NCBI GenBank assembly: GCA_028866835.1
Contig: JAGWHJ010000007.1
Span: forward strand, 1-49,424
From: Microcaldota archaeon
GTDB taxonomy: Archaea > Micrarchaeota > Micrarchaeia > Micrarchaeales > CABMGC01
DNA: 49,424 nucleotides
Direction: 5' to 3'
In this document: piece by piece, positions 1 to 49,424 of the stretch
How the letters are laid out: each line of letters opens with the position of its first letter
Numbering within the stretch: the first letter of the stretch is position 1
Notes under the pieces: model-generated
The model's database searches: none
What the model saw: the letters and a program-made list of their open reading frames with translations, nothing else
Told to the model about the DNA's origin: nothing
Translations under genes and position numbers: made by a program

Positions 1-706
1 AACTAAAGTCAGAATCCAAAAGCATCTTGAATGAAAAATGCGAATACTTTAATGGTTTTACCTGATTAAAATCGATGTATTCTGAAGTTGATTCTAGTCC
101 AGAAAAATCTTTTTCGGAGAAGAAAGTCCTTTTGTTTTGTTTAAGATACGTTGCCGGAGCGTATAAAAGCGTAGCTTTTTTACCATTTTGGTCAGAGCTC
201 TCTAAGACTCCCTCGATAGAAGGATCTTGAAAAATATATGCCATTAAACCTGCAGCAGCACCTAACGGTAAGAAATATCCAGACCCAATTTTATTAATTA
301 CTATAAAGTTCTCTATACTGTATAGACACGATTTCTTAGATAAATCTACATCACATTCGATCCTTGATGCATATGTTCCTTCAATAAATTTATTTATTAT
401 ATTGATATAACTAACTAAGTCCGAACCCTTTTTATCCTTTGAATTTGAGAAGCCGCCTAAAAGACAAAAGCGATAACCAAATTTCTTACCTGCAGAATAA
501 AGTGCTCTTTTTGCTGCCGTATTCTTTTTTGCTATAATCTCTTCAAGATTTATAAAGAAATCTTCCGGCATTATTACCTGCCTTGCAAATATTGGTGTTT
601 TACCAGATAATTTGAAAAAAATAAAACCAGGTGTTTCAATATTTTGGGATTTATTTATAATAAAGTTCTTTACATAAAGTCTTACGACCTCATCTTTAAT
701 ATCCAT
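1..706 (-). CDS. Partial hypothetical protein running off the left edge (MDIKDEVVRLYVKNFIINKSQNIETPGFIFFKLSGKTPIFARQVIMPEDFFINLEEIIAKKNTAAKRALYSAGKKFGYRFCLLGGFS...)
   Basis: Own translation of the minus strand: ATG at 704-706 and an open frame to the window edge with no stop. It is missing from the ORF track, presumably because it is truncated. AT-rich compared with the rest of the window. Confidence 0.7.
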   Translation of the reverse strand, partial: MDIKDEVVRLYVKNFIINKSQNIETPGFIFFKLSGKTPIFARQVIMPEDFFINLEEIIAKKNTAAKRALYSAGKKFGYRFCLLGGFSNSKDKKGSDLVSYINIINKFIEGTYASRIECDVDLSKKSCLYSIENFIVINKIGSGYFLPLGAAAGLMAYIFQDPSIEGVLESSDQNGKKATLLYAPATYLKQNKRTFFSEKDFSGLESTSEYIDFNQVKPLKYSHFSFKMLLDSDFS

Positions 707-719
707 TTACTTACCGTTT

Positions 720-1529
720 CTATTCTATTACTATCCCACTCTTTCCGAATTCATAAGACTTTATTCCTCCGTCGATTTTCGTGCATCTCATTTTCTTGAC
801 TTCTAGCGTTCTGCTGAGGGTTTCGCCTATGGTAAGGGACCTGAGCGCTACCATGCCGTCGCATGCGTATTCGCTTACTCCATCAACAGTCGACTGCTCA
901 CTTTCCCTTGAAGTCCCTGTTATTACTATATTGGTAGTACCAAGCGTGGCGAGTTCGTTGACTATGAGATAGGTTATGCGCTTATCCGATGTTCCGCTGT
1001 AGAAAGGCCTGCCCTTCGGATCCCTATCCATGCTGGGCATGACCTCGTATCTGTACTTCTTGTCCTCTGGGGTTTTATTCTCTTTCTTGACCAGGGATAT
1101 CGGGCGGATCGCCTCCCCTCCTAATGATAACGGTATGGCGAATTGGTCGATATTTATTGCGAAAGCTGCAAGGCTGTCGAATACCAGGCGTTTTGCCTTT
1201 ACCTCAGCAACCTCCTCCTCAATCATGTCGAATATGTTGACCTTCAGGGTGTCGAGAGGCACTTCGACTATCGATAGCTTTCCTTCATCCTCGAGTTTCT
1301 CAAGGTTCCAGCCGAATTGCTCTGCCTGCGACCTGAACGAGCCATCAGACGCATCCAATGACACGTATATCCCGCTCTGCCCTTGCTTTGCGCCGTTGTA
1401 AAGAAACTGCAAGCCAAAGATTGTCTTGCCGGTTCCCGGGGTGCCGCTTATGAGTACGTTGAAGCCCTTAGGTACGCCTCCCTCTATTAGTTTGTCGAAT
1501 CCGGGTATTCCCGTCTTGACCCTCTCCAT
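720..1529 (-). CDS. KaiC/RadA-like RecA-superfamily ATPase
   Basis: GIPGFDKLIEGGVPKGFNVLISGTPGTGKT (Walker A) and RLVFDSLAAFA (Walker B), typical of single-domain archaeal KaiC-like proteins. Confidence 0.85.
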   Translation of the reverse strand: MERVKTGIPGFDKLIEGGVPKGFNVLISGTPGTGKTIFGLQFLYNGAKQGQSGIYVSLDASDGSFRSQAEQFGWNLEKLEDEGKLSIVEVPLDTLKVNIFDMIEEEVAEVKAKRLVFDSLAAFAINIDQFAIPLSLGGEAIRPISLVKKENKTPEDKKYRYEVMPSMDRDPKGRPFYSGTSDKRITYLIVNELATLGTTNIVITGTSRESEQSTVDGVSEYACDGMVALRSLTIGETLSRTLEVKKMRCTKIDGGIKSYEFGKSGIVIE

Positions 1530-1620
1530 AAAATCGCCCGTTATAATAATGCTACTTGCCTTTAAATAACTTATAGTATGGTCTACAGATCAAAGGAAAC
1601 GCAATATGGTTCCTGCAAGG

Positions 1621-2256
1621 TTACCTTAAAACAGCAGCTAAACCTGCAGCACGTTCCTGTGCTGTGAGGGTTCCATCCCGAAGTACCTGGGTAATTAGGC
1701 CCTTTTGCCAATCGGTAATTGTAAGGCCGTCATAATTTGCTGCCAGCCGCTTTATATCTTCCCAATCCTTGCCCTGCCCGCGCAGCGCCTTTAGTGCCAC
1801 AAGCGTAGGTATGTCCATTACCGGAAGTTCCGCGGCCTTTCCCGCATTTGATATGGATTCGTCCCTTGGCACAGGAAGCATAACGCGGTTCCTGACTACC
1901 CTATCCGCAGATACGTCAAGGTCCCCAAAGCGGTAAACAATGTCGACCCTGACCGGCTGCGAGCGCGGCGCAGTGTATACCAGCCCCTTCTCATATAAGT
2001 CGCTGACGCTGTACTGGAGCCCAAGCCTGCTGAGCTGCTGGAACTCCCCTCTGGTTATCTCCCTCCTTACAAGGATGTCGATATCCGTGTTCCTGGGTTC
2101 CGAGCCTGTCCACAGCCTCACGGCCTGCCCGCCCATTATGGCATACTCCCCCCTGAGCACCTGGCTAAGCCTGTCATTTACCTCAAGCAGCGTTGCGGAT
2201 GATACGCCCCGCTGAGCCTGCATGCCCTTCCTCTCAAGGTGCCTTAATTCTGCCAT
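1621..2256 (-). CDS. Nucleotidyltransferase-fold protein (AbiEii/MNT-like)
   Basis: AIMGGQAVRLWTGSEPRNTDIDILV (G-x-DxD nucleotidyltransferase motif) and DIPTLVALKALRGQGKDWEDIKRL. Confidence 0.6.
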   Translation of the reverse strand: MAELRHLERKGMQAQRGVSSATLLEVNDRLSQVLRGEYAIMGGQAVRLWTGSEPRNTDIDILVRREITRGEFQQLSRLGLQYSVSDLYEKGLVYTAPRSQPVRVDIVYRFGDLDVSADRVVRNRVMLPVPRDESISNAGKAAELPVMDIPTLVALKALRGQGKDWEDIKRLAANYDGLTITDWQKGLITQVLRDGTLTAQERAAGLAAVLR

Positions 2257-2442
2257 GGTTAATCACGTGCTTCTTCAGATATATACGGATTAGGCAATGG
2301 CCCGTCAAGCATCAACAAGCATTGACAGACAATACCCAACATATATTGTGCCTTCTGTGATATTTAAACCTTTCAAGCAGCAAAGCACCAATATTTTAAT
2401 TAATAGGATGGATATATAAGAAGTCAGAATTAATGGGATGCG

Positions 2443-3213
2443 ATGAAAGCAAATCTGCTAATGGCTATGGCCTCGTTCTTCATTCTTGCATCGCTTACGT
2501 ACGCCGCCCAGTCACAAGGAACTGAGAACATAATCATATCAAACTACTCGGTGACGCTCACCGCGGGCGCAAACGCGACGCTGGGGTTCAATGTGACGCT
2601 CGTCAGCGGCCATGCCCCGTTCGCCACAACGGTCTCCATATTCAATGGTCCGGAGTTTGCCAACAACGGCATGACCACATTCGTTACAAACAGCACCGGG
2701 AATCCACCGTTCCAGGGCAAGCTATACGTCTTCACCTCGCCATCTACACCCATCGGCACGTACGCGCTCTCACTCGTAGGATCCACGCCAAACGATACCG
2801 TGAACTCCGCAGTGCTCCTCATACGCATCCTTCCGCACAACAACGTTACCACCTCCACGTCAACCACGAGCCGCGCGACAACAGTGTCGACCACTAGCAG
2901 CACCGTCTCCACGACCTCCGTACCTATAGTCACGACCCTTGCCACTAATTCGTCTCCGCCGCAGCAGAATGGGATAATCGTATCGCAGGTTCTTTCAAAC
3001 AACCTGGCTGTACCGATCATAATCGTTGTCGTAGTGGTCATAGCGCTGGCACTCATCTTCATGCGAATGCGCGGAGGAAAGCCGAAGTCAGGCATGCCCG
3101 GAAGCCCACTGCCACAGCCTGCGCCGCCGTCTTCACCACCTCAGCCTGTACAGGCGCCGTCCGCTCCGCCTTCGCCGACGCCATCCAGCCCCCCGTCTGC
3201 ACCGCAGCAATAG
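2443..3213 (+). CDS. Surface-anchored membrane protein with Ser/Thr-rich stalk and Pro-rich C-terminal tail
   Basis: N-terminal signal-like hydrophobic segment, TTSTSTTSRATTVSTTSSTVSTTS stalk, TM VPIIIVVVVVIALALIFM, Pro-rich tail. Confidence 0.7.
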   Translation: MKANLLMAMASFFILASLTYAAQSQGTENIIISNYSVTLTAGANATLGFNVTLVSGHAPFATTVSIFNGPEFANNGMTTFVTNSTGNPPFQGKLYVFTSPSTPIGTYALSLVGSTPNDTVNSAVLLIRILPHNNVTTSTSTTSRATTVSTTSSTVSTTSVPIVTTLATNSSPPQQNGIIVSQVLSNNLAVPIIIVVVVVIALALIFMRMRGGKPKSGMPGSPLPQPAPPSSPPQPVQAPSAPPSPTPSSPPSAPQQ

Positions 3214-3222
3214 GCTACCTTA

Positions 3223-4272
3223 CTATCTGGCCAAGGCCGCATTCAGCCTCTTCAGCGCCTTGTACTTCTCTCCGCTCTCCATGTTTGCCGCATCGACCGC
3301 GTGCTTGAGCTCGTCCACTACGTTGTCATACGTACCCCTGTTTATAACGAAGGGTATGCCGTCCTTGCCTCCGAGATTGTAGGCGTATGTAATGGGATCT
3401 CTCGACGCGAGCTCTTTGTCGTATACGAGGCTCGATATCAGCGCAAGGGATCGCAGCGTCGACCTGCCGACGCCCTTCGTGAGCAGCAGCTCCCTGTAGT
3501 CCTTGGGCTCAAGCTCGCTTGCCTTCCTTATCGCCTCCCACCCCCTCTTCCCGACATCGATGTCCGGCACTATGCCGTGCCTTGCAGGATATGAATTGAC
3601 ATGTATGCTGTTTATGTCCTCGAGTATCTCTACGCTCGCGCTCCTGGCCCAGTGGTTCCTGCCGTCGGTGAGGTCAATAGTCACCTTGCGCATGTCCGTC
3701 TCTATTCCTGAGTGCGGTTCTCCTGCGACGTCCTTCATGTTCACCCTGTCGCTGAACCACTGGAAGCGTATCGCATTGCTGGACTTGTAGTCCATCGCCT
3801 GCTGCACCACGCCCCATTTCCTGTTCTTCGTGAAGATGAAGGAGTGATGGTATATCCCTATGTCATCGTATACCATCGTGCCGTCGATCTTGGCAGCGAG
3901 CCTGCTGAACTCGACAAATGGCCGCTCCTCCTGGCTTATCGAGAGATTGTCGACGCCACTTCTTATGTCATTCGGCGTATTGATGCCCGCCTTGCCCTTG
4001 CCTCCGGCTATGAAGATTTCGCTGCTGCCGCCCAGGGCCTCCCGCAGCGCACCCATCGTGACTGTTGTGGTGCCACTGCTGTGCCAGTCGTAGCCTATTG
4101 CGCACGAAAGCGCCTGGAACCAGCCCGGATCGCACAGCCTCTCAAGGTACTCATCGACGCCGAATTCGTCTATTACTACTGTGGAGATGAGGCCGCCCAG
4201 TTTCACCATCCTCCCAAAAAGCCATCTCGGCGCCCTTCCTCCGTGTAGCGGGAGCTGGGTAACGTATCTCAT
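3223..4272 (-). CDS. DUF763 family protein
   Basis: MRYVTQLPLHGGRAPRWLFGRMVKLG...YDWHSSGTTTV matches the DUF763 pattern as I recall it. The track start at 4290 is a TTG; the ATG at 4270-4272 fits better. Confidence 0.75.
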   Translation of the reverse strand: MRYVTQLPLHGGRAPRWLFGRMVKLGGLISTVVIDEFGVDEYLERLCDPGWFQALSCAIGYDWHSSGTTTVTMGALREALGGSSEIFIAGGKGKAGINTPNDIRSGVDNLSISQEERPFVEFSRLAAKIDGTMVYDDIGIYHHSFIFTKNRKWGVVQQAMDYKSSNAIRFQWFSDRVNMKDVAGEPHSGIETDMRKVTIDLTDGRNHWARSASVEILEDINSIHVNSYPARHGIVPDIDVGKRGWEAIRKASELEPKDYRELLLTKGVGRSTLRSLALISSLVYDKELASRDPITYAYNLGGKDGIPFVINRGTYDNVVDELKHAVDAANMESGEKYKALKRLNAALAR

Positions 4273-4311
4273 GCCTATATTTTGCAGCAAGAATTTTTAC
4301 GCCTTTCAGGA

Positions 4312-5013
4312 TCAGGATTCGCTCGGTGCCACGGGGGGGAGCTTGGCCAGCCTTGGCGTGGCCTTCAGCCTTTCGAGTATGTAGCTGTAGTCGTTGCGCT
4401 TGGCCTCGACCTTCTTTATCCTTAGCGCCCTCGCGTATGCGCTCTTCTTGAGCTTTATTATCCTGCTCCTGAAGAATATCCTGAAGAGGCTGGATTCCCT
4501 TGCGTTTATCCTGCCCGTGACGAAGTTAAGCCTTCTCCTGTCCCTATCCACGAGCCTGTTGTAGTATGTTATCTTCTGGTCCATGTCGTTCACTATCCTG
4601 TTGAAGTGCTTGACCAGCGTGTCCGTGCTCTTCGCCTTCTGCGTCATTCCTATAAGAATCATCGACACGAGCTCCTTGTCCATGACCTTGCTGTAGCCGA
4701 AGGCTATGGATTCGACGAAATTGAGATAGGATGTGAATTCGGACCTGGCCATGTGCTTCGAGTTCGCTATTATCGTCGGGATGCAGAAGATCTCGTAGTC
4801 AAAGGAATTGAGTATCCTGCGCATGTTGTCCGCATGGGTCTCGAGCTCTGCGGCCATCTGCTTGCTCCTGAGCTTCTCGAGGCCCGTGAGCTTTGTCTGC
4901 CAGTTTGCCCTTATGACGTTCTTGAGAACGTTCTCCTCGATGCGTCTAGGCGGTTCGTGAACCGCACTTATATTATCGTCTCTATTCACTAATGCATTCA
5001 TCTGCTCTACCAT
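4312..5013 (-). CDS. Conserved-looking hypothetical protein, mostly helical and basic
   Basis: Long ORF (233 aa) with coding-like composition; no family recognised. Confidence 0.6.
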   Translation of the reverse strand: MVEQMNALVNRDDNISAVHEPPRRIEENVLKNVIRANWQTKLTGLEKLRSKQMAAELETHADNMRRILNSFDYEIFCIPTIIANSKHMARSEFTSYLNFVESIAFGYSKVMDKELVSMILIGMTQKAKSTDTLVKHFNRIVNDMDQKITYYNRLVDRDRRRLNFVTGRINARESSLFRIFFRSRIIKLKKSAYARALRIKKVEAKRNDYSYILERLKATPRLAKLPPVAPSES

Positions 5014-5207
5014 GGTCGCTTGTTTTTTAGTTAGTCGTACTGTCTCCGTTTGCCCAACGGTCGCTTGAAGGGTACTTTAATATAAAGAAGAAGCAATTTA
5101 AAGCTATCCTAAATCCAAAGGCATTGCAAAGCAGACTCAGCAAGAAAAAGAAAGACAAGCACCCAAGCATTCACGCGCGACGCCTTTTTGACCCCATTCC
5201 ATCCAGT

Positions 5208-6113
5208 TCACTGCAAAAACTCCAAGTCATACATGCGCTGTCGTATCTCCATCTCTGCAGAATCTAGCCTCTCCCGTATGTCCGCGGCTCTCTCCGTATC
5301 TGCCTTTCTTCGCGCTTCACGGAGCGCCTCAACAAGCCTCTTCCTTTCTGAAAACATCCGTACGATTTCATCTTTTAGTCTGCTATCTCCATTTGCAATT
5401 ATCATCCCACTCGGTTCTTTGGCCGCATCTAAGCTTCCTCCACTTGCATCCTGGGCGCCCGTGCCTCGCGTGCGCCTCCTTATCTTCCTCAGGCCGTTGC
5501 GGTCAAGCAGTCTATACATCGTATCCCTATGTACACCAAGCCTCTCGCTCATCTCAATTATTGTTCCTCCGGCACTAAATGCCATCTGCACGTCGCCTGG
5601 AGTGTAGCGCGGGCCTATTACGCGTGTGACGTGCCTGCCTGTAATGCCAAGGGCCGCCGCTATCTGATTTGTATCTGCACCAGCATCATGCATTCTCAGG
5701 ACTTCCTGCCTGGTCTTGTCGCCATCTGCTTTTGTACCAGCTATCACTATGGGCTGGCTATAATCCAATGTCCCCCCAAATCCCGGCACCTCCATTTCCA
5801 TCTCGTGCAAAAATTCTATGCCCTTCGGTGTAAAGGCGTATGCCCTGCCGCTAGCGGTTACTGACATGGATATAAAGCCGCGGGCCTCAAGCCGCTGAAA
5901 CCTTTGCCTAACTGCGGCTTTCGATACTCCAAGCGCCTCGCCGAGCTCCTTATTAGTCGTACATGTCCCTAATGCAGAAAGGAACCGTCCCAACGATTCC
6001 CGGTAGTCCTCATTCCCTGCATAACCAGGCCTTCCGCTGATTTTGCCTTCGGCGTCAGGGCTACCCTGATGCTGCACTGCATTCTGTACACCCCGCCTCA
6101 CCTTAGCAGGCAT
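5208..6113 (-). CDS. Multi-HTH DNA-binding protein
   Basis: Winged-HTH-like TNKELGEALGVSKAAVRQRFQRLEARGFI, a second HTH TNQIAAALGITGRHVTRVI, a third IIEMSERLGVHRDTMYRLLDRNGL, and a C-terminal charged coiled coil. Confidence 0.7.
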   Translation of the reverse strand: MPAKVRRGVQNAVQHQGSPDAEGKISGRPGYAGNEDYRESLGRFLSALGTCTTNKELGEALGVSKAAVRQRFQRLEARGFISMSVTASGRAYAFTPKGIEFLHEMEMEVPGFGGTLDYSQPIVIAGTKADGDKTRQEVLRMHDAGADTNQIAAALGITGRHVTRVIGPRYTPGDVQMAFSAGGTIIEMSERLGVHRDTMYRLLDRNGLRKIRRRTRGTGAQDASGGSLDAAKEPSGMIIANGDSRLKDEIVRMFSERKRLVEALREARRKADTERAADIRERLDSAEMEIRQRMYDLEFLQ

Positions 6114-6298
6114 AATATGATCGTGCCTCTGTGTTTAGTTGCTGGTTTCGGTGATATTTCTATCTTTCGGCCTATACGCTGCCTATCTATATGGGGCATT
6201 ACTCTGAAACCCAAAGCCACGGTCTTATAATGAGAAAAGTCGGACCGCACCGTTGTGGCAGCAAATACGCCTTCGCCAGTTGGCTAGGGTGCGGCTCT

Positions 6299-6667
6299 CT
6301 ATTTGTTGAAGTCTTCGTTGACCCATCGCGCGAAGTCCTTTTGCGGCACGTAGTTGCTTGCATCGATGACCCTGACCTTCACGCCCCTGAAATCGTTGTC
6401 GTTCAGTTCAATGGTTGGCGAGTACTTCTCGAGCTTCGCGTAAAACACCTCGCCCCAATGGTCCTTGCCGTTAGCATAATCGCTCTCTATCTCCTCGTTC
6501 ATTATCGGGGGTAGTGATTCGTAGTAGAATGCGGTTCCCGCCGCCCAGTACAAGATCGGCATGCCATGGGCCCTGGTTGCAGCGGTCTTAAGCAGCTCGT
6601 CTAACGTTGATTCATACACATGATGCACTATCAGCTCCTTTGTCTTCTCCTGCCTGACGTCTGTCAT
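6299..6667 (-). CDS. Hypothetical protein
   Basis: 122-aa ORF, coding-like composition, no recognised family. Confidence 0.55.
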   Translation of the reverse strand: MTDVRQEKTKELIVHHVYESTLDELLKTAATRAHGMPILYWAAGTAFYYESLPPIMNEEIESDYANGKDHWGEVFYAKLEKYSPTIELNDNDFRGVKVRVIDASNYVPQKDFARWVNEDFNK

Positions 6668-6681
6668 AAAATCGCCTATTC

Positions 6682-9285
6682 CTACCCTATATATAGCGAC
6701 ACATACCTTATTAACTTTTTAATGAAGATGTAGGCAGCGTTCGAATTCTTCTTGACGTCCTTGACCAGCGGCTTGTATCTGGACTTCTCCTCAGGAGTGA
6801 GCTTGCCCTCCTTGACTATTACCTGCTTCTTGCCGTCGACTATCTGCTCCTCGCGCTTGCTCACCACCTCCTTCCTCACCATGGCGTACCACTCGTCAAG
6901 GGTGTTGCCGTGCTTCCTTATCATAGTGAGGAAGTCCTTCATCTTGATCTTCCTCCTCTTTCCGGTCCTGTCCTCCTCAGCCGCAGGTATGAGCGCTGCC
7001 TTGTCGCAGATCTCCTCTATGTCTGCCTGCGAGAAGCCCATCGTGGCGCGGGCAAGCCTGTCGAAATTTATGCCCGCGAGCGGCATCTTCCTCGTGTTGT
7101 AGATCAAAGCCTGCTTCCTTGTCTTATAGTCAGGCGGCGGTATGTATATGGCCTCTCCGAACCTCTTGCTCCTCTTGAGCGCTGGATCTATGTCCCACGG
7201 CTGGTTCGTGGCGCCTATAATGAATATGCCCTCTGGGTTCTTCTCAACCCCGTCCATCTCCTGGAGGAACTGGTTTACCGCCATTCGCATGAAGCTCTGG
7301 GCCTCACCGCCGCCTCCGCCTCCATCCCTCTTAACTCCCAAGGCATCCAGCTCGTCGAAGAAGACTACGCAGGGCGTGTTCTTCCTGGCCTGCTCGAAGA
7401 TCGCGTGCATGTTCTTCTCCGTATTGCCTGCATACATGTCCACGATCTCGTTTATCCTTGCAATGATGACATTTGATGCGGTCTCCCCGCCTATCGCGTT
7501 TACGAAGTAGGTATTATGGACAAAGAAGTTATTTGCGACGAAGTTGTGCGTGTCATCCACTGTCAGATCATAAACATAGTCAGGCGCGCCGATTTCCTCA
7601 ACCTTAGCTACCGTCTCGTACACTACCCTATTACCTCCCTTCTTCTTGATCTTGCTCCAGGAGGCCTTCTTCTTCGAAAGCAGGGCCGCCCTGTTTCCAA
7701 ACATACCTATCTCGTCGATAAAGGTATCTATGTCCCTGCTTTTGTATATCATCACTTCCCAGGCGTCCTCTGTCTTGCGCCTCACGCTCGAAAGTATGCC
7801 GAATCTTAGCAGCAGATGCTGAACCTGGCGCACAAGTATCTCGGAGTTGCTTGCATAGCCAATGATCCTATGCCTTTTTGTTCCGTATCTCTCTCCTGTC
7901 TCTTCCCTGTCCTCAAACCATCCGTCCCCGGAGAACAGCCTGTTGAGGAACAGCGCTACCAAATGCTTCTGCATGGTGAATACCGTTGACGGTATCTTCT
8001 TCTCATACGAATTTGTGCCTGAAAGCCCGTGCATGTCAAGGAACATCTGCATTGAGCTCCTGCCCTGCGATCCTGTGGCGTTTATGTACCTGCCCGCAAC
8101 TTGCAGATTGAACACGCTGCCGCTCTGCACCTGCATATTCATATGAAGCGTGCTGTCGAACTGCTTCACTGCAGAGGCGAAGTCCTCAAGGATCTCCGGT
8201 TCGGCGTTCGTGAACTTGGGGCTTGACTGCGTCAGGGAGCCCTCAGAGATGAAATAGGCGAGGAGCTTTACCTCGCATTCACGCATTATGCCGTCTCCAA
8301 AGACCGGTATGTCCCGCGGTACGCCTATCATCTGCCCTTCCTCAAATGCCGAGGCGTCCTCCCAGCCGTCCTTCGTTAGGAATGGGTGCTCAGGCGTGCA
8401 CTCGACTACCCTGCCCCTCTTCGTGGTTATGCGAAGCATAGGCTTTCCTTTAAGCTTCCACCAGCCGCTAACCTTCCTCACTGCAAGCTTGTGCTTCTCT
8501 GTCAGCGTCAGTACATAAGGTTCCTTCCTTTCGACTACTTCCTTGATAGGCATATATCTGCCGTCAGGCAGCAAGACCTCGGTATCCCCAGAAATGCATT
8601 TCCCGCAGCCTGGCGGGCCGTAGAAGATGACGCCGAGGCCGAGCTTCTTTCCGTACACCTTCAGGAGCTCGGGCTTCTTGATTGCAAGTATGATGTTCTG
8701 GTAGATGAGGTCCTTCTCCTTGACCATTCCCACCACGTCGCCGAACTTTATCGTCGACTTGTGCCACCTTACCTTCTTTATCTGCCCCTCCTCCTGCACC
8801 GTCTCGTTCTCCTCGCGCTTCTGGCCCGCTGTGGGCGTGTACGGGACCTCCGGATGCCTCTTGGCCTTGTTCTTGAGGGCCTCGAGCCTAGCCCGTGCCT
8901 GCTCGTACTTCGGGTTCCTCGCAAGGGCCTTCTCGTACCATTCCTTCGCGCCCTCGTAGTCGTTCTGGTACTCCGCTATTATTCCCATGACATAAGGCGC
9001 GTCATGGCTCTCCGGCTCGAGGTTGAGCACCATCTCTGCGTCGCGCGTGGCCTCCTCGTACTTGTTCATTATGGCGTATGCCAATGCCCTGTTGAAGTAT
9101 GCGCTGGAGTACTTCTCGTCCTCATGTATTGCCTGCGAGTACAGCGTTATCGCCTCCTCGAACTTGTTCTCCTCGAAGAGTGAACCTGCCCGCTTGTAGA
9201 GCTCCTTGGCAAGAGGGCTCGCGCTGTCCTTCTTGGATTTAGCCTCCTCGGCCTTGCTGGTATTTGTAACGCTACCGCTCGCCAT
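6682..9285 (-). CDS. TPR-domain AAA+ ATPase (Cdc48/Vps4-like) interrupted by an intein
   Basis: N-terminal TPR motifs (AYFNRALAYAIMNKYEEATRDAEMVLNLEP), GPPGCGK|intein|TYF Walker A, VVFFDELDALG Walker B, IIGATNQPWDIDPALKRSKRF. Start at MASGSV (9283-9285) favoured over the track start at 9300. Confidence 0.9.
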   Translation of the reverse strand: MASGSVTNTSKAEEAKSKKDSASPLAKELYKRAGSLFEENKFEEAITLYSQAIHEDEKYSSAYFNRALAYAIMNKYEEATRDAEMVLNLEPESHDAPYVMGIIAEYQNDYEGAKEWYEKALARNPKYEQARARLEALKNKAKRHPEVPYTPTAGQKREENETVQEEGQIKKVRWHKSTIKFGDVVGMVKEKDLIYQNIILAIKKPELLKVYGKKLGLGVIFYGPPGCGKCISGDTEVLLPDGRYMPIKEVVERKEPYVLTLTEKHKLAVRKVSGWWKLKGKPMLRITTKRGRVVECTPEHPFLTKDGWEDASAFEEGQMIGVPRDIPVFGDGIMRECEVKLLAYFISEGSLTQSSPKFTNAEPEILEDFASAVKQFDSTLHMNMQVQSGSVFNLQVAGRYINATGSQGRSSMQMFLDMHGLSGTNSYEKKIPSTVFTMQKHLVALFLNRLFSGDGWFEDREETGERYGTKRHRIIGYASNSEILVRQVQHLLLRFGILSSVRRKTEDAWEVMIYKSRDIDTFIDEIGMFGNRAALLSKKKASWSKIKKKGGNRVVYETVAKVEEIGAPDYVYDLTVDDTHNFVANNFFVHNTYFVNAIGGETASNVIIARINEIVDMYAGNTEKNMHAIFEQARKNTPCVVFFDELDALGVKRDGGGGGGEAQSFMRMAVNQFLQEMDGVEKNPEGIFIIGATNQPWDIDPALKRSKRFGEAIYIPPPDYKTRKQALIYNTRKMPLAGINFDRLARATMGFSQADIEEICDKAALIPAAEEDRTGKRRKIKMKDFLTMIRKHGNTLDEWYAMVRKEVVSKREEQIVDGKKQVIVKEGKLTPEEKSRYKPLVKDVKKNSNAAYIFIKKLIRYVSLYIG
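7513..8598 (-). mobile_element. Intein with LAGLIDADG-type homing endonuclease domain (362 aa), inserted after the Walker A Lys
   Basis: CISGDTEVLLPDG (block A), CTPEHPFLTKDGW (block B), LLAYFISEGSL and LNRLFSGDGWFE (dodecapeptide motifs), YDLTVDDTHNFVAN (block F), FFVHN|T (block G). Cys1 codon at 8596-8598, terminal Asn codon at 7513-7515. Confidence 0.93.
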
Positions 9286-9370
9286 GATGATATATTGCAT
9301 TTTCTTATTTAAATACGTTGTTCAAAGCCAGTCTTTTGCAAGATATGGCAGGAGAGCCTGTCTTACCTGG

Positions 9371-10006
9371 TCAAAGCTCTATGCCGCCGCCACCGCTTCC
9401 CGGCATTCCCATTCCCGTAAGCGGCCCTCCCCCTATCAGGCCAGGATTTGATCCCTCTCCCTTTGCCAGGAGCAATTCAAGCACTATAAGGAATTCAATG
9501 AGCGTCTTCGTGGGCACGCTGTCCCCAGTTATCTGCATCAGATACTGGCCTGTCTCAAGCTGCGTAAGCTTCCCCAGGAAGCCAGCCGCATCGAGCTTCC
9601 TTGTGACCTTTGCGACAGCCTTCCCCTCCCTGTCGCTTATGTCGAACTCCATGTGCATGAAGTTGCCAGAGGCCTTTGCAATGGCGTTCCCCGAGGCATC
9701 CTTTATGTCTATCTCCCGCAGCGTGTCGAAGCCTGTCATCAGCTGGTAAGGGACCTTGACTACACCTGTAATCTCGTCCTTCGGGCCGCCTTCATGTATG
9801 TCGTATTCTGGTGTAGCGGCGATTATCTTGTGCGTTATCGTTGAGATTGTCTTGCCGTCCATGGTCTGGAGCGGCTGCGAGGTTATCAGCATGCTGCCCT
9901 CCGACTTTAGGACCTGCTGCCCGTCAGGGCCGGTGAACGTAAGCTTGATTCCCAGCCCCATCTTGCGCTGGACTACATACGCCTTGAGCGAAAACGGATC
10001 CTCCAT
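9371..10006 (-). CDS. LURP-one-related/scramblase-like protein (tentative)
   Basis: Repeated beta-strand pattern (YVVQRKMGLGIKLTFTGPDGQQVLKSEG..., AVAKVTRKL) reminiscent of the LOR fold. Confidence 0.45.
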   Translation of the reverse strand: MEDPFSLKAYVVQRKMGLGIKLTFTGPDGQQVLKSEGSMLITSQPLQTMDGKTISTITHKIIAATPEYDIHEGGPKDEITGVVKVPYQLMTGFDTLREIDIKDASGNAIAKASGNFMHMEFDISDREGKAVAKVTRKLDAAGFLGKLTQLETGQYLMQITGDSVPTKTLIEFLIVLELLLAKGEGSNPGLIGGGPLTGMGMPGSGGGGIEL

Positions 10007-10039
10007 GATTCCACTTCTGCCAGGTCATATTTAAACATG

Positions 10040-10453
10040 TCAGTATTTGTCCAGAAGGTCGTTGAGCTTACCGTCCACCATTGCTATGAACTTGTTCTCC
10101 CTCGGGACGTTGTGCAGTGAGTACCTGTCAAGCCTTTGGAGCATCTCCGATATCTGCTTCTTGAGCGCTCCCAGCGACTGGTTCTTGACCTTGAACCTGC
10201 CATCGAGCTGGTTTATCATCAGCCTGCTGTCAGAATACAGCTGCACCTCATTGCCCTCAAGGCTGTAGGCCTCCTCCAGCGCCTCAAGAGCCCCAAGCAC
10301 CGCCATGTACTCGGCCTCATTGTTCGTCTTTATGCCGTTGTAGAACGCCTTCTCTAAGAGGACGTTCCCGTCAGTGTCGCAGATCATGTAACCTGAGGCG
10401 CTCTTGCCAGGATTGTTCCGCGAGGCTCCATCGGTGTAGATGTTGAAAAGCAT
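10040..10453 (-). CDS. rnhA: Ribonuclease HI family protein
   Basis: IYTDGASRNNPGKSASGYMI, TNNEAEYMAVLGALEAL, LYSDSRLMINQL: canonical RNase HI catalytic motifs. Confidence 0.88.
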   Translation of the reverse strand: MLFNIYTDGASRNNPGKSASGYMICDTDGNVLLEKAFYNGIKTNNEAEYMAVLGALEALEEAYSLEGNEVQLYSDSRLMINQLDGRFKVKNQSLGALKKQISEMLQRLDRYSLHNVPRENKFIAMVDGKLNDLLDKY

Positions 10454-10589
10454 GTTATCCGCATACCTCTTGGTCGGTTATGCTTATATCCTTTAGCGCA
10501 TTTACGGCTGCCAGAGACGGATGCGGGCGTATGCATATATATAAAAGTTTTAGCTGCAAGTACTCTATCGTTAATATCAGGTGGCGACC

Positions 10590-11003
10590 ATGGGAATCTT
10601 CGACCTATTCGGAAAGAAGGACGTTACCGATGCACTGCAAAAGCAGCTTCCTTATAATATAAAGACAGAGTTCGTGCCTTACAAGCTCAAGGCGAACTCG
10701 CGCAGCAACTCTACCCTGTTCGTGAACATAAAGAACATGACGAACGAGCCCGTGCTGAGCTCGGTTGTTATAGAGGTGCCGGACACGCTCAGCTTCGACC
10801 AGACCGGGCTGCAGAAGGCGAAGGAGGTAAGGCTCGGCACGCTGGCGCCGAACGAGGCAAAGGACGCAAGGATAGACGTATTCAGCGGCCCTGCGACCGA
10901 GAAGGGCGACTACACAGTTACGATAACGGCTTTCATACACTACCGCGACTATGCGCACGTCCTAAACGCAATGAAGAAGAGGAACCTGCTGCAGGTTGTC
11001 TAG
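10590..11003 (+). CDS. Conserved hypothetical protein (archaeal)
   Basis: MGIFDLFGKKDV...; ATG at 10590-10592 preceded by a GGTG Shine-Dalgarno-like motif. Confidence 0.65.
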   Translation: MGIFDLFGKKDVTDALQKQLPYNIKTEFVPYKLKANSRSNSTLFVNIKNMTNEPVLSSVVIEVPDTLSFDQTGLQKAKEVRLGTLAPNEAKDARIDVFSGPATEKGDYTVTITAFIHYRDYAHVLNAMKKRNLLQVV

Positions 11004-11021
11004 ATAGACTGGCCTTACTTT

Positions 11022-11789
11022 TCAGCGCCAGCCAAAATACCTTCTACTCCTCATCATATGTTCATCTTCTGCGCCGACCAATCCTGCCTCGAGCAGAGCA
11101 CCATAAGGGCTGCTATTATAATGATGAGTAAAAAGTCCACTGAGTCTATTAGAATAAAAGTCCTCCCTTGCAATGTCCCTCGGATCTATGCCCAATTTCC
11201 CCACCAGCCATCTTACTGCAGCCACTCTATTATCTGCAGATTTAAAGAAACTCCTTGGTGTGGTTGCCATCTCCCATTCCCTTATGTCAAGTTCCTGGAA
11301 TGCCTCCGATATCGCAGCATATGGACTGCCTTGGTAATAACACTTCAAAAGCCCCCAGAGTCTATTAGAAGAAAAGTCCCTCGCTGTAACGCCCCTAGGA
11401 TCCTTCTTCAGTACCTTCTCAACAAGGAATCTTACTGCGGCTATCCTAGTGCTTTCAGGCGAATCTGCCCAGTTTGCACCAGCGAGTGTCCCATCCTCAT
11501 TTACCCACCCCTGCATGCGCCAGAAATAGTCCATGGTATCAGTTGGCTGCATGAAATGCGGTGTTGATTCGGTGATGGGCTTGGGCTGCTGATGCCTGTC
11601 AATGGCTTCCCCTGTGTTGCCTCCTAGCCTCAGAACCTCCTGCAACGCAGATACTGGATCATCCGGCCTTATAACCCTCCTTGTGCCCCTCCCTGCATCC
11701 TCAAGGAACCGGTCGCGCAACGCCCGCGGCAATGCCAGGACCGCCGCATTATATCTTGTGTGGGGGTCGGCCGCTCTTCTCTGGGGCAT
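11022..11789 (-). CDS. Hypothetical protein with two ~60-aa repeats resembling homing-endonuclease-associated repeats
   Basis: RIAAVRFLVEKVLKKDPRGVTARDFSSNRLWGLLKCYYQGSPYAAISEA versus RVAAVRWLVGKLGIDPRDIAREDFYSNRLSGLFTHHYNSSPYGALLEAG. Confidence 0.6.
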   Translation of the reverse strand: MPQRRAADPHTRYNAAVLALPRALRDRFLEDAGRGTRRVIRPDDPVSALQEVLRLGGNTGEAIDRHQQPKPITESTPHFMQPTDTMDYFWRMQGWVNEDGTLAGANWADSPESTRIAAVRFLVEKVLKKDPRGVTARDFSSNRLWGLLKCYYQGSPYAAISEAFQELDIREWEMATTPRSFFKSADNRVAAVRWLVGKLGIDPRDIAREDFYSNRLSGLFTHHYNSSPYGALLEAGLVGAEDEHMMRSRRYFGWR

Positions 11790-11869
11790 ATGGATTACTT
11801 TAGAATCGTGAAATTTCTGATATTTATATCCAGTATTCCAATGTTTTGGAACTGCATCATGATATAGAA

Positions 11870-12247
11870 TCAGGTTGTTTTTTGTGCTGCTGGTGCTGCC
11901 TTTGGCTGCGCCTGCGCAGGCTTCTGCTGCGCTTGGGCTGCCGCAGCCTTCTCAGCTGTCTGTTGCTGCTGTTCTGGCATCTTGACCTTCTCCATCACGC
12001 TGTTCAGGCCCTTCGCTATCTCCTTGCCCTTCTCCGTTAGCACGAGCTTTTTTATACGGCCGTGCCTTTCAGTTGCGACCAACCCGTACTTCTCGCACTT
12101 GCTTATGAACCTGCTCGTGTGTATGTAAGTGACGTTGGTCTCCTTTGAAAGATCGGAGAGGTGCCACTCTTTCGCAGAATTTGTAAGCGCAAGGATGAGC
12201 CTGAGCTGCTTATCCTTGAAGAACAAGGTGCCTATCGAGTCTGCCAT
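11870..12247 (-). CDS. Winged-helix (MarR-like) transcriptional regulator with Ala/Gln/Pro-rich tail
   Basis: WHLSDLSKETNVTYIHTSRFISKCEKYGLVATERHGRIKKLVLTEKGKEIAKGL; low-complexity AQAQQKPAQAQPKAAPAAQ tail. Confidence 0.75.
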   Translation of the reverse strand: MADSIGTLFFKDKQLRLILALTNSAKEWHLSDLSKETNVTYIHTSRFISKCEKYGLVATERHGRIKKLVLTEKGKEIAKGLNSVMEKVKMPEQQQQTAEKAAAAQAQQKPAQAQPKAAPAAQKTT

Positions 12248-12344
12248 GCCTGATAACCTGGTAAGGAGGACCGCCTCCGACTATACTATGGATATATAAA
12301 TATTAAAGCCTTGAGTATTATGAGGATCCAATAAGGTGTTGTAT

Positions 12345-12599
12345 ATGGTAAAATACGTGATAGCAGAGCAACTCGTAGGAAAGGAAGTCGTTACGAACGA
12401 TGGCTTTGACCTCGGTAAATTTGTTGATGCTGAAGTCAGAGAGAACAGCGGAAAGCTCGCGGCGCTGGTCGTAGAGCCTAATGTTGACAGCGAGTTTGTC
12501 AACAAGCTGAACGTGAAGGGAGGAAAGCTCCAGGTGCCATACTCGAGCGTGATGGCAGTTAATGACTTTATCGTTGTTGACAAGAAGAGCCTGATCTAA
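12345..12599 (+). CDS. PRC-barrel domain protein
   Basis: VIAEQLVGKEVVTNDGFDLGKFVDAEVRENSGKLAALVV...VPYSSVMAVNDFIVV. Confidence 0.75.
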   Translation: MVKYVIAEQLVGKEVVTNDGFDLGKFVDAEVRENSGKLAALVVEPNVDSEFVNKLNVKGGKLQVPYSSVMAVNDFIVVDKKSLI

Positions 12600-12610
12600 A
12601 AGGTGTTCTC

Positions 12611-13336
12611 ATCATTATCGCCGGCGGCGACGAAGCTGGTCGCGGCGCAGTACTCGGGCCTCTAACCGTAAGCATAGTAAGCATAAAGAAGAGCAGGGAG
12701 GCGAGGCTCGCAAGCATTGGGGTTCGGGATTCGAAGATGCTCACTCCGAAGAAGCGGAGCTTCCTGTACGATGAGATAAACTCCCTCGCGGAGGACGTGC
12801 GCATCTACAAGATAACGAACGACGAGATAGACAAGGCCATAGCCACGGGCATGTCCCTGAACAGCCTCGAAGCGCTCAATTTCGCAAGGCTTATAGATTC
12901 CCTTAACTCGGAGCCTGACAGGATAATACTCGATTCCCCTGATGTCATACCTGAGCGTTTCGGCCTCAGGGTGGGCTTGTTCTCAAAGAGGAACCTCAAG
13001 ATAAAGGGCCTCAACGCCCAGTCGGTCCAGCCGAAGGCGAGCACCGGCGAGAAGCCGAACAAGCAGATGACCGTAATAGCGGAGCACAAGGCAGACCTGC
13101 GCTATCCCGTGGTGTCAGCGGCAAGCATAATAGCGAAGGTCGAGCGAGATGCTGAGATAGAGCGCATAAGCAGCAGGCTCGGCCTGGACATAGGAACAGG
13201 CTATCCTTCCGACAAGACCACGACCGATGCCATACTGACGAACCTGAAGAACGAGAAGTTCGCAAAGTTCATAAGGCAGAGATGGAAGACCCTTCAGCTG
13301 ATAAGGCAGCTGAAGATCGACACCTTCATAAAATAG
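12611..13336 (+). CDS. rnhB: Ribonuclease HII, start extended to a non-canonical ATC/ATT codon
   Basis: Own translation upstream of the track ATG (12737): (I)IIAGGDEAGRGAVLGPLTVSIVSI...VRDSKMLTP. DEAGRG and DSK are the RNase HII signature; the downstream ASIIAKVERD motif is also present. Confidence 0.87.
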   Translation: MIIAGGDEAGRGAVLGPLTVSIVSIKKSREARLASIGVRDSKMLTPKKRSFLYDEINSLAEDVRIYKITNDEIDKAIATGMSLNSLEALNFARLIDSLNSEPDRIILDSPDVIPERFGLRVGLFSKRNLKIKGLNAQSVQPKASTGEKPNKQMTVIAEHKADLRYPVVSAASIIAKVERDAEIERISSRLGLDIGTGYPSDKTTTDAILTNLKNEKFAKFIRQRWKTLQLIRQLKIDTFIK

Positions 13337-13627
13337 CTACTGCCTCCTAAGCTCCTTCAGTCTCATCTTGGCATAAGCTGCAACTCCCAGTCCTGATGTG
13401 CCAATCGCTATGCTTACCACACCAGCCGCAATGTCGGTCGGTTTTGTTGCTGTGGAAAGTGCCCATGCGCCAATGCCTTCAAAGAGTACGCCTAATACAG
13501 GTAAGCCGTATAACATGGTTTCGGCTTCTGCAATCATTCTGGATCTGTCGTTGCTGTCCCTGGCAAGCCTGCTGAATGTTATCCTTTCAAGCACTTCCTG
13601 GCAGCGTTGAACAATTCTAACAGTCAT
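13337..13627 (-). CDS. Small membrane protein, hypothetical
   Basis: Two hydrophobic segments (MLYGLPVLGVLFEGIGAWAL, IAAGVVSIAIGTSGLGVAAYA). Confidence 0.5.
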   Translation of the reverse strand: MTVRIVQRCQEVLERITFSRLARDSNDRSRMIAEAETMLYGLPVLGVLFEGIGAWALSTATKPTDIAAGVVSIAIGTSGLGVAAYAKMRLKELRRQ

Positions 13628-13673
13628 ATAATTATACTCTTATTGCAGGACCTGCATCATCAAGACAAATAAC

Positions 13674-15218
13674 TTATTCCCATTCGATTGTCGAAGGGGG
13701 CTTGTTCGTAATGTCGTAGACGACCCTTACCACTTCGGGTATCTCGTTTGTTATCCTTGTCGAGATCGTCTCAAGCGCCTCGTAAGGTATCCTTGAGAAC
13801 GACGCTGTCATCGCATCGGTGCTCTCCACGGCCCTTATGGCTATTACGCTGCCATAGGACCTAGAATCGCCCTTCACGCCAGTGCTCTTCGTGTCGGTAA
13901 GCACGGCAAAGTACTGCCACATGCCCTTGTCAAGGCCTCTCCCGATTATCTCCGCCCTGACTATGTTGTCTGCGTTCCTTACTATCTCCACCTTCCTTTC
14001 GGTGATGTCGCCGACTATCCTCACCGCAAGGCCAGGGCCTGGGAACGGCTGCCTGTACACTATCTCCTTCGGCAGCTTGAGCTGCTTTGCGATCTTCCTG
14101 ACTTCGTCCTTGTAGAGCTCCCTCAGCGGCTCGACTATGCCCTTGAACTTTATTACTGAAGGGATGCCGCCCACGTTGTGGTGCGTCTTTATCACCTTTG
14201 AGTTCTTTGTCTGGCCGGATTCTATCCTGTCCGGGTAGATGGTTCCCTGCACAAGGTACTTCGCATTGTACCTTTTCGCAGTCTCCTCGAAGACGCGTAT
14301 GAACTCCCTGCCTATTATCTTCCTCTTCTGCTCAGGGTCCGTTACGCCTTTCAGCGCTTCCATGAACCTCCGGCTTGCATCCACGTAAACGAAATTAATT
14401 CCCAGCTTCTTTCCAAGCACCTTCACCTGCTTCGGCTCCCCTCCCCTAAGCAATCCATGATCCACAAATACTGCGGTGAGGTTCCTGCCAAGGGCCTTTG
14501 AAGCTATCGTTGCCGCTGTAGAAGAATCGAGGCCTCCGCTCAGCGCTACAACGGCCTTATCCTTACCAACCTGCCTCTTGACCTCGTCTACGTACCTGTC
14601 AAGCATGCCGACCACTTTCCATGTCGGCTTGCAGCCGCATATGTCGAATATGAAATTGCTGATCACCCTCGCGCCATTCTTAGTATGCACTACCTCAGGA
14701 TGCCACTGTATGCCGTATATCTCGTTCTGCCTGTCCATGAATGCCGCAACTGGACAGTTCTCCGTAGATGCCAGCACCTCGAAGTTGTCAGGGACGCTGT
14801 AGACGCTGTCTCCGTGGCTCATCCAGATCTGCTCCCTCCTGTGCAGCCCCTTTAGTATGCCCTTCGCATGCTTTATCGTCGCGAAAGAGATTCCGTACTC
14901 CTTCTTCTTCGCAGGCGTTACCTCCCCATTAACAGAATACGCTATCAGCTGCAGTCCATAGCATATGCCAAGCACGGGTATGGGGCTGTAAAGGACGCCC
15001 TTGTCAAGCTTCGGCGCGTTCTTCTCGTATATGCTCGAAGGCCCGCCGGAGAGTATTATGCCCTTTACGTTTACCCTCCTCTGGATGTTCTCTATCTCGC
15101 TTAGGGTGGTAGTATTCGGGACTATCTCGGAATAGACGTTGTTCTCCCTGATGCGCCTTGAGATGAGATGGGCATACTGCCCTCCGAAATCGAAAACTAG
15201 GATGGTATCTTGTTTCAT
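13674..15218 (-). CDS. guaA: GMP synthase (glutamine-hydrolysing), fused amidotransferase and synthetase
   Basis: GICYGLQLIAY, QWHPEV, ALSGGLDSSTAA P-loop, full-length 514 aa ending EIPEVVRVVYDITNKPPSTIEWE. Confidence 0.97.
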   Translation of the reverse strand: MKQDTILVFDFGGQYAHLISRRIRENNVYSEIVPNTTTLSEIENIQRRVNVKGIILSGGPSSIYEKNAPKLDKGVLYSPIPVLGICYGLQLIAYSVNGEVTPAKKKEYGISFATIKHAKGILKGLHRREQIWMSHGDSVYSVPDNFEVLASTENCPVAAFMDRQNEIYGIQWHPEVVHTKNGARVISNFIFDICGCKPTWKVVGMLDRYVDEVKRQVGKDKAVVALSGGLDSSTAATIASKALGRNLTAVFVDHGLLRGGEPKQVKVLGKKLGINFVYVDASRRFMEALKGVTDPEQKRKIIGREFIRVFEETAKRYNAKYLVQGTIYPDRIESGQTKNSKVIKTHHNVGGIPSVIKFKGIVEPLRELYKDEVRKIAKQLKLPKEIVYRQPFPGPGLAVRIVGDITERKVEIVRNADNIVRAEIIGRGLDKGMWQYFAVLTDTKSTGVKGDSRSYGSVIAIRAVESTDAMTASFSRIPYEALETISTRITNEIPEVVRVVYDITNKPPSTIEWE

Positions 15219-15307
15219 AGCTATATTAAACCCCCTAAATACTTATATTTTTCCAATTCTGGTTGGAGAGAATTTATTAATCTTCTAATGGAAGGTCTGG
15301 CCTCCTC

Positions 15308-16165
15308 CTACTCTATTCTAAATAGCGGTATGAGGCTGTCAACGTGCGTCATGTTCCCAATTCCTGCGTCGCGCAGCTGCGTGGCAACCCCATTGTCTGA
15401 CACTATGACCCCGTGCACCGATTCTTCCTGATGGACAGTTACTGCATCGATCAGCTTGCCCCCAAAGTAGATTATCTCCCTTGGCATATGCCCTTTTCCT
15501 TCAGCATCTAAAGCAGCTATGGCTGCCAGGTATACAGAAGCGGGGTCCGGCTTGTGTATGTTCCTTGGGCCTGCCCCATCCGACCCTTCCATTTCAAGCT
15601 CTATCTGGGTTAGTTTGGTGGATCCGACGATTGCTGACGGCGGTATCACATCGGTCATGCGCACCCCGAAGCCCGGAAACCCTGTTTCTTGCAGCAATTT
15701 TATCACAAAGCTGTCCGGGCTTGAAGTGGCGATGCCCGCTTTCCTGCCAAGCGTTTTTAGCTGATACATGAAAGGCGGAACCCCTGGAATGACAAATTGC
15801 ATGAAACCTACCCCGCCAACTCTCTCGAGAAGTGCCTTCTCCCTCTCCTCTATGAGCTGCTGCGTCGTTTTATCCACATGCCCATTAGTCTTGGGAAGGT
15901 CCCTGCTTACTGACGGGGGACTTGTCCTTGGCGACGGGTTTCTGAGTAGATAGCCTGCGATCTGCTGGTCGGTGAGACCGGCAAGTGTCCTTCTCTCTTC
16001 ATCCGTTATGCTCCTTCTCTGCCCTGTAACCCTCTCAACTGCCACCTCGAAAGAGTGCCTATGGAAAGAGCTTGTATTGAAAAGCAGCCCGTCGAAGTTC
16101 AAGACTACTGCTACCCTCGGGTCTCCCAGCTTTTCCCTTATCTCCCGCACCGCCAATTTTGCCAT
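15308..16165 (-). CDS. HAD-superfamily hydrolase-like protein with degenerate catalytic motifs
   Basis: LNFDGLLFNTSS (motif I), AGIATSSPD (motif II), HKPDPASVYLAAI (motif III); motif IV degenerate (IIYFGGKLIDAVT). Confidence 0.7.
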   Translation of the reverse strand: MAKLAVREIREKLGDPRVAVVLNFDGLLFNTSSFHRHSFEVAVERVTGQRRSITDEERRTLAGLTDQQIAGYLLRNPSPRTSPPSVSRDLPKTNGHVDKTTQQLIEEREKALLERVGGVGFMQFVIPGVPPFMYQLKTLGRKAGIATSSPDSFVIKLLQETGFPGFGVRMTDVIPPSAIVGSTKLTQIELEMEGSDGAGPRNIHKPDPASVYLAAIAALDAEGKGHMPREIIYFGGKLIDAVTVHQEESVHGVIVSDNGVATQLRDAGIGNMTHVDSLIPLFRIE

Positions 16166-16169
16166 GAGA

Positions 16170-16964
16170 CTACCTTTCAACAGCCAATTCATTAACCTTT
16201 TCTGCTAAATCCGCCGCCTTCAGGAGAGATGTACCCACCAATATCGCATCTGCGCCAGCATCGCAGACCATCCGTGCGTCACTGCCATTCTCAATGCCAG
16301 ATTCTGCGATCTTTGTGACCTCATCTGGAATGTACTGGACCAGGGATTGGAAGAGCGACTTGTCTATGGTGAAGGTACCAAGGTCCCTTGAATTGATCCC
16401 TATCATTATTGCACCCGCCGAAACTGCCTTCTCTACCTCTTCAATATTGTGCGCCTCAACGAGGCACTGCATTCCGAAGCTGCCAGCCAACTGCGCAAGT
16501 TCCTTCAGTGTCTTCGATTCCAATGCAGAGGCTATCAGAAGCACTGCGTCTGCGCCTGCTAGATATGACTCATAAATCTGATATTTATGTATTATGAAAT
16601 CCTTCCTCAGCAGAGGTACTTTGACGATGCCCCTGACCTCTCCCAAAAGGCCAAGGCTGCCGCCAAAATACTTGGCGTCGGTGACGACAGAAATCGCTCT
16701 TACAGCATCGCATTCCCCATAAGCCCTTGCTATCCTAATAGCATCATCCTGATTTGCTATGCTTCCAGATGATGGCGATGCAAACTTTATCTCGGCAATG
16801 ACGCCAAGTCTTTTGCCACTCATTATCGAGCCATTGAAGTCCCTAACATCCCTTTCAAGGCCTTTGCATCGGGCCATCATCTCCGATAGCGGCACGAGGC
16901 TCTGGGCTTTTCGGATTTCAACTTTCTTGTTTTCTACGATCTCGTCTAATACGCTTGTATCCAT
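16170..16964 (-). CDS. trpC: Indole-3-glycerol-phosphate synthase
   Basis: GVIAEIKFASPSSG, SVVTDAKYFGGSL, LLRKDFIIHKYQIYESYLAGADAVLLI, GINSRDLGTF, AESGI: typical IGPS. Confidence 0.95.
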   Translation of the reverse strand: MDTSVLDEIVENKKVEIRKAQSLVPLSEMMARCKGLERDVRDFNGSIMSGKRLGVIAEIKFASPSSGSIANQDDAIRIARAYGECDAVRAISVVTDAKYFGGSLGLLGEVRGIVKVPLLRKDFIIHKYQIYESYLAGADAVLLIASALESKTLKELAQLAGSFGMQCLVEAHNIEEVEKAVSAGAIMIGINSRDLGTFTIDKSLFQSLVQYIPDEVTKIAESGIENGSDARMVCDAGADAILVGTSLLKAADLAEKVNELAVER

Positions 16965-16994
16965 TGCAACCGCACCATAGCAGTCTATTCTCGA

Positions 16995-17753
16995 TCATGA
17001 CATGCGGGCAGATTTGAAGGCCATCATGCAGACCACATTCTTGTAGCCTTTCTCCCCAATGAATATCGGGTAGAACCTTTTCCTGCTTCTGATTAACTCG
17101 CCATTATTAACTGCAACTGGATCCCCTTCCTTTACCAAGCGGTAATTTTCTATCCCGGATGCCTTGCCTGTGTTGCCTAATACGCCCTTAACAACATAAC
17201 TGTCTTTGCTTACTGCAGCCTCCTTTCCCTCTATTATGTTTCGTATCGTGGCCTTCACCAACTTAATCACATGGTTGGCATCGGTATCCCGGTTGAACTC
17301 TATGCTTATGCATTCATGGGGAAAATCATCGATGGCCTTGCCTTTAGCTATCGACCTGCTCATCATGACAAGCTTCTTTATCGGCACTTTTCTTGCAAGC
17401 CCAAGAGCACGCCTTTTGGTTATTATTATTGTGTCTGGCATCTTGGCGTACGTCGAGTGTATGTCAATTACATACCTATAACCTTCCAGTTCGTGCAGAA
17501 CTTCGAATGCCATCCGCTCTTCTGTGTTGCCGTTCCTCTTTCCCGGGAAGCACCTGTTTCCATCCACATCAACGAACCGCTTATTTATCTTTATTGCAGC
17601 CTCATTTGCGATTATGCCTTTTATTCTCGCACCAAGGTTCTTCTCTTTCGACAGCATCTCTATTACTTGTTTTCCAATAAGCTCATTTCCATGCAATGAG
17701 CCGACTATCGCCACCTTTTTGCGCCCTTCTCCGAATTCGATCGTCTTCATCAC
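16995..17753 (-). CDS. Succinylglutamate desuccinylase/aspartoacylase-family metallohydrolase
   Basis: IVGSLHGNELIGKQVIE, DVDGNRCFPGK, VIDIHSTYAKMPDT: AspA/AstE zinc-ligand motifs. Confidence 0.8.
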   Translation of the reverse strand: MMKTIEFGEGRKKVAIVGSLHGNELIGKQVIEMLSKEKNLGARIKGIIANEAAIKINKRFVDVDGNRCFPGKRNGNTEERMAFEVLHELEGYRYVIDIHSTYAKMPDTIIITKRRALGLARKVPIKKLVMMSRSIAKGKAIDDFPHECISIEFNRDTDANHVIKLVKATIRNIIEGKEAAVSKDSYVVKGVLGNTGKASGIENYRLVKEGDPVAVNNGELIRSRKRFYPIFIGEKGYKNVVCMMAFKSARMS

Positions 17754-17759
17754 AACCCA

Positions 17760-18353
17760 CTAGTGTCTTAGAACTGCAACTACTATCATTGAATCCCCCC
17801 TATGTCTGTCTATTCCAAGATGAGAGAATAGTCTTTCCACCTCTGGATTTACTCTAGGCACACTGCCATTCAATGGCCTACCATAAGTGCCTATATCAGT
17901 AAAGTTTGATAAGTTTAGGTGCTGTTCACCAAGCATCTGCGCTATATGCGAAGCTATTTCCTGCGTATTGGTGTCAGGGACATCTGAAAGTGATGGATAC
18001 ATCCTCGAATTTGCCTGTGAATTGGCGACTACTCTGCTCAATGCAGAATACATCGCAGGATTCTGGGTGCGCATAGTGAAAGCATGAGGTTCGCCATCCG
18101 AAATTGCAATCTCTGCAGACAATGCAAAGAGACGCCTGCCCTGATGCCTTATATCCAATGCAACGCCGTTTAAGTATAGTACCTTCCGAGTCTCAAAACC
18201 GCAAACTGAAGGCACATCCATCTCCAAGGAGGTATAGGATGCAAACCCTGCCAACCTCCGGCCACTATAGATGAGATGCAGTGTGTCACCGGCATTTACG
18301 TGCCCCAAAACCTCTTCCTCGCTCATCTCGGTTCCAAAGCCACGCCTGCTCAT
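17760..18353 (-). CDS. GNAT-like acetyltransferase (tentative); coding probably extends upstream to about 18404
   Basis: LHLIYSGRRLAGFASYTSLEM...LYLNGVALDIRHQGRRLFALSAE, GNAT-like strand-turn-helix layout. In-frame upstream peptide VEIIDPADLSERVKNRLVK looks coding. Confidence 0.55.
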   Translation of the reverse strand: MSRRGFGTEMSEEEVLGHVNAGDTLHLIYSGRRLAGFASYTSLEMDVPSVCGFETRKVLYLNGVALDIRHQGRRLFALSAEIAISDGEPHAFTMRTQNPAMYSALSRVVANSQANSRMYPSLSDVPDTNTQEIASHIAQMLGEQHLNLSNFTDIGTYGRPLNGSVPRVNPEVERLFSHLGIDRHRGDSMIVVAVLRH

Positions 18354-18589
18354 CTTGACGAGCCTGTTCTTAACTCTCTCACTGAGATCGGCTGGGTCTA
18401 TAATTTCTACCCTGCCTTTTCTATCAAAAAGTCTCTGGGCTGATGTTAGTACACCTATCTTACCAGCAGCCCCTGCACCATCAACTGCCCCTGTTTGTAT
18501 CTTGCCACCGGTTAACTATTCCTCCACTCATCTTTAACACCAAATTATAATGTAATTAATACTACAATATACTATATATTTAAACATTT

Positions 18590-18607
18590 ATGTATATAAT
18601 TATACAT
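18590..18607. promoter_or_regulatory. Inverted repeat ATGTATA-TAAT-TATACAT abutting the start codon of the ACT-domain regulator
   Basis: Perfect 7-bp arms read directly from the sequence. Confidence 0.55.
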
Positions 18608-19108
18608 ATGATTGAGATACTGGATGACTTCTTCAGGAACGCAAGGGGCAGGAAGGTGGTCGCAACCGAATTCCTGCTGCTGGGCCTAAAGGTCGATGGG
18701 AAAGGCAAGGTCTACGCAGGCCGCATAGAGATACCACCGGCCAAGATCGCAAGGGCGCTTGGCGTGGACAGGCGCGTCGTTATAGATACAGCGAAGGCCA
18801 TAGCGAGCGATGACAAGCTGCTGCACATCTTCTACAGGCTTGAGCCCAGGGCCTTCATGGGCAATTCGGCGAAGGAACTGGGTTTTGATACAATAGAGAT
18901 ACGCGCAGACCCGAAGAGGAAGGGCGTGGTAGCGGCTGTAACAAAGGTATTGTCTGATGAGAGCATAGTGATAAGGCAGATCGTGAGCGACGACCCCGAC
19001 CTGTTCCCGGATCCTGTCCTCACCATAATAATAGACGGGAAGCTGAATGCCGAAGTGATAAAGAAGCTAAAGGAGCTCAAGTTTGCCAACGCAATCACGG
19101 TCAAATGA
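18608..19108 (+). CDS. ACT-domain regulator with N-terminal HTH-like region
   Basis: KIARALGVDRRVVIDTAKAI (HTH-like) and RKGVVAAVTKVLSDESIVIRQIVSDDPDLFPDPVLTIIIDG (ACT). ATG at 18608 preferred over the track start at 18590, which lies inside a palindrome. Confidence 0.7.
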   Translation: MIEILDDFFRNARGRKVVATEFLLLGLKVDGKGKVYAGRIEIPPAKIARALGVDRRVVIDTAKAIASDDKLLHIFYRLEPRAFMGNSAKELGFDTIEIRADPKRKGVVAAVTKVLSDESIVIRQIVSDDPDLFPDPVLTIIIDGKLNAEVIKKLKELKFANAITVK

Positions 19109-19168
19109 GCAAAGTGGGCACGGGGCAAGACATATATATTTCAAAGCCCGATTTCATCTGCTGTTTCT

Positions 19169-20116
19169 ATGAGGATATTACTCCAATTCCCAGAAGGGCT
19201 TAAGCAGAAGGCGCTCGAGTACGCGAAGAAGATAGAGGCGGAGGGCAACGAAGTTGTCATCTCGGCATCGCCCACCTTCGGCGCCTGCGACCTCGCCATA
19301 GACGAGGCGAAGCACGTCAAGGCTGACAAGCTCGTGCACTTCGGCCACGCCGAATTCCACCACGTTGACTTCAATGTGGAGTACATTCCCTATGAAATGA
19401 CCGTGGACCTCTCGATACTGAAGGAATCGCTCCCGCAGCTGAGCAAGTTCGAAACAATAGGGCTTATGACAACGGTGCAGCATATGCACCAGCTCGATGC
19501 GATAGCGCAGTTCTACCGCTCGAACGGAAAGGCTGTTGTCATAGGAAAGCCCTTCGGATTCGCGAAGCAAAAGGGCCAAATATTGGGTTGCGACATAGGC
19601 AGCGCCTCAGGGATCGACAAGCAGGTGGACGCCTTCGTCTATTTCGGCGGCGGGCTGTTCCATCCGCTCGGGGCTCTCCTTCAGACCACAAAGCCTTTCC
19701 TGGTGGTCGAGCCGTTCACCGGAAAGATAGAGTTCATAGACCACTACCGTAACGAGTATAAAAGGCGGAGCACAGGCAAGGTGCTCGCGTCGCTCAAGGC
19801 GAAGAAGATAGGCATACTTGTGAGCACGAAGAACGGCCAGTACAACATGAACCTAGCCTCAATACTCAAGAAGCAGGTGGAGAGCCAGGGCATGTCGGCC
19901 GGCATACTCGTTGCCAATACCTTCGATTTCGATGCGCTGAACAACATGCTCGAGTTCGATGCATTCGTGAATACCGCATGCCCGAGGCTTGCGATAGACG
20001 ACACCGACCGCATAAGGAAGCCCCTGCTGAGTGCTAACGAGCTCGCTGAGGTGCTGAGGATAAGGAAGGAACAGAGCGCCATAACAAATCTGAAGAGCAA
20101 GACTGAATCTAGCTAG
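19169..20116 (+). CDS. dph2: Diphthamide biosynthesis protein Dph2 (3-amino-3-carboxypropyl transferase)
   Basis: LLQFPEGLKQKA, SPTFGACDLAIDEA, ILGCDIGSA, FVNTACPRLAIDD: the three conserved Cys regions are present. Confidence 0.92.
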   Translation: MRILLQFPEGLKQKALEYAKKIEAEGNEVVISASPTFGACDLAIDEAKHVKADKLVHFGHAEFHHVDFNVEYIPYEMTVDLSILKESLPQLSKFETIGLMTTVQHMHQLDAIAQFYRSNGKAVVIGKPFGFAKQKGQILGCDIGSASGIDKQVDAFVYFGGGLFHPLGALLQTTKPFLVVEPFTGKIEFIDHYRNEYKRRSTGKVLASLKAKKIGILVSTKNGQYNMNLASILKKQVESQGMSAGILVANTFDFDALNNMLEFDAFVNTACPRLAIDDTDRIRKPLLSANELAEVLRIRKEQSAITNLKSKTESS

Positions 20117-20636
20117 CCTTGAGGTTTACTGCTCCTATCTCTACGAACAGGTTCTGCCCGTTGCCAGCAGGCGGTGCCTGCGTGTACTCAAACCAAAGTA
20201 CCCCTGCAATCGAGCTGCCGACAGGGTAATAAGGCTTGCTTGTTACCATGCCGTTTATCGGCAGTATTATTGTCGCCTCCTGCCCTGTTGCAAACATTCC
20301 TATTGCATTGAACGCTATGCCCGTGTTCGCAGCGGTGAAGTATGAAGGTGTCAGTATCCCATAGGTCAGTTCGCCGTTCGGGACGAAGATGACGTTTGCG
20401 CTAGCCCAGTTTACGCCTGTGTTCTGCCCTACCGTCACAATAAGGTTGCCTGTCACTGAGCTGAATGCCGGGTTTCCGCATATGTAGCCGGGCTGCGCAA
20501 GGCAAGCCGTGCTCACATTGTTGCCCCCCAGTATCCCCAGAAAGTACAGCGCGACCATGACGATTGCTATTATCAGTATGGCCCATCCATAGGTCATGAG
20601 GTATTCCATCGCACTCTGTAGTCTTAGCTGTTTCAT
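20109..20636 (-). CDS. Class III signal-peptide (type IV pilin-like) protein, copy 1
   Basis: LRLQSAMEYLMTYGWAILIIAIVMVALYFLGILGG: QSxxEYL class III signal peptide. Confidence 0.85.
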   Translation of the reverse strand: MKQLRLQSAMEYLMTYGWAILIIAIVMVALYFLGILGGNNVSTACLAQPGYICGNPAFSSVTGNLIVTVGQNTGVNWASANVIFVPNGELTYGILTPSYFTAANTGIAFNAIGMFATGQEATIILPINGMVTSKPYYPVGSSIAGVLWFEYTQAPPAGNGQNLFVEIGAVNLKAS

Positions 20637-20699
20637 ACGCCAATGCCCTGCTGCTGCATAAATACTACATGAGAAGGTTTATAAACCTGTTAATAAAAT

Positions 20700-21233
20700 T
20701 CACGACGCCTTCAGCGTGACCGTGCCGAGCTGCGCGAAATAGTTCGAGCCCTGGCTTAATCCCGTTATGGTGTACTCTGCCCACAGCGTCCCCTGCACCA
20801 CTGTGCCTGGCTTGCTGTACGGCGTGCCTGGCATCACCCCGTTTACCGGCACTGTAATCTGGACCGTCTGCGAGTTGATTAGCCCTCCTATGGCGTTGAA
20901 CGCTCTCCCCGTATTGGCAGCTATGAAATAGGAAGGTATCAGTATGCCTGCCGTTGGCGCTCCTGCAGGTATGAAAAGGACGTTCGCTGATGCCCAGTTG
21001 TTTCCGGTGCTCTGCCCTACGTAGACCAACAGGTTGCCGGTCACTGAACTGAACAGGGGCTGGCTGCAGACATAGCCTGACTTCGCGAGGCATGTAGTTC
21101 CCAGAGGCGAGCCGCCTCCGAGTACCCCTAATGAGAACAAGGCTACCATCACTACTGCTATTATCAGTATGGCCCATCCATAGGTCATGAGGTATTCCAT
21201 CGCACTCTGAAGCCTAAACGATTGCACGCCCAA
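20700..21233 (-). CDS. Class III signal-peptide (type IV pilin-like) protein, copy 2
   Basis: FRLQSAMEYLMTYGWAILIIAVVMVALFSLGVLGGGSPLGTTCLAKSGYVC; paralogous to both neighbours. Confidence 0.85.
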   Translation of the reverse strand: MGVQSFRLQSAMEYLMTYGWAILIIAVVMVALFSLGVLGGGSPLGTTCLAKSGYVCSQPLFSSVTGNLLVYVGQSTGNNWASANVLFIPAGAPTAGILIPSYFIAANTGRAFNAIGGLINSQTVQITVPVNGVMPGTPYSKPGTVVQGTLWAEYTITGLSQGSNYFAQLGTVTLKAS

Positions 21234-21305
21234 ACCTAATACATTGACTATACTGTCACGACTGGCTATTTAATACGTTGTACAAAACCGGGCAGAGCTG
21301 GACGA

Positions 21306-21359
21306 GTTAAATTAAAATGAAAAAGAAAAGAAAAAGAAAGCATCCTGTGATCAGGATGC
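21306..21359 (-). terminator. Hairpin plus T-rich tract terminator after pilin copy 3
   Basis: Stem GCATCCTG (21340-21347) / CAGGATGC (21352-21359) with a 4-nt loop, followed on the minus strand by CTTTCTTTTTCTTTTCTTTTTC. Confidence 0.8.
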
Positions 21360-21881
21360 CTTAAGAGTTACCGTCGCTAGCTGTGCGAAGTAGTTCGCGC
21401 TTGATGTAGGCCCTGCAATCGTGTATTCAGCCCACAGCGTTCCCTGAACAGTTGATCCAATCGCATAGAACGGCTTGTTTGTCACAACTCCATTGATTGG
21501 AACCGTGACCTGTGTCTGCTGCTCAGCAGAAAGCCCTCCTACTATCGAGTTGAACACTATTCCGGTGTTTGCTGCAGTGAAGTATGCAGGTGTCAGTATG
21601 CCCGTCGTTGCTGTTCCCGCAGGCACGAAGACTACGTTTGCCGTAGCCCAGTTATTTCCAGAAGCCTGCCCCACTGTAACCAACAGGTTGCCGGTTACGG
21701 AACTGAACACAGGCTGGCTGCAAACATAACCTGACTGCGCAAGGCACGTCGTACCGAATGGCGTTCCTCCTCCAAGGATTCCCAAGGAGAACAAAGCTAC
21801 CATCACTACTGCTATTACCAGTATGGCCCATCCATAGGTCATGAGGTATTCCATTGCACTCTGAAGCTTTATCGCTTTCAT
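21351..21881 (-). CDS. Class III signal-peptide (type IV pilin-like) protein, copy 3
   Basis: IKLQSAMEYLMTYGWAILVIAVVMVALFSLGILGGGTPFGTTCLAQSGYVC; paralogous to the two downstream copies. Confidence 0.85.
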   Translation of the reverse strand: MKAIKLQSAMEYLMTYGWAILVIAVVMVALFSLGILGGGTPFGTTCLAQSGYVCSQPVFSSVTGNLLVTVGQASGNNWATANVVFVPAGTATTGILTPAYFTAANTGIVFNSIVGGLSAEQQTQVTVPINGVVTNKPFYAIGSTVQGTLWAEYTIAGPTSSANYFAQLATVTLKAS

Positions 21882-21927
21882 ACATATCCCATTTTCTGGT
21901 CAAGTAATTCCTTATAAAGAAAAGTAT

Positions 21928-22518
21928 TTAAATGTTGCTGGCGGCGTGCCCACGACTATCCCCCGATTGCAGCCTGGAAAGCTCGTTCGCAAGGCCCTCA
22001 ACCTGTATGCGCGCAACATCCTGCTTCTTCCTGAAGTCAGGGAGCAGCGAGTTCGCGAAGCGCATGTGAAGCGTGGAATCGTAGATGTCCAGCATTATGT
22101 CATAATAGTGTGCGGCCTTGCGCATCTCGTTCCTGCGCATGGCATCGAGCGCCTCCCTCTTGAGCTCGCCAACAACGTCCATCATTCCGAGCAGGTATGC
22201 GGGTTCGCCTGAGCCCACCTCGCCCATCGTAGCTATTCTCCCATGGGCGAGCACGGAGAAGAGCATAACAGCCTCGGTGTACTCCTGGTGTGCCTGAAGC
22301 GTGTAGTACTCAAAGCCTGGCTCAAGCCTCTTTATCCTGACTATGCCCGCCTTTAGCTGGGCGATCATGCGCTTTGCAGCAGGCATCTGCCTCGCGTGCA
22401 TCATTGATATGGCCTTGCCGCATATGCGTATGTTCTCCCTTGAAAGCCTCATTATCTCGTCGCGCCTGTTCTCCAGCGAGACGAGCTTCTTCTCTATCCT
22501 CGGAATGTCCTTTATCAT
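21928..22518 (-). CDS. Translin family protein
   Basis: GEPAYLLGMMDVVGELKREALDAMRRNEMRKAAHYYDIMLDIYDSTLHMRFANSLLPDFRKKQDVARIQVEGLANEL, the archaeal translin-like pattern. Overlaps the upstream gene by 4 bp. Confidence 0.8.
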   Translation of the reverse strand: MIKDIPRIEKKLVSLENRRDEIMRLSRENIRICGKAISMMHARQMPAAKRMIAQLKAGIVRIKRLEPGFEYYTLQAHQEYTEAVMLFSVLAHGRIATMGEVGSGEPAYLLGMMDVVGELKREALDAMRRNEMRKAAHYYDIMLDIYDSTLHMRFANSLLPDFRKKQDVARIQVEGLANELSRLQSGDSRGHAASNI

Positions 22519-23381
22519 CGTACAACCCTCCTTCCGTATTCGAATATGTATTGCTGGGCATAACCTCTATAGTCTTTCCATCGCTCGTCGGCGAAGTCGT
22601 GTATCCTGTTTACCGTGCGCTTCCTCCCGTTGAAGTACACCTTCTCGACAACGCGCTTCACCCAGAGGTCTATCGGGAAGGCCTCGAGCTTCTTGTAGCC
22701 GAAGAGGAGTATGCAGTCGGCGACCTTGTCCCCTACGCCATCTATCTCGAGGAGCGCCTCCTTCGCGCTGTCATAGTCCTTGTTGGACAGGCTGTCGAGG
22801 TCCACCTGCTCAAGGCAGGATCTCGCTGCGCTCCTTATGTATTTGTCGCGGAAGCCGGTGCCGCATGAACGTATGTCGGCAAGGCTTGCATCTGCCAGCG
22901 CCGATGGCTGCGGGAAGAGCCTAAGTTCACGGCCTTCATATGAAACGGGCTCGCCGAACCTCCCTATCAGGTTTTTTGTTATCAGGCGTATGCGCTTCAT
23001 GTTGTTGAACTGAGAGATGATGAAGCAGAGCGTAGCCTCCCAGGGATCGTTGTGTGTTATTCGCATGCCCCTGAGGCTGCTTATGGCCGAGCTCATGAAG
23101 GGATCGGTGCCTATGCTGCCGTACACGCTCTCCATGTCGTCCCCAAGCCCAAGCCTTTTCGAGACTTCGGCGTCCAGCTCCCTCTTCGAATAGCCGTAGC
23201 CCGACCAGCCAAGACGGCTCCCTCCGTTGCTACCCTTTTTGGATACTACCTGGATAAAGCCCTTACCGGTGACGAAGCTCAGGGCCTCCTTATTATTATC
23301 CATAATATAATCCCCGAAGAAGGTCAGCGGCTGGCCGCTCTCTATTGTCAGCCTCATATCAAAGTCGTTTACATCCAGCAT
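22515..23381 (-). CDS. 8-oxoguanine DNA glycosylase/OGG1-type HhH-GPD protein
   Basis: LCFIISQFNNMKRIRLITKNLIGRFG...LLEIDGVGDKVADCILLFGYKKLEAFPIDLWVKRVV. Confidence 0.88.
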   Translation of the reverse strand: MLDVNDFDMRLTIESGQPLTFFGDYIMDNNKEALSFVTGKGFIQVVSKKGSNGGSRLGWSGYGYSKRELDAEVSKRLGLGDDMESVYGSIGTDPFMSSAISSLRGMRITHNDPWEATLCFIISQFNNMKRIRLITKNLIGRFGEPVSYEGRELRLFPQPSALADASLADIRSCGTGFRDKYIRSAARSCLEQVDLDSLSNKDYDSAKEALLEIDGVGDKVADCILLFGYKKLEAFPIDLWVKRVVEKVYFNGRKRTVNRIHDFADERWKDYRGYAQQYIFEYGRRVVR

Positions 23382-23488
23382 AAGGAATCATTTGGTAATT
23401 GGATAAAGACATTAAAAAGAGTATTTCTTTTTTTTTTTATGAAAGTCATATATATCAGAAGATTGCAATCAGACAGTGCTGTGATCCA

Positions 23489-24088
23489 ATGGCTTTTACT
23501 GAAAGGAGATCCCAAAGAAATGCACCCCTAAGGGAGCACTTCGACGCTATGTTAAGCATTTTAAGAACCATAGATGGCGACGTTCCAGACATGCAAGCGT
23601 TCAGGGGGCGACAATTTTTGGGTATTGTAGGCCCACTTGATGTTGGCGATGCACTTACTTTGATATCCAGGATAAGGGAAGAGGACTTGGTCAGCCAGGC
23701 CGAGAAGGCACTCCGAGCTTCTGGTTACGACAAGGATGAGCTATTCGCGGTTGCTTTCATGGCCGAGAATTTGGGTCTGGACCTGAACGAAAGGCGGTCC
23801 CCATCCAGAGCCATCCTAAGGGAGCGCTTTGATGCTGCATTAGGCATACTAAGGACCGCTGACGAAGACCCGCCCACCCTCCACATACTCAAGGCACGTT
23901 TGTATCTGCAAATTATAGAGTCGCTTGAGGTTAATGAGGTCTCTACTTTGGTGCGCAGGATAAAAGATGAAGGGCTGCTCCGCCAGGCAAGGATGGTGTT
24001 TAGGCACAGCGATTGGTTTCCTGATCCCGGCATTGATGATCATGAGGCAGCAGACCATATCATAAGATCTGAATATAACCCAAACTAG
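23489..24088 (+). CDS. Hypothetical protein with two copies of an ERR..LRE.FD..L.ILR module
   Basis: MAFTERRSQRNAPLREHFDAMLSILRT... and LNERRSPSRAILRERFDAALGILRT... The track start at 23399 is upstream of a more plausible ATG at 23489. Confidence 0.65.
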   Translation: MAFTERRSQRNAPLREHFDAMLSILRTIDGDVPDMQAFRGRQFLGIVGPLDVGDALTLISRIREEDLVSQAEKALRASGYDKDELFAVAFMAENLGLDLNERRSPSRAILRERFDAALGILRTADEDPPTLHILKARLYLQIIESLEVNEVSTLVRRIKDEGLLRQARMVFRHSDWFPDPGIDDHEAADHIIRSEYNPN

Positions 24089-24096
24089 ACGATACA

Positions 24097-24438
24097 ATGA
24101 AATTAAACGAAAGAAGGTTGCCCAAGAATGCGGCTCTAAGGGAGCAGTTCGACGAGGCGTTCATGATACTTAGGAACTTCGGCGATGATACCCCAAGGAT
24201 GCAGACCGAAAAGATAAGGGCATTCGGCGCCATTGTCAGGTCGCTTGATGCGCGAGATGCTGTTAAGCTGGCCGTCAGGATTAACCAGGAGGGTTTAGGG
24301 GAACAAGTGGCTGCAATTGCCGAGATCATAAGTGCTGATTCTGGAATACATGTTGCTGCGGTGATAGTGGTGGACCCTGAAACTATGAGAAGGGCGCTGT
24401 ATAACCACATCATAAGGGAAGGATATTCGGATAATTAG
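24097..24438 (+). CDS. Hypothetical protein, third copy of the same module
   Basis: MKLNERRLPKNAALREQFDEAFMILRNFGDDTPRMQTEKIRAFGAIVRSLDARDAVKLAVRINQEGLGEQ. Confidence 0.65.
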   Translation: MKLNERRLPKNAALREQFDEAFMILRNFGDDTPRMQTEKIRAFGAIVRSLDARDAVKLAVRINQEGLGEQVAAIAEIISADSGIHVAAVIVVDPETMRRALYNHIIREGYSDN

Positions 24439-24463
24439 GAAGCAAGGCCTTCCCCTTCTGCAC

Positions 24464-24493
24464 CCACAATAAGTTATACCACAATAAGTTATA
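24464..24493. repeat. Perfect 15-bp tandem duplication CCACAATAAGTTATA x2 upstream of glycyl-tRNA synthetase
   Basis: 24464-24478 and 24479-24493 are identical and adjacent; each contains a TATA-like string. Confidence 0.85.
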
Positions 24494-24536
24494 TAATGAC
24501 CTTAATACATAGTATGCAAGATTACAGGTCCTGTCC

Positions 24537-26036
24537 ATGAACCTTGATGACCTTGTGGCGCTTGCAAAGAGCAGAGGCCTATTCTGGCCTGCGGCTGAGA
24601 TCTACGGAGGGAGCGCCGGCTTCTACGACTACGGCCACGTTGGCGCCCTTCTGAAGAAGCGCTTCGAGAATGTCTGGACCTCGTATTTCGTCGACCAGGG
24701 GGACAACTACTATATCCTCGATGCCGCTCACATACTTCCGGAGAAGCCGTTGATAGCCTCAGGGCATGCGGCGTTGTTCAATGACATACTCATACAGTGC
24801 ACCAAGTGCAAGACGTACTTCCGCGCAGACGTCCTCCTCAGCGAGCTGGGCGTCAAGGTATCGGAGGGCGCAACAGCGGCGCAGATAGACGAGCTTATCG
24901 AGAAGGAGCACGTCAAGTGCCCCAAGTGCAAGGGCGCGATGGCAAAGACGAAGCCCTTCAACATGATGTTCGATGTGTATCTGGGTCCGGAGCGGTCCGA
25001 GAAGGGCTACCTTCGGCCCGAGACCGCGCAATCGGTATATCTCAACTTCTTCCGTGAGTTCAATATCCTGAGGAAGAAGTTGCCGATGGGACTCGCACTC
25101 ATAGGCAAGGCCTACCGGAACGAGATCTCCCCCAGGCAGGGACTTTACAGGATGCGAGAGCTGACACAGGCCGAGCTGCAGATATTCTTCGACCCAGAAA
25201 CATGGGACTTCGACCTGGGCAAGGTTTCTGACAGGAAGCTGAACGTCTTCTTCTACGAGGCCAAGGATGCTCAGAGGATTACCGTAAAGGAGATTGTGGA
25301 GAGGCACAAGGTCCCGAAATTCTACGCGTACCACATGGCGCTTATAGACATATTCTACACCGACATACTGAAAATACCAGAATCAAAGTTCAGGTTCTTC
25401 GAGAAGGGCGGGGACAGCAAGGCCTTCTACAACAAGCTCCACATGGACATAGAAGTGGATGTCGAGAGCTGGGGCGGCTTCAAGGAGGTCGGCGGTCTGC
25501 ACTACAGGACCGATTACGACCTCAAGTCGCATTCGAAAGGCTCAAACCAGGACCTCTCCGTCAACATGAACGGCAGGAAGTTCATGCCAAACGTGCTCGA
25601 GCTCAGCTTTGGCGTCGACAGGAACGTATGGATGCTCGTGGACCTGCACTTCGAGAAATCCGAAGACAGGACGGTATTGAAGCTGCCCGCGTACCTCGCG
25701 CCGTTCTCCGCCGGAGTATTCCCATTGCAGCACGACGAGAATATAGAGCGCGTAGCGCAGTCCATACACAAGAGGCTGAGGACGGAGTTCAAGGTGGAGT
25801 ACGACGACGCCGGTTCGATAGGCAGAAGGTACGCGCGCATGGATGAGATAGGCACGCCCTTCTGCATAACCGTGGATTTCGATACGGTCGAGAAGAGCTC
25901 GCCGAACCACGAGACTGTCACGGTGCGTTTCCGCGATGAGAAGAAGCAGGAGCGTGTCAAGATAAGCGATCTTAACCAATTCCTTTACGGTCATGTGCAT
26001 CATGATAGCTCAAAATCGCACCCTTCTTTCATGTAA
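24537..26036 (+). CDS. glyS: Glycyl-tRNA synthetase (class II)
   Basis: LFWPAAEIYGGSAGFYDYGHVG, LRPETAQSVYLNFFREFN, RNEISPRQGLYRMREFTQAE-like motif, C-terminal anticodon-binding domain. Confidence 0.96.
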   Translation: MNLDDLVALAKSRGLFWPAAEIYGGSAGFYDYGHVGALLKKRFENVWTSYFVDQGDNYYILDAAHILPEKPLIASGHAALFNDILIQCTKCKTYFRADVLLSELGVKVSEGATAAQIDELIEKEHVKCPKCKGAMAKTKPFNMMFDVYLGPERSEKGYLRPETAQSVYLNFFREFNILRKKLPMGLALIGKAYRNEISPRQGLYRMRELTQAELQIFFDPETWDFDLGKVSDRKLNVFFYEAKDAQRITVKEIVERHKVPKFYAYHMALIDIFYTDILKIPESKFRFFEKGGDSKAFYNKLHMDIEVDVESWGGFKEVGGLHYRTDYDLKSHSKGSNQDLSVNMNGRKFMPNVLELSFGVDRNVWMLVDLHFEKSEDRTVLKLPAYLAPFSAGVFPLQHDENIERVAQSIHKRLRTEFKVEYDDAGSIGRRYARMDEIGTPFCITVDFDTVEKSSPNHETVTVRFRDEKKQERVKISDLNQFLYGHVHHDSSKSHPSFM

Positions 26037-26126
26037 ATCGGCCAAAAACCGCAGATTTAATACCTGCCCCAATTTTTACGTCGTACAATGACGGCGCCTA
26101 ATCAAAGAAACCGAAATCGAACCGAA

Positions 26127-26155
26127 ACGTAAGACAGCTATTAAATACCTTACGT
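26127..26155. promoter_or_regulatory. Inverted repeat ACGTAAG-N15-CTTACGT flanking a TATA-like TATTAAATAC
   Basis: Arms at 26127-26133 and 26149-26155, perfect complements, upstream of the HTH-TM gene. Confidence 0.55.
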
Positions 26156-26181
26156 GAGCTATAAAGGTACGTTTATCTGCG

Positions 26182-28059
26182 GTGGGGAATGCACCCGCAG
26201 CTGAATATGTGATTGAAATGGGAAAGACCTTCGAGACAAAGAGGCGTATACTTCAATTGTTAAAGTCCGGGAACAGGACACCTACCGAGATATACAAGAT
26301 GCTGAATCTTGCACCGTCAACCGTGAGCCAGCACCTGAAGGAACTGAAGGAGGCTGGGCAAGTAGAGGAATACTTCGATGAGCATTTCAGGAACATAAAG
26401 TATTACGGACTGCGCGTCCAGCAGGCGCATCCGATTGCGGTGCAGCAAAAGGCCGCAAGGGATGCAACCTACCTGAGATACGGTATGGGCGCTATAATAA
26501 TAATTGCAATACTTGGCATTGCGTACTTTGCCCTGGCAAGCGGCAGCGTGCAAGGCCAGGCGCTGGCATACTCATCGCAGCCGCAGGTTGTGCAGATGCT
26601 CCTGACCGATCCGCCGCACGTTCCAAACGGGACAACATCCCTTCTGGTTTCGTACTCTGCCCTGGCTCTTGCAGTGAGCAACAGCAGCGGTAAAGGGATC
26701 ATAAAACTCAACTCAAGCGGCAAAGTCGACCTCATGGGCTTGATCAATGCAAGCACTTTGCTCTCAAACGCAAAGATACCTGCTAATACAGCGGTTCAGG
26801 CGGTCGCCTTCGACATATCTAATGCTTCAATAACAATAAGCGGCACAACGTATCCGCTTCTTGTATCAAAGGGCCACATAGTGGCCAATGTGACTGGCAA
26901 TTCCACGTCAACAAATTCGACCATCCTGTTAGACTTCTCGCCCACCGTTGCCGTCATATACACAAACAGCTCGCCTGTGTTCGTACTGGTCCCTTCAATA
27001 AGGACAATAAGGATACCTGGCATAGTACTGAAGGAGAACGGTTCCTACTCGGTACCGAGGCCGCTCAACATCACAGAGAGGATGCATCTCGAGCACGTGC
27101 GCGCCAACATCACCATATCCAACGCGTCCCTGAGCACAGGCGACAACATAACGACGATACACGTCACCGTTACCGACAACTCCAACCAGAGCGTCACCCT
27201 CGAGCACCTTTTCATACTGGGCAATGAGACGATAAACCTGAACCTGAGCACCATGAACCAGGACATGCCTTACATACCTGTCCCGCCAAACGTGCCTGAT
27301 CTGGGCATCGGCGTGAACACATCCGGAAACGCGCAGGTAGCCCAGAATATGGGAATGGACATTAACACATCTGGGCCTGTGGTGATTGCGCAGAATCTAG
27401 GCGTTGGCACGAACGCATCAGGGGCTGTCCAAGTTGCTGAGGGAGACATGCATGTCTCCATGGGCATGAATGACACCGGGTCCATGGGTCCGGGCTCATT
27501 CGGTCATGCCTTCATAATTACCTCAGGAAACTTGAGCGCAGAAGAGCATATGGGTTGGAACAGGATGAACTGGAGCAACCCCAACGACACCATCCTGAGC
27601 AGCTTCCTTGGGCATGGGATGCCCGGCATATCCGGAGACCTGCATTCGATCGAAGGCATCAGGCTCAACGCCAGCGCGCAGGGCCATGTGGATGAAGGGA
27701 TAAGCGAGGCCCAGGGGCTGATGGCGAACATCGTCAAGTACCGCGTCGTTGCATTCTTCATCGGCCAGAATGGCACCCTCACATTGCCTGAACTCCAGCC
27801 TTGCGAGATCCACGGCAATGTCCATGCCAGCGCCAATTCGAGCATCTCCCATGTAGAGATAAACTGCGTAAACGGCAACGACTTTGGGGCGGGCGGCTAC
27901 ACGCTGGCTCCAGGAAAGTCCGTCACGCTTACATTCACCGGACATCTTGCGCCGACCGACAGGAGGCTTGTGCTCAACGTCCAGTCAGGAGCAAGGTACA
28001 AGGTGACGGTGATGGGAAACGAGGGCGCATACGCCACAGCTAACGTCACAGCAGGATAA
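26182..28059 (+). CDS. Membrane-anchored one-component regulator: ArsR-like HTH, TM, DUF4382-like extracellular domain
   Basis: FETKRRILQLLKSGNRTPTEIYKMLNLAPSTVSQHLKELKEAGQV; TM IIIIAILGIAYFALASG; DPPHVPNGTTSLLVSYSALAL...ILLDFSPTVAVIYTNSSPVFVLVPSIRTI (DUF4382-like). Confidence 0.75.
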   Translation: MGNAPAAEYVIEMGKTFETKRRILQLLKSGNRTPTEIYKMLNLAPSTVSQHLKELKEAGQVEEYFDEHFRNIKYYGLRVQQAHPIAVQQKAARDATYLRYGMGAIIIIAILGIAYFALASGSVQGQALAYSSQPQVVQMLLTDPPHVPNGTTSLLVSYSALALAVSNSSGKGIIKLNSSGKVDLMGLINASTLLSNAKIPANTAVQAVAFDISNASITISGTTYPLLVSKGHIVANVTGNSTSTNSTILLDFSPTVAVIYTNSSPVFVLVPSIRTIRIPGIVLKENGSYSVPRPLNITERMHLEHVRANITISNASLSTGDNITTIHVTVTDNSNQSVTLEHLFILGNETINLNLSTMNQDMPYIPVPPNVPDLGIGVNTSGNAQVAQNMGMDINTSGPVVIAQNLGVGTNASGAVQVAEGDMHVSMGMNDTGSMGPGSFGHAFIITSGNLSAEEHMGWNRMNWSNPNDTILSSFLGHGMPGISGDLHSIEGIRLNASAQGHVDEGISEAQGLMANIVKYRVVAFFIGQNGTLTLPELQPCEIHGNVHASANSSISHVEINCVNGNDFGAGGYTLAPGKSVTLTFTGHLAPTDRRLVLNVQSGARYKVTVMGNEGAYATANVTAG

Positions 28060-28071
28060 CGCTTTTCTTTC

Positions 28072-28115
28072 CAGGCTGGCAAGATGCACGGATGCCATCC
28101 CCAGACGCCAGCCTG
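28072..28115. other. Inverted repeat CAGGCTGGC-N26-GCCAGCCTG with a small nested GGAT/ATCC hairpin (possible terminator or RNA element)
   Basis: Perfect 9-bp arms at 28072-28080 and 28107-28115. Confidence 0.5.
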
Positions 28116-28197
28116 CCTTTCTTCTGCAGCCTTCTCATGGGCACTAGAAACGAAGATTTATGATACTTGACTTACAAAGGAATCTGAGGTCCTTCAC

Positions 28198-28995
28198 TTG
28201 AAAAAAGAGAGCCCAGAGGAGAAGAGGAGGCGTCTCATAATGCTCGCAAAGGCGAGCGTGAGCCAGGCATATTCAACAGGCGAGCATTCCGTCATGCAGG
28301 CGATAGGCTCGTACAACGAATCGGAGCGCATAAGGAACCTCCTGCACGAGAAGCTCGAGGAGTGGTACGGCATATACTTCCCCGAGCTCAAGCTCTCGAA
28401 CCAGCTGTCATATGCAAGGTTCGTGGCCGAGTTCGGAATGAACAAGAAGAGCATAGAAATGGAGAGGCTCGAGAGGCTGCTGGGCGAGGCCTCGAAGGAC
28501 GTGCTCTCAAGGGCTGGCACGAGCATAGGGAGGGAGCCCACCGAGAAGGAGTTCGAGATGCTGAGGAGCCTTGCTAATGCGGAGCTCCAGATGGACGAGC
28601 TGCAGCAGGGGCTTGACAGATACCTTGACGCAGCGACAAAGGAGCTCATGCCCAACATAGTGTACCTGATAGACTACAAGATAGCCGCTGAGCTGCTCGC
28701 AAAGGCTGGATCGCTCACAAGGCTGGCAAACATGCCAGCGGGCACGATACAGCTCCTCGGCGCTGAGAAGGCTCTTTTCAAGCACATAAAGTTCCATTCG
28801 AAGCCGCCGAAGTACGGCGTGCTGTACAAGCTGCCGCAGATCAACACCGCTCCAAAGGGCGATCGCGGAAGGATGGCAAGGGTTTACGCGACCAAGATAA
28901 GCATAGCCGCCAGGGCCGACGCATACTCAAAGAACTTCATAGCGAAGAAGCTCAAGGAGCAGCTTGACAAGGCCCTGAAGAGGCATCATAAATAG
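28198..28995 (+). CDS. nop5: Nop5/Nop56-like C/D RNP protein, N-terminally short
   Basis: VMQAIGSYNESERIRNLLHEKLEEWYGIYFPEL, GSLTRLANMPAGTIQLLGAEKALFKHIK...PPKYGVLYKLPQI, GRMARVYATKISIAARAD. Confidence 0.88.
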   Translation: MKKESPEEKRRRLIMLAKASVSQAYSTGEHSVMQAIGSYNESERIRNLLHEKLEEWYGIYFPELKLSNQLSYARFVAEFGMNKKSIEMERLERLLGEASKDVLSRAGTSIGREPTEKEFEMLRSLANAELQMDELQQGLDRYLDAATKELMPNIVYLIDYKIAAELLAKAGSLTRLANMPAGTIQLLGAEKALFKHIKFHSKPPKYGVLYKLPQINTAPKGDRGRMARVYATKISIAARADAYSKNFIAKKLKEQLDKALKRHHK

Positions 28996-29001
28996 CCTTC
29001 A

Positions 29002-29331
29002 TCATCCAGGGCGCCTGAACTGACGTTCTCTTTCCTTTGGCATAGGATCCCTGATCGGCGGCATGAAAACGAAGGTCCTCTTGTTCGGGCCGCCACCGTT
29101 CCTGTGCGCACCGCGGTATTCGAGGCCGAATGCTATTATCATGGACAGGTCATCCCTCGTGACGGCATGCGTCGTCAAGCCAAGGCCCTTGCTCACCCTG
29201 CCCACGATCTCGACATCCGCATGCCTCCTTGTCTTCAGGAGCGCGGACCTGAGCACCTCTATATCGCCACTGCGTTGCTGCCTTGCCAAAACCGCCATTG
29301 CATACCTTCCTGGATGAGGAGCAATGGCCAC
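29002..29331 (-). CDS. Hypothetical protein
   Basis: 109-aa ORF convergent with nop5; coding-like composition only. Confidence 0.4.
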   Translation of the reverse strand: MAIAPHPGRYAMAVLARQQRSGDIEVLRSALLKTRRHADVEIVGRVSKGLGLTTHAVTRDDLSMIIAFGLEYRGAHRNGGGPNKRTFVFMPPIRDPMPKERERQFRRPG

Positions 29332-29517
29332 CGAAAGTTCTTAAAGCTAACCTGCAAGTACGTTACATTCCGAAGGAAAAGTCCCAAAGTAACAGGCTCG
29401 TCTATCAGTTTTGCCCAAGGTTTTAATGCCTGTTTGAAGCGGATTTTGACTTTCTTATAACCAAGTGATAAGCTTTAAATAGCTTCGGGGCATAATAGTC
29501 CTTTAGGTTAGATATAA

Positions 29518-31497
29518 TTGGTGAACTATGTGGGAGTTAATGATAAGGATGTAAAAGCAGCAACTGAAGTCATGGACCAAAATCTCGTCGTCAATATAAA
29601 CAACAAGAGGCCTGAGGTGTCTCTAGCAACTGAAGACTATTCGCTGAATCCCGTTCTGGCTCCGTACCACAGGACAACCGAGCAGATGGACAGGATGCCT
29701 GTGCTTGAGCGCACGAAGACGGTGTGCCCGGAGTGCAAGCTCATTGTGGATGGCACCATCTACAAGGATGGCGAGAACGTCATGATAAGGAAGAACTGCC
29801 CTGAGCACGGCTTGACGGTCGAGAAGTACTGGGAAGACTATGACATGTACATAAAGATGAAGAACTACAACTACTACGGCCGCGGCTTTGACAATCCCAA
29901 TTACATAAACAAGGGAGAGAACTGCCCGTTCGACTGCGGTATATGCGAGAGGCACAAGTCGCACACCGGTCTTGCGAACATCGTCATAACGAACAGGTGC
30001 CACTTGAGCTGCTGGTACTGCTTCTTCTATGCAAAGGAGGGCGAGGCTATATACGAGCCTACCATCGACGAGATAGAGCACATATATCACGTACTGAGGA
30101 CGCAGAAGCCGATACCTGCGAACGCTCTACAGATAACCGGCGGAGAGCCTACGATGAGGGAGGATCTTCTCAAGATAGTGCAGATGGCAAAGGAGGCCGG
30201 CTTCGACCAGATACAGCTGAACACTACCGGAATAAACCTTGGCAACAACCCTGATATGGCCATAAAGGTCAAGCATGCGGGGGTAAGCTGCCTCTACATG
30301 AGCTTCGACGGCGTTTCAAAGCGCGCAAACCCCAAGAACCACTGGGAGGCGCCTTCAACGCTTGAGGCGTGCAGGAAGGCAAACCTAGGCATAGTGCTCG
30401 TCCCTACCGTAATAAGGACGATAAACGACCACGAGCTAGGGGACATAATCAACTTCGCAATAAACAACATAGACATAATAAGGGCCGTTAACTTCCAGCC
30501 CGTATCCCTAGTAGGGAGGATGCCTTCAAAGCTCCGCGAGAAGCAGAGGATCTCCATACCTGGGGCGATAAAGCTCATAGAGCAGCAGACCGACGGCGTG
30601 ATAACGAAGGAGGACTGGTTCTCCGTACCTTACGTCGGAGGGATAAACAAGTTCATAGAGGCGCTTTCGGGATCGTACAAGTACGACCTCTCCATACACT
30701 TCGCGTGCGGAGCAGGCTGCTATGTCTTCATAGACAACGACAACAAGATAATACCGCTAACAAGGTTCGTCGACGCAGCGGGCCTGATGGAGCACCTGCA
30801 GCAAGCGATAAACGAGATGGAGGGCAAGTCGAAGCTTGAGAGAAGGTACATCGCGCTAAAGGCTCTCATGGGCCTGAGAAGGTACATAGACAAGGAAAGG
30901 CAGCCAAAGTCAATAAACTTCGGCAAGCTCTTCATGTCCCTGCTCCTGAAGCACGACTTCGCTACGATGGGCAAGTTCCAGCTCAAGTCGCTGTTCCTGG
31001 GCATGATGCACTTCCAGGATGAATACACATATGATATAAAGAGGGTCGAGAAGTGCGACATACACTACGCGATGCCCGATGGCCGCGTGCTTCCGTTCTG
31101 CACGTTCAACGTCTTCCCGGAGGTGTACAGGGACAAGATACAGAAGCAGTACAGCATACCCTCAAGGGAATGGAGATCCATGCACCCTGACTGGAGCTAC
31201 GGCGGGGACAAGTACAGGAGGGATGTCCACGCAATAGAGGCCAGCGACGCGTACCAGAAGACGTACAAGCAGATGATGAACTACTTCACGATGCCAGTGA
31301 ACAGGGCCGAGGCTGCCGCGATGGCGGCAAGGACCGGCAGGTCAAGGGCATCGGCAATGGCTTCAGCCCCAATGCCTTCAATAATGCCGACGCCTCCTAA
31401 GCACCACGAGGAGGAGGGCGAAAGCTGCGGCTGCGGTGGAAACTGCGGCTGCGGAAAGGGCGCGGAAGGGGAGAGCTGCGGCTGCGGAGGACAGTAA
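29518..31497 (+). CDS. tes: Radical SAM protein of the tetraether lipid synthase (Tes/MJ0619-like) family, with Cys/Gly-rich tail
   Basis: TVCPECKLIVDGTIYKDGENVMIRKNCPEHG, GENCPFDCGICERHKSHTGLANIVITNRCHLSCWYC (CxxxCxxC), QITGGEPTMREDL; tail GESCGCGGNCGCGKGAEGESCGCGGQ. TTG or GTG start. Confidence 0.85.
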   Translation: MVNYVGVNDKDVKAATEVMDQNLVVNINNKRPEVSLATEDYSLNPVLAPYHRTTEQMDRMPVLERTKTVCPECKLIVDGTIYKDGENVMIRKNCPEHGLTVEKYWEDYDMYIKMKNYNYYGRGFDNPNYINKGENCPFDCGICERHKSHTGLANIVITNRCHLSCWYCFFYAKEGEAIYEPTIDEIEHIYHVLRTQKPIPANALQITGGEPTMREDLLKIVQMAKEAGFDQIQLNTTGINLGNNPDMAIKVKHAGVSCLYMSFDGVSKRANPKNHWEAPSTLEACRKANLGIVLVPTVIRTINDHELGDIINFAINNIDIIRAVNFQPVSLVGRMPSKLREKQRISIPGAIKLIEQQTDGVITKEDWFSVPYVGGINKFIEALSGSYKYDLSIHFACGAGCYVFIDNDNKIIPLTRFVDAAGLMEHLQQAINEMEGKSKLERRYIALKALMGLRRYIDKERQPKSINFGKLFMSLLLKHDFATMGKFQLKSLFLGMMHFQDEYTYDIKRVEKCDIHYAMPDGRVLPFCTFNVFPEVYRDKIQKQYSIPSREWRSMHPDWSYGGDKYRRDVHAIEASDAYQKTYKQMMNYFTMPVNRAEAAAMAARTGRSRASAMASAPMPSIMPTPPKHHEEEGESCGCGGNCGCGKGAEGESCGCGGQ

Positions 31498-31527
31498 TTC
31501 TGCTTGAAAACTTAATGGCGTGTCCGT

Positions 31528-32217
31528 ATGGATAGAAGGGATAATGCGCCGCAGGAGAGCGGTTTTGCAAAGGACCTAGAGGAAGAGGTAGAGTATGATG
31601 ACCGCGTCACGTACAACGGCAAGACCTACCGCGTCCCTTACAAGCTCATAAAGGAGGTCACGTTCACGAAGCTGAATCAGGCCGAGCTCAGGGACATAGA
31701 GCATTCCGCAAGGCTCCAGTACCGCCTTCTTCTCATGGATCCCGTATTAAGGGCGAAGGTCGAGTTCATACGCGGCAAGATAACAATAATATACAATCCC
31801 GTCGGTGCTGACAACAGGAAGGAGAAGATAAGCATGCGAGATCTAATAGACTTCCTTGCGAAGGAGGGCGTGTATGTGGATTCCAACTCAATGTCGGAGA
31901 GGGACGTCGACTACGTTGAGGAGATATTCAAGACGCAGTTCGATCCAGCATCGATAAGGGAGCACCCTCCGTACAGCTACTCCTTGGCGGAGTGGAAGAA
32001 GATGAAGCCGAAGTACGAGAAGGAAAAGGCCGAGTTCGACAAGGCCAAGCTCGACAAGTTCCACGAGTGGCAGGGCAAGTACATAAGCAGTTATCCTGAG
32101 ATAGCCGGCGAGCTCGGCATAAAGGTCGACGAGCAGCCCAAGAAGCCTTCGCTGAAGGACAGGATCTTCGGTAAGAAGAAGGAGAAGGAAAAGGGCTTCT
32201 GGTTCCACGGCGCCTGA
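31528..32217 (+). CDS. Conserved hypothetical protein
   Basis: 229-aa ORF with strong coding character, directly after the Tes-like gene. Confidence 0.6.
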   Translation: MDRRDNAPQESGFAKDLEEEVEYDDRVTYNGKTYRVPYKLIKEVTFTKLNQAELRDIEHSARLQYRLLLMDPVLRAKVEFIRGKITIIYNPVGADNRKEKISMRDLIDFLAKEGVYVDSNSMSERDVDYVEEIFKTQFDPASIREHPPYSYSLAEWKKMKPKYEKEKAEFDKAKLDKFHEWQGKYISSYPEIAGELGIKVDEQPKKPSLKDRIFGKKKEKEKGFWFHGA

Positions 32218-32235
32218 ATGCTTAACGTGCAATCT

Positions 32236-32736
32236 CTATCTTCTGGCCTCAATAAACCTATGCATGCTATCTAATTCTTCGGAATGACCTCTTATGATAT
32301 CAAGAGAATCAGCCTCTAGACCAGAGCGGTCTTCAGATCTGGCAAGGTCTCTCAACGCCCTTCTAGCGTGCCTTATTCTGTCTGCTAGGCTGGGCCCTAT
32401 CCGATCTGCAATCAACTCTTCAGCGGCAAGTCCAGCTACTCTTTTAGCATCGTGTAGCTCTCCTGCATTTATGTAAGCTAATGTTGCCCTCAGGTATGCC
32501 CCGCCCCTTTCAAATGCCCATCCTGCTTTCCTGAAATCTTCTTTCGGATCAAGAGAGCGTTGTCGATTCTGAGGTTCGCGCCTAGCCACTTCCTCGTAAT
32601 GCCTGCCGGCTTCCCTGAGAGCCGCCTCCCCGTCACGCGCCAATCTTTCTGCCTCTACCCAGACTTGGGAGATAGGTTTCGCGGCGTCCTGTTGCGGCCT
32701 AATATCTACAACTTTAGAATTTCTTCCTAGCGCCAT
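32236..32736 (-). CDS. Alpha-helical (TPR/SNAP-like) hypothetical protein
   Basis: EDFRKAGWAFERGGAYLRATLAYINAGELHDAKRVAGLAAEELI. Confidence 0.5.
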   Translation of the reverse strand: MALGRNSKVVDIRPQQDAAKPISQVWVEAERLARDGEAALREAGRHYEEVARREPQNRQRSLDPKEDFRKAGWAFERGGAYLRATLAYINAGELHDAKRVAGLAAEELIADRIGPSLADRIRHARRALRDLARSEDRSGLEADSLDIIRGHSEELDSMHRFIEARR

Positions 32737-32890
32737 ATCAACCTGTACTATACCAATGATATAAAAGGATAGCGCATCAACGCATAGAAAACTTCTTAAA
32801 CAGAACCCTCCTCTGATTTACCTAAGTAAAAGGATAAGCTTAAATATAAGGATGGATACCCTGATTGTATCACGAAACAGATCCTTTCGT

Positions 32891-32906
32891 TTTAAGCACG
32901 CTTAAA
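32891..32906. promoter_or_regulatory. Near-perfect palindrome TTTAAGC-AC-GCTTAAA upstream of the surface-protein locus
   Basis: 7-bp arms read directly, about 25 nt upstream of the ATG at 32932. Confidence 0.55.
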
Positions 32907-32931
32907 CTGCACGCTTATCAGGGGACTTAAT

Positions 32932-33921
32932 ATGGCCAATATGACAACCATTAGACAAAGGGCTTTGGGTGAGGAGAGCAGAAGCATGGCATTGATAGAT
33001 GCGCTTCGGGACAGGGGCTCAGCACTCATGTCTTCGGTAAGGGGCAGGTCAATGATCATCGGCTCAAGCGCAACGCTGCTGGCGGCATCCATGGGAGCTG
33101 CAACAGGGGTCATGGCGCATGGAAATGCTAATCAATCAAACGCAGGCGATTCGAAGGTAAAGGTAATCAAGTGCGTCGAAGACGTTCACGGAAAGAAGAA
33201 GGTCGTGTCGATGGCGGTGCAGCTTGCGCAACGCACCGGAGGCACCCTTGAAGGAGCAAAGACAAGCGGCAAGGGAAACCAAACCAGCGAAAAGGAGCGC
33301 AGGGATAGAAGTGAAGACAGGCAGGAGAAGCGCGCGAGAGAAAAGGAGCGCAGGGACAGGAATGAGGACAGGCGCGAGCACAAGAAGCAAAAGCTGCCTA
33401 AGTGCCCTCCAGAGCCTAAGGCAAAGACCGGCCCTACAGGGCCTACGGGCGCCACAGGCGCTACCGGACCTGCCGTAGTTGTACCTGCACCAGGACCTGC
33501 GCCTGTCACAACCACCACGACTTCAACGTCGACCACGACAACTCCTTTGGCAATAGCGCTTGCGCCGCTCACGGCATCTCCGTCAAACACGATAACGCAG
33601 GGCCAGACGGTTACGGTCACAGGCACGCCGCCAACGGTGGGGCAGGGGCCATACACACCGCAATTCTATGAGACGCCACCGAACTTCTCGAATCCAATAT
33701 TGGCAGTAGACTGCCAAAACTCGCAGTCATTCACGTGCGTGTTCAACACGAACAGCACCACGACTACTGGCCCGTACACCTTCACCCTTTCAGTCACTGG
33801 AGGTGCAGGGCAGACCGCGTCGGCCAGCATAAATGTATTTGTCTACCCTGGCCTGCCTTCGGCAAGTGGGGCTTCGGCGAGCAGGATTTCTATCCGCGGA
33901 TCGGTCCAGGCAAGTGGCTGA
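32932..33921 (+). CDS. Surface protein: internal TM, Arg/Glu/Lys/Asp-rich repeats, collagen-like GPTGPTGATGATGP, Thr stalk, Ig/PKD-like domain
   Basis: KERRDRSEDRQEKRAREKERRDRNEDRREHKK; GPTGPTGATGATGP; domain shares the ITQGQTVTVT...SFTCVFNTNSTTTTGPYTFTLSV pattern with the next gene. Confidence 0.7.
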   Translation: MANMTTIRQRALGEESRSMALIDALRDRGSALMSSVRGRSMIIGSSATLLAASMGAATGVMAHGNANQSNAGDSKVKVIKCVEDVHGKKKVVSMAVQLAQRTGGTLEGAKTSGKGNQTSEKERRDRSEDRQEKRAREKERRDRNEDRREHKKQKLPKCPPEPKAKTGPTGPTGATGATGPAVVVPAPGPAPVTTTTTSTSTTTTPLAIALAPLTASPSNTITQGQTVTVTGTPPTVGQGPYTPQFYETPPNFSNPILAVDCQNSQSFTCVFNTNSTTTTGPYTFTLSVTGGAGQTASASINVFVYPGLPSASGASASRISIRGSVQASG

Positions 33922-33977
33922 ATGCCTGTCAAGATAGCAAGGCATATTGCCATGCATAGTAGATATGGGGCGAAATA

Positions 33978-36900
33978 ATGAATACAAACTCTAGAACGGA
34001 GACACTGTTCCTTCTTGTCTTCGCATTTGCCGCTATCGGATCGGTATCGGCTCAGACACCGCTGAACATCTCCCCAGGGCCGCAGCCATCGCTGCAGATC
34101 GTGGAGCAGGGACAGCTAGTTACGATAACGCAGGGATCGCCATCGGGCGGCACGCCCCCGTACACCTACAACTGGCTCAGCTCCACAAGCCCTTCAAGCA
34201 CTCCGCAGCCAACGACATTGTGCGCGAACCCGCAATCCAACACGTGTTCCTTCCAGACCAACACGCTGACTACACCAAGTGCATATTACTTCATGGTCCG
34301 TGTATCCGATTCTTCTGGGGAGCATGCCAACTCCTCTTTCGCCACAGCCGAAGTCTTCAAGTCAGCATCTGCGACAGTTGCTGCGGCCAACAGCACTGTA
34401 CAGATAGGCCACAGTGATGTCATCACGGTAAATGCCTTCGGCGGGATAGGGCCGTACAACCTCAATCTTCTGTTCGCTAACAACAACACTGTTGCGGCAG
34501 CATTCAGCGGGGTCCCGAAGAACAGCTCAAAGACGTACACATTCACGCCCAAGGGCGCAGGCTCTTACACCTTTTATGCCACTGGGACCGACACCGGCGC
34601 CACAAACCCGTATCAGTTCAATTCAACAAAAGTTACAGTAACAGTTAGGCAGGGGTTCAATAATTCAGACGTCTCCGTGATGGTGCCAACTCCGGTGCTG
34701 GACGTCGGCCAATCAGAGATCATAACAGCAAACGTCTTCGGCGGCACGCCCCCATACACCTATGCATGGACGATAAAGGGCAGCCAGATAAACCAGAAAA
34801 CGCAATCTATTTCATTCACAGGAAATGCGAGCAACATTGCTACCGACCAGGTGAAGGTGGTCGTCACCGACAGCACTTCAGCCCAGGCAACTGCCAATGG
34901 AACCGTAACAGTAAATCCCGGGATGGGCATATCTGCGCCAACGCCTGCGGTCCAACTGGAGGACCAGGGCCAGGCAATCACAGTTACAGAAGCTACTCCG
35001 TCGGGCGGCACGCCCCCGTACACCTACAACTGGCTCAGTTCCACAAACGTCTCCAAGGTGCCGCAGCCGACCACTCTGTGCACAAATCCGCACTCTAACG
35101 TCTGCACTTTTGCAACCAACGCATTGACGACCCCCGAGCCGTATTACTTCCTGGTCCACGTCAACGATTCTTCCCATGAGCAAGCTAATTCATCAATGGC
35201 AACTGCTGAGGTATTCAAGGCGCCTCAGGTTACTATAACCGCTTCTAACAGCATCATAGGTATCGGGCAGAGCGATGCAATACGCATAGCGTTCATCGGA
35301 GGCGACGGACCGTTCACCGCAAACATACTGTATGTGAACAATGGGACAGTCGCGGCTGCATTCTCTTCAATAGCGCGCAACGGCACCGGCTCTTACACGT
35401 TCACTCCGAAGACAGGCGGGACATTCACATTCAATGCGGTGGCTACGGATATCGGGACTGCAAGCCCCCAGTACGCCTTCAATTCGACAAAACTGACGAT
35501 AAACGTCAAGCAGCCATTCAACAACTCCGATGTCTCCGTCATCGTGCCGACACCTGTGCTGGACGTCGGCCAATCAGAGATCATAGCAGCAAACGTCTTC
35601 GGCGGCACGCCCCCATACACCTACGCATGGACGATAAAAGGTGCGCAGCTGAACCAGCACACAAAGTCCATATCCTTCACGGGCAATGCGAGCAACATCG
35701 GCACAGACCAGATAAGGGTGGTTGTAACCGACAGCACATCTGCACAGGCAACTGCGAACGGCACTGTCATGGTCAACGGTGGAATGAGCATACCTTCACC
35801 GATGCCTTCATCGCAGACGGTAAAGCAAGGCCAGGCTATAACCATAACCGAGGGATCTCCAACAGGAGGGACTGCGCCGTACACCTACAACTGGCTCAGC
35901 TCCACAAGCCCTTCAAGCACTCCGCAGCCAACGACATTGTGCGCGAATCCCCATTCGAGCGTCTGCACATTTGCGACCAACGGCCTTACGACGCCCGGCA
36001 CGTATTACTTCTTCGTCCACGTCAACGATTCTTCCCATGAGCAGGCCAACTCATCGTTCGCCACTGCGATAGTCATCGCAAAGCTCAACATATCGGCGCC
36101 TGTGCCCCCAGTGCAGTACATAGACCAGGGCCAGACCGGCACGCTCACCGAGCACGTACCGACAAGCGGCGCGCCTCCATTCACATACAATTGGTTCGAT
36201 ATAATACCTAACACGTCGGTGCCCTCTGCAGTGACTTCATGTGCAACAAATGTATGCAGTTTCCCTACCAGCAACTCGACCACCACCGGTGATTATTCAT
36301 TCTACGTGGTCGTGAAGGATTCTGCCGGCGAGAGCCAGAATTCATCCAGCGTGAACATCTTCGTCTACCCGCACCTTACCGTCGCGCCGCCTACCATAGA
36401 CCCGATAGACCAAGGCCAGACTGCATCGATAAGCGATAACATCCCATCAAGCGGCAGGGCCCCGTATTCATACAAATGGCTTGTCGAGGTACCTGGCAGC
36501 AATATCTACTCCATTGCACCGACCTCCATATGCCCTATAAATCAGGGCGCAGGCCAGGCAGCGAACACACTGGAGACATGCAACTTCACCACAAATTCAA
36601 CCACAAGGACGGGGACGTACAATTTCATATTCCAGGTAACTGACAATGCCAGCACTCCAGTCACATCCAATTCATCTTCGGTGCCATTGGTTGTGAACGC
36701 CACGCCATCTGTAAAGCTGGTTCCGAGCGCATCGATGCTTGCTATAGGCCAGACGGAGACGCTGAAGGCAGAGCTTTCTGGAGGAATAGGCCCTTTCTAT
36801 GTAAGCATAATATATGCAAACAACGGCACAGTGGCCTCAAGTTCCGCCAGCGTGCCGTACGGCGGCATCGCTGCATACTCGTTCAAGGGTGCAAAGCCTG

Positions 36901-38432
36901 GGACACTGACGTTCTATGCAATCGCAAATGATCTTGGCACCACAAGGTTGGTGTCGACCAGCTCTTCCGATGTATCCATACCCGTATCGTCTTCGGGCTT
37001 TGGAGTGGTCGTCTCTCCTGTCACTATAAATGCGGACCAGAACCAGCCAGTCACGATCAATGCCACGGTGATGGGCGGGAAATCGCCGTTTACATATACG
37101 TGGAGCATCAACGGGAACCCGATAGCCGGATGCTCTGGCCCGACGTGCACGTTCAGCGCTTCTGCAGGCACTGTGCAGGCTTCGGTTACGGATTCGAGCA
37201 CACCCACTCCAAACAAGGCCAACGCATCGGCAACCATCGCAATAACAGGCAGCGCGCTTGGCATCACCTTGACGCCTAGCACTGCCACGATAACGCCTTC
37301 CGGCTCGCAGACCTTCTCTGCCGCGGTATCCGGAGGCACGGGGAACTTCATCTACCAATGGTATAACGTTACCTCAGGAGCTCCTGTTGCAATCGCGGGC
37401 CGGACCTCAAACACAATCACCATAGCCGGCAGCCAGACTGGCTCGTTCTCCTATAACATCATGGCCACAGACACCGGCACAACTATCCCTGCCAACGTTG
37501 CGGCCACGGCGCAGCTTACCGTCAGCTCCGGGCAGCCCATCAACAACGGAGGCGGCGATGGCGGCGGCGGAGGCGGCGGAGGCGGTGGCGGAGGCGGCGG
37601 AAGCTTCCTGCCCACGGTTACCCACTTCAACAGTTCCTGCTACTCAATAATGAACTTCTCGCAGGACAACTTCGAGGACATAACGCTGTACAGCATGAGT
37701 TTCGGCATAACGCTCAACTTCATAACGCCGAACAGCACGGGCCTTAGCGTAAACAACAATGCCTACACACTGACGCCATCCAAGCGCGTCTACTTCCATA
37801 ACGCGACCAACTACGACTACTATGCCGAGCTCATGAACATGTCGTACATACCGTTCAAGCACACCGTCGGCATAAACGTCTGCGCTGTGCCAACCAAGAC
37901 GCAGAACAGCACAGTTTCAACGCCCACCATAACCGTTACTGCACCAACGACCACAGTTGCTGCCAACACGACACCGACCTCCAAATTCAATGTCACGGTC
38001 AGCTCCGCAAGCAACACAATCAACGCAGGTTCCAATGCGATAATTGCGGCGCACCTATCGGGCGGCACAGGCCCATTCGCCTACCAGTGGTACAACGACA
38101 CCAACGGCACGCAATCGCGGGCGATGCCAGGCGCTACTTACAATACGTTCAAGTTCGTTGCAGGCAACAAGAACGGTACCTATTCATACCACGTGCTTGT
38201 CACGGACCGCGGCAACGGCAACAAGACGTTCTATTCGAACAAGATAACCATGAGGGTGGAAGGAGCATCGCCGGCTAACTCCGCTGCGGCATCGCTGCTT
38301 GCGGCACTGCCCGGTCTGATAGGGGTGCTGATAGCCATAATAGTAGGGTACCTTGTATACTCGAACAGGAAGAAGCGCAGCGGAGGAGGGGTCCACATGC
38401 CTGTCACGGACCAGGACCTTCCAAGCTCCTGA
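33978..38432 (+). CDS. Giant repeat-containing surface adhesin-like protein (1484 aa) with C-terminal TM anchor
   Basis: Signal peptide LFLLVFAFAAIGSVSAQ; repeated GGTPPYTYNWLSS / GGTPPYTYAWTIKG Ig/PKD-like modules; poly-Gly linker; TM LLAALPGLIGVLIAIIVGYLVY followed by NRKKR. Confidence 0.85.
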   Translation: MNTNSRTETLFLLVFAFAAIGSVSAQTPLNISPGPQPSLQIVEQGQLVTITQGSPSGGTPPYTYNWLSSTSPSSTPQPTTLCANPQSNTCSFQTNTLTTPSAYYFMVRVSDSSGEHANSSFATAEVFKSASATVAAANSTVQIGHSDVITVNAFGGIGPYNLNLLFANNNTVAAAFSGVPKNSSKTYTFTPKGAGSYTFYATGTDTGATNPYQFNSTKVTVTVRQGFNNSDVSVMVPTPVLDVGQSEIITANVFGGTPPYTYAWTIKGSQINQKTQSISFTGNASNIATDQVKVVVTDSTSAQATANGTVTVNPGMGISAPTPAVQLEDQGQAITVTEATPSGGTPPYTYNWLSSTNVSKVPQPTTLCTNPHSNVCTFATNALTTPEPYYFLVHVNDSSHEQANSSMATAEVFKAPQVTITASNSIIGIGQSDAIRIAFIGGDGPFTANILYVNNGTVAAAFSSIARNGTGSYTFTPKTGGTFTFNAVATDIGTASPQYAFNSTKLTINVKQPFNNSDVSVIVPTPVLDVGQSEIIAANVFGGTPPYTYAWTIKGAQLNQHTKSISFTGNASNIGTDQIRVVVTDSTSAQATANGTVMVNGGMSIPSPMPSSQTVKQGQAITITEGSPTGGTAPYTYNWLSSTSPSSTPQPTTLCANPHSSVCTFATNGLTTPGTYYFFVHVNDSSHEQANSSFATAIVIAKLNISAPVPPVQYIDQGQTGTLTEHVPTSGAPPFTYNWFDIIPNTSVPSAVTSCATNVCSFPTSNSTTTGDYSFYVVVKDSAGESQNSSSVNIFVYPHLTVAPPTIDPIDQGQTASISDNIPSSGRAPYSYKWLVEVPGSNIYSIAPTSICPINQGAGQAANTLETCNFTTNSTTRTGTYNFIFQVTDNASTPVTSNSSSVPLVVNATPSVKLVPSASMLAIGQTETLKAELSGGIGPFYVSIIYANNGTVASSSASVPYGGIAAYSFKGAKPGTLTFYAIANDLGTTRLVSTSSSDVSIPVSSSGFGVVVSPVTINADQNQPVTINATVMGGKSPFTYTWSINGNPIAGCSGPTCTFSASAGTVQASVTDSSTPTPNKANASATIAITGSALGITLTPSTATITPSGSQTFSAAVSGGTGNFIYQWYNVTSGAPVAIAGRTSNTITIAGSQTGSFSYNIMATDTGTTIPANVAATAQLTVSSGQPINNGGGDGGGGGGGGGGGGGGSFLPTVTHFNSSCYSIMNFSQDNFEDITLYSMSFGITLNFITPNSTGLSVNNNAYTLTPSKRVYFHNATNYDYYAELMNMSYIPFKHTVGINVCAVPTKTQNSTVSTPTITVTAPTTTVAANTTPTSKFNVTVSSASNTINAGSNAIIAAHLSGGTGPFAYQWYNDTNGTQSRAMPGATYNTFKFVAGNKNGTYSYHVLVTDRGNGNKTFYSNKITMRVEGASPANSAAASLLAALPGLIGVLIAIIVGYLVYSNRKKRSGGGVHMPVTDQDLPSS
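34158..34228 (+). repeat. 71-bp block identical to 35877-35947 within the adhesin gene
   Basis: ccgtacacctacaactggctcagctccacaagcccttcaagcactccgcagccaacgacattgtgcgcgaa occurs in both places. Confidence 0.9.
35877..35947 (+). repeat. Second copy of the 71-bp block at 34158-34228
   Basis: Identical sequence by direct reading. Confidence 0.9.
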
Positions 38433-38438
38433 TCCGCT

Positions 38439-39521
38439 TCATATAACGTGCCGCTTCCTCATCCTTGACAGTGTAAGCACCATCCCGAATACGAGAACGA
38501 GGATCCCCGCAGCCACGAATACCGACAGCAGGCTTGTGCTTATGTAACCCTCGACCCTCAGCGATATGCCCGAGGATATGGCTATGAACGAGAAGAGCGG
38601 AGGTATTGCAGGGAGCGGCGTCTTGTAGCGTTTGAGGAACCAGAAAGCCGCCATGAGGCCTATCGCGCCTCCGCATATCGTGAACAGGGCCACGAAGAGG
38701 TTCTGGAACGAGGAGTATATGCTAACCGCGGCCATGAGCGGAAGTCCTAGGTCTCCTTCGCCTATCTCTATCTGCGTTATCACGGGCAGCCTTCCGAAGG
38801 AGAGCAGCTTCTTGAAGAGCGGGTCCTTGTCCTCCTTAGTCTCATGCAGGTAGCTTAGATATGCCGCCACCTCCTCCGCGCTGACGTCCTTCTCCGGTAT
38901 GGCCTCGAGGTCCTCCTCGTTGACTAGAAAGATCATGTCCTCGTCGGCAAGCTTCTCAGCAACCTTTGTCATCGCTTTTGTGACGAAGACCGCGACATAG
39001 TCGTAAAGCGCGAGGAAGGCGAGCGCGATTATCGCGTACTTGAAGTTGAGATAGAAGCCAAGCACAAGGCCAACCCCTATGCTCGAGATTATCCATGTTG
39101 CGTTCCTCGCCATGTGCGTCTTTATCTTAAGCACTATGAGGAGCAGCGATGCGCCGAGCGCTATGAACAGGTAGGTCCACTGCAGCCCTGGGGGCAGCAC
39201 TATTGTGAGGAAGAAGAGGAACGCGAAGAAGGCCGTTGCCACGATGACGCACGATTCGAAGGCAAGGAAGAGGCGGTGGTTCCAGATCTCGCCTCCGTGC
39301 CTCTTATGCCTGTTCAGGAGCATGAGCAGCAATACTGAAATGAGCACGGCGTCTATGGCGTACGAAAGGTCGACGGTCGCCGGGCTTGTGAGCCTGCCTA
39401 TCACTATGTTTACGTTTGATGTATAGACGGTCAGCGAGGCCACGAGGAAGCCAGCGAACTGGACTATCAGGAACATGACCACTACTGCTACAATCTCCCT
39501 GGTCTCTATTACTTTCAGCAC
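38439..39521 (-). CDS. Presenilin/signal-peptide-peptidase-like intramembrane aspartyl protease
   Basis: Multi-TM; LALYDYVAVFVTKAM (YD motif), EIGEGDLGLPLMAA (GxGD motif), TPLPAIPPL (PAL-like). Confidence 0.85.
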   Translation of the reverse strand: MLKVIETREIVAVVVMFLIVQFAGFLVASLTVYTSNVNIVIGRLTSPATVDLSYAIDAVLISVLLLMLLNRHKRHGGEIWNHRLFLAFESCVIVATAFFAFLFFLTIVLPPGLQWTYLFIALGASLLLIVLKIKTHMARNATWIISSIGVGLVLGFYLNFKYAIIALAFLALYDYVAVFVTKAMTKVAEKLADEDMIFLVNEEDLEAIPEKDVSAEEVAAYLSYLHETKEDKDPLFKKLLSFGRLPVITQIEIGEGDLGLPLMAAVSIYSSFQNLFVALFTICGGAIGLMAAFWFLKRYKTPLPAIPPLFSFIAISSGISLRVEGYISTSLLSVFVAAGILVLVFGMVLTLSRMRKRHVI

Positions 39522-39626
39522 GCCCGCACCCAGATCGCCTATCTGGCCGATACTAATTAGGCATGCAGGTTTTTAACGGTTCAGTAGCCGGAGGCAGAGC
39601 CAAAGCAGGAAGAACGGGCATGGGTG

Positions 39627-39646
39627 GCACCGGCTAATGCCGGTGC
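39627..39646. other. Perfect stem-loop GCACCGGC-TAAT-GCCGGTGC in the intergenic region (terminator or ncRNA candidate)
   Basis: 8-bp perfect stem read directly. Confidence 0.5.
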
Positions 39647-39677
39647 GCTGACACTACAGTGCCGCATTATCCAATGC

Positions 39678-39938
39678 TTATACTAAAAGGCTCCCGTTTC
39701 CTATCAATGACCTTGACTCGCCAAGAGGCTCCGCGTAAGCGAAGGTCTTGTGCGAGTTGGTTATCCTTACCCTGTACTCCTTCCCAATTCTGGCCTTCGC
39801 GTTCCTTATGAAGACAACCACGTTGTCCACACGCCCGATACCCTCTCCTCTCTGGTTTCGCGCTACGATCTTCACATCGTAGGTCTCTCCTTCCATCAGT
39901 TCGTATAGTCCCATTCTCATTCCCTCACCCAACCCCAA
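39678..39938 (-). CDS. TRAM domain protein
   Basis: LMEGETYDVKIVARNQRGEGIGRVDNVVVFIRNAKARIGKEYRVRITNSHKTFAYAEPL. Confidence 0.85.
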   Translation of the reverse strand: MGLGEGMRMGLYELMEGETYDVKIVARNQRGEGIGRVDNVVVFIRNAKARIGKEYRVRITNSHKTFAYAEPLGESRSLIGNGSLLV

Positions 39939-40006
39939 GGGTCAGCTAAGCGTGAATACTTGAAATGCGCTTCCTTGCGCGCTGTATACTCTACTCTAAT
40001 TAGCCA

Positions 40007-40213
40007 ATGCATAAGAGCCATCACCACCCAAAAAAGTTTTCAGGTTTAGATCATGCCACTCCATTGCATTGGCTTGTTGCCCAATACAACGCTGACATGC
40101 ATACTGGATTTCCTATAGAAAAAGCTATGCTAGCTATGTGGTGTACCGTCCTTTTGTCTTGCACACTCGCTAACATACCCATCAATTACTATTTAAGCAC
40201 AGAAACTATATAA
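40007..40213 (+). CDS. Possible small protein (68 aa)
   Basis: Only ORF in an otherwise empty 340-bp gap; His-rich N-terminus and a hydrophobic helix; no homology recognised. Confidence 0.3.
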   Translation: MHKSHHHPKKFSGLDHATPLHWLVAQYNADMHTGFPIEKAMLAMWCTVLLSCTLANIPINYYLSTETI

Positions 40214-40278
40214 ACCTTTTCTTCAAAACCGAAAGAGTTACCTACAATATAGAACAAAACAGGGATTTGTAGCCGAAA

Positions 40279-41697
40279 TCATGCAAGTGCCGACTTGAAT
40301 GTAGCGGCGAGTTCCTTGAGCACTGTGCTCTTCGCGTCCTTGTCACGAAGCTTTATGCTCGCGGCGCACCTATGGCCTCCGCCTCCTTCGACGAGGTTCT
40401 CGTACCTGGACTTTATGTCCGAGATGGTAGCGAGCAGGTCTATCCTTTCGCCAAGCTCCTTCCCTAGTCTTATGGAGATGTAAGCGCCGACATGCACTAT
40501 GACAACCGTATTGGGTCCGTATATCTCCCGCAGCCTGTCCAGGAGCTTCGATGCGTACCTCCCAGGGAGCGGATACTTGGATTCCTCCGACTTCACCTTC
40601 TCGAAGTCCAGCACGAAGACATCGCCGTTTCCGGCCTTGTGCCTCCTCATCGCGTCGAGGCCTGCATCGAGTGCCTCCCCTAGCTTGTTGTTCGCATAGC
40701 CTAGAAGCTCCTCCATTTTTTCGTGGTTCTTGAAGATGTTGCCTATCTCCTTTGGCGATATCCTGTTGTGGAAGGACCCGGACCCTATCCTCGTGTCGCT
40801 CGTCAGGAGGTCGAGTATCATCGCGGTGTCTACGGCCTGCTTCCCTGCCGTCGCGTACTCGCTGTAATCGCCTATGAACGATGCGTCCTCCATAACCGGC
40901 AGGTTTATCTCAGAGAAGCTTCGCCCTAGCATGCTCGCGAGGAAGCCCGCGGTGTAATTTGAATCGGACCCGAACAGCCAGGGATTCATGTAGTTCTTCA
41001 GCCGCGTGCCCTCGAAGCCCTCGACTATCGGATGGTGGTCCAGCCAGATAATGTCGAACGCATTCTCCGCCTGTCTTATCCCGTTGTTGCTGTCGGTTGA
41101 TGTGCCAAAGTCTATTATCATGAGCAGTGGCTTCTCCACGCTTGTATAGTTGTTCACGAGGAGCGTGTCATAGCTTGCATCATTTGCGCTATAGGAGACG
41201 CCTGTGTGCATTATCCACGAGACGCTCCCTTCATGGTTTGAGCCCAGCTTCTTCATCAGCGATTCCATCGCCCTGTAGATGCAGTAAGCACCGCTGCTGC
41301 CATCAGCGTCATTGTGGAACCTTACCACAACCGGCGCGCCAAGCATGAGCTTCCTTATCAGCACGAGAGCTGCCGTTGCGATGTGCTTCCACATCTTCGC
41401 GGTTGTGCGATCGAGGGCATCAATTCCCCTGACATACGGCTTCGGATTGAGCTGGGCCTTGGCCTCGGAGACTACCGATTCCTGCAGTTTAGCTATATAC
41501 TCCTGGGCCTCGTCTTCCTCTATTATCGCAGCGCTGCTTACCACTCCCTTGTCGACAATCATGTCGGCGACCTCGCCGACCTTCAGGACTATGCCGCTCT
41601 GCAGCTCATGCACTGATACCCGCTTGTCTACGCTAGCGATGTAGTACCTCCTGCCCGATTCTGATGCATGCTTCTCGCATGCTATATAGCCCAGCAT
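40279..41697 (-). CDS. DHH-family phosphoesterase (archaeal RecJ-like)
   Basis: VVRFHNDADGSSGAYCIYRAM (motif I), IIWLDHHPIV (DHH motif), C-terminal VEGGGGHRCAASIKL (DHHA1 GGGH). Confidence 0.88.
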   Translation of the reverse strand: MLGYIACEKHASESGRRYYIASVDKRVSVHELQSGIVLKVGEVADMIVDKGVVSSAAIIEEDEAQEYIAKLQESVVSEAKAQLNPKPYVRGIDALDRTTAKMWKHIATAALVLIRKLMLGAPVVVRFHNDADGSSGAYCIYRAMESLMKKLGSNHEGSVSWIMHTGVSYSANDASYDTLLVNNYTSVEKPLLMIIDFGTSTDSNNGIRQAENAFDIIWLDHHPIVEGFEGTRLKNYMNPWLFGSDSNYTAGFLASMLGRSFSEINLPVMEDASFIGDYSEYATAGKQAVDTAMILDLLTSDTRIGSGSFHNRISPKEIGNIFKNHEKMEELLGYANNKLGEALDAGLDAMRRHKAGNGDVFVLDFEKVKSEESKYPLPGRYASKLLDRLREIYGPNTVVIVHVGAYISIRLGKELGERIDLLATISDIKSRYENLVEGGGGHRCAASIKLRDKDAKSTVLKELAATFKSALA

Positions 41698-42795
41698 TCA
41701 ATTTCCCTGTGAAAGGTTGTTCGCGTTTGCTATGTCAAGCTGGCATCCGAGCTTTTCCATCGAGTTCTTTATGTAGTTGCATATGCGGGAATCGTTGGTC
41801 ACCTGCGCTATGCTCGAGTAGCACTGGTAAGATTCGTTCGTTATCAGGCCTTTGCACAGGCTTGCGTTCTTCGTGGCAACGGCCTTTATGTACGTGATCG
41901 AATCATTGCACTCCTGCTGGCTCTGCGTCTGGTTGTAGCACTGCAGGTAAAGCGCGGTGTAGTTGATTGCGGATCTGGCCGTGGCATTCATCCTGGACGC
42001 ATTGTCCGTCGCAGTGCACAGCGCGCTTATGTTTGCGTCCGAGATCCTCGCGCACAGGCTCGCGTTGTCGGTCTTCGCCGAGAGCACCATGTAGCAGAAG
42101 TCCTTCGGCGCCACCGACGAATTGCTGAAGCCGAGGTAGCTGACGAGCTCGCTCACGTATGCGTTGAAGCTGTCGTTGGACCTGTAGTTCTCGTTCTGGT
42201 ACATCGCCAGTGTCAGGTTGTAGTCTGTCGATGATGTCATGTTTGCGCAGTATGCAGGGCTGGAGCGCGACAGGGCGTTGTCGAAGCCCGTCGTTGCAAG
42301 GCATATGCTCTGCTGCGTCGCGTTCGGAACTCCGGCGCACGCATGCGTGTTCGAAGTTGCGAGAGCGATCGTGTACAGGCACATGGACCTCTCCGACTGG
42401 TTTAGGCCCTGGCAGAGCTGCGCCTGCTCTGTGCCTGTGGCTATCGCATAGAAGCACTGCGACTTGACGACGCCGCCCTGTATCCTGGAGCAGTCCGTCG
42501 CATTTGTCCTGTTTATGGCTATGTTGTAGTAGCAGCTGTCCGCGCCGCTCTGGGAAAGCGCGCCGCATATGCTCGCATTTCCAGATGAGTAGGCAAGGTT
42601 GTTTATGCATGCGTCCCTGCCGAGTATCGAGCCCTCGCATCTCTGCAGCTGCGTGCCCCTCGGCACAAGCACAATAGAGAATACCGCCAGAAGGATTATT
42701 ATCACGGTGATCGCGAAGTAGATCGGCAGCTGCTTCTTCTCCTCCTCGCTCATCGATGCGCTCCTTGCCTTGTGCTCCTTCTTGCCCTCTAGCAT
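41698..42795 (-). CDS. Membrane-anchored Cys-rich repeat protein
   Basis: N-terminal TM PIYFAITVIIILLAVFSIVLV followed by repeated C-YxIA-xxxxNxxxC units. Confidence 0.7.
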   Translation of the reverse strand: MLEGKKEHKARSASMSEEEKKQLPIYFAITVIIILLAVFSIVLVPRGTQLQRCEGSILGRDACINNLAYSSGNASICGALSQSGADSCYYNIAINRTNATDCSRIQGGVVKSQCFYAIATGTEQAQLCQGLNQSERSMCLYTIALATSNTHACAGVPNATQQSICLATTGFDNALSRSSPAYCANMTSSTDYNLTLAMYQNENYRSNDSFNAYVSELVSYLGFSNSSVAPKDFCYMVLSAKTDNASLCARISDANISALCTATDNASRMNATARSAINYTALYLQCYNQTQSQQECNDSITYIKAVATKNASLCKGLITNESYQCYSSIAQVTNDSRICNYIKNSMEKLGCQLDIANANNLSQGN

Positions 42796-42803
42796 GCTGC
42801 CAC

Positions 42804-43538
42804 TCAGGAGATCCTCTCCTCGACGGAGAATATTCTGAAACCTTCAGGCGTTATGTCGTATGGGGTGGTGACGAAGCTGTGCTTGGTGCCACGCATCTTG
42901 ATGATCTCGATTGCAAGGAGCCTCTGCGTCTCCTTCTCTATCTGGTATAGCGTTATTATTCCGTCGTACGTGAAGAACTCGGGCTTGAACTTCAGTTTGC
43001 TTCTCTCCGGGTTCGGCATCTCCGACGTCAGTATGGATGTTATCCCCATCCTCCTGAAGTTGTTCACTAGCGAGAGCATCGCCTTCCTGAAACGTATGTG
43101 CTCCTTTACGAGGATCTCGAGGACAGAAGCCGAATCGATCACTACCCTTGACACCTTCTTGCCCTCCAACAGGTCCTCTATCTTGGCCACGAACTTTCCG
43201 AACGCGAAGTCGCCCTCCTCGCTCCCGGTAAACAGGTCCTCGGTGGGATCGATGCCTGCAACTGTGAGCATGCCGCTCTCAATCTGGGCATCTATCTCAT
43301 CCGCAATCTCCGAGAAGGCGATCTTCGCGTTGCTTATAATCCTCTGGGGCTCCTCTTCAAGGGCTACGAAAAGGCCTGCCTCCCCCATCTTCGCATTCCT
43401 GAAGAGGAACTCGAACGCGAGCAGTGTCTTTCCTGCACCGGGCCCCCCCGTGATTATTATCTGGTTGTTTTTCGGTATGCCGCCATAAAGCATGGCATCG
43501 AGGCCCCTTATGCCGGTCTTAACGAGCTCATGTTGCAT
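42804..43538 (-). CDS. KaiC-like RecA-superfamily ATPase (second in window)
   Basis: TGIRGLDAMLYGGIPKNNQIIITGGPGAGKTLLAFEFLFRNA; RVVIDSASVLEIL. Confidence 0.88.
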   Translation of the reverse strand: MQHELVKTGIRGLDAMLYGGIPKNNQIIITGGPGAGKTLLAFEFLFRNAKMGEAGLFVALEEEPQRIISNAKIAFSEIADEIDAQIESGMLTVAGIDPTEDLFTGSEEGDFAFGKFVAKIEDLLEGKKVSRVVIDSASVLEILVKEHIRFRKAMLSLVNNFRRMGITSILTSEMPNPERSKLKFKPEFFTYDGIITLYQIEKETQRLLAIEIIKMRGTKHSFVTTPYDITPEGFRIFSVEERIS

Positions 43539-43599
43539 TTTATCAACAACCTATAATAACGTTTAACTTTTATATATTCGTGGCAAATCCTGAAACGTC

Positions 43600-44370
43600 T
43601 TGGCCAGTGATACCGTGAACAAGCGCACCATGCTAATAGGCGCGATAATATTCCTGATAAGCCTGCTCGCCCTCTCTTCCGCTAACCAGCAGATCTCATC
43701 AAGCATCGGAAACTCCAATCTCACATCTCTCTCGGCGACGCTCTCGGGCAATGCCGTCATATCCCAGCAAATATCCACTAATTCAACGTCCTTCCTGGAG
43801 GCCGGATACCAGGCGGCATATCCCATGGACTTCTACATAACCGACGCAAGCGCATACAACTCCCTGAGGCCGTACATGCTCCTGAACCAATCGCTGTTCC
43901 CGCACGCCCTCAACCTGACAAATGATGGCATAATATCAATGGTCAACAGCTCTCCAAGGGGCATCTTCCCCTACGAGCCCAACTACATCGGCACGTTCCC
44001 GCAGCCTTACGGGAACTACACGCGGAACGTCAACAGCTCCTATGTGACCAACGGCACGTATTACGTCATAATCCAGAATGACGGCAGCACGAACAACACG
44101 GTGCTCTACTACTATTACAAAAGGGCCGTCCCTTCCGCTGTGTTCCTCGTCGCATCGGTAAATCCGACAGGCGTGCTCGGCACGCTGATGCTGCTTGCAG
44201 GGCTGATCATCTTCGTGTACGGTGCCGTCGCCAAGGGCGGCGAGAAAGGCGAGGAGAAGCGTAACCCCAAGGACGAAGAAGTCTACAACGCGTACAGGGT
44301 CATAGAGAAAAGGCCGCGCATGCCAGGGCAGCGCAAGAAATCAACTGCAAAGCGCAGGAAACCGAAATAA
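43600..44370 (+). CDS. Membrane protein with two TM segments and a basic C-terminal tail
   Basis: TM TMLIGAIIFLISLLALSSA near the N-terminus, TM LGTLMLLAGLIIFVYGAVA, tail RMPGQRKKSTAKRRKPK. Confidence 0.65.
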   Translation: MASDTVNKRTMLIGAIIFLISLLALSSANQQISSSIGNSNLTSLSATLSGNAVISQQISTNSTSFLEAGYQAAYPMDFYITDASAYNSLRPYMLLNQSLFPHALNLTNDGIISMVNSSPRGIFPYEPNYIGTFPQPYGNYTRNVNSSYVTNGTYYVIIQNDGSTNNTVLYYYYKRAVPSAVFLVASVNPTGVLGTLMLLAGLIIFVYGAVAKGGEKGEEKRNPKDEEVYNAYRVIEKRPRMPGQRKKSTAKRRKPK

Positions 44371-44423
44371 TGCCAATGTATTTTAATACCGCCGAATAAC
44401 AATCCTACTGATTAGGTAATCGA

Positions 44424-44753
44424 ATGGCTAACGAACAACAACCGGTAAACATCAACATGGCCAAGTCAAAGCTGAAGCCGGTCTTCGCGGACGAAGTGGG
44501 GATAGTGCTCAAGGTCAAGGCAAACAAGAACGAAAAGGGCGACGTCGAGAAGGAGGGGCACGTCGAGCTCATCTTCCTGGACATGGTAAAGCAGCAGCCC
44601 ATAGGCGAGTACATACTCTCAAAGTCTACCGCCAAGGCGCTCGTGGGCACGCTGAGCCAGAGCCTTATCAACCTCGACAAGGAGCTCGCGAACAAGAGCA
44701 TGCCAAAGCAGCCTGAGATAAAGACCACTGGCGATGCAAGCTACATAAGATAA
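44424..44753 (+). CDS. Conserved hypothetical protein (DUF3467-like, tentative)
   Basis: VFADEVGIVLKVKANKNEKG...VELIFLDMVKQQPIGEYILSKSTAKALVGTLSQSLINL. Confidence 0.55.
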   Translation: MANEQQPVNINMAKSKLKPVFADEVGIVLKVKANKNEKGDVEKEGHVELIFLDMVKQQPIGEYILSKSTAKALVGTLSQSLINLDKELANKSMPKQPEIKTTGDASYIR

Positions 44754-44837
44754 GAAGCAAGAGAAGCATCCGAATGGGTCTGGGGGCTTGGAAAGACTTT
44801 TATATCGGCAATTGCGATATACTGCTAGGTATAAACA

Positions 44838-45356
44838 GTGAACGGGACCCAACCGCAGGCCGATATTCCAAGGGGCAAGATGACAGAGGAATTATCGAGG
44901 ATGCTTGATCTGCTAGTAAGGCAGCTTTGCGACTCCATGGCTGAGGAACTTGTAAGGGAGACGAGGAGGACGCTAGGCAACAGGGACATAGAGGAACTGT
45001 TCGAGGAAGGCATACTGCCGTATTTCATAGCTTCTGGTGTACTTGCATTCTGCGGCAGGGACATAGACACCGGAAGCGTAGCAAGGATCGTCTCGGCGCT
45101 TGGAATAAAGCCCGATCCGAAGCTGCTTGATACGGTAGCTGGACTGAGGTACAAGAACCGCATAGTCTACATAGTAGCGCTCTACTGCCTTATCGGCAAC
45201 AGCATAGAGCCTAGCGAGGCGAAGATAATGGGCATTGTAAGTGCCATCGACATACATCCTGACGCGTCGATCGCAAGGGATGCGATGGCTCTCTACAGGA
45301 AGAGGCTCGAAGGAGGCAACAAACAGCCGCAAAGCCCCGGCGCGCCGCAGCAGTAG
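44838..45356 (+). CDS. Protein with two tandem ribosomal P1/L12-like helical domains (tentative)
   Basis: ILPYFIASGVLAFCGRDIDTGSVARIVSALGIKPDPKLLDTVAG and RIVYIVALYCLIGNSIEPSEAKIMGIVSAIDIHPDASIARDAMA. Confidence 0.55.
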   Translation: MNGTQPQADIPRGKMTEELSRMLDLLVRQLCDSMAEELVRETRRTLGNRDIEELFEEGILPYFIASGVLAFCGRDIDTGSVARIVSALGIKPDPKLLDTVAGLRYKNRIVYIVALYCLIGNSIEPSEAKIMGIVSAIDIHPDASIARDAMALYRKRLEGGNKQPQSPGAPQQ

Positions 45357-45372
45357 AAGAAAGAAGCAGAGG

Positions 45373-46035
45373 CTATGTCGCGGGCTGCAGCCTCATTTCC
45401 TCTACGTCTACGGCCCCATCCCTCCTGTATATCTCTATGAGGCGCCTCCTTGCATCGTCAAGAAATGACACTGCACCGAGCTTCCTGTCGCCTCTCTCAA
45501 GCCTGTCCCCATTCTGCTTCGGCCCGTACAGGACAACCTCAGTGGTGCCTTTACGCTCCGCAGCTATGTCAAGCATCGCAGTTCTTTCGTTAACCGAGAT
45601 GCGCATTCCAGTGGTCACGGTCTCCACAGGCACAAAAGGCGTGCCTGCAGTGCCGCGGGCCTCGAAGAAGAACACCCTCGCTCCGCGAAGCCTTGCCGTT
45701 ATCCCCATGCGCCCCGCGGCGCGGCCGCCACTGTGAAATTCATAATCAACGAAAGTCGGTGTCGTCCCCGGCTGCCCAAGCCTTCCCAGCTCTGCAAGGA
45801 CCCTCTCGGCAGCCTCGAGCCCGCCGTTTACCATCTGCGTTTCGTGTATCCTCAGGCTGCGCACATCTGTTATCCGTTCGCCATTCTGGCCAGCCATAAG
45901 TTTCAGCGCGCTCAATGCGCTTCCGGAGACGAGGAATCCTGTCTTCTCCTCAGGCCCCTCTGCGCGCTGGGCATCCGTCAGCATCCTGTAAAAATACGGT
46001 CGCGGCTGTTCGCCAACTCGCGTCATCCTAGGCAT
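45373..46035 (-). CDS. Hypothetical protein
   Basis: 220-aa ORF, coding-like composition, no recognised family. Confidence 0.5.
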   Translation of the reverse strand: MPRMTRVGEQPRPYFYRMLTDAQRAEGPEEKTGFLVSGSALSALKLMAGQNGERITDVRSLRIHETQMVNGGLEAAERVLAELGRLGQPGTTPTFVDYEFHSGGRAAGRMGITARLRGARVFFFEARGTAGTPFVPVETVTTGMRISVNERTAMLDIAAERKGTTEVVLYGPKQNGDRLERGDRKLGAVSFLDDARRRLIEIYRRDGAVDVEEMRLQPAT

Positions 46036-46181
46036 TTCATCACAAAAGCAATCTTCTTTTACAGATATTTAAAACTTCTCGGACGGTACGTAACTGACCT
46101 CGGGAAAGAGGCCATGTTAACCCTTTGTCGTAGCCCAGTCCGTCAATTCACTATATAAAGTTTGCCGTCCAAGCAATACTC

Positions 46182-46874
46182 ATGGACAGCTTGCAAGAGC
46201 GCATCGCAGGCGAGATAACGCTCTCGGACAGCCCCGGAAGCAATATGAAGAAGTGGAGGGAGCTCTTCGGCATCTCCCAGGTGGAGCTTGCCAAGCACCT
46301 CAAGATATCCACATCAACGATAAGCGACTACGAGGGTAACAGGAGGGCCAGCCCAGGAGTGGGCATAATAAAGAGGTTCGTCAATGCGCTCTTCGAGATA
46401 GACAAGACAAAGGGCGGCGAGGTCATAAGAAATCTTGAGAAGTACAATGTGCCGCACGAGGAATCGCAGCCCTTCTACTCAATACACAACTTCTCCGCGC
46501 CGATAAGCGGCACCGATTTCGCAAGGATACTCGATGCAAAGATAATCTCCAACCCGAGCTACCTCGATTCGATGAAGCTCTTCGGCTACACGCTGCTTGA
46601 CAGCATACGCGTCATACTTGAGATCTCGCCGAGCGAGTATCCAAAGCTCTTCGGCCCTACCAACGAGCGAGCATTCATTTTCGACCAGGTAAGCACCGGA
46701 AGGTCGCCGATGGTGGTCATAAGGGTCGCTCCTATAAAGCCGAGGCTCGTTGTCATACAGAACATAGAGAACATAGACAAGCTCGCGATAAAGATCTCGC
46801 AGATAGAGAAGATTCCGCTCCTGACGACCAAGCTGAGCGTGGATGAGCTGAAGATGCGCCTCAGCAACATCTAG
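46182..46874 (+). CDS. XRE-type HTH transcriptional regulator with C-terminal effector-like domain
   Basis: MKKWRELFGISQVELAKHLKISTSTISDYEGNRRASPGVGIIKRFVNAL. TATA-like CTATATAAAG at ~46151 gives leaderless-type spacing. Confidence 0.85.
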   Translation: MDSLQERIAGEITLSDSPGSNMKKWRELFGISQVELAKHLKISTSTISDYEGNRRASPGVGIIKRFVNALFEIDKTKGGEVIRNLEKYNVPHEESQPFYSIHNFSAPISGTDFARILDAKIISNPSYLDSMKLFGYTLLDSIRVILEISPSEYPKLFGPTNERAFIFDQVSTGRSPMVVIRVAPIKPRLVVIQNIENIDKLAIKISQIEKIPLLTTKLSVDELKMRLSNI

Positions 46875-46920
46875 CGCGGTAGCTAGCTGGCATTATGCGT
46901 GTTCGGCTTCTTGATTCTTT

Positions 46921-47277
46921 CTACATCTTGTAGCCGCTGTGCTGCGCAGCGAAGCCGCCTATCGCAGGTGCGGCCATGTCCTTGCCACCGTAGGCCTCGA
47001 TCCCTATGTAAAGGCCGTACACCCAGATCACGGCAGCGACAAGCCATCCGACGACAGGTATGAATGACAGTATGGTCCCCACGATGCCCAATATTATCGC
47101 CTGGAGCGCGTGGAACCTCTTCCTCTTCTCACCTTCCTTTGCGATAACGTACACCACTATACCGGAAAGCCAGCTCAGGAGGTACGTGAATATGTATATT
47201 ATGTCCTTTCCTGTAGCCGTTTTGCTTCCATCCTTCTTATCATCTGCCATATATTCATCCCGATTTAGATTTTGCAC
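46921..47277 (-). CDS. DUF4870-like small membrane protein
   Basis: IIYIFTYLLSWLSGIVVYVIAKEGEKRKRFHALQAIILGIVGTILSFIPVVGWLVAAVIWVYGLYIGIEAY. Confidence 0.75.
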   Translation of the reverse strand: MQNLNRDEYMADDKKDGSKTATGKDIIYIFTYLLSWLSGIVVYVIAKEGEKRKRFHALQAIILGIVGTILSFIPVVGWLVAAVIWVYGLYIGIEAYGGKDMAAPAIGGFAAQHSGYKM

Positions 47278-47293
47278 AGCGTATATTTAAACG

Positions 47294-47308
47294 TGCCGTT
47301 GCACGGCA
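47294..47308. promoter_or_regulatory. Inverted repeat TGCCGT-TGC-ACGGCA between divergent genes
   Basis: Perfect 6-bp arms flanked by TATA-like elements TATATTTAAA and CCTTAAATAA. Confidence 0.45.
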
Positions 47309-47400
47309 AAATCCTTAAATAAGACCTGTCTCCTCCATAGTATCGGCCCAATCAATAATGTCGCTGGCAACATTGAAATTCCAAAAAAACTCGGGGTTAA

Positions 47401-48663
47401 ATGGAGGTTTCAAGGAGATTGAGGCATAGGGAGGCGCATGCAGCGCCGGGTGAGAGTGAAAAAGCACTCGGCGGCAAAAGGCCGTTCAAGCATGCATTCA
47501 GGGCCGCTGTCACGGCAATGGCAACGGCATCCGCGCTGGCATCATCGATGGTCTTTGCACCTCCGACATCCAGCGCAAGATACGCATCGCCACAGCAACC
47601 TCCCAAAGTGCACCATAAGGCAACCGCAGCAGCTTACAGCACATCGTTCAAGGCAGCCGATTCGCAGGTGCTCTCCTCTCTGCAGTCTAGGTACAGCGCG
47701 CAGACACTGCTCTGGCAGGGCGCCCAGTGGTGGCAGAGCGCAAACATCATGTACACGACCATCTCCGGCATGCAGAGCCTGCATACCCAGCACTACAAAA
47801 GCGACATCTCGAACACCTTCGAAAGGTACAAGCACACGGATTTCGTCAATGGCAAGTACATAGACCTCCATAACGACGATGCAGGCTGGTGGGCATCGAC
47901 ATGGATAAAGGCCTTCGACTTCACAGGGAGCAGGCAGTATCTGGGCATGGCCGAGACCATCTTCGGCCACATGACAGGAAGCTGGGACACCGCCTGCGGA
48001 GGAGGGATATGGTGGAACAAGGGCAGGTCGTACAAGAACGCGATATCCAACGAGCTCTTCATGATGGTCGCGTTCCAGCTTTATGATAGGACGGGAAACA
48101 GGTACTATCTCAACTGGGGAAATGTCGCTTATAACTGGTTCGTGCACAGCGGGCTGATGGACGGCGGCACGCATCTTGTGGAGGACAGGCTCACGAAATC
48201 CTGCCAGGGAACCGGGGGCTTCTGGACGTACAATCAGGGCGAGTTCATCGGCGTGCTGACAGTGCGCGCGAAGATCAAACCGCGTGGCCCCTACCTGGGC
48301 ATCGCGCAGGCTATCGCAAACGCCAACGACAAATACAACGTCACTGGCAACGGCATACTCTACGAGAAGGACTGCGAGCCCTACAACTCATGCTCAACCG
48401 ACGGCGGCATGTTCAAGGGCATATACATGGAGAACCTCGGCTACCTCTATTACGCTGACAGAAACACCGCCTACAGGAGCTTCATCCTCAACAACGCATG
48501 GGCCATAGTCGCCTATGACAAGCAGAACGCGACGGTCGGCATACACTGGGCCGGCCCGGTGGCGAGCCCCAGCATAAGCACGGAGAGCTCGGGCGCGAGC
48601 GAGCTGAACACCGCAGTTGCAGTGATGTCGAGCAGCGATTACAAGGGCCTCAAGCGCAGATAA
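47401..48663 (+). CDS. Secreted glycoside hydrolase family 76-like protein (alpha-mannanase type)
   Basis: LHNDDAGWWASTWIKAFDFTG (DD motif), ACGGGIWWNKGRSYKNAISNELF, FWTYNQGEFIGVL, STDGGMFKGIYMENLGYLYY; N-terminal hydrophobic export segment. Confidence 0.85.
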   Translation: MEVSRRLRHREAHAAPGESEKALGGKRPFKHAFRAAVTAMATASALASSMVFAPPTSSARYASPQQPPKVHHKATAAAYSTSFKAADSQVLSSLQSRYSAQTLLWQGAQWWQSANIMYTTISGMQSLHTQHYKSDISNTFERYKHTDFVNGKYIDLHNDDAGWWASTWIKAFDFTGSRQYLGMAETIFGHMTGSWDTACGGGIWWNKGRSYKNAISNELFMMVAFQLYDRTGNRYYLNWGNVAYNWFVHSGLMDGGTHLVEDRLTKSCQGTGGFWTYNQGEFIGVLTVRAKIKPRGPYLGIAQAIANANDKYNVTGNGILYEKDCEPYNSCSTDGGMFKGIYMENLGYLYYADRNTAYRSFILNNAWAIVAYDKQNATVGIHWAGPVASPSISTESSGASELNTAVAVMSSSDYKGLKRR

Positions 48664-48871
48664 TTAGGTAAAAGCCGTATCCGCCAGCTATGTTAAATCG
48701 TGCCCGGTTCTACGGAAAAAACAGAGAATGGAGGCAAGGAGAATTGATTGTAAAGTAAAAGTGTAAACAATAACATCTAATAATAGATACTAATACTTGT
48801 CATAAACCTTTGCCTTTTGTAGAATCATAATGGAAACAATCCTACTGTAAAATGGAGAAATTTACAGGTTT

Positions 48872-49291
48872 TCACAATTTAACTAATTCTATTCCTACTT
48901 CTAGGTGTTTCTTTGTTATTGGTCTATCAAAAGTAAGAAGCGGCGCTTTGTTGACTAGAGAAGCAGCAACATATAATGAATCATAAACTGTTAATCTGTG
49001 CGTCTTCGATATTGTGGTCGCATTGTGTGCCAGTAATTCAGTAGGAATTGCTTCTATGTTGGGCCAGAACTCTGTTATCTCTTCAATTGCAATATCAAAT
49101 CCCTTGTCATTCAGATCCCTTATTAATACATTGTGCTTCCACACAGAATTAAGTGCTTCAGCTAGAGCTATATCTGGAGCACCTATCGTTTCGCCTGCTG
49201 ATAATGCCTTCTTTATGAAAAACCGCGTTTCTTTCGACCCGTCTTCCTGCAATGCCAACTTGGCAATTGCATTTGCATCAATGATAATCAT
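48872..49291 (-). CDS. vapC: PIN-domain toxin (VapC family)
   Basis: MIIIDANAIAKLAL, APDIALAEALNSVWK, LTVYDSLYVAASLVNKAPLLTFDRPI: PIN acidic residues. Confidence 0.88.
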   Translation of the reverse strand: MIIIDANAIAKLALQEDGSKETRFFIKKALSAGETIGAPDIALAEALNSVWKHNVLIRDLNDKGFDIAIEEITEFWPNIEAIPTELLAHNATTISKTHRLTVYDSLYVAASLVNKAPLLTFDRPITKKHLEVGIELVKL

Positions 49292-49424
49292 CTGGAATCA
49301 CGATCTTCCCTTATCAGAGTTGCGCTGTCTACTTTAACCTTAGTATATTTAGAATTTTTTTGCATCTTGTCGAGCAACTCAAGCATCTTAAGAGCCTTTA
49401 TTTTGTTGCTTATCCCCTTTCTAA
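49288..49424 (-). CDS. Partial VapB-like antitoxin C-terminus, running off the right edge
   Basis: Own translation: RKGISNKIKALKMLELLDKMQKNSKYTKVKVDSATLIREDRDSR*, with an ATGA overlap into vapC. Confidence 0.65.
   Translation of the reverse strand, partial: RKGISNKIKALKMLELLDKMQKNSKYTKVKVDSATLIREDRDSR

Follow-up and report, generated by a model that had tools for sequence, protein, structure and literature searches.

Inteins are known from the P-loops of several ATPases, and the junction between the Walker A Lys and the following Thr or Ser has been termed a "classic" insertion site (PMC5050341). The TerL1-a, DnaB-b, RadA and VMA-b inteins are all inserted at this junction and use the Thr or Ser as the +1 nucleophile, as does the intein described here; unlike theirs, its host is a Micrarchaeota protein with TPRs and one AAA domain. 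Since Lys/Thr is a known classic site, the present intein is one more member of a known P-loop kind, in agreement with the preliminary description of this DNA, which had mentioned P-loop inteins in other ATPases. Related class 3 inteins (DnaB-b, TerL1-c/e) have spread between different ATPase genes in phages as well as bacteria (PMC5050341, PMC4031507); however, these lack the N-terminal nucleophile and carry a Cys at F:4, whereas the intein studied here is of class 1, with Cys1 and Asp344. The nearest solved folds to its predicted model are those of TliVMA and PhoVMA (PDB 7qsu, 7qss, 7qst), VMA-b inteins whose insertion site is also a P-loop site (PMC8966425). This pair, one with an active and one with a degenerate endonuclease, parallels the series of TPR-AAA alleles described below (PMC8966425), although the sequence identity is 17-19% and the host protein is another one. 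No report of the element was found in the open-access literature on inteins of Micrarchaeota, DPANN or CDC48-like hosts.

The interrupted ATPase gene

The source genome is 1.09 Mb in 40 contigs and 88% complete, and its relatives carry the name Candidatus Micrarchaeota. The window, meaning the whole 49,424-nucleotide stretch of DNA that was analyzed, is its contig C1. The neighborhood of the intein gene includes a DUF763 protein (Pfam E=9e-99; window 3223-4290, minus strand). The features of the locus are as follows.

6682..9300, minus strand: TPR-AAA ATPase gene split by the intein; precursor of 872 aa, 510 aa after splicing
8599..9300, minus strand: N-extein, residues 1-234, with TPR repeats, the start of the AAA domain and Walker A as far as GPPGCGK (Pfam TPR and AAA; junction)
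8884..9195, minus strand: TPR region, residues 36-139 (Pfam TPR families; all-helical in the predicted structure of an empty allele)
7513..8598, minus strand: intein, 362 aa, class 1, from C1 to a terminal HN, with +1 Thr (profiles, residues, empty alleles)
8266..8598, minus strand: N-terminal half of the HINT domain, intein residues 1-111, blocks A and B (TIGR01445 match; invariant C1, T68, H71)
8383..8403, minus strand: block B, ECTPEHP (sequence, alignment)
7624..8265, minus strand: LAGLIDADG homing endonuclease domain, intein residues 112-325, borders approximate (PF14528; predicted fold)
8239..8265, minus strand: LAGLIDADG motif 1, LLAYFISEG, acidic residue E119 (sequence)
7921..7947, minus strand: LAGLIDADG motif 2, LNRLFSGDG, acidic residue D225 (sequence)
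7513..7623, minus strand: C-terminal half of the splicing domain, with blocks F and G and the final residues H361-N362 (TIGR01443 match; invariant D344, H361, N362)
6682..7512, minus strand: C-extein, with the Walker A Thr (+1 nucleophile, codon 7512-7510), AAA core, lid and C-terminal tail (Pfam AAA 597-721, AAA_lid_3)
7345..7362, minus strand: Walker B, FFDELD (sequence; D and E invariant in empty alleles)

Precursor residues 235-596 (window 8598-7513) constitute the intein, which starts CISGDTEVLL, ends ANNFFVHN and is inserted between Lys234 and Thr597 of the Walker A motif, GPPGCGK/T, with junction codons GGG-AAA/TGC and CAT-AAT/ACC. The preliminary description had placed a 362-aa intein directly after the P-loop Lys at 7513-8598; these coordinates are exact and the split is confirmed by the junctions and by empty alleles, while the strand, which it did not give, is minus (ORF 9300-6682). 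The profile search that it proposed found Intein_splicing (E=1.7e-28) and LAGLIDADG_3 (5e-19) in the 872-aa ORF, the exteins match AAA and TPR families, and the NCBIfam models intein_Nterm (TIGR01445) and intein_Cterm (TIGR01443) both score above their own cut-offs. The empty-allele search that it also proposed found 96 of 119 related host genes uninterrupted at the exact point of insertion. Empty alleles that read GPPG[C/N/G/T]GKTY across that point prove the boundaries, and a chance match is excluded.

By the residues that define class 1 splicing (PMC4031507), the intein is canonical: C1 at the N-terminus, Thr B:7 (T68) and His B:10 (H71), Asp F:4 (D344), the penultimate His (H361), the C-terminal N362 and, as +1 residue, the Walker A Thr. 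The sequences TPEH, YDLTV and FFVHN correspond to blocks B, F and G, and precise in-frame removal restores the conserved motif of the 96 empty alleles. C1, T68, H71, D344, H361 and N362 do not vary among 18 aligned intein alleles; the splicing blocks are indeed intact, as originally proposed. With Cys1 in place and Asp rather than Cys at F:4, class 3 is excluded. The predicted intein structure is of moderate confidence (pLDDT 80, pTM 0.62), and its nearest folds are the homing inteins TliVMA, PhoVMA and PI-PfuI (best E 2.6e-21).

Among 164 genomes of the order, 141 have the host (E<=1e-60), which when spliced is a single AAA ATPase with TPRs at its N-terminus. In 26 empty alleles there is no variation in Walker A (GPPGxGKT), the Walker B DE, the sensor-like N323 or the arginines R334 and R337, so that without the intein the protein has the appearance of an active ATPase. 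Its AAA core is nearest to the D2 domain of p97 (35% identity), and none of the curated AAA-protein families among the matches listed has its cut-off reached by the host. Membership in the CDC48/p97 family, judged by two AAA domains, an N domain and the curated model score, was rejected, since the host has one AAA domain with TPRs and scores 151 bits where the CDC48 model requires 803; CdvC was likewise rejected (146.7 bits against an NCBIfam equivalog cut-off of 650). The host may be a substrate-threading remodeler that makes its adaptor contacts through the TPRs.

Empty, occupied and decayed alleles

The 119 non-redundant host genes of the order comprise 96 that are empty, 22 that carry the window-type intein and one with an unrelated intein, numbers to be read with the caveat that MAG bins can mix strains, as in bin G169, which holds both states. 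Twenty of the occupied loci belong to the family of the window and two (L117, L118) to a second family. The empty alleles all read GPPGxGK followed by T, or in one case by S. On the host tree at least 15 gains or losses are required, and well supported branches force 14 of these. In one near-identical species pair, L119 (occupied) and L135 (empty), the hosts differ at 1 of 487 residues and 84 of 1461 nucleotides; since L119 falls among empty relatives, a recent gain is the simplest reading. In G169 the occupied copy (contig C28, L119) and the empty copy (contig C16, L120) are ~81-86% identical in nucleotides over matching stretches, and probably represent mixed strains rather than paralogs. 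The unrelated intein, of 404 aa, occupies the identical Lys/Thr junction in a gene of the second family (L116:901-2112, G046:C14); in a tree of 53 inteins it groups with RNR inteins, apart from the window intein (support 91/82).

The phylogeny of the intein is discordant with that of its host. The window intein clusters with the inteins of L057-L060, L071, L117, L118 and L119 (support 100/99), and the window host with L065-L067, L069 and L073. The host grouping, when forced on the intein data, is rejected (lnL -160, AU p=0.00022); the reverse test, in which the intein clade is forced on the host data, is weaker (p=0.04-0.08). Strict vertical inheritance is rejected by the state changes on the host tree together with the AU test. 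Not every branch needs transfer, however, since neither a single clade of the second-family inteins (p=0.32) nor, on the intein data, the host clade L068/L072/L074/L075 (p=0.14) is rejected. GC3 is lower in the intein than in the host gene at 20 of 21 loci. No co-conversion tract was apparent near the site: the differences between occupied and empty pairs are scattered along the gene, with a weak rise just downstream of the site in L119/L135.

The LAGLIDADG endonuclease has both of its motifs, with acidic residues E119 and D225, as first proposed, and scores above the PF14528 cut-off. The window allele and most others retain both acidic residues, with a D to E change in L118, while the motifs are damaged in L071, L072, L074 and L075, all four of which retain intact splicing residues. 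Constraint was measured as the nonsynonymous rate of the endonuclease over that of the splicing domain in pairs of alleles, nonsynonymous rates alone being comparable because synonymous sites are saturated in most pairs. This ratio is 0.93-1.22 among intact allele pairs with measurable divergence (1.13-1.19 for those including the window), and 2.4-3.2 in pairs that include the dead-endonuclease alleles L072, L074 or L075. L058/L071 gives 1.26, and the value of 2.5 for the near-identical L066/L067 rests on a handful of changes. Such a pattern is what one would expect from the homing cycle as set out in PMC8966425, with the endonuclease under selection for as long as targets remain and in decay once they are gone.

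A probable homing element and its alternatives

These observations point to a canonical class 1, endonuclease-bearing intein that lives as a selfish homing element in the TPR-AAA ATPase of Micrarchaeota, a reading to which we assign a probability of about 0.9. Translation would yield the 872-aa precursor with Walker A split between Lys234 and Thr597, from which Cys1, Thr68/His71, Asp344, His361/Asn362 and the Walker Thr at +1 would remove the intein, with ligation of the exteins into an ATPase whose GPPGCGKT is intact. Intein-free alleles would be cleaved by the LAGLIDADG endonuclease at their Walker A codons and would receive a copy of the intein during repair. We infer splicing, endonuclease cutting and a precursor devoid of ATP binding or ATPase activity. 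By analogy, an off state of the precursor before splicing is plausible, because conditional splicing is real elsewhere and a RadA intein disrupts ATPase function (PMC6195587).

The loss of endonuclease motifs in L071, L072, L074 and L075 shows that some alleles are domesticated or dead, with homing lost and persistence presumably through splicing alone. For the window allele this appears unlikely: both acidic residues are kept, and its endonuclease domain evolves no faster than that of other intact alleles.

A regulatory role, in which conditional splicing (e.g. gated by redox through a Cys(-3)-Cys1 pair, CGKC) keeps the ATPase off until it is needed, is also quite improbable. In its favor, an insertion in the P-loop would prevent ATP from binding, the P-loop inteins of Mycobacterium DnaBi1 (PMC6195587) and Pyrococcus RadA (PMC5790916) have been documented to splice conditionally, and the window does have a Cys at -3. 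This Cys, however, is not enriched with the intein, being found in 9 of 20 occupied and 25 of 48 empty alleles (Fisher p=0.79), closely related species do without the intein, and the endonuclease is under a constraint for which a pure switch has no need. The preliminary description had left the choice between post-translational control and a selfish element. The comparative data (patchy presence, lateral transfer, a constrained endonuclease and dead-endonuclease alleles) favor the latter, and a selfish element is preferred to a switch because a textbook homing cycle is seen in the data.

That the element is an in-frame insertion unable to splice, or an artefact of assembly, is contradicted by the comparative data and extremely improbable. 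Nothing was found in favor of this reading, and 21 further non-redundant loci carry the same element at the identical codon, with splicing residues that are invariant wherever they could be read fully.

Inteins at Walker A and other sites in archaea and viruses

The same genome contains a second intein, of 528 aa, in the catalytic subunit of a V-type ATPase (G000:C5:32117-33700; L003:130-1713), with LAGLIDADG-like motifs AYIIADG and AYIACDG that look intact. As its site is GPFGSGK/T, two different Walker A motifs are split alike in one organism. A RadA-like intein lies at GSGK/S (L305). Inteins of MCM-like genes in this archaeal class occupy another point of the P-loop, GDPG/T[AGS]K[ST] (L289, L294, L300, L301, L303, L311, L312, L314, L316, L318), and an intein of ~390 aa is found at GQGNFG/S of a gyrase-A-like gene in many Micrarchaeota (L283-L288, L290, L293, L296, L297, L299); the viral relatives of the latter sit at many different sites, none of them GK/[ST]. 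A CDC48-like gene carries a 176-aa mini-intein-like element without Cys1 (L309:893-1420, start LTGDQ) at WYGES/SEKN, adjoining the pore loop.

Relatives of the window intein occur in IMG/VR viral sequences (L190-L194 and others), the best six being 31-35% identical over its whole length. No viral carrier of the window intein itself was found, the best full-length viral relatives being 35% identical, and matches in phage records reach at most 35% identity and are mostly ~25%. Like the window intein, most of these viral inteins lie at GK/[ST], but their hosts are unrelated viral NTPases, which, judged by the residues around the P-loop, look RecA-like, DnaB-like or terminase. The position is GK/[ST] in 19 of the 23 non-redundant full-length viral relatives with junctions read, against 0 of 29 when the Micrarchaeota GyrA inteins were taken through the same procedure as a control (Fisher p=1e-10), a comparison in which the viral rows were gathered as relatives of the window intein and the GyrA inteins seem to carry another endonuclease type. 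Scans of viral relatives of the RNR and MCM inteins gave too few full-length sequences for use as controls. On the 53-intein tree the GK/[ST] label requires 4 changes, compared to a mean of 17.6 when shuffled, and a branch with 96/88 support sets apart 17 other-site inteins together with L116; the deep branches of this tree lack resolution, and the RadA and VMA inteins have no firm placement on it.

This distribution could reflect a class 1 lineage specialized on Walker A that moves from one P-loop NTPase to another, unrelated one, both in archaeal AAA proteins and in viral proteins that look RecA-like, DnaB-like or terminase, with the shared GK/[ST] codons and residues serving as a common homing and splicing site. 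Such a specialization is advanced tentatively, at a little under even odds, because sampling was centered on the window intein and the endonuclease type of the control seems to differ.

The TPR-AAA intein extends the known P-loop inteins to another host protein and into a DPANN lineage. It also provides a natural series at a single site, in which empty alleles are found beside alleles occupied by an active-looking intein, by one with a dead endonuclease and by an unrelated intein; in one pair of nearly identical genes, one is occupied and the other empty. This series makes both the homing cycle and ectopic jumping between P-loops testable by ordinary splicing and cleavage assays.
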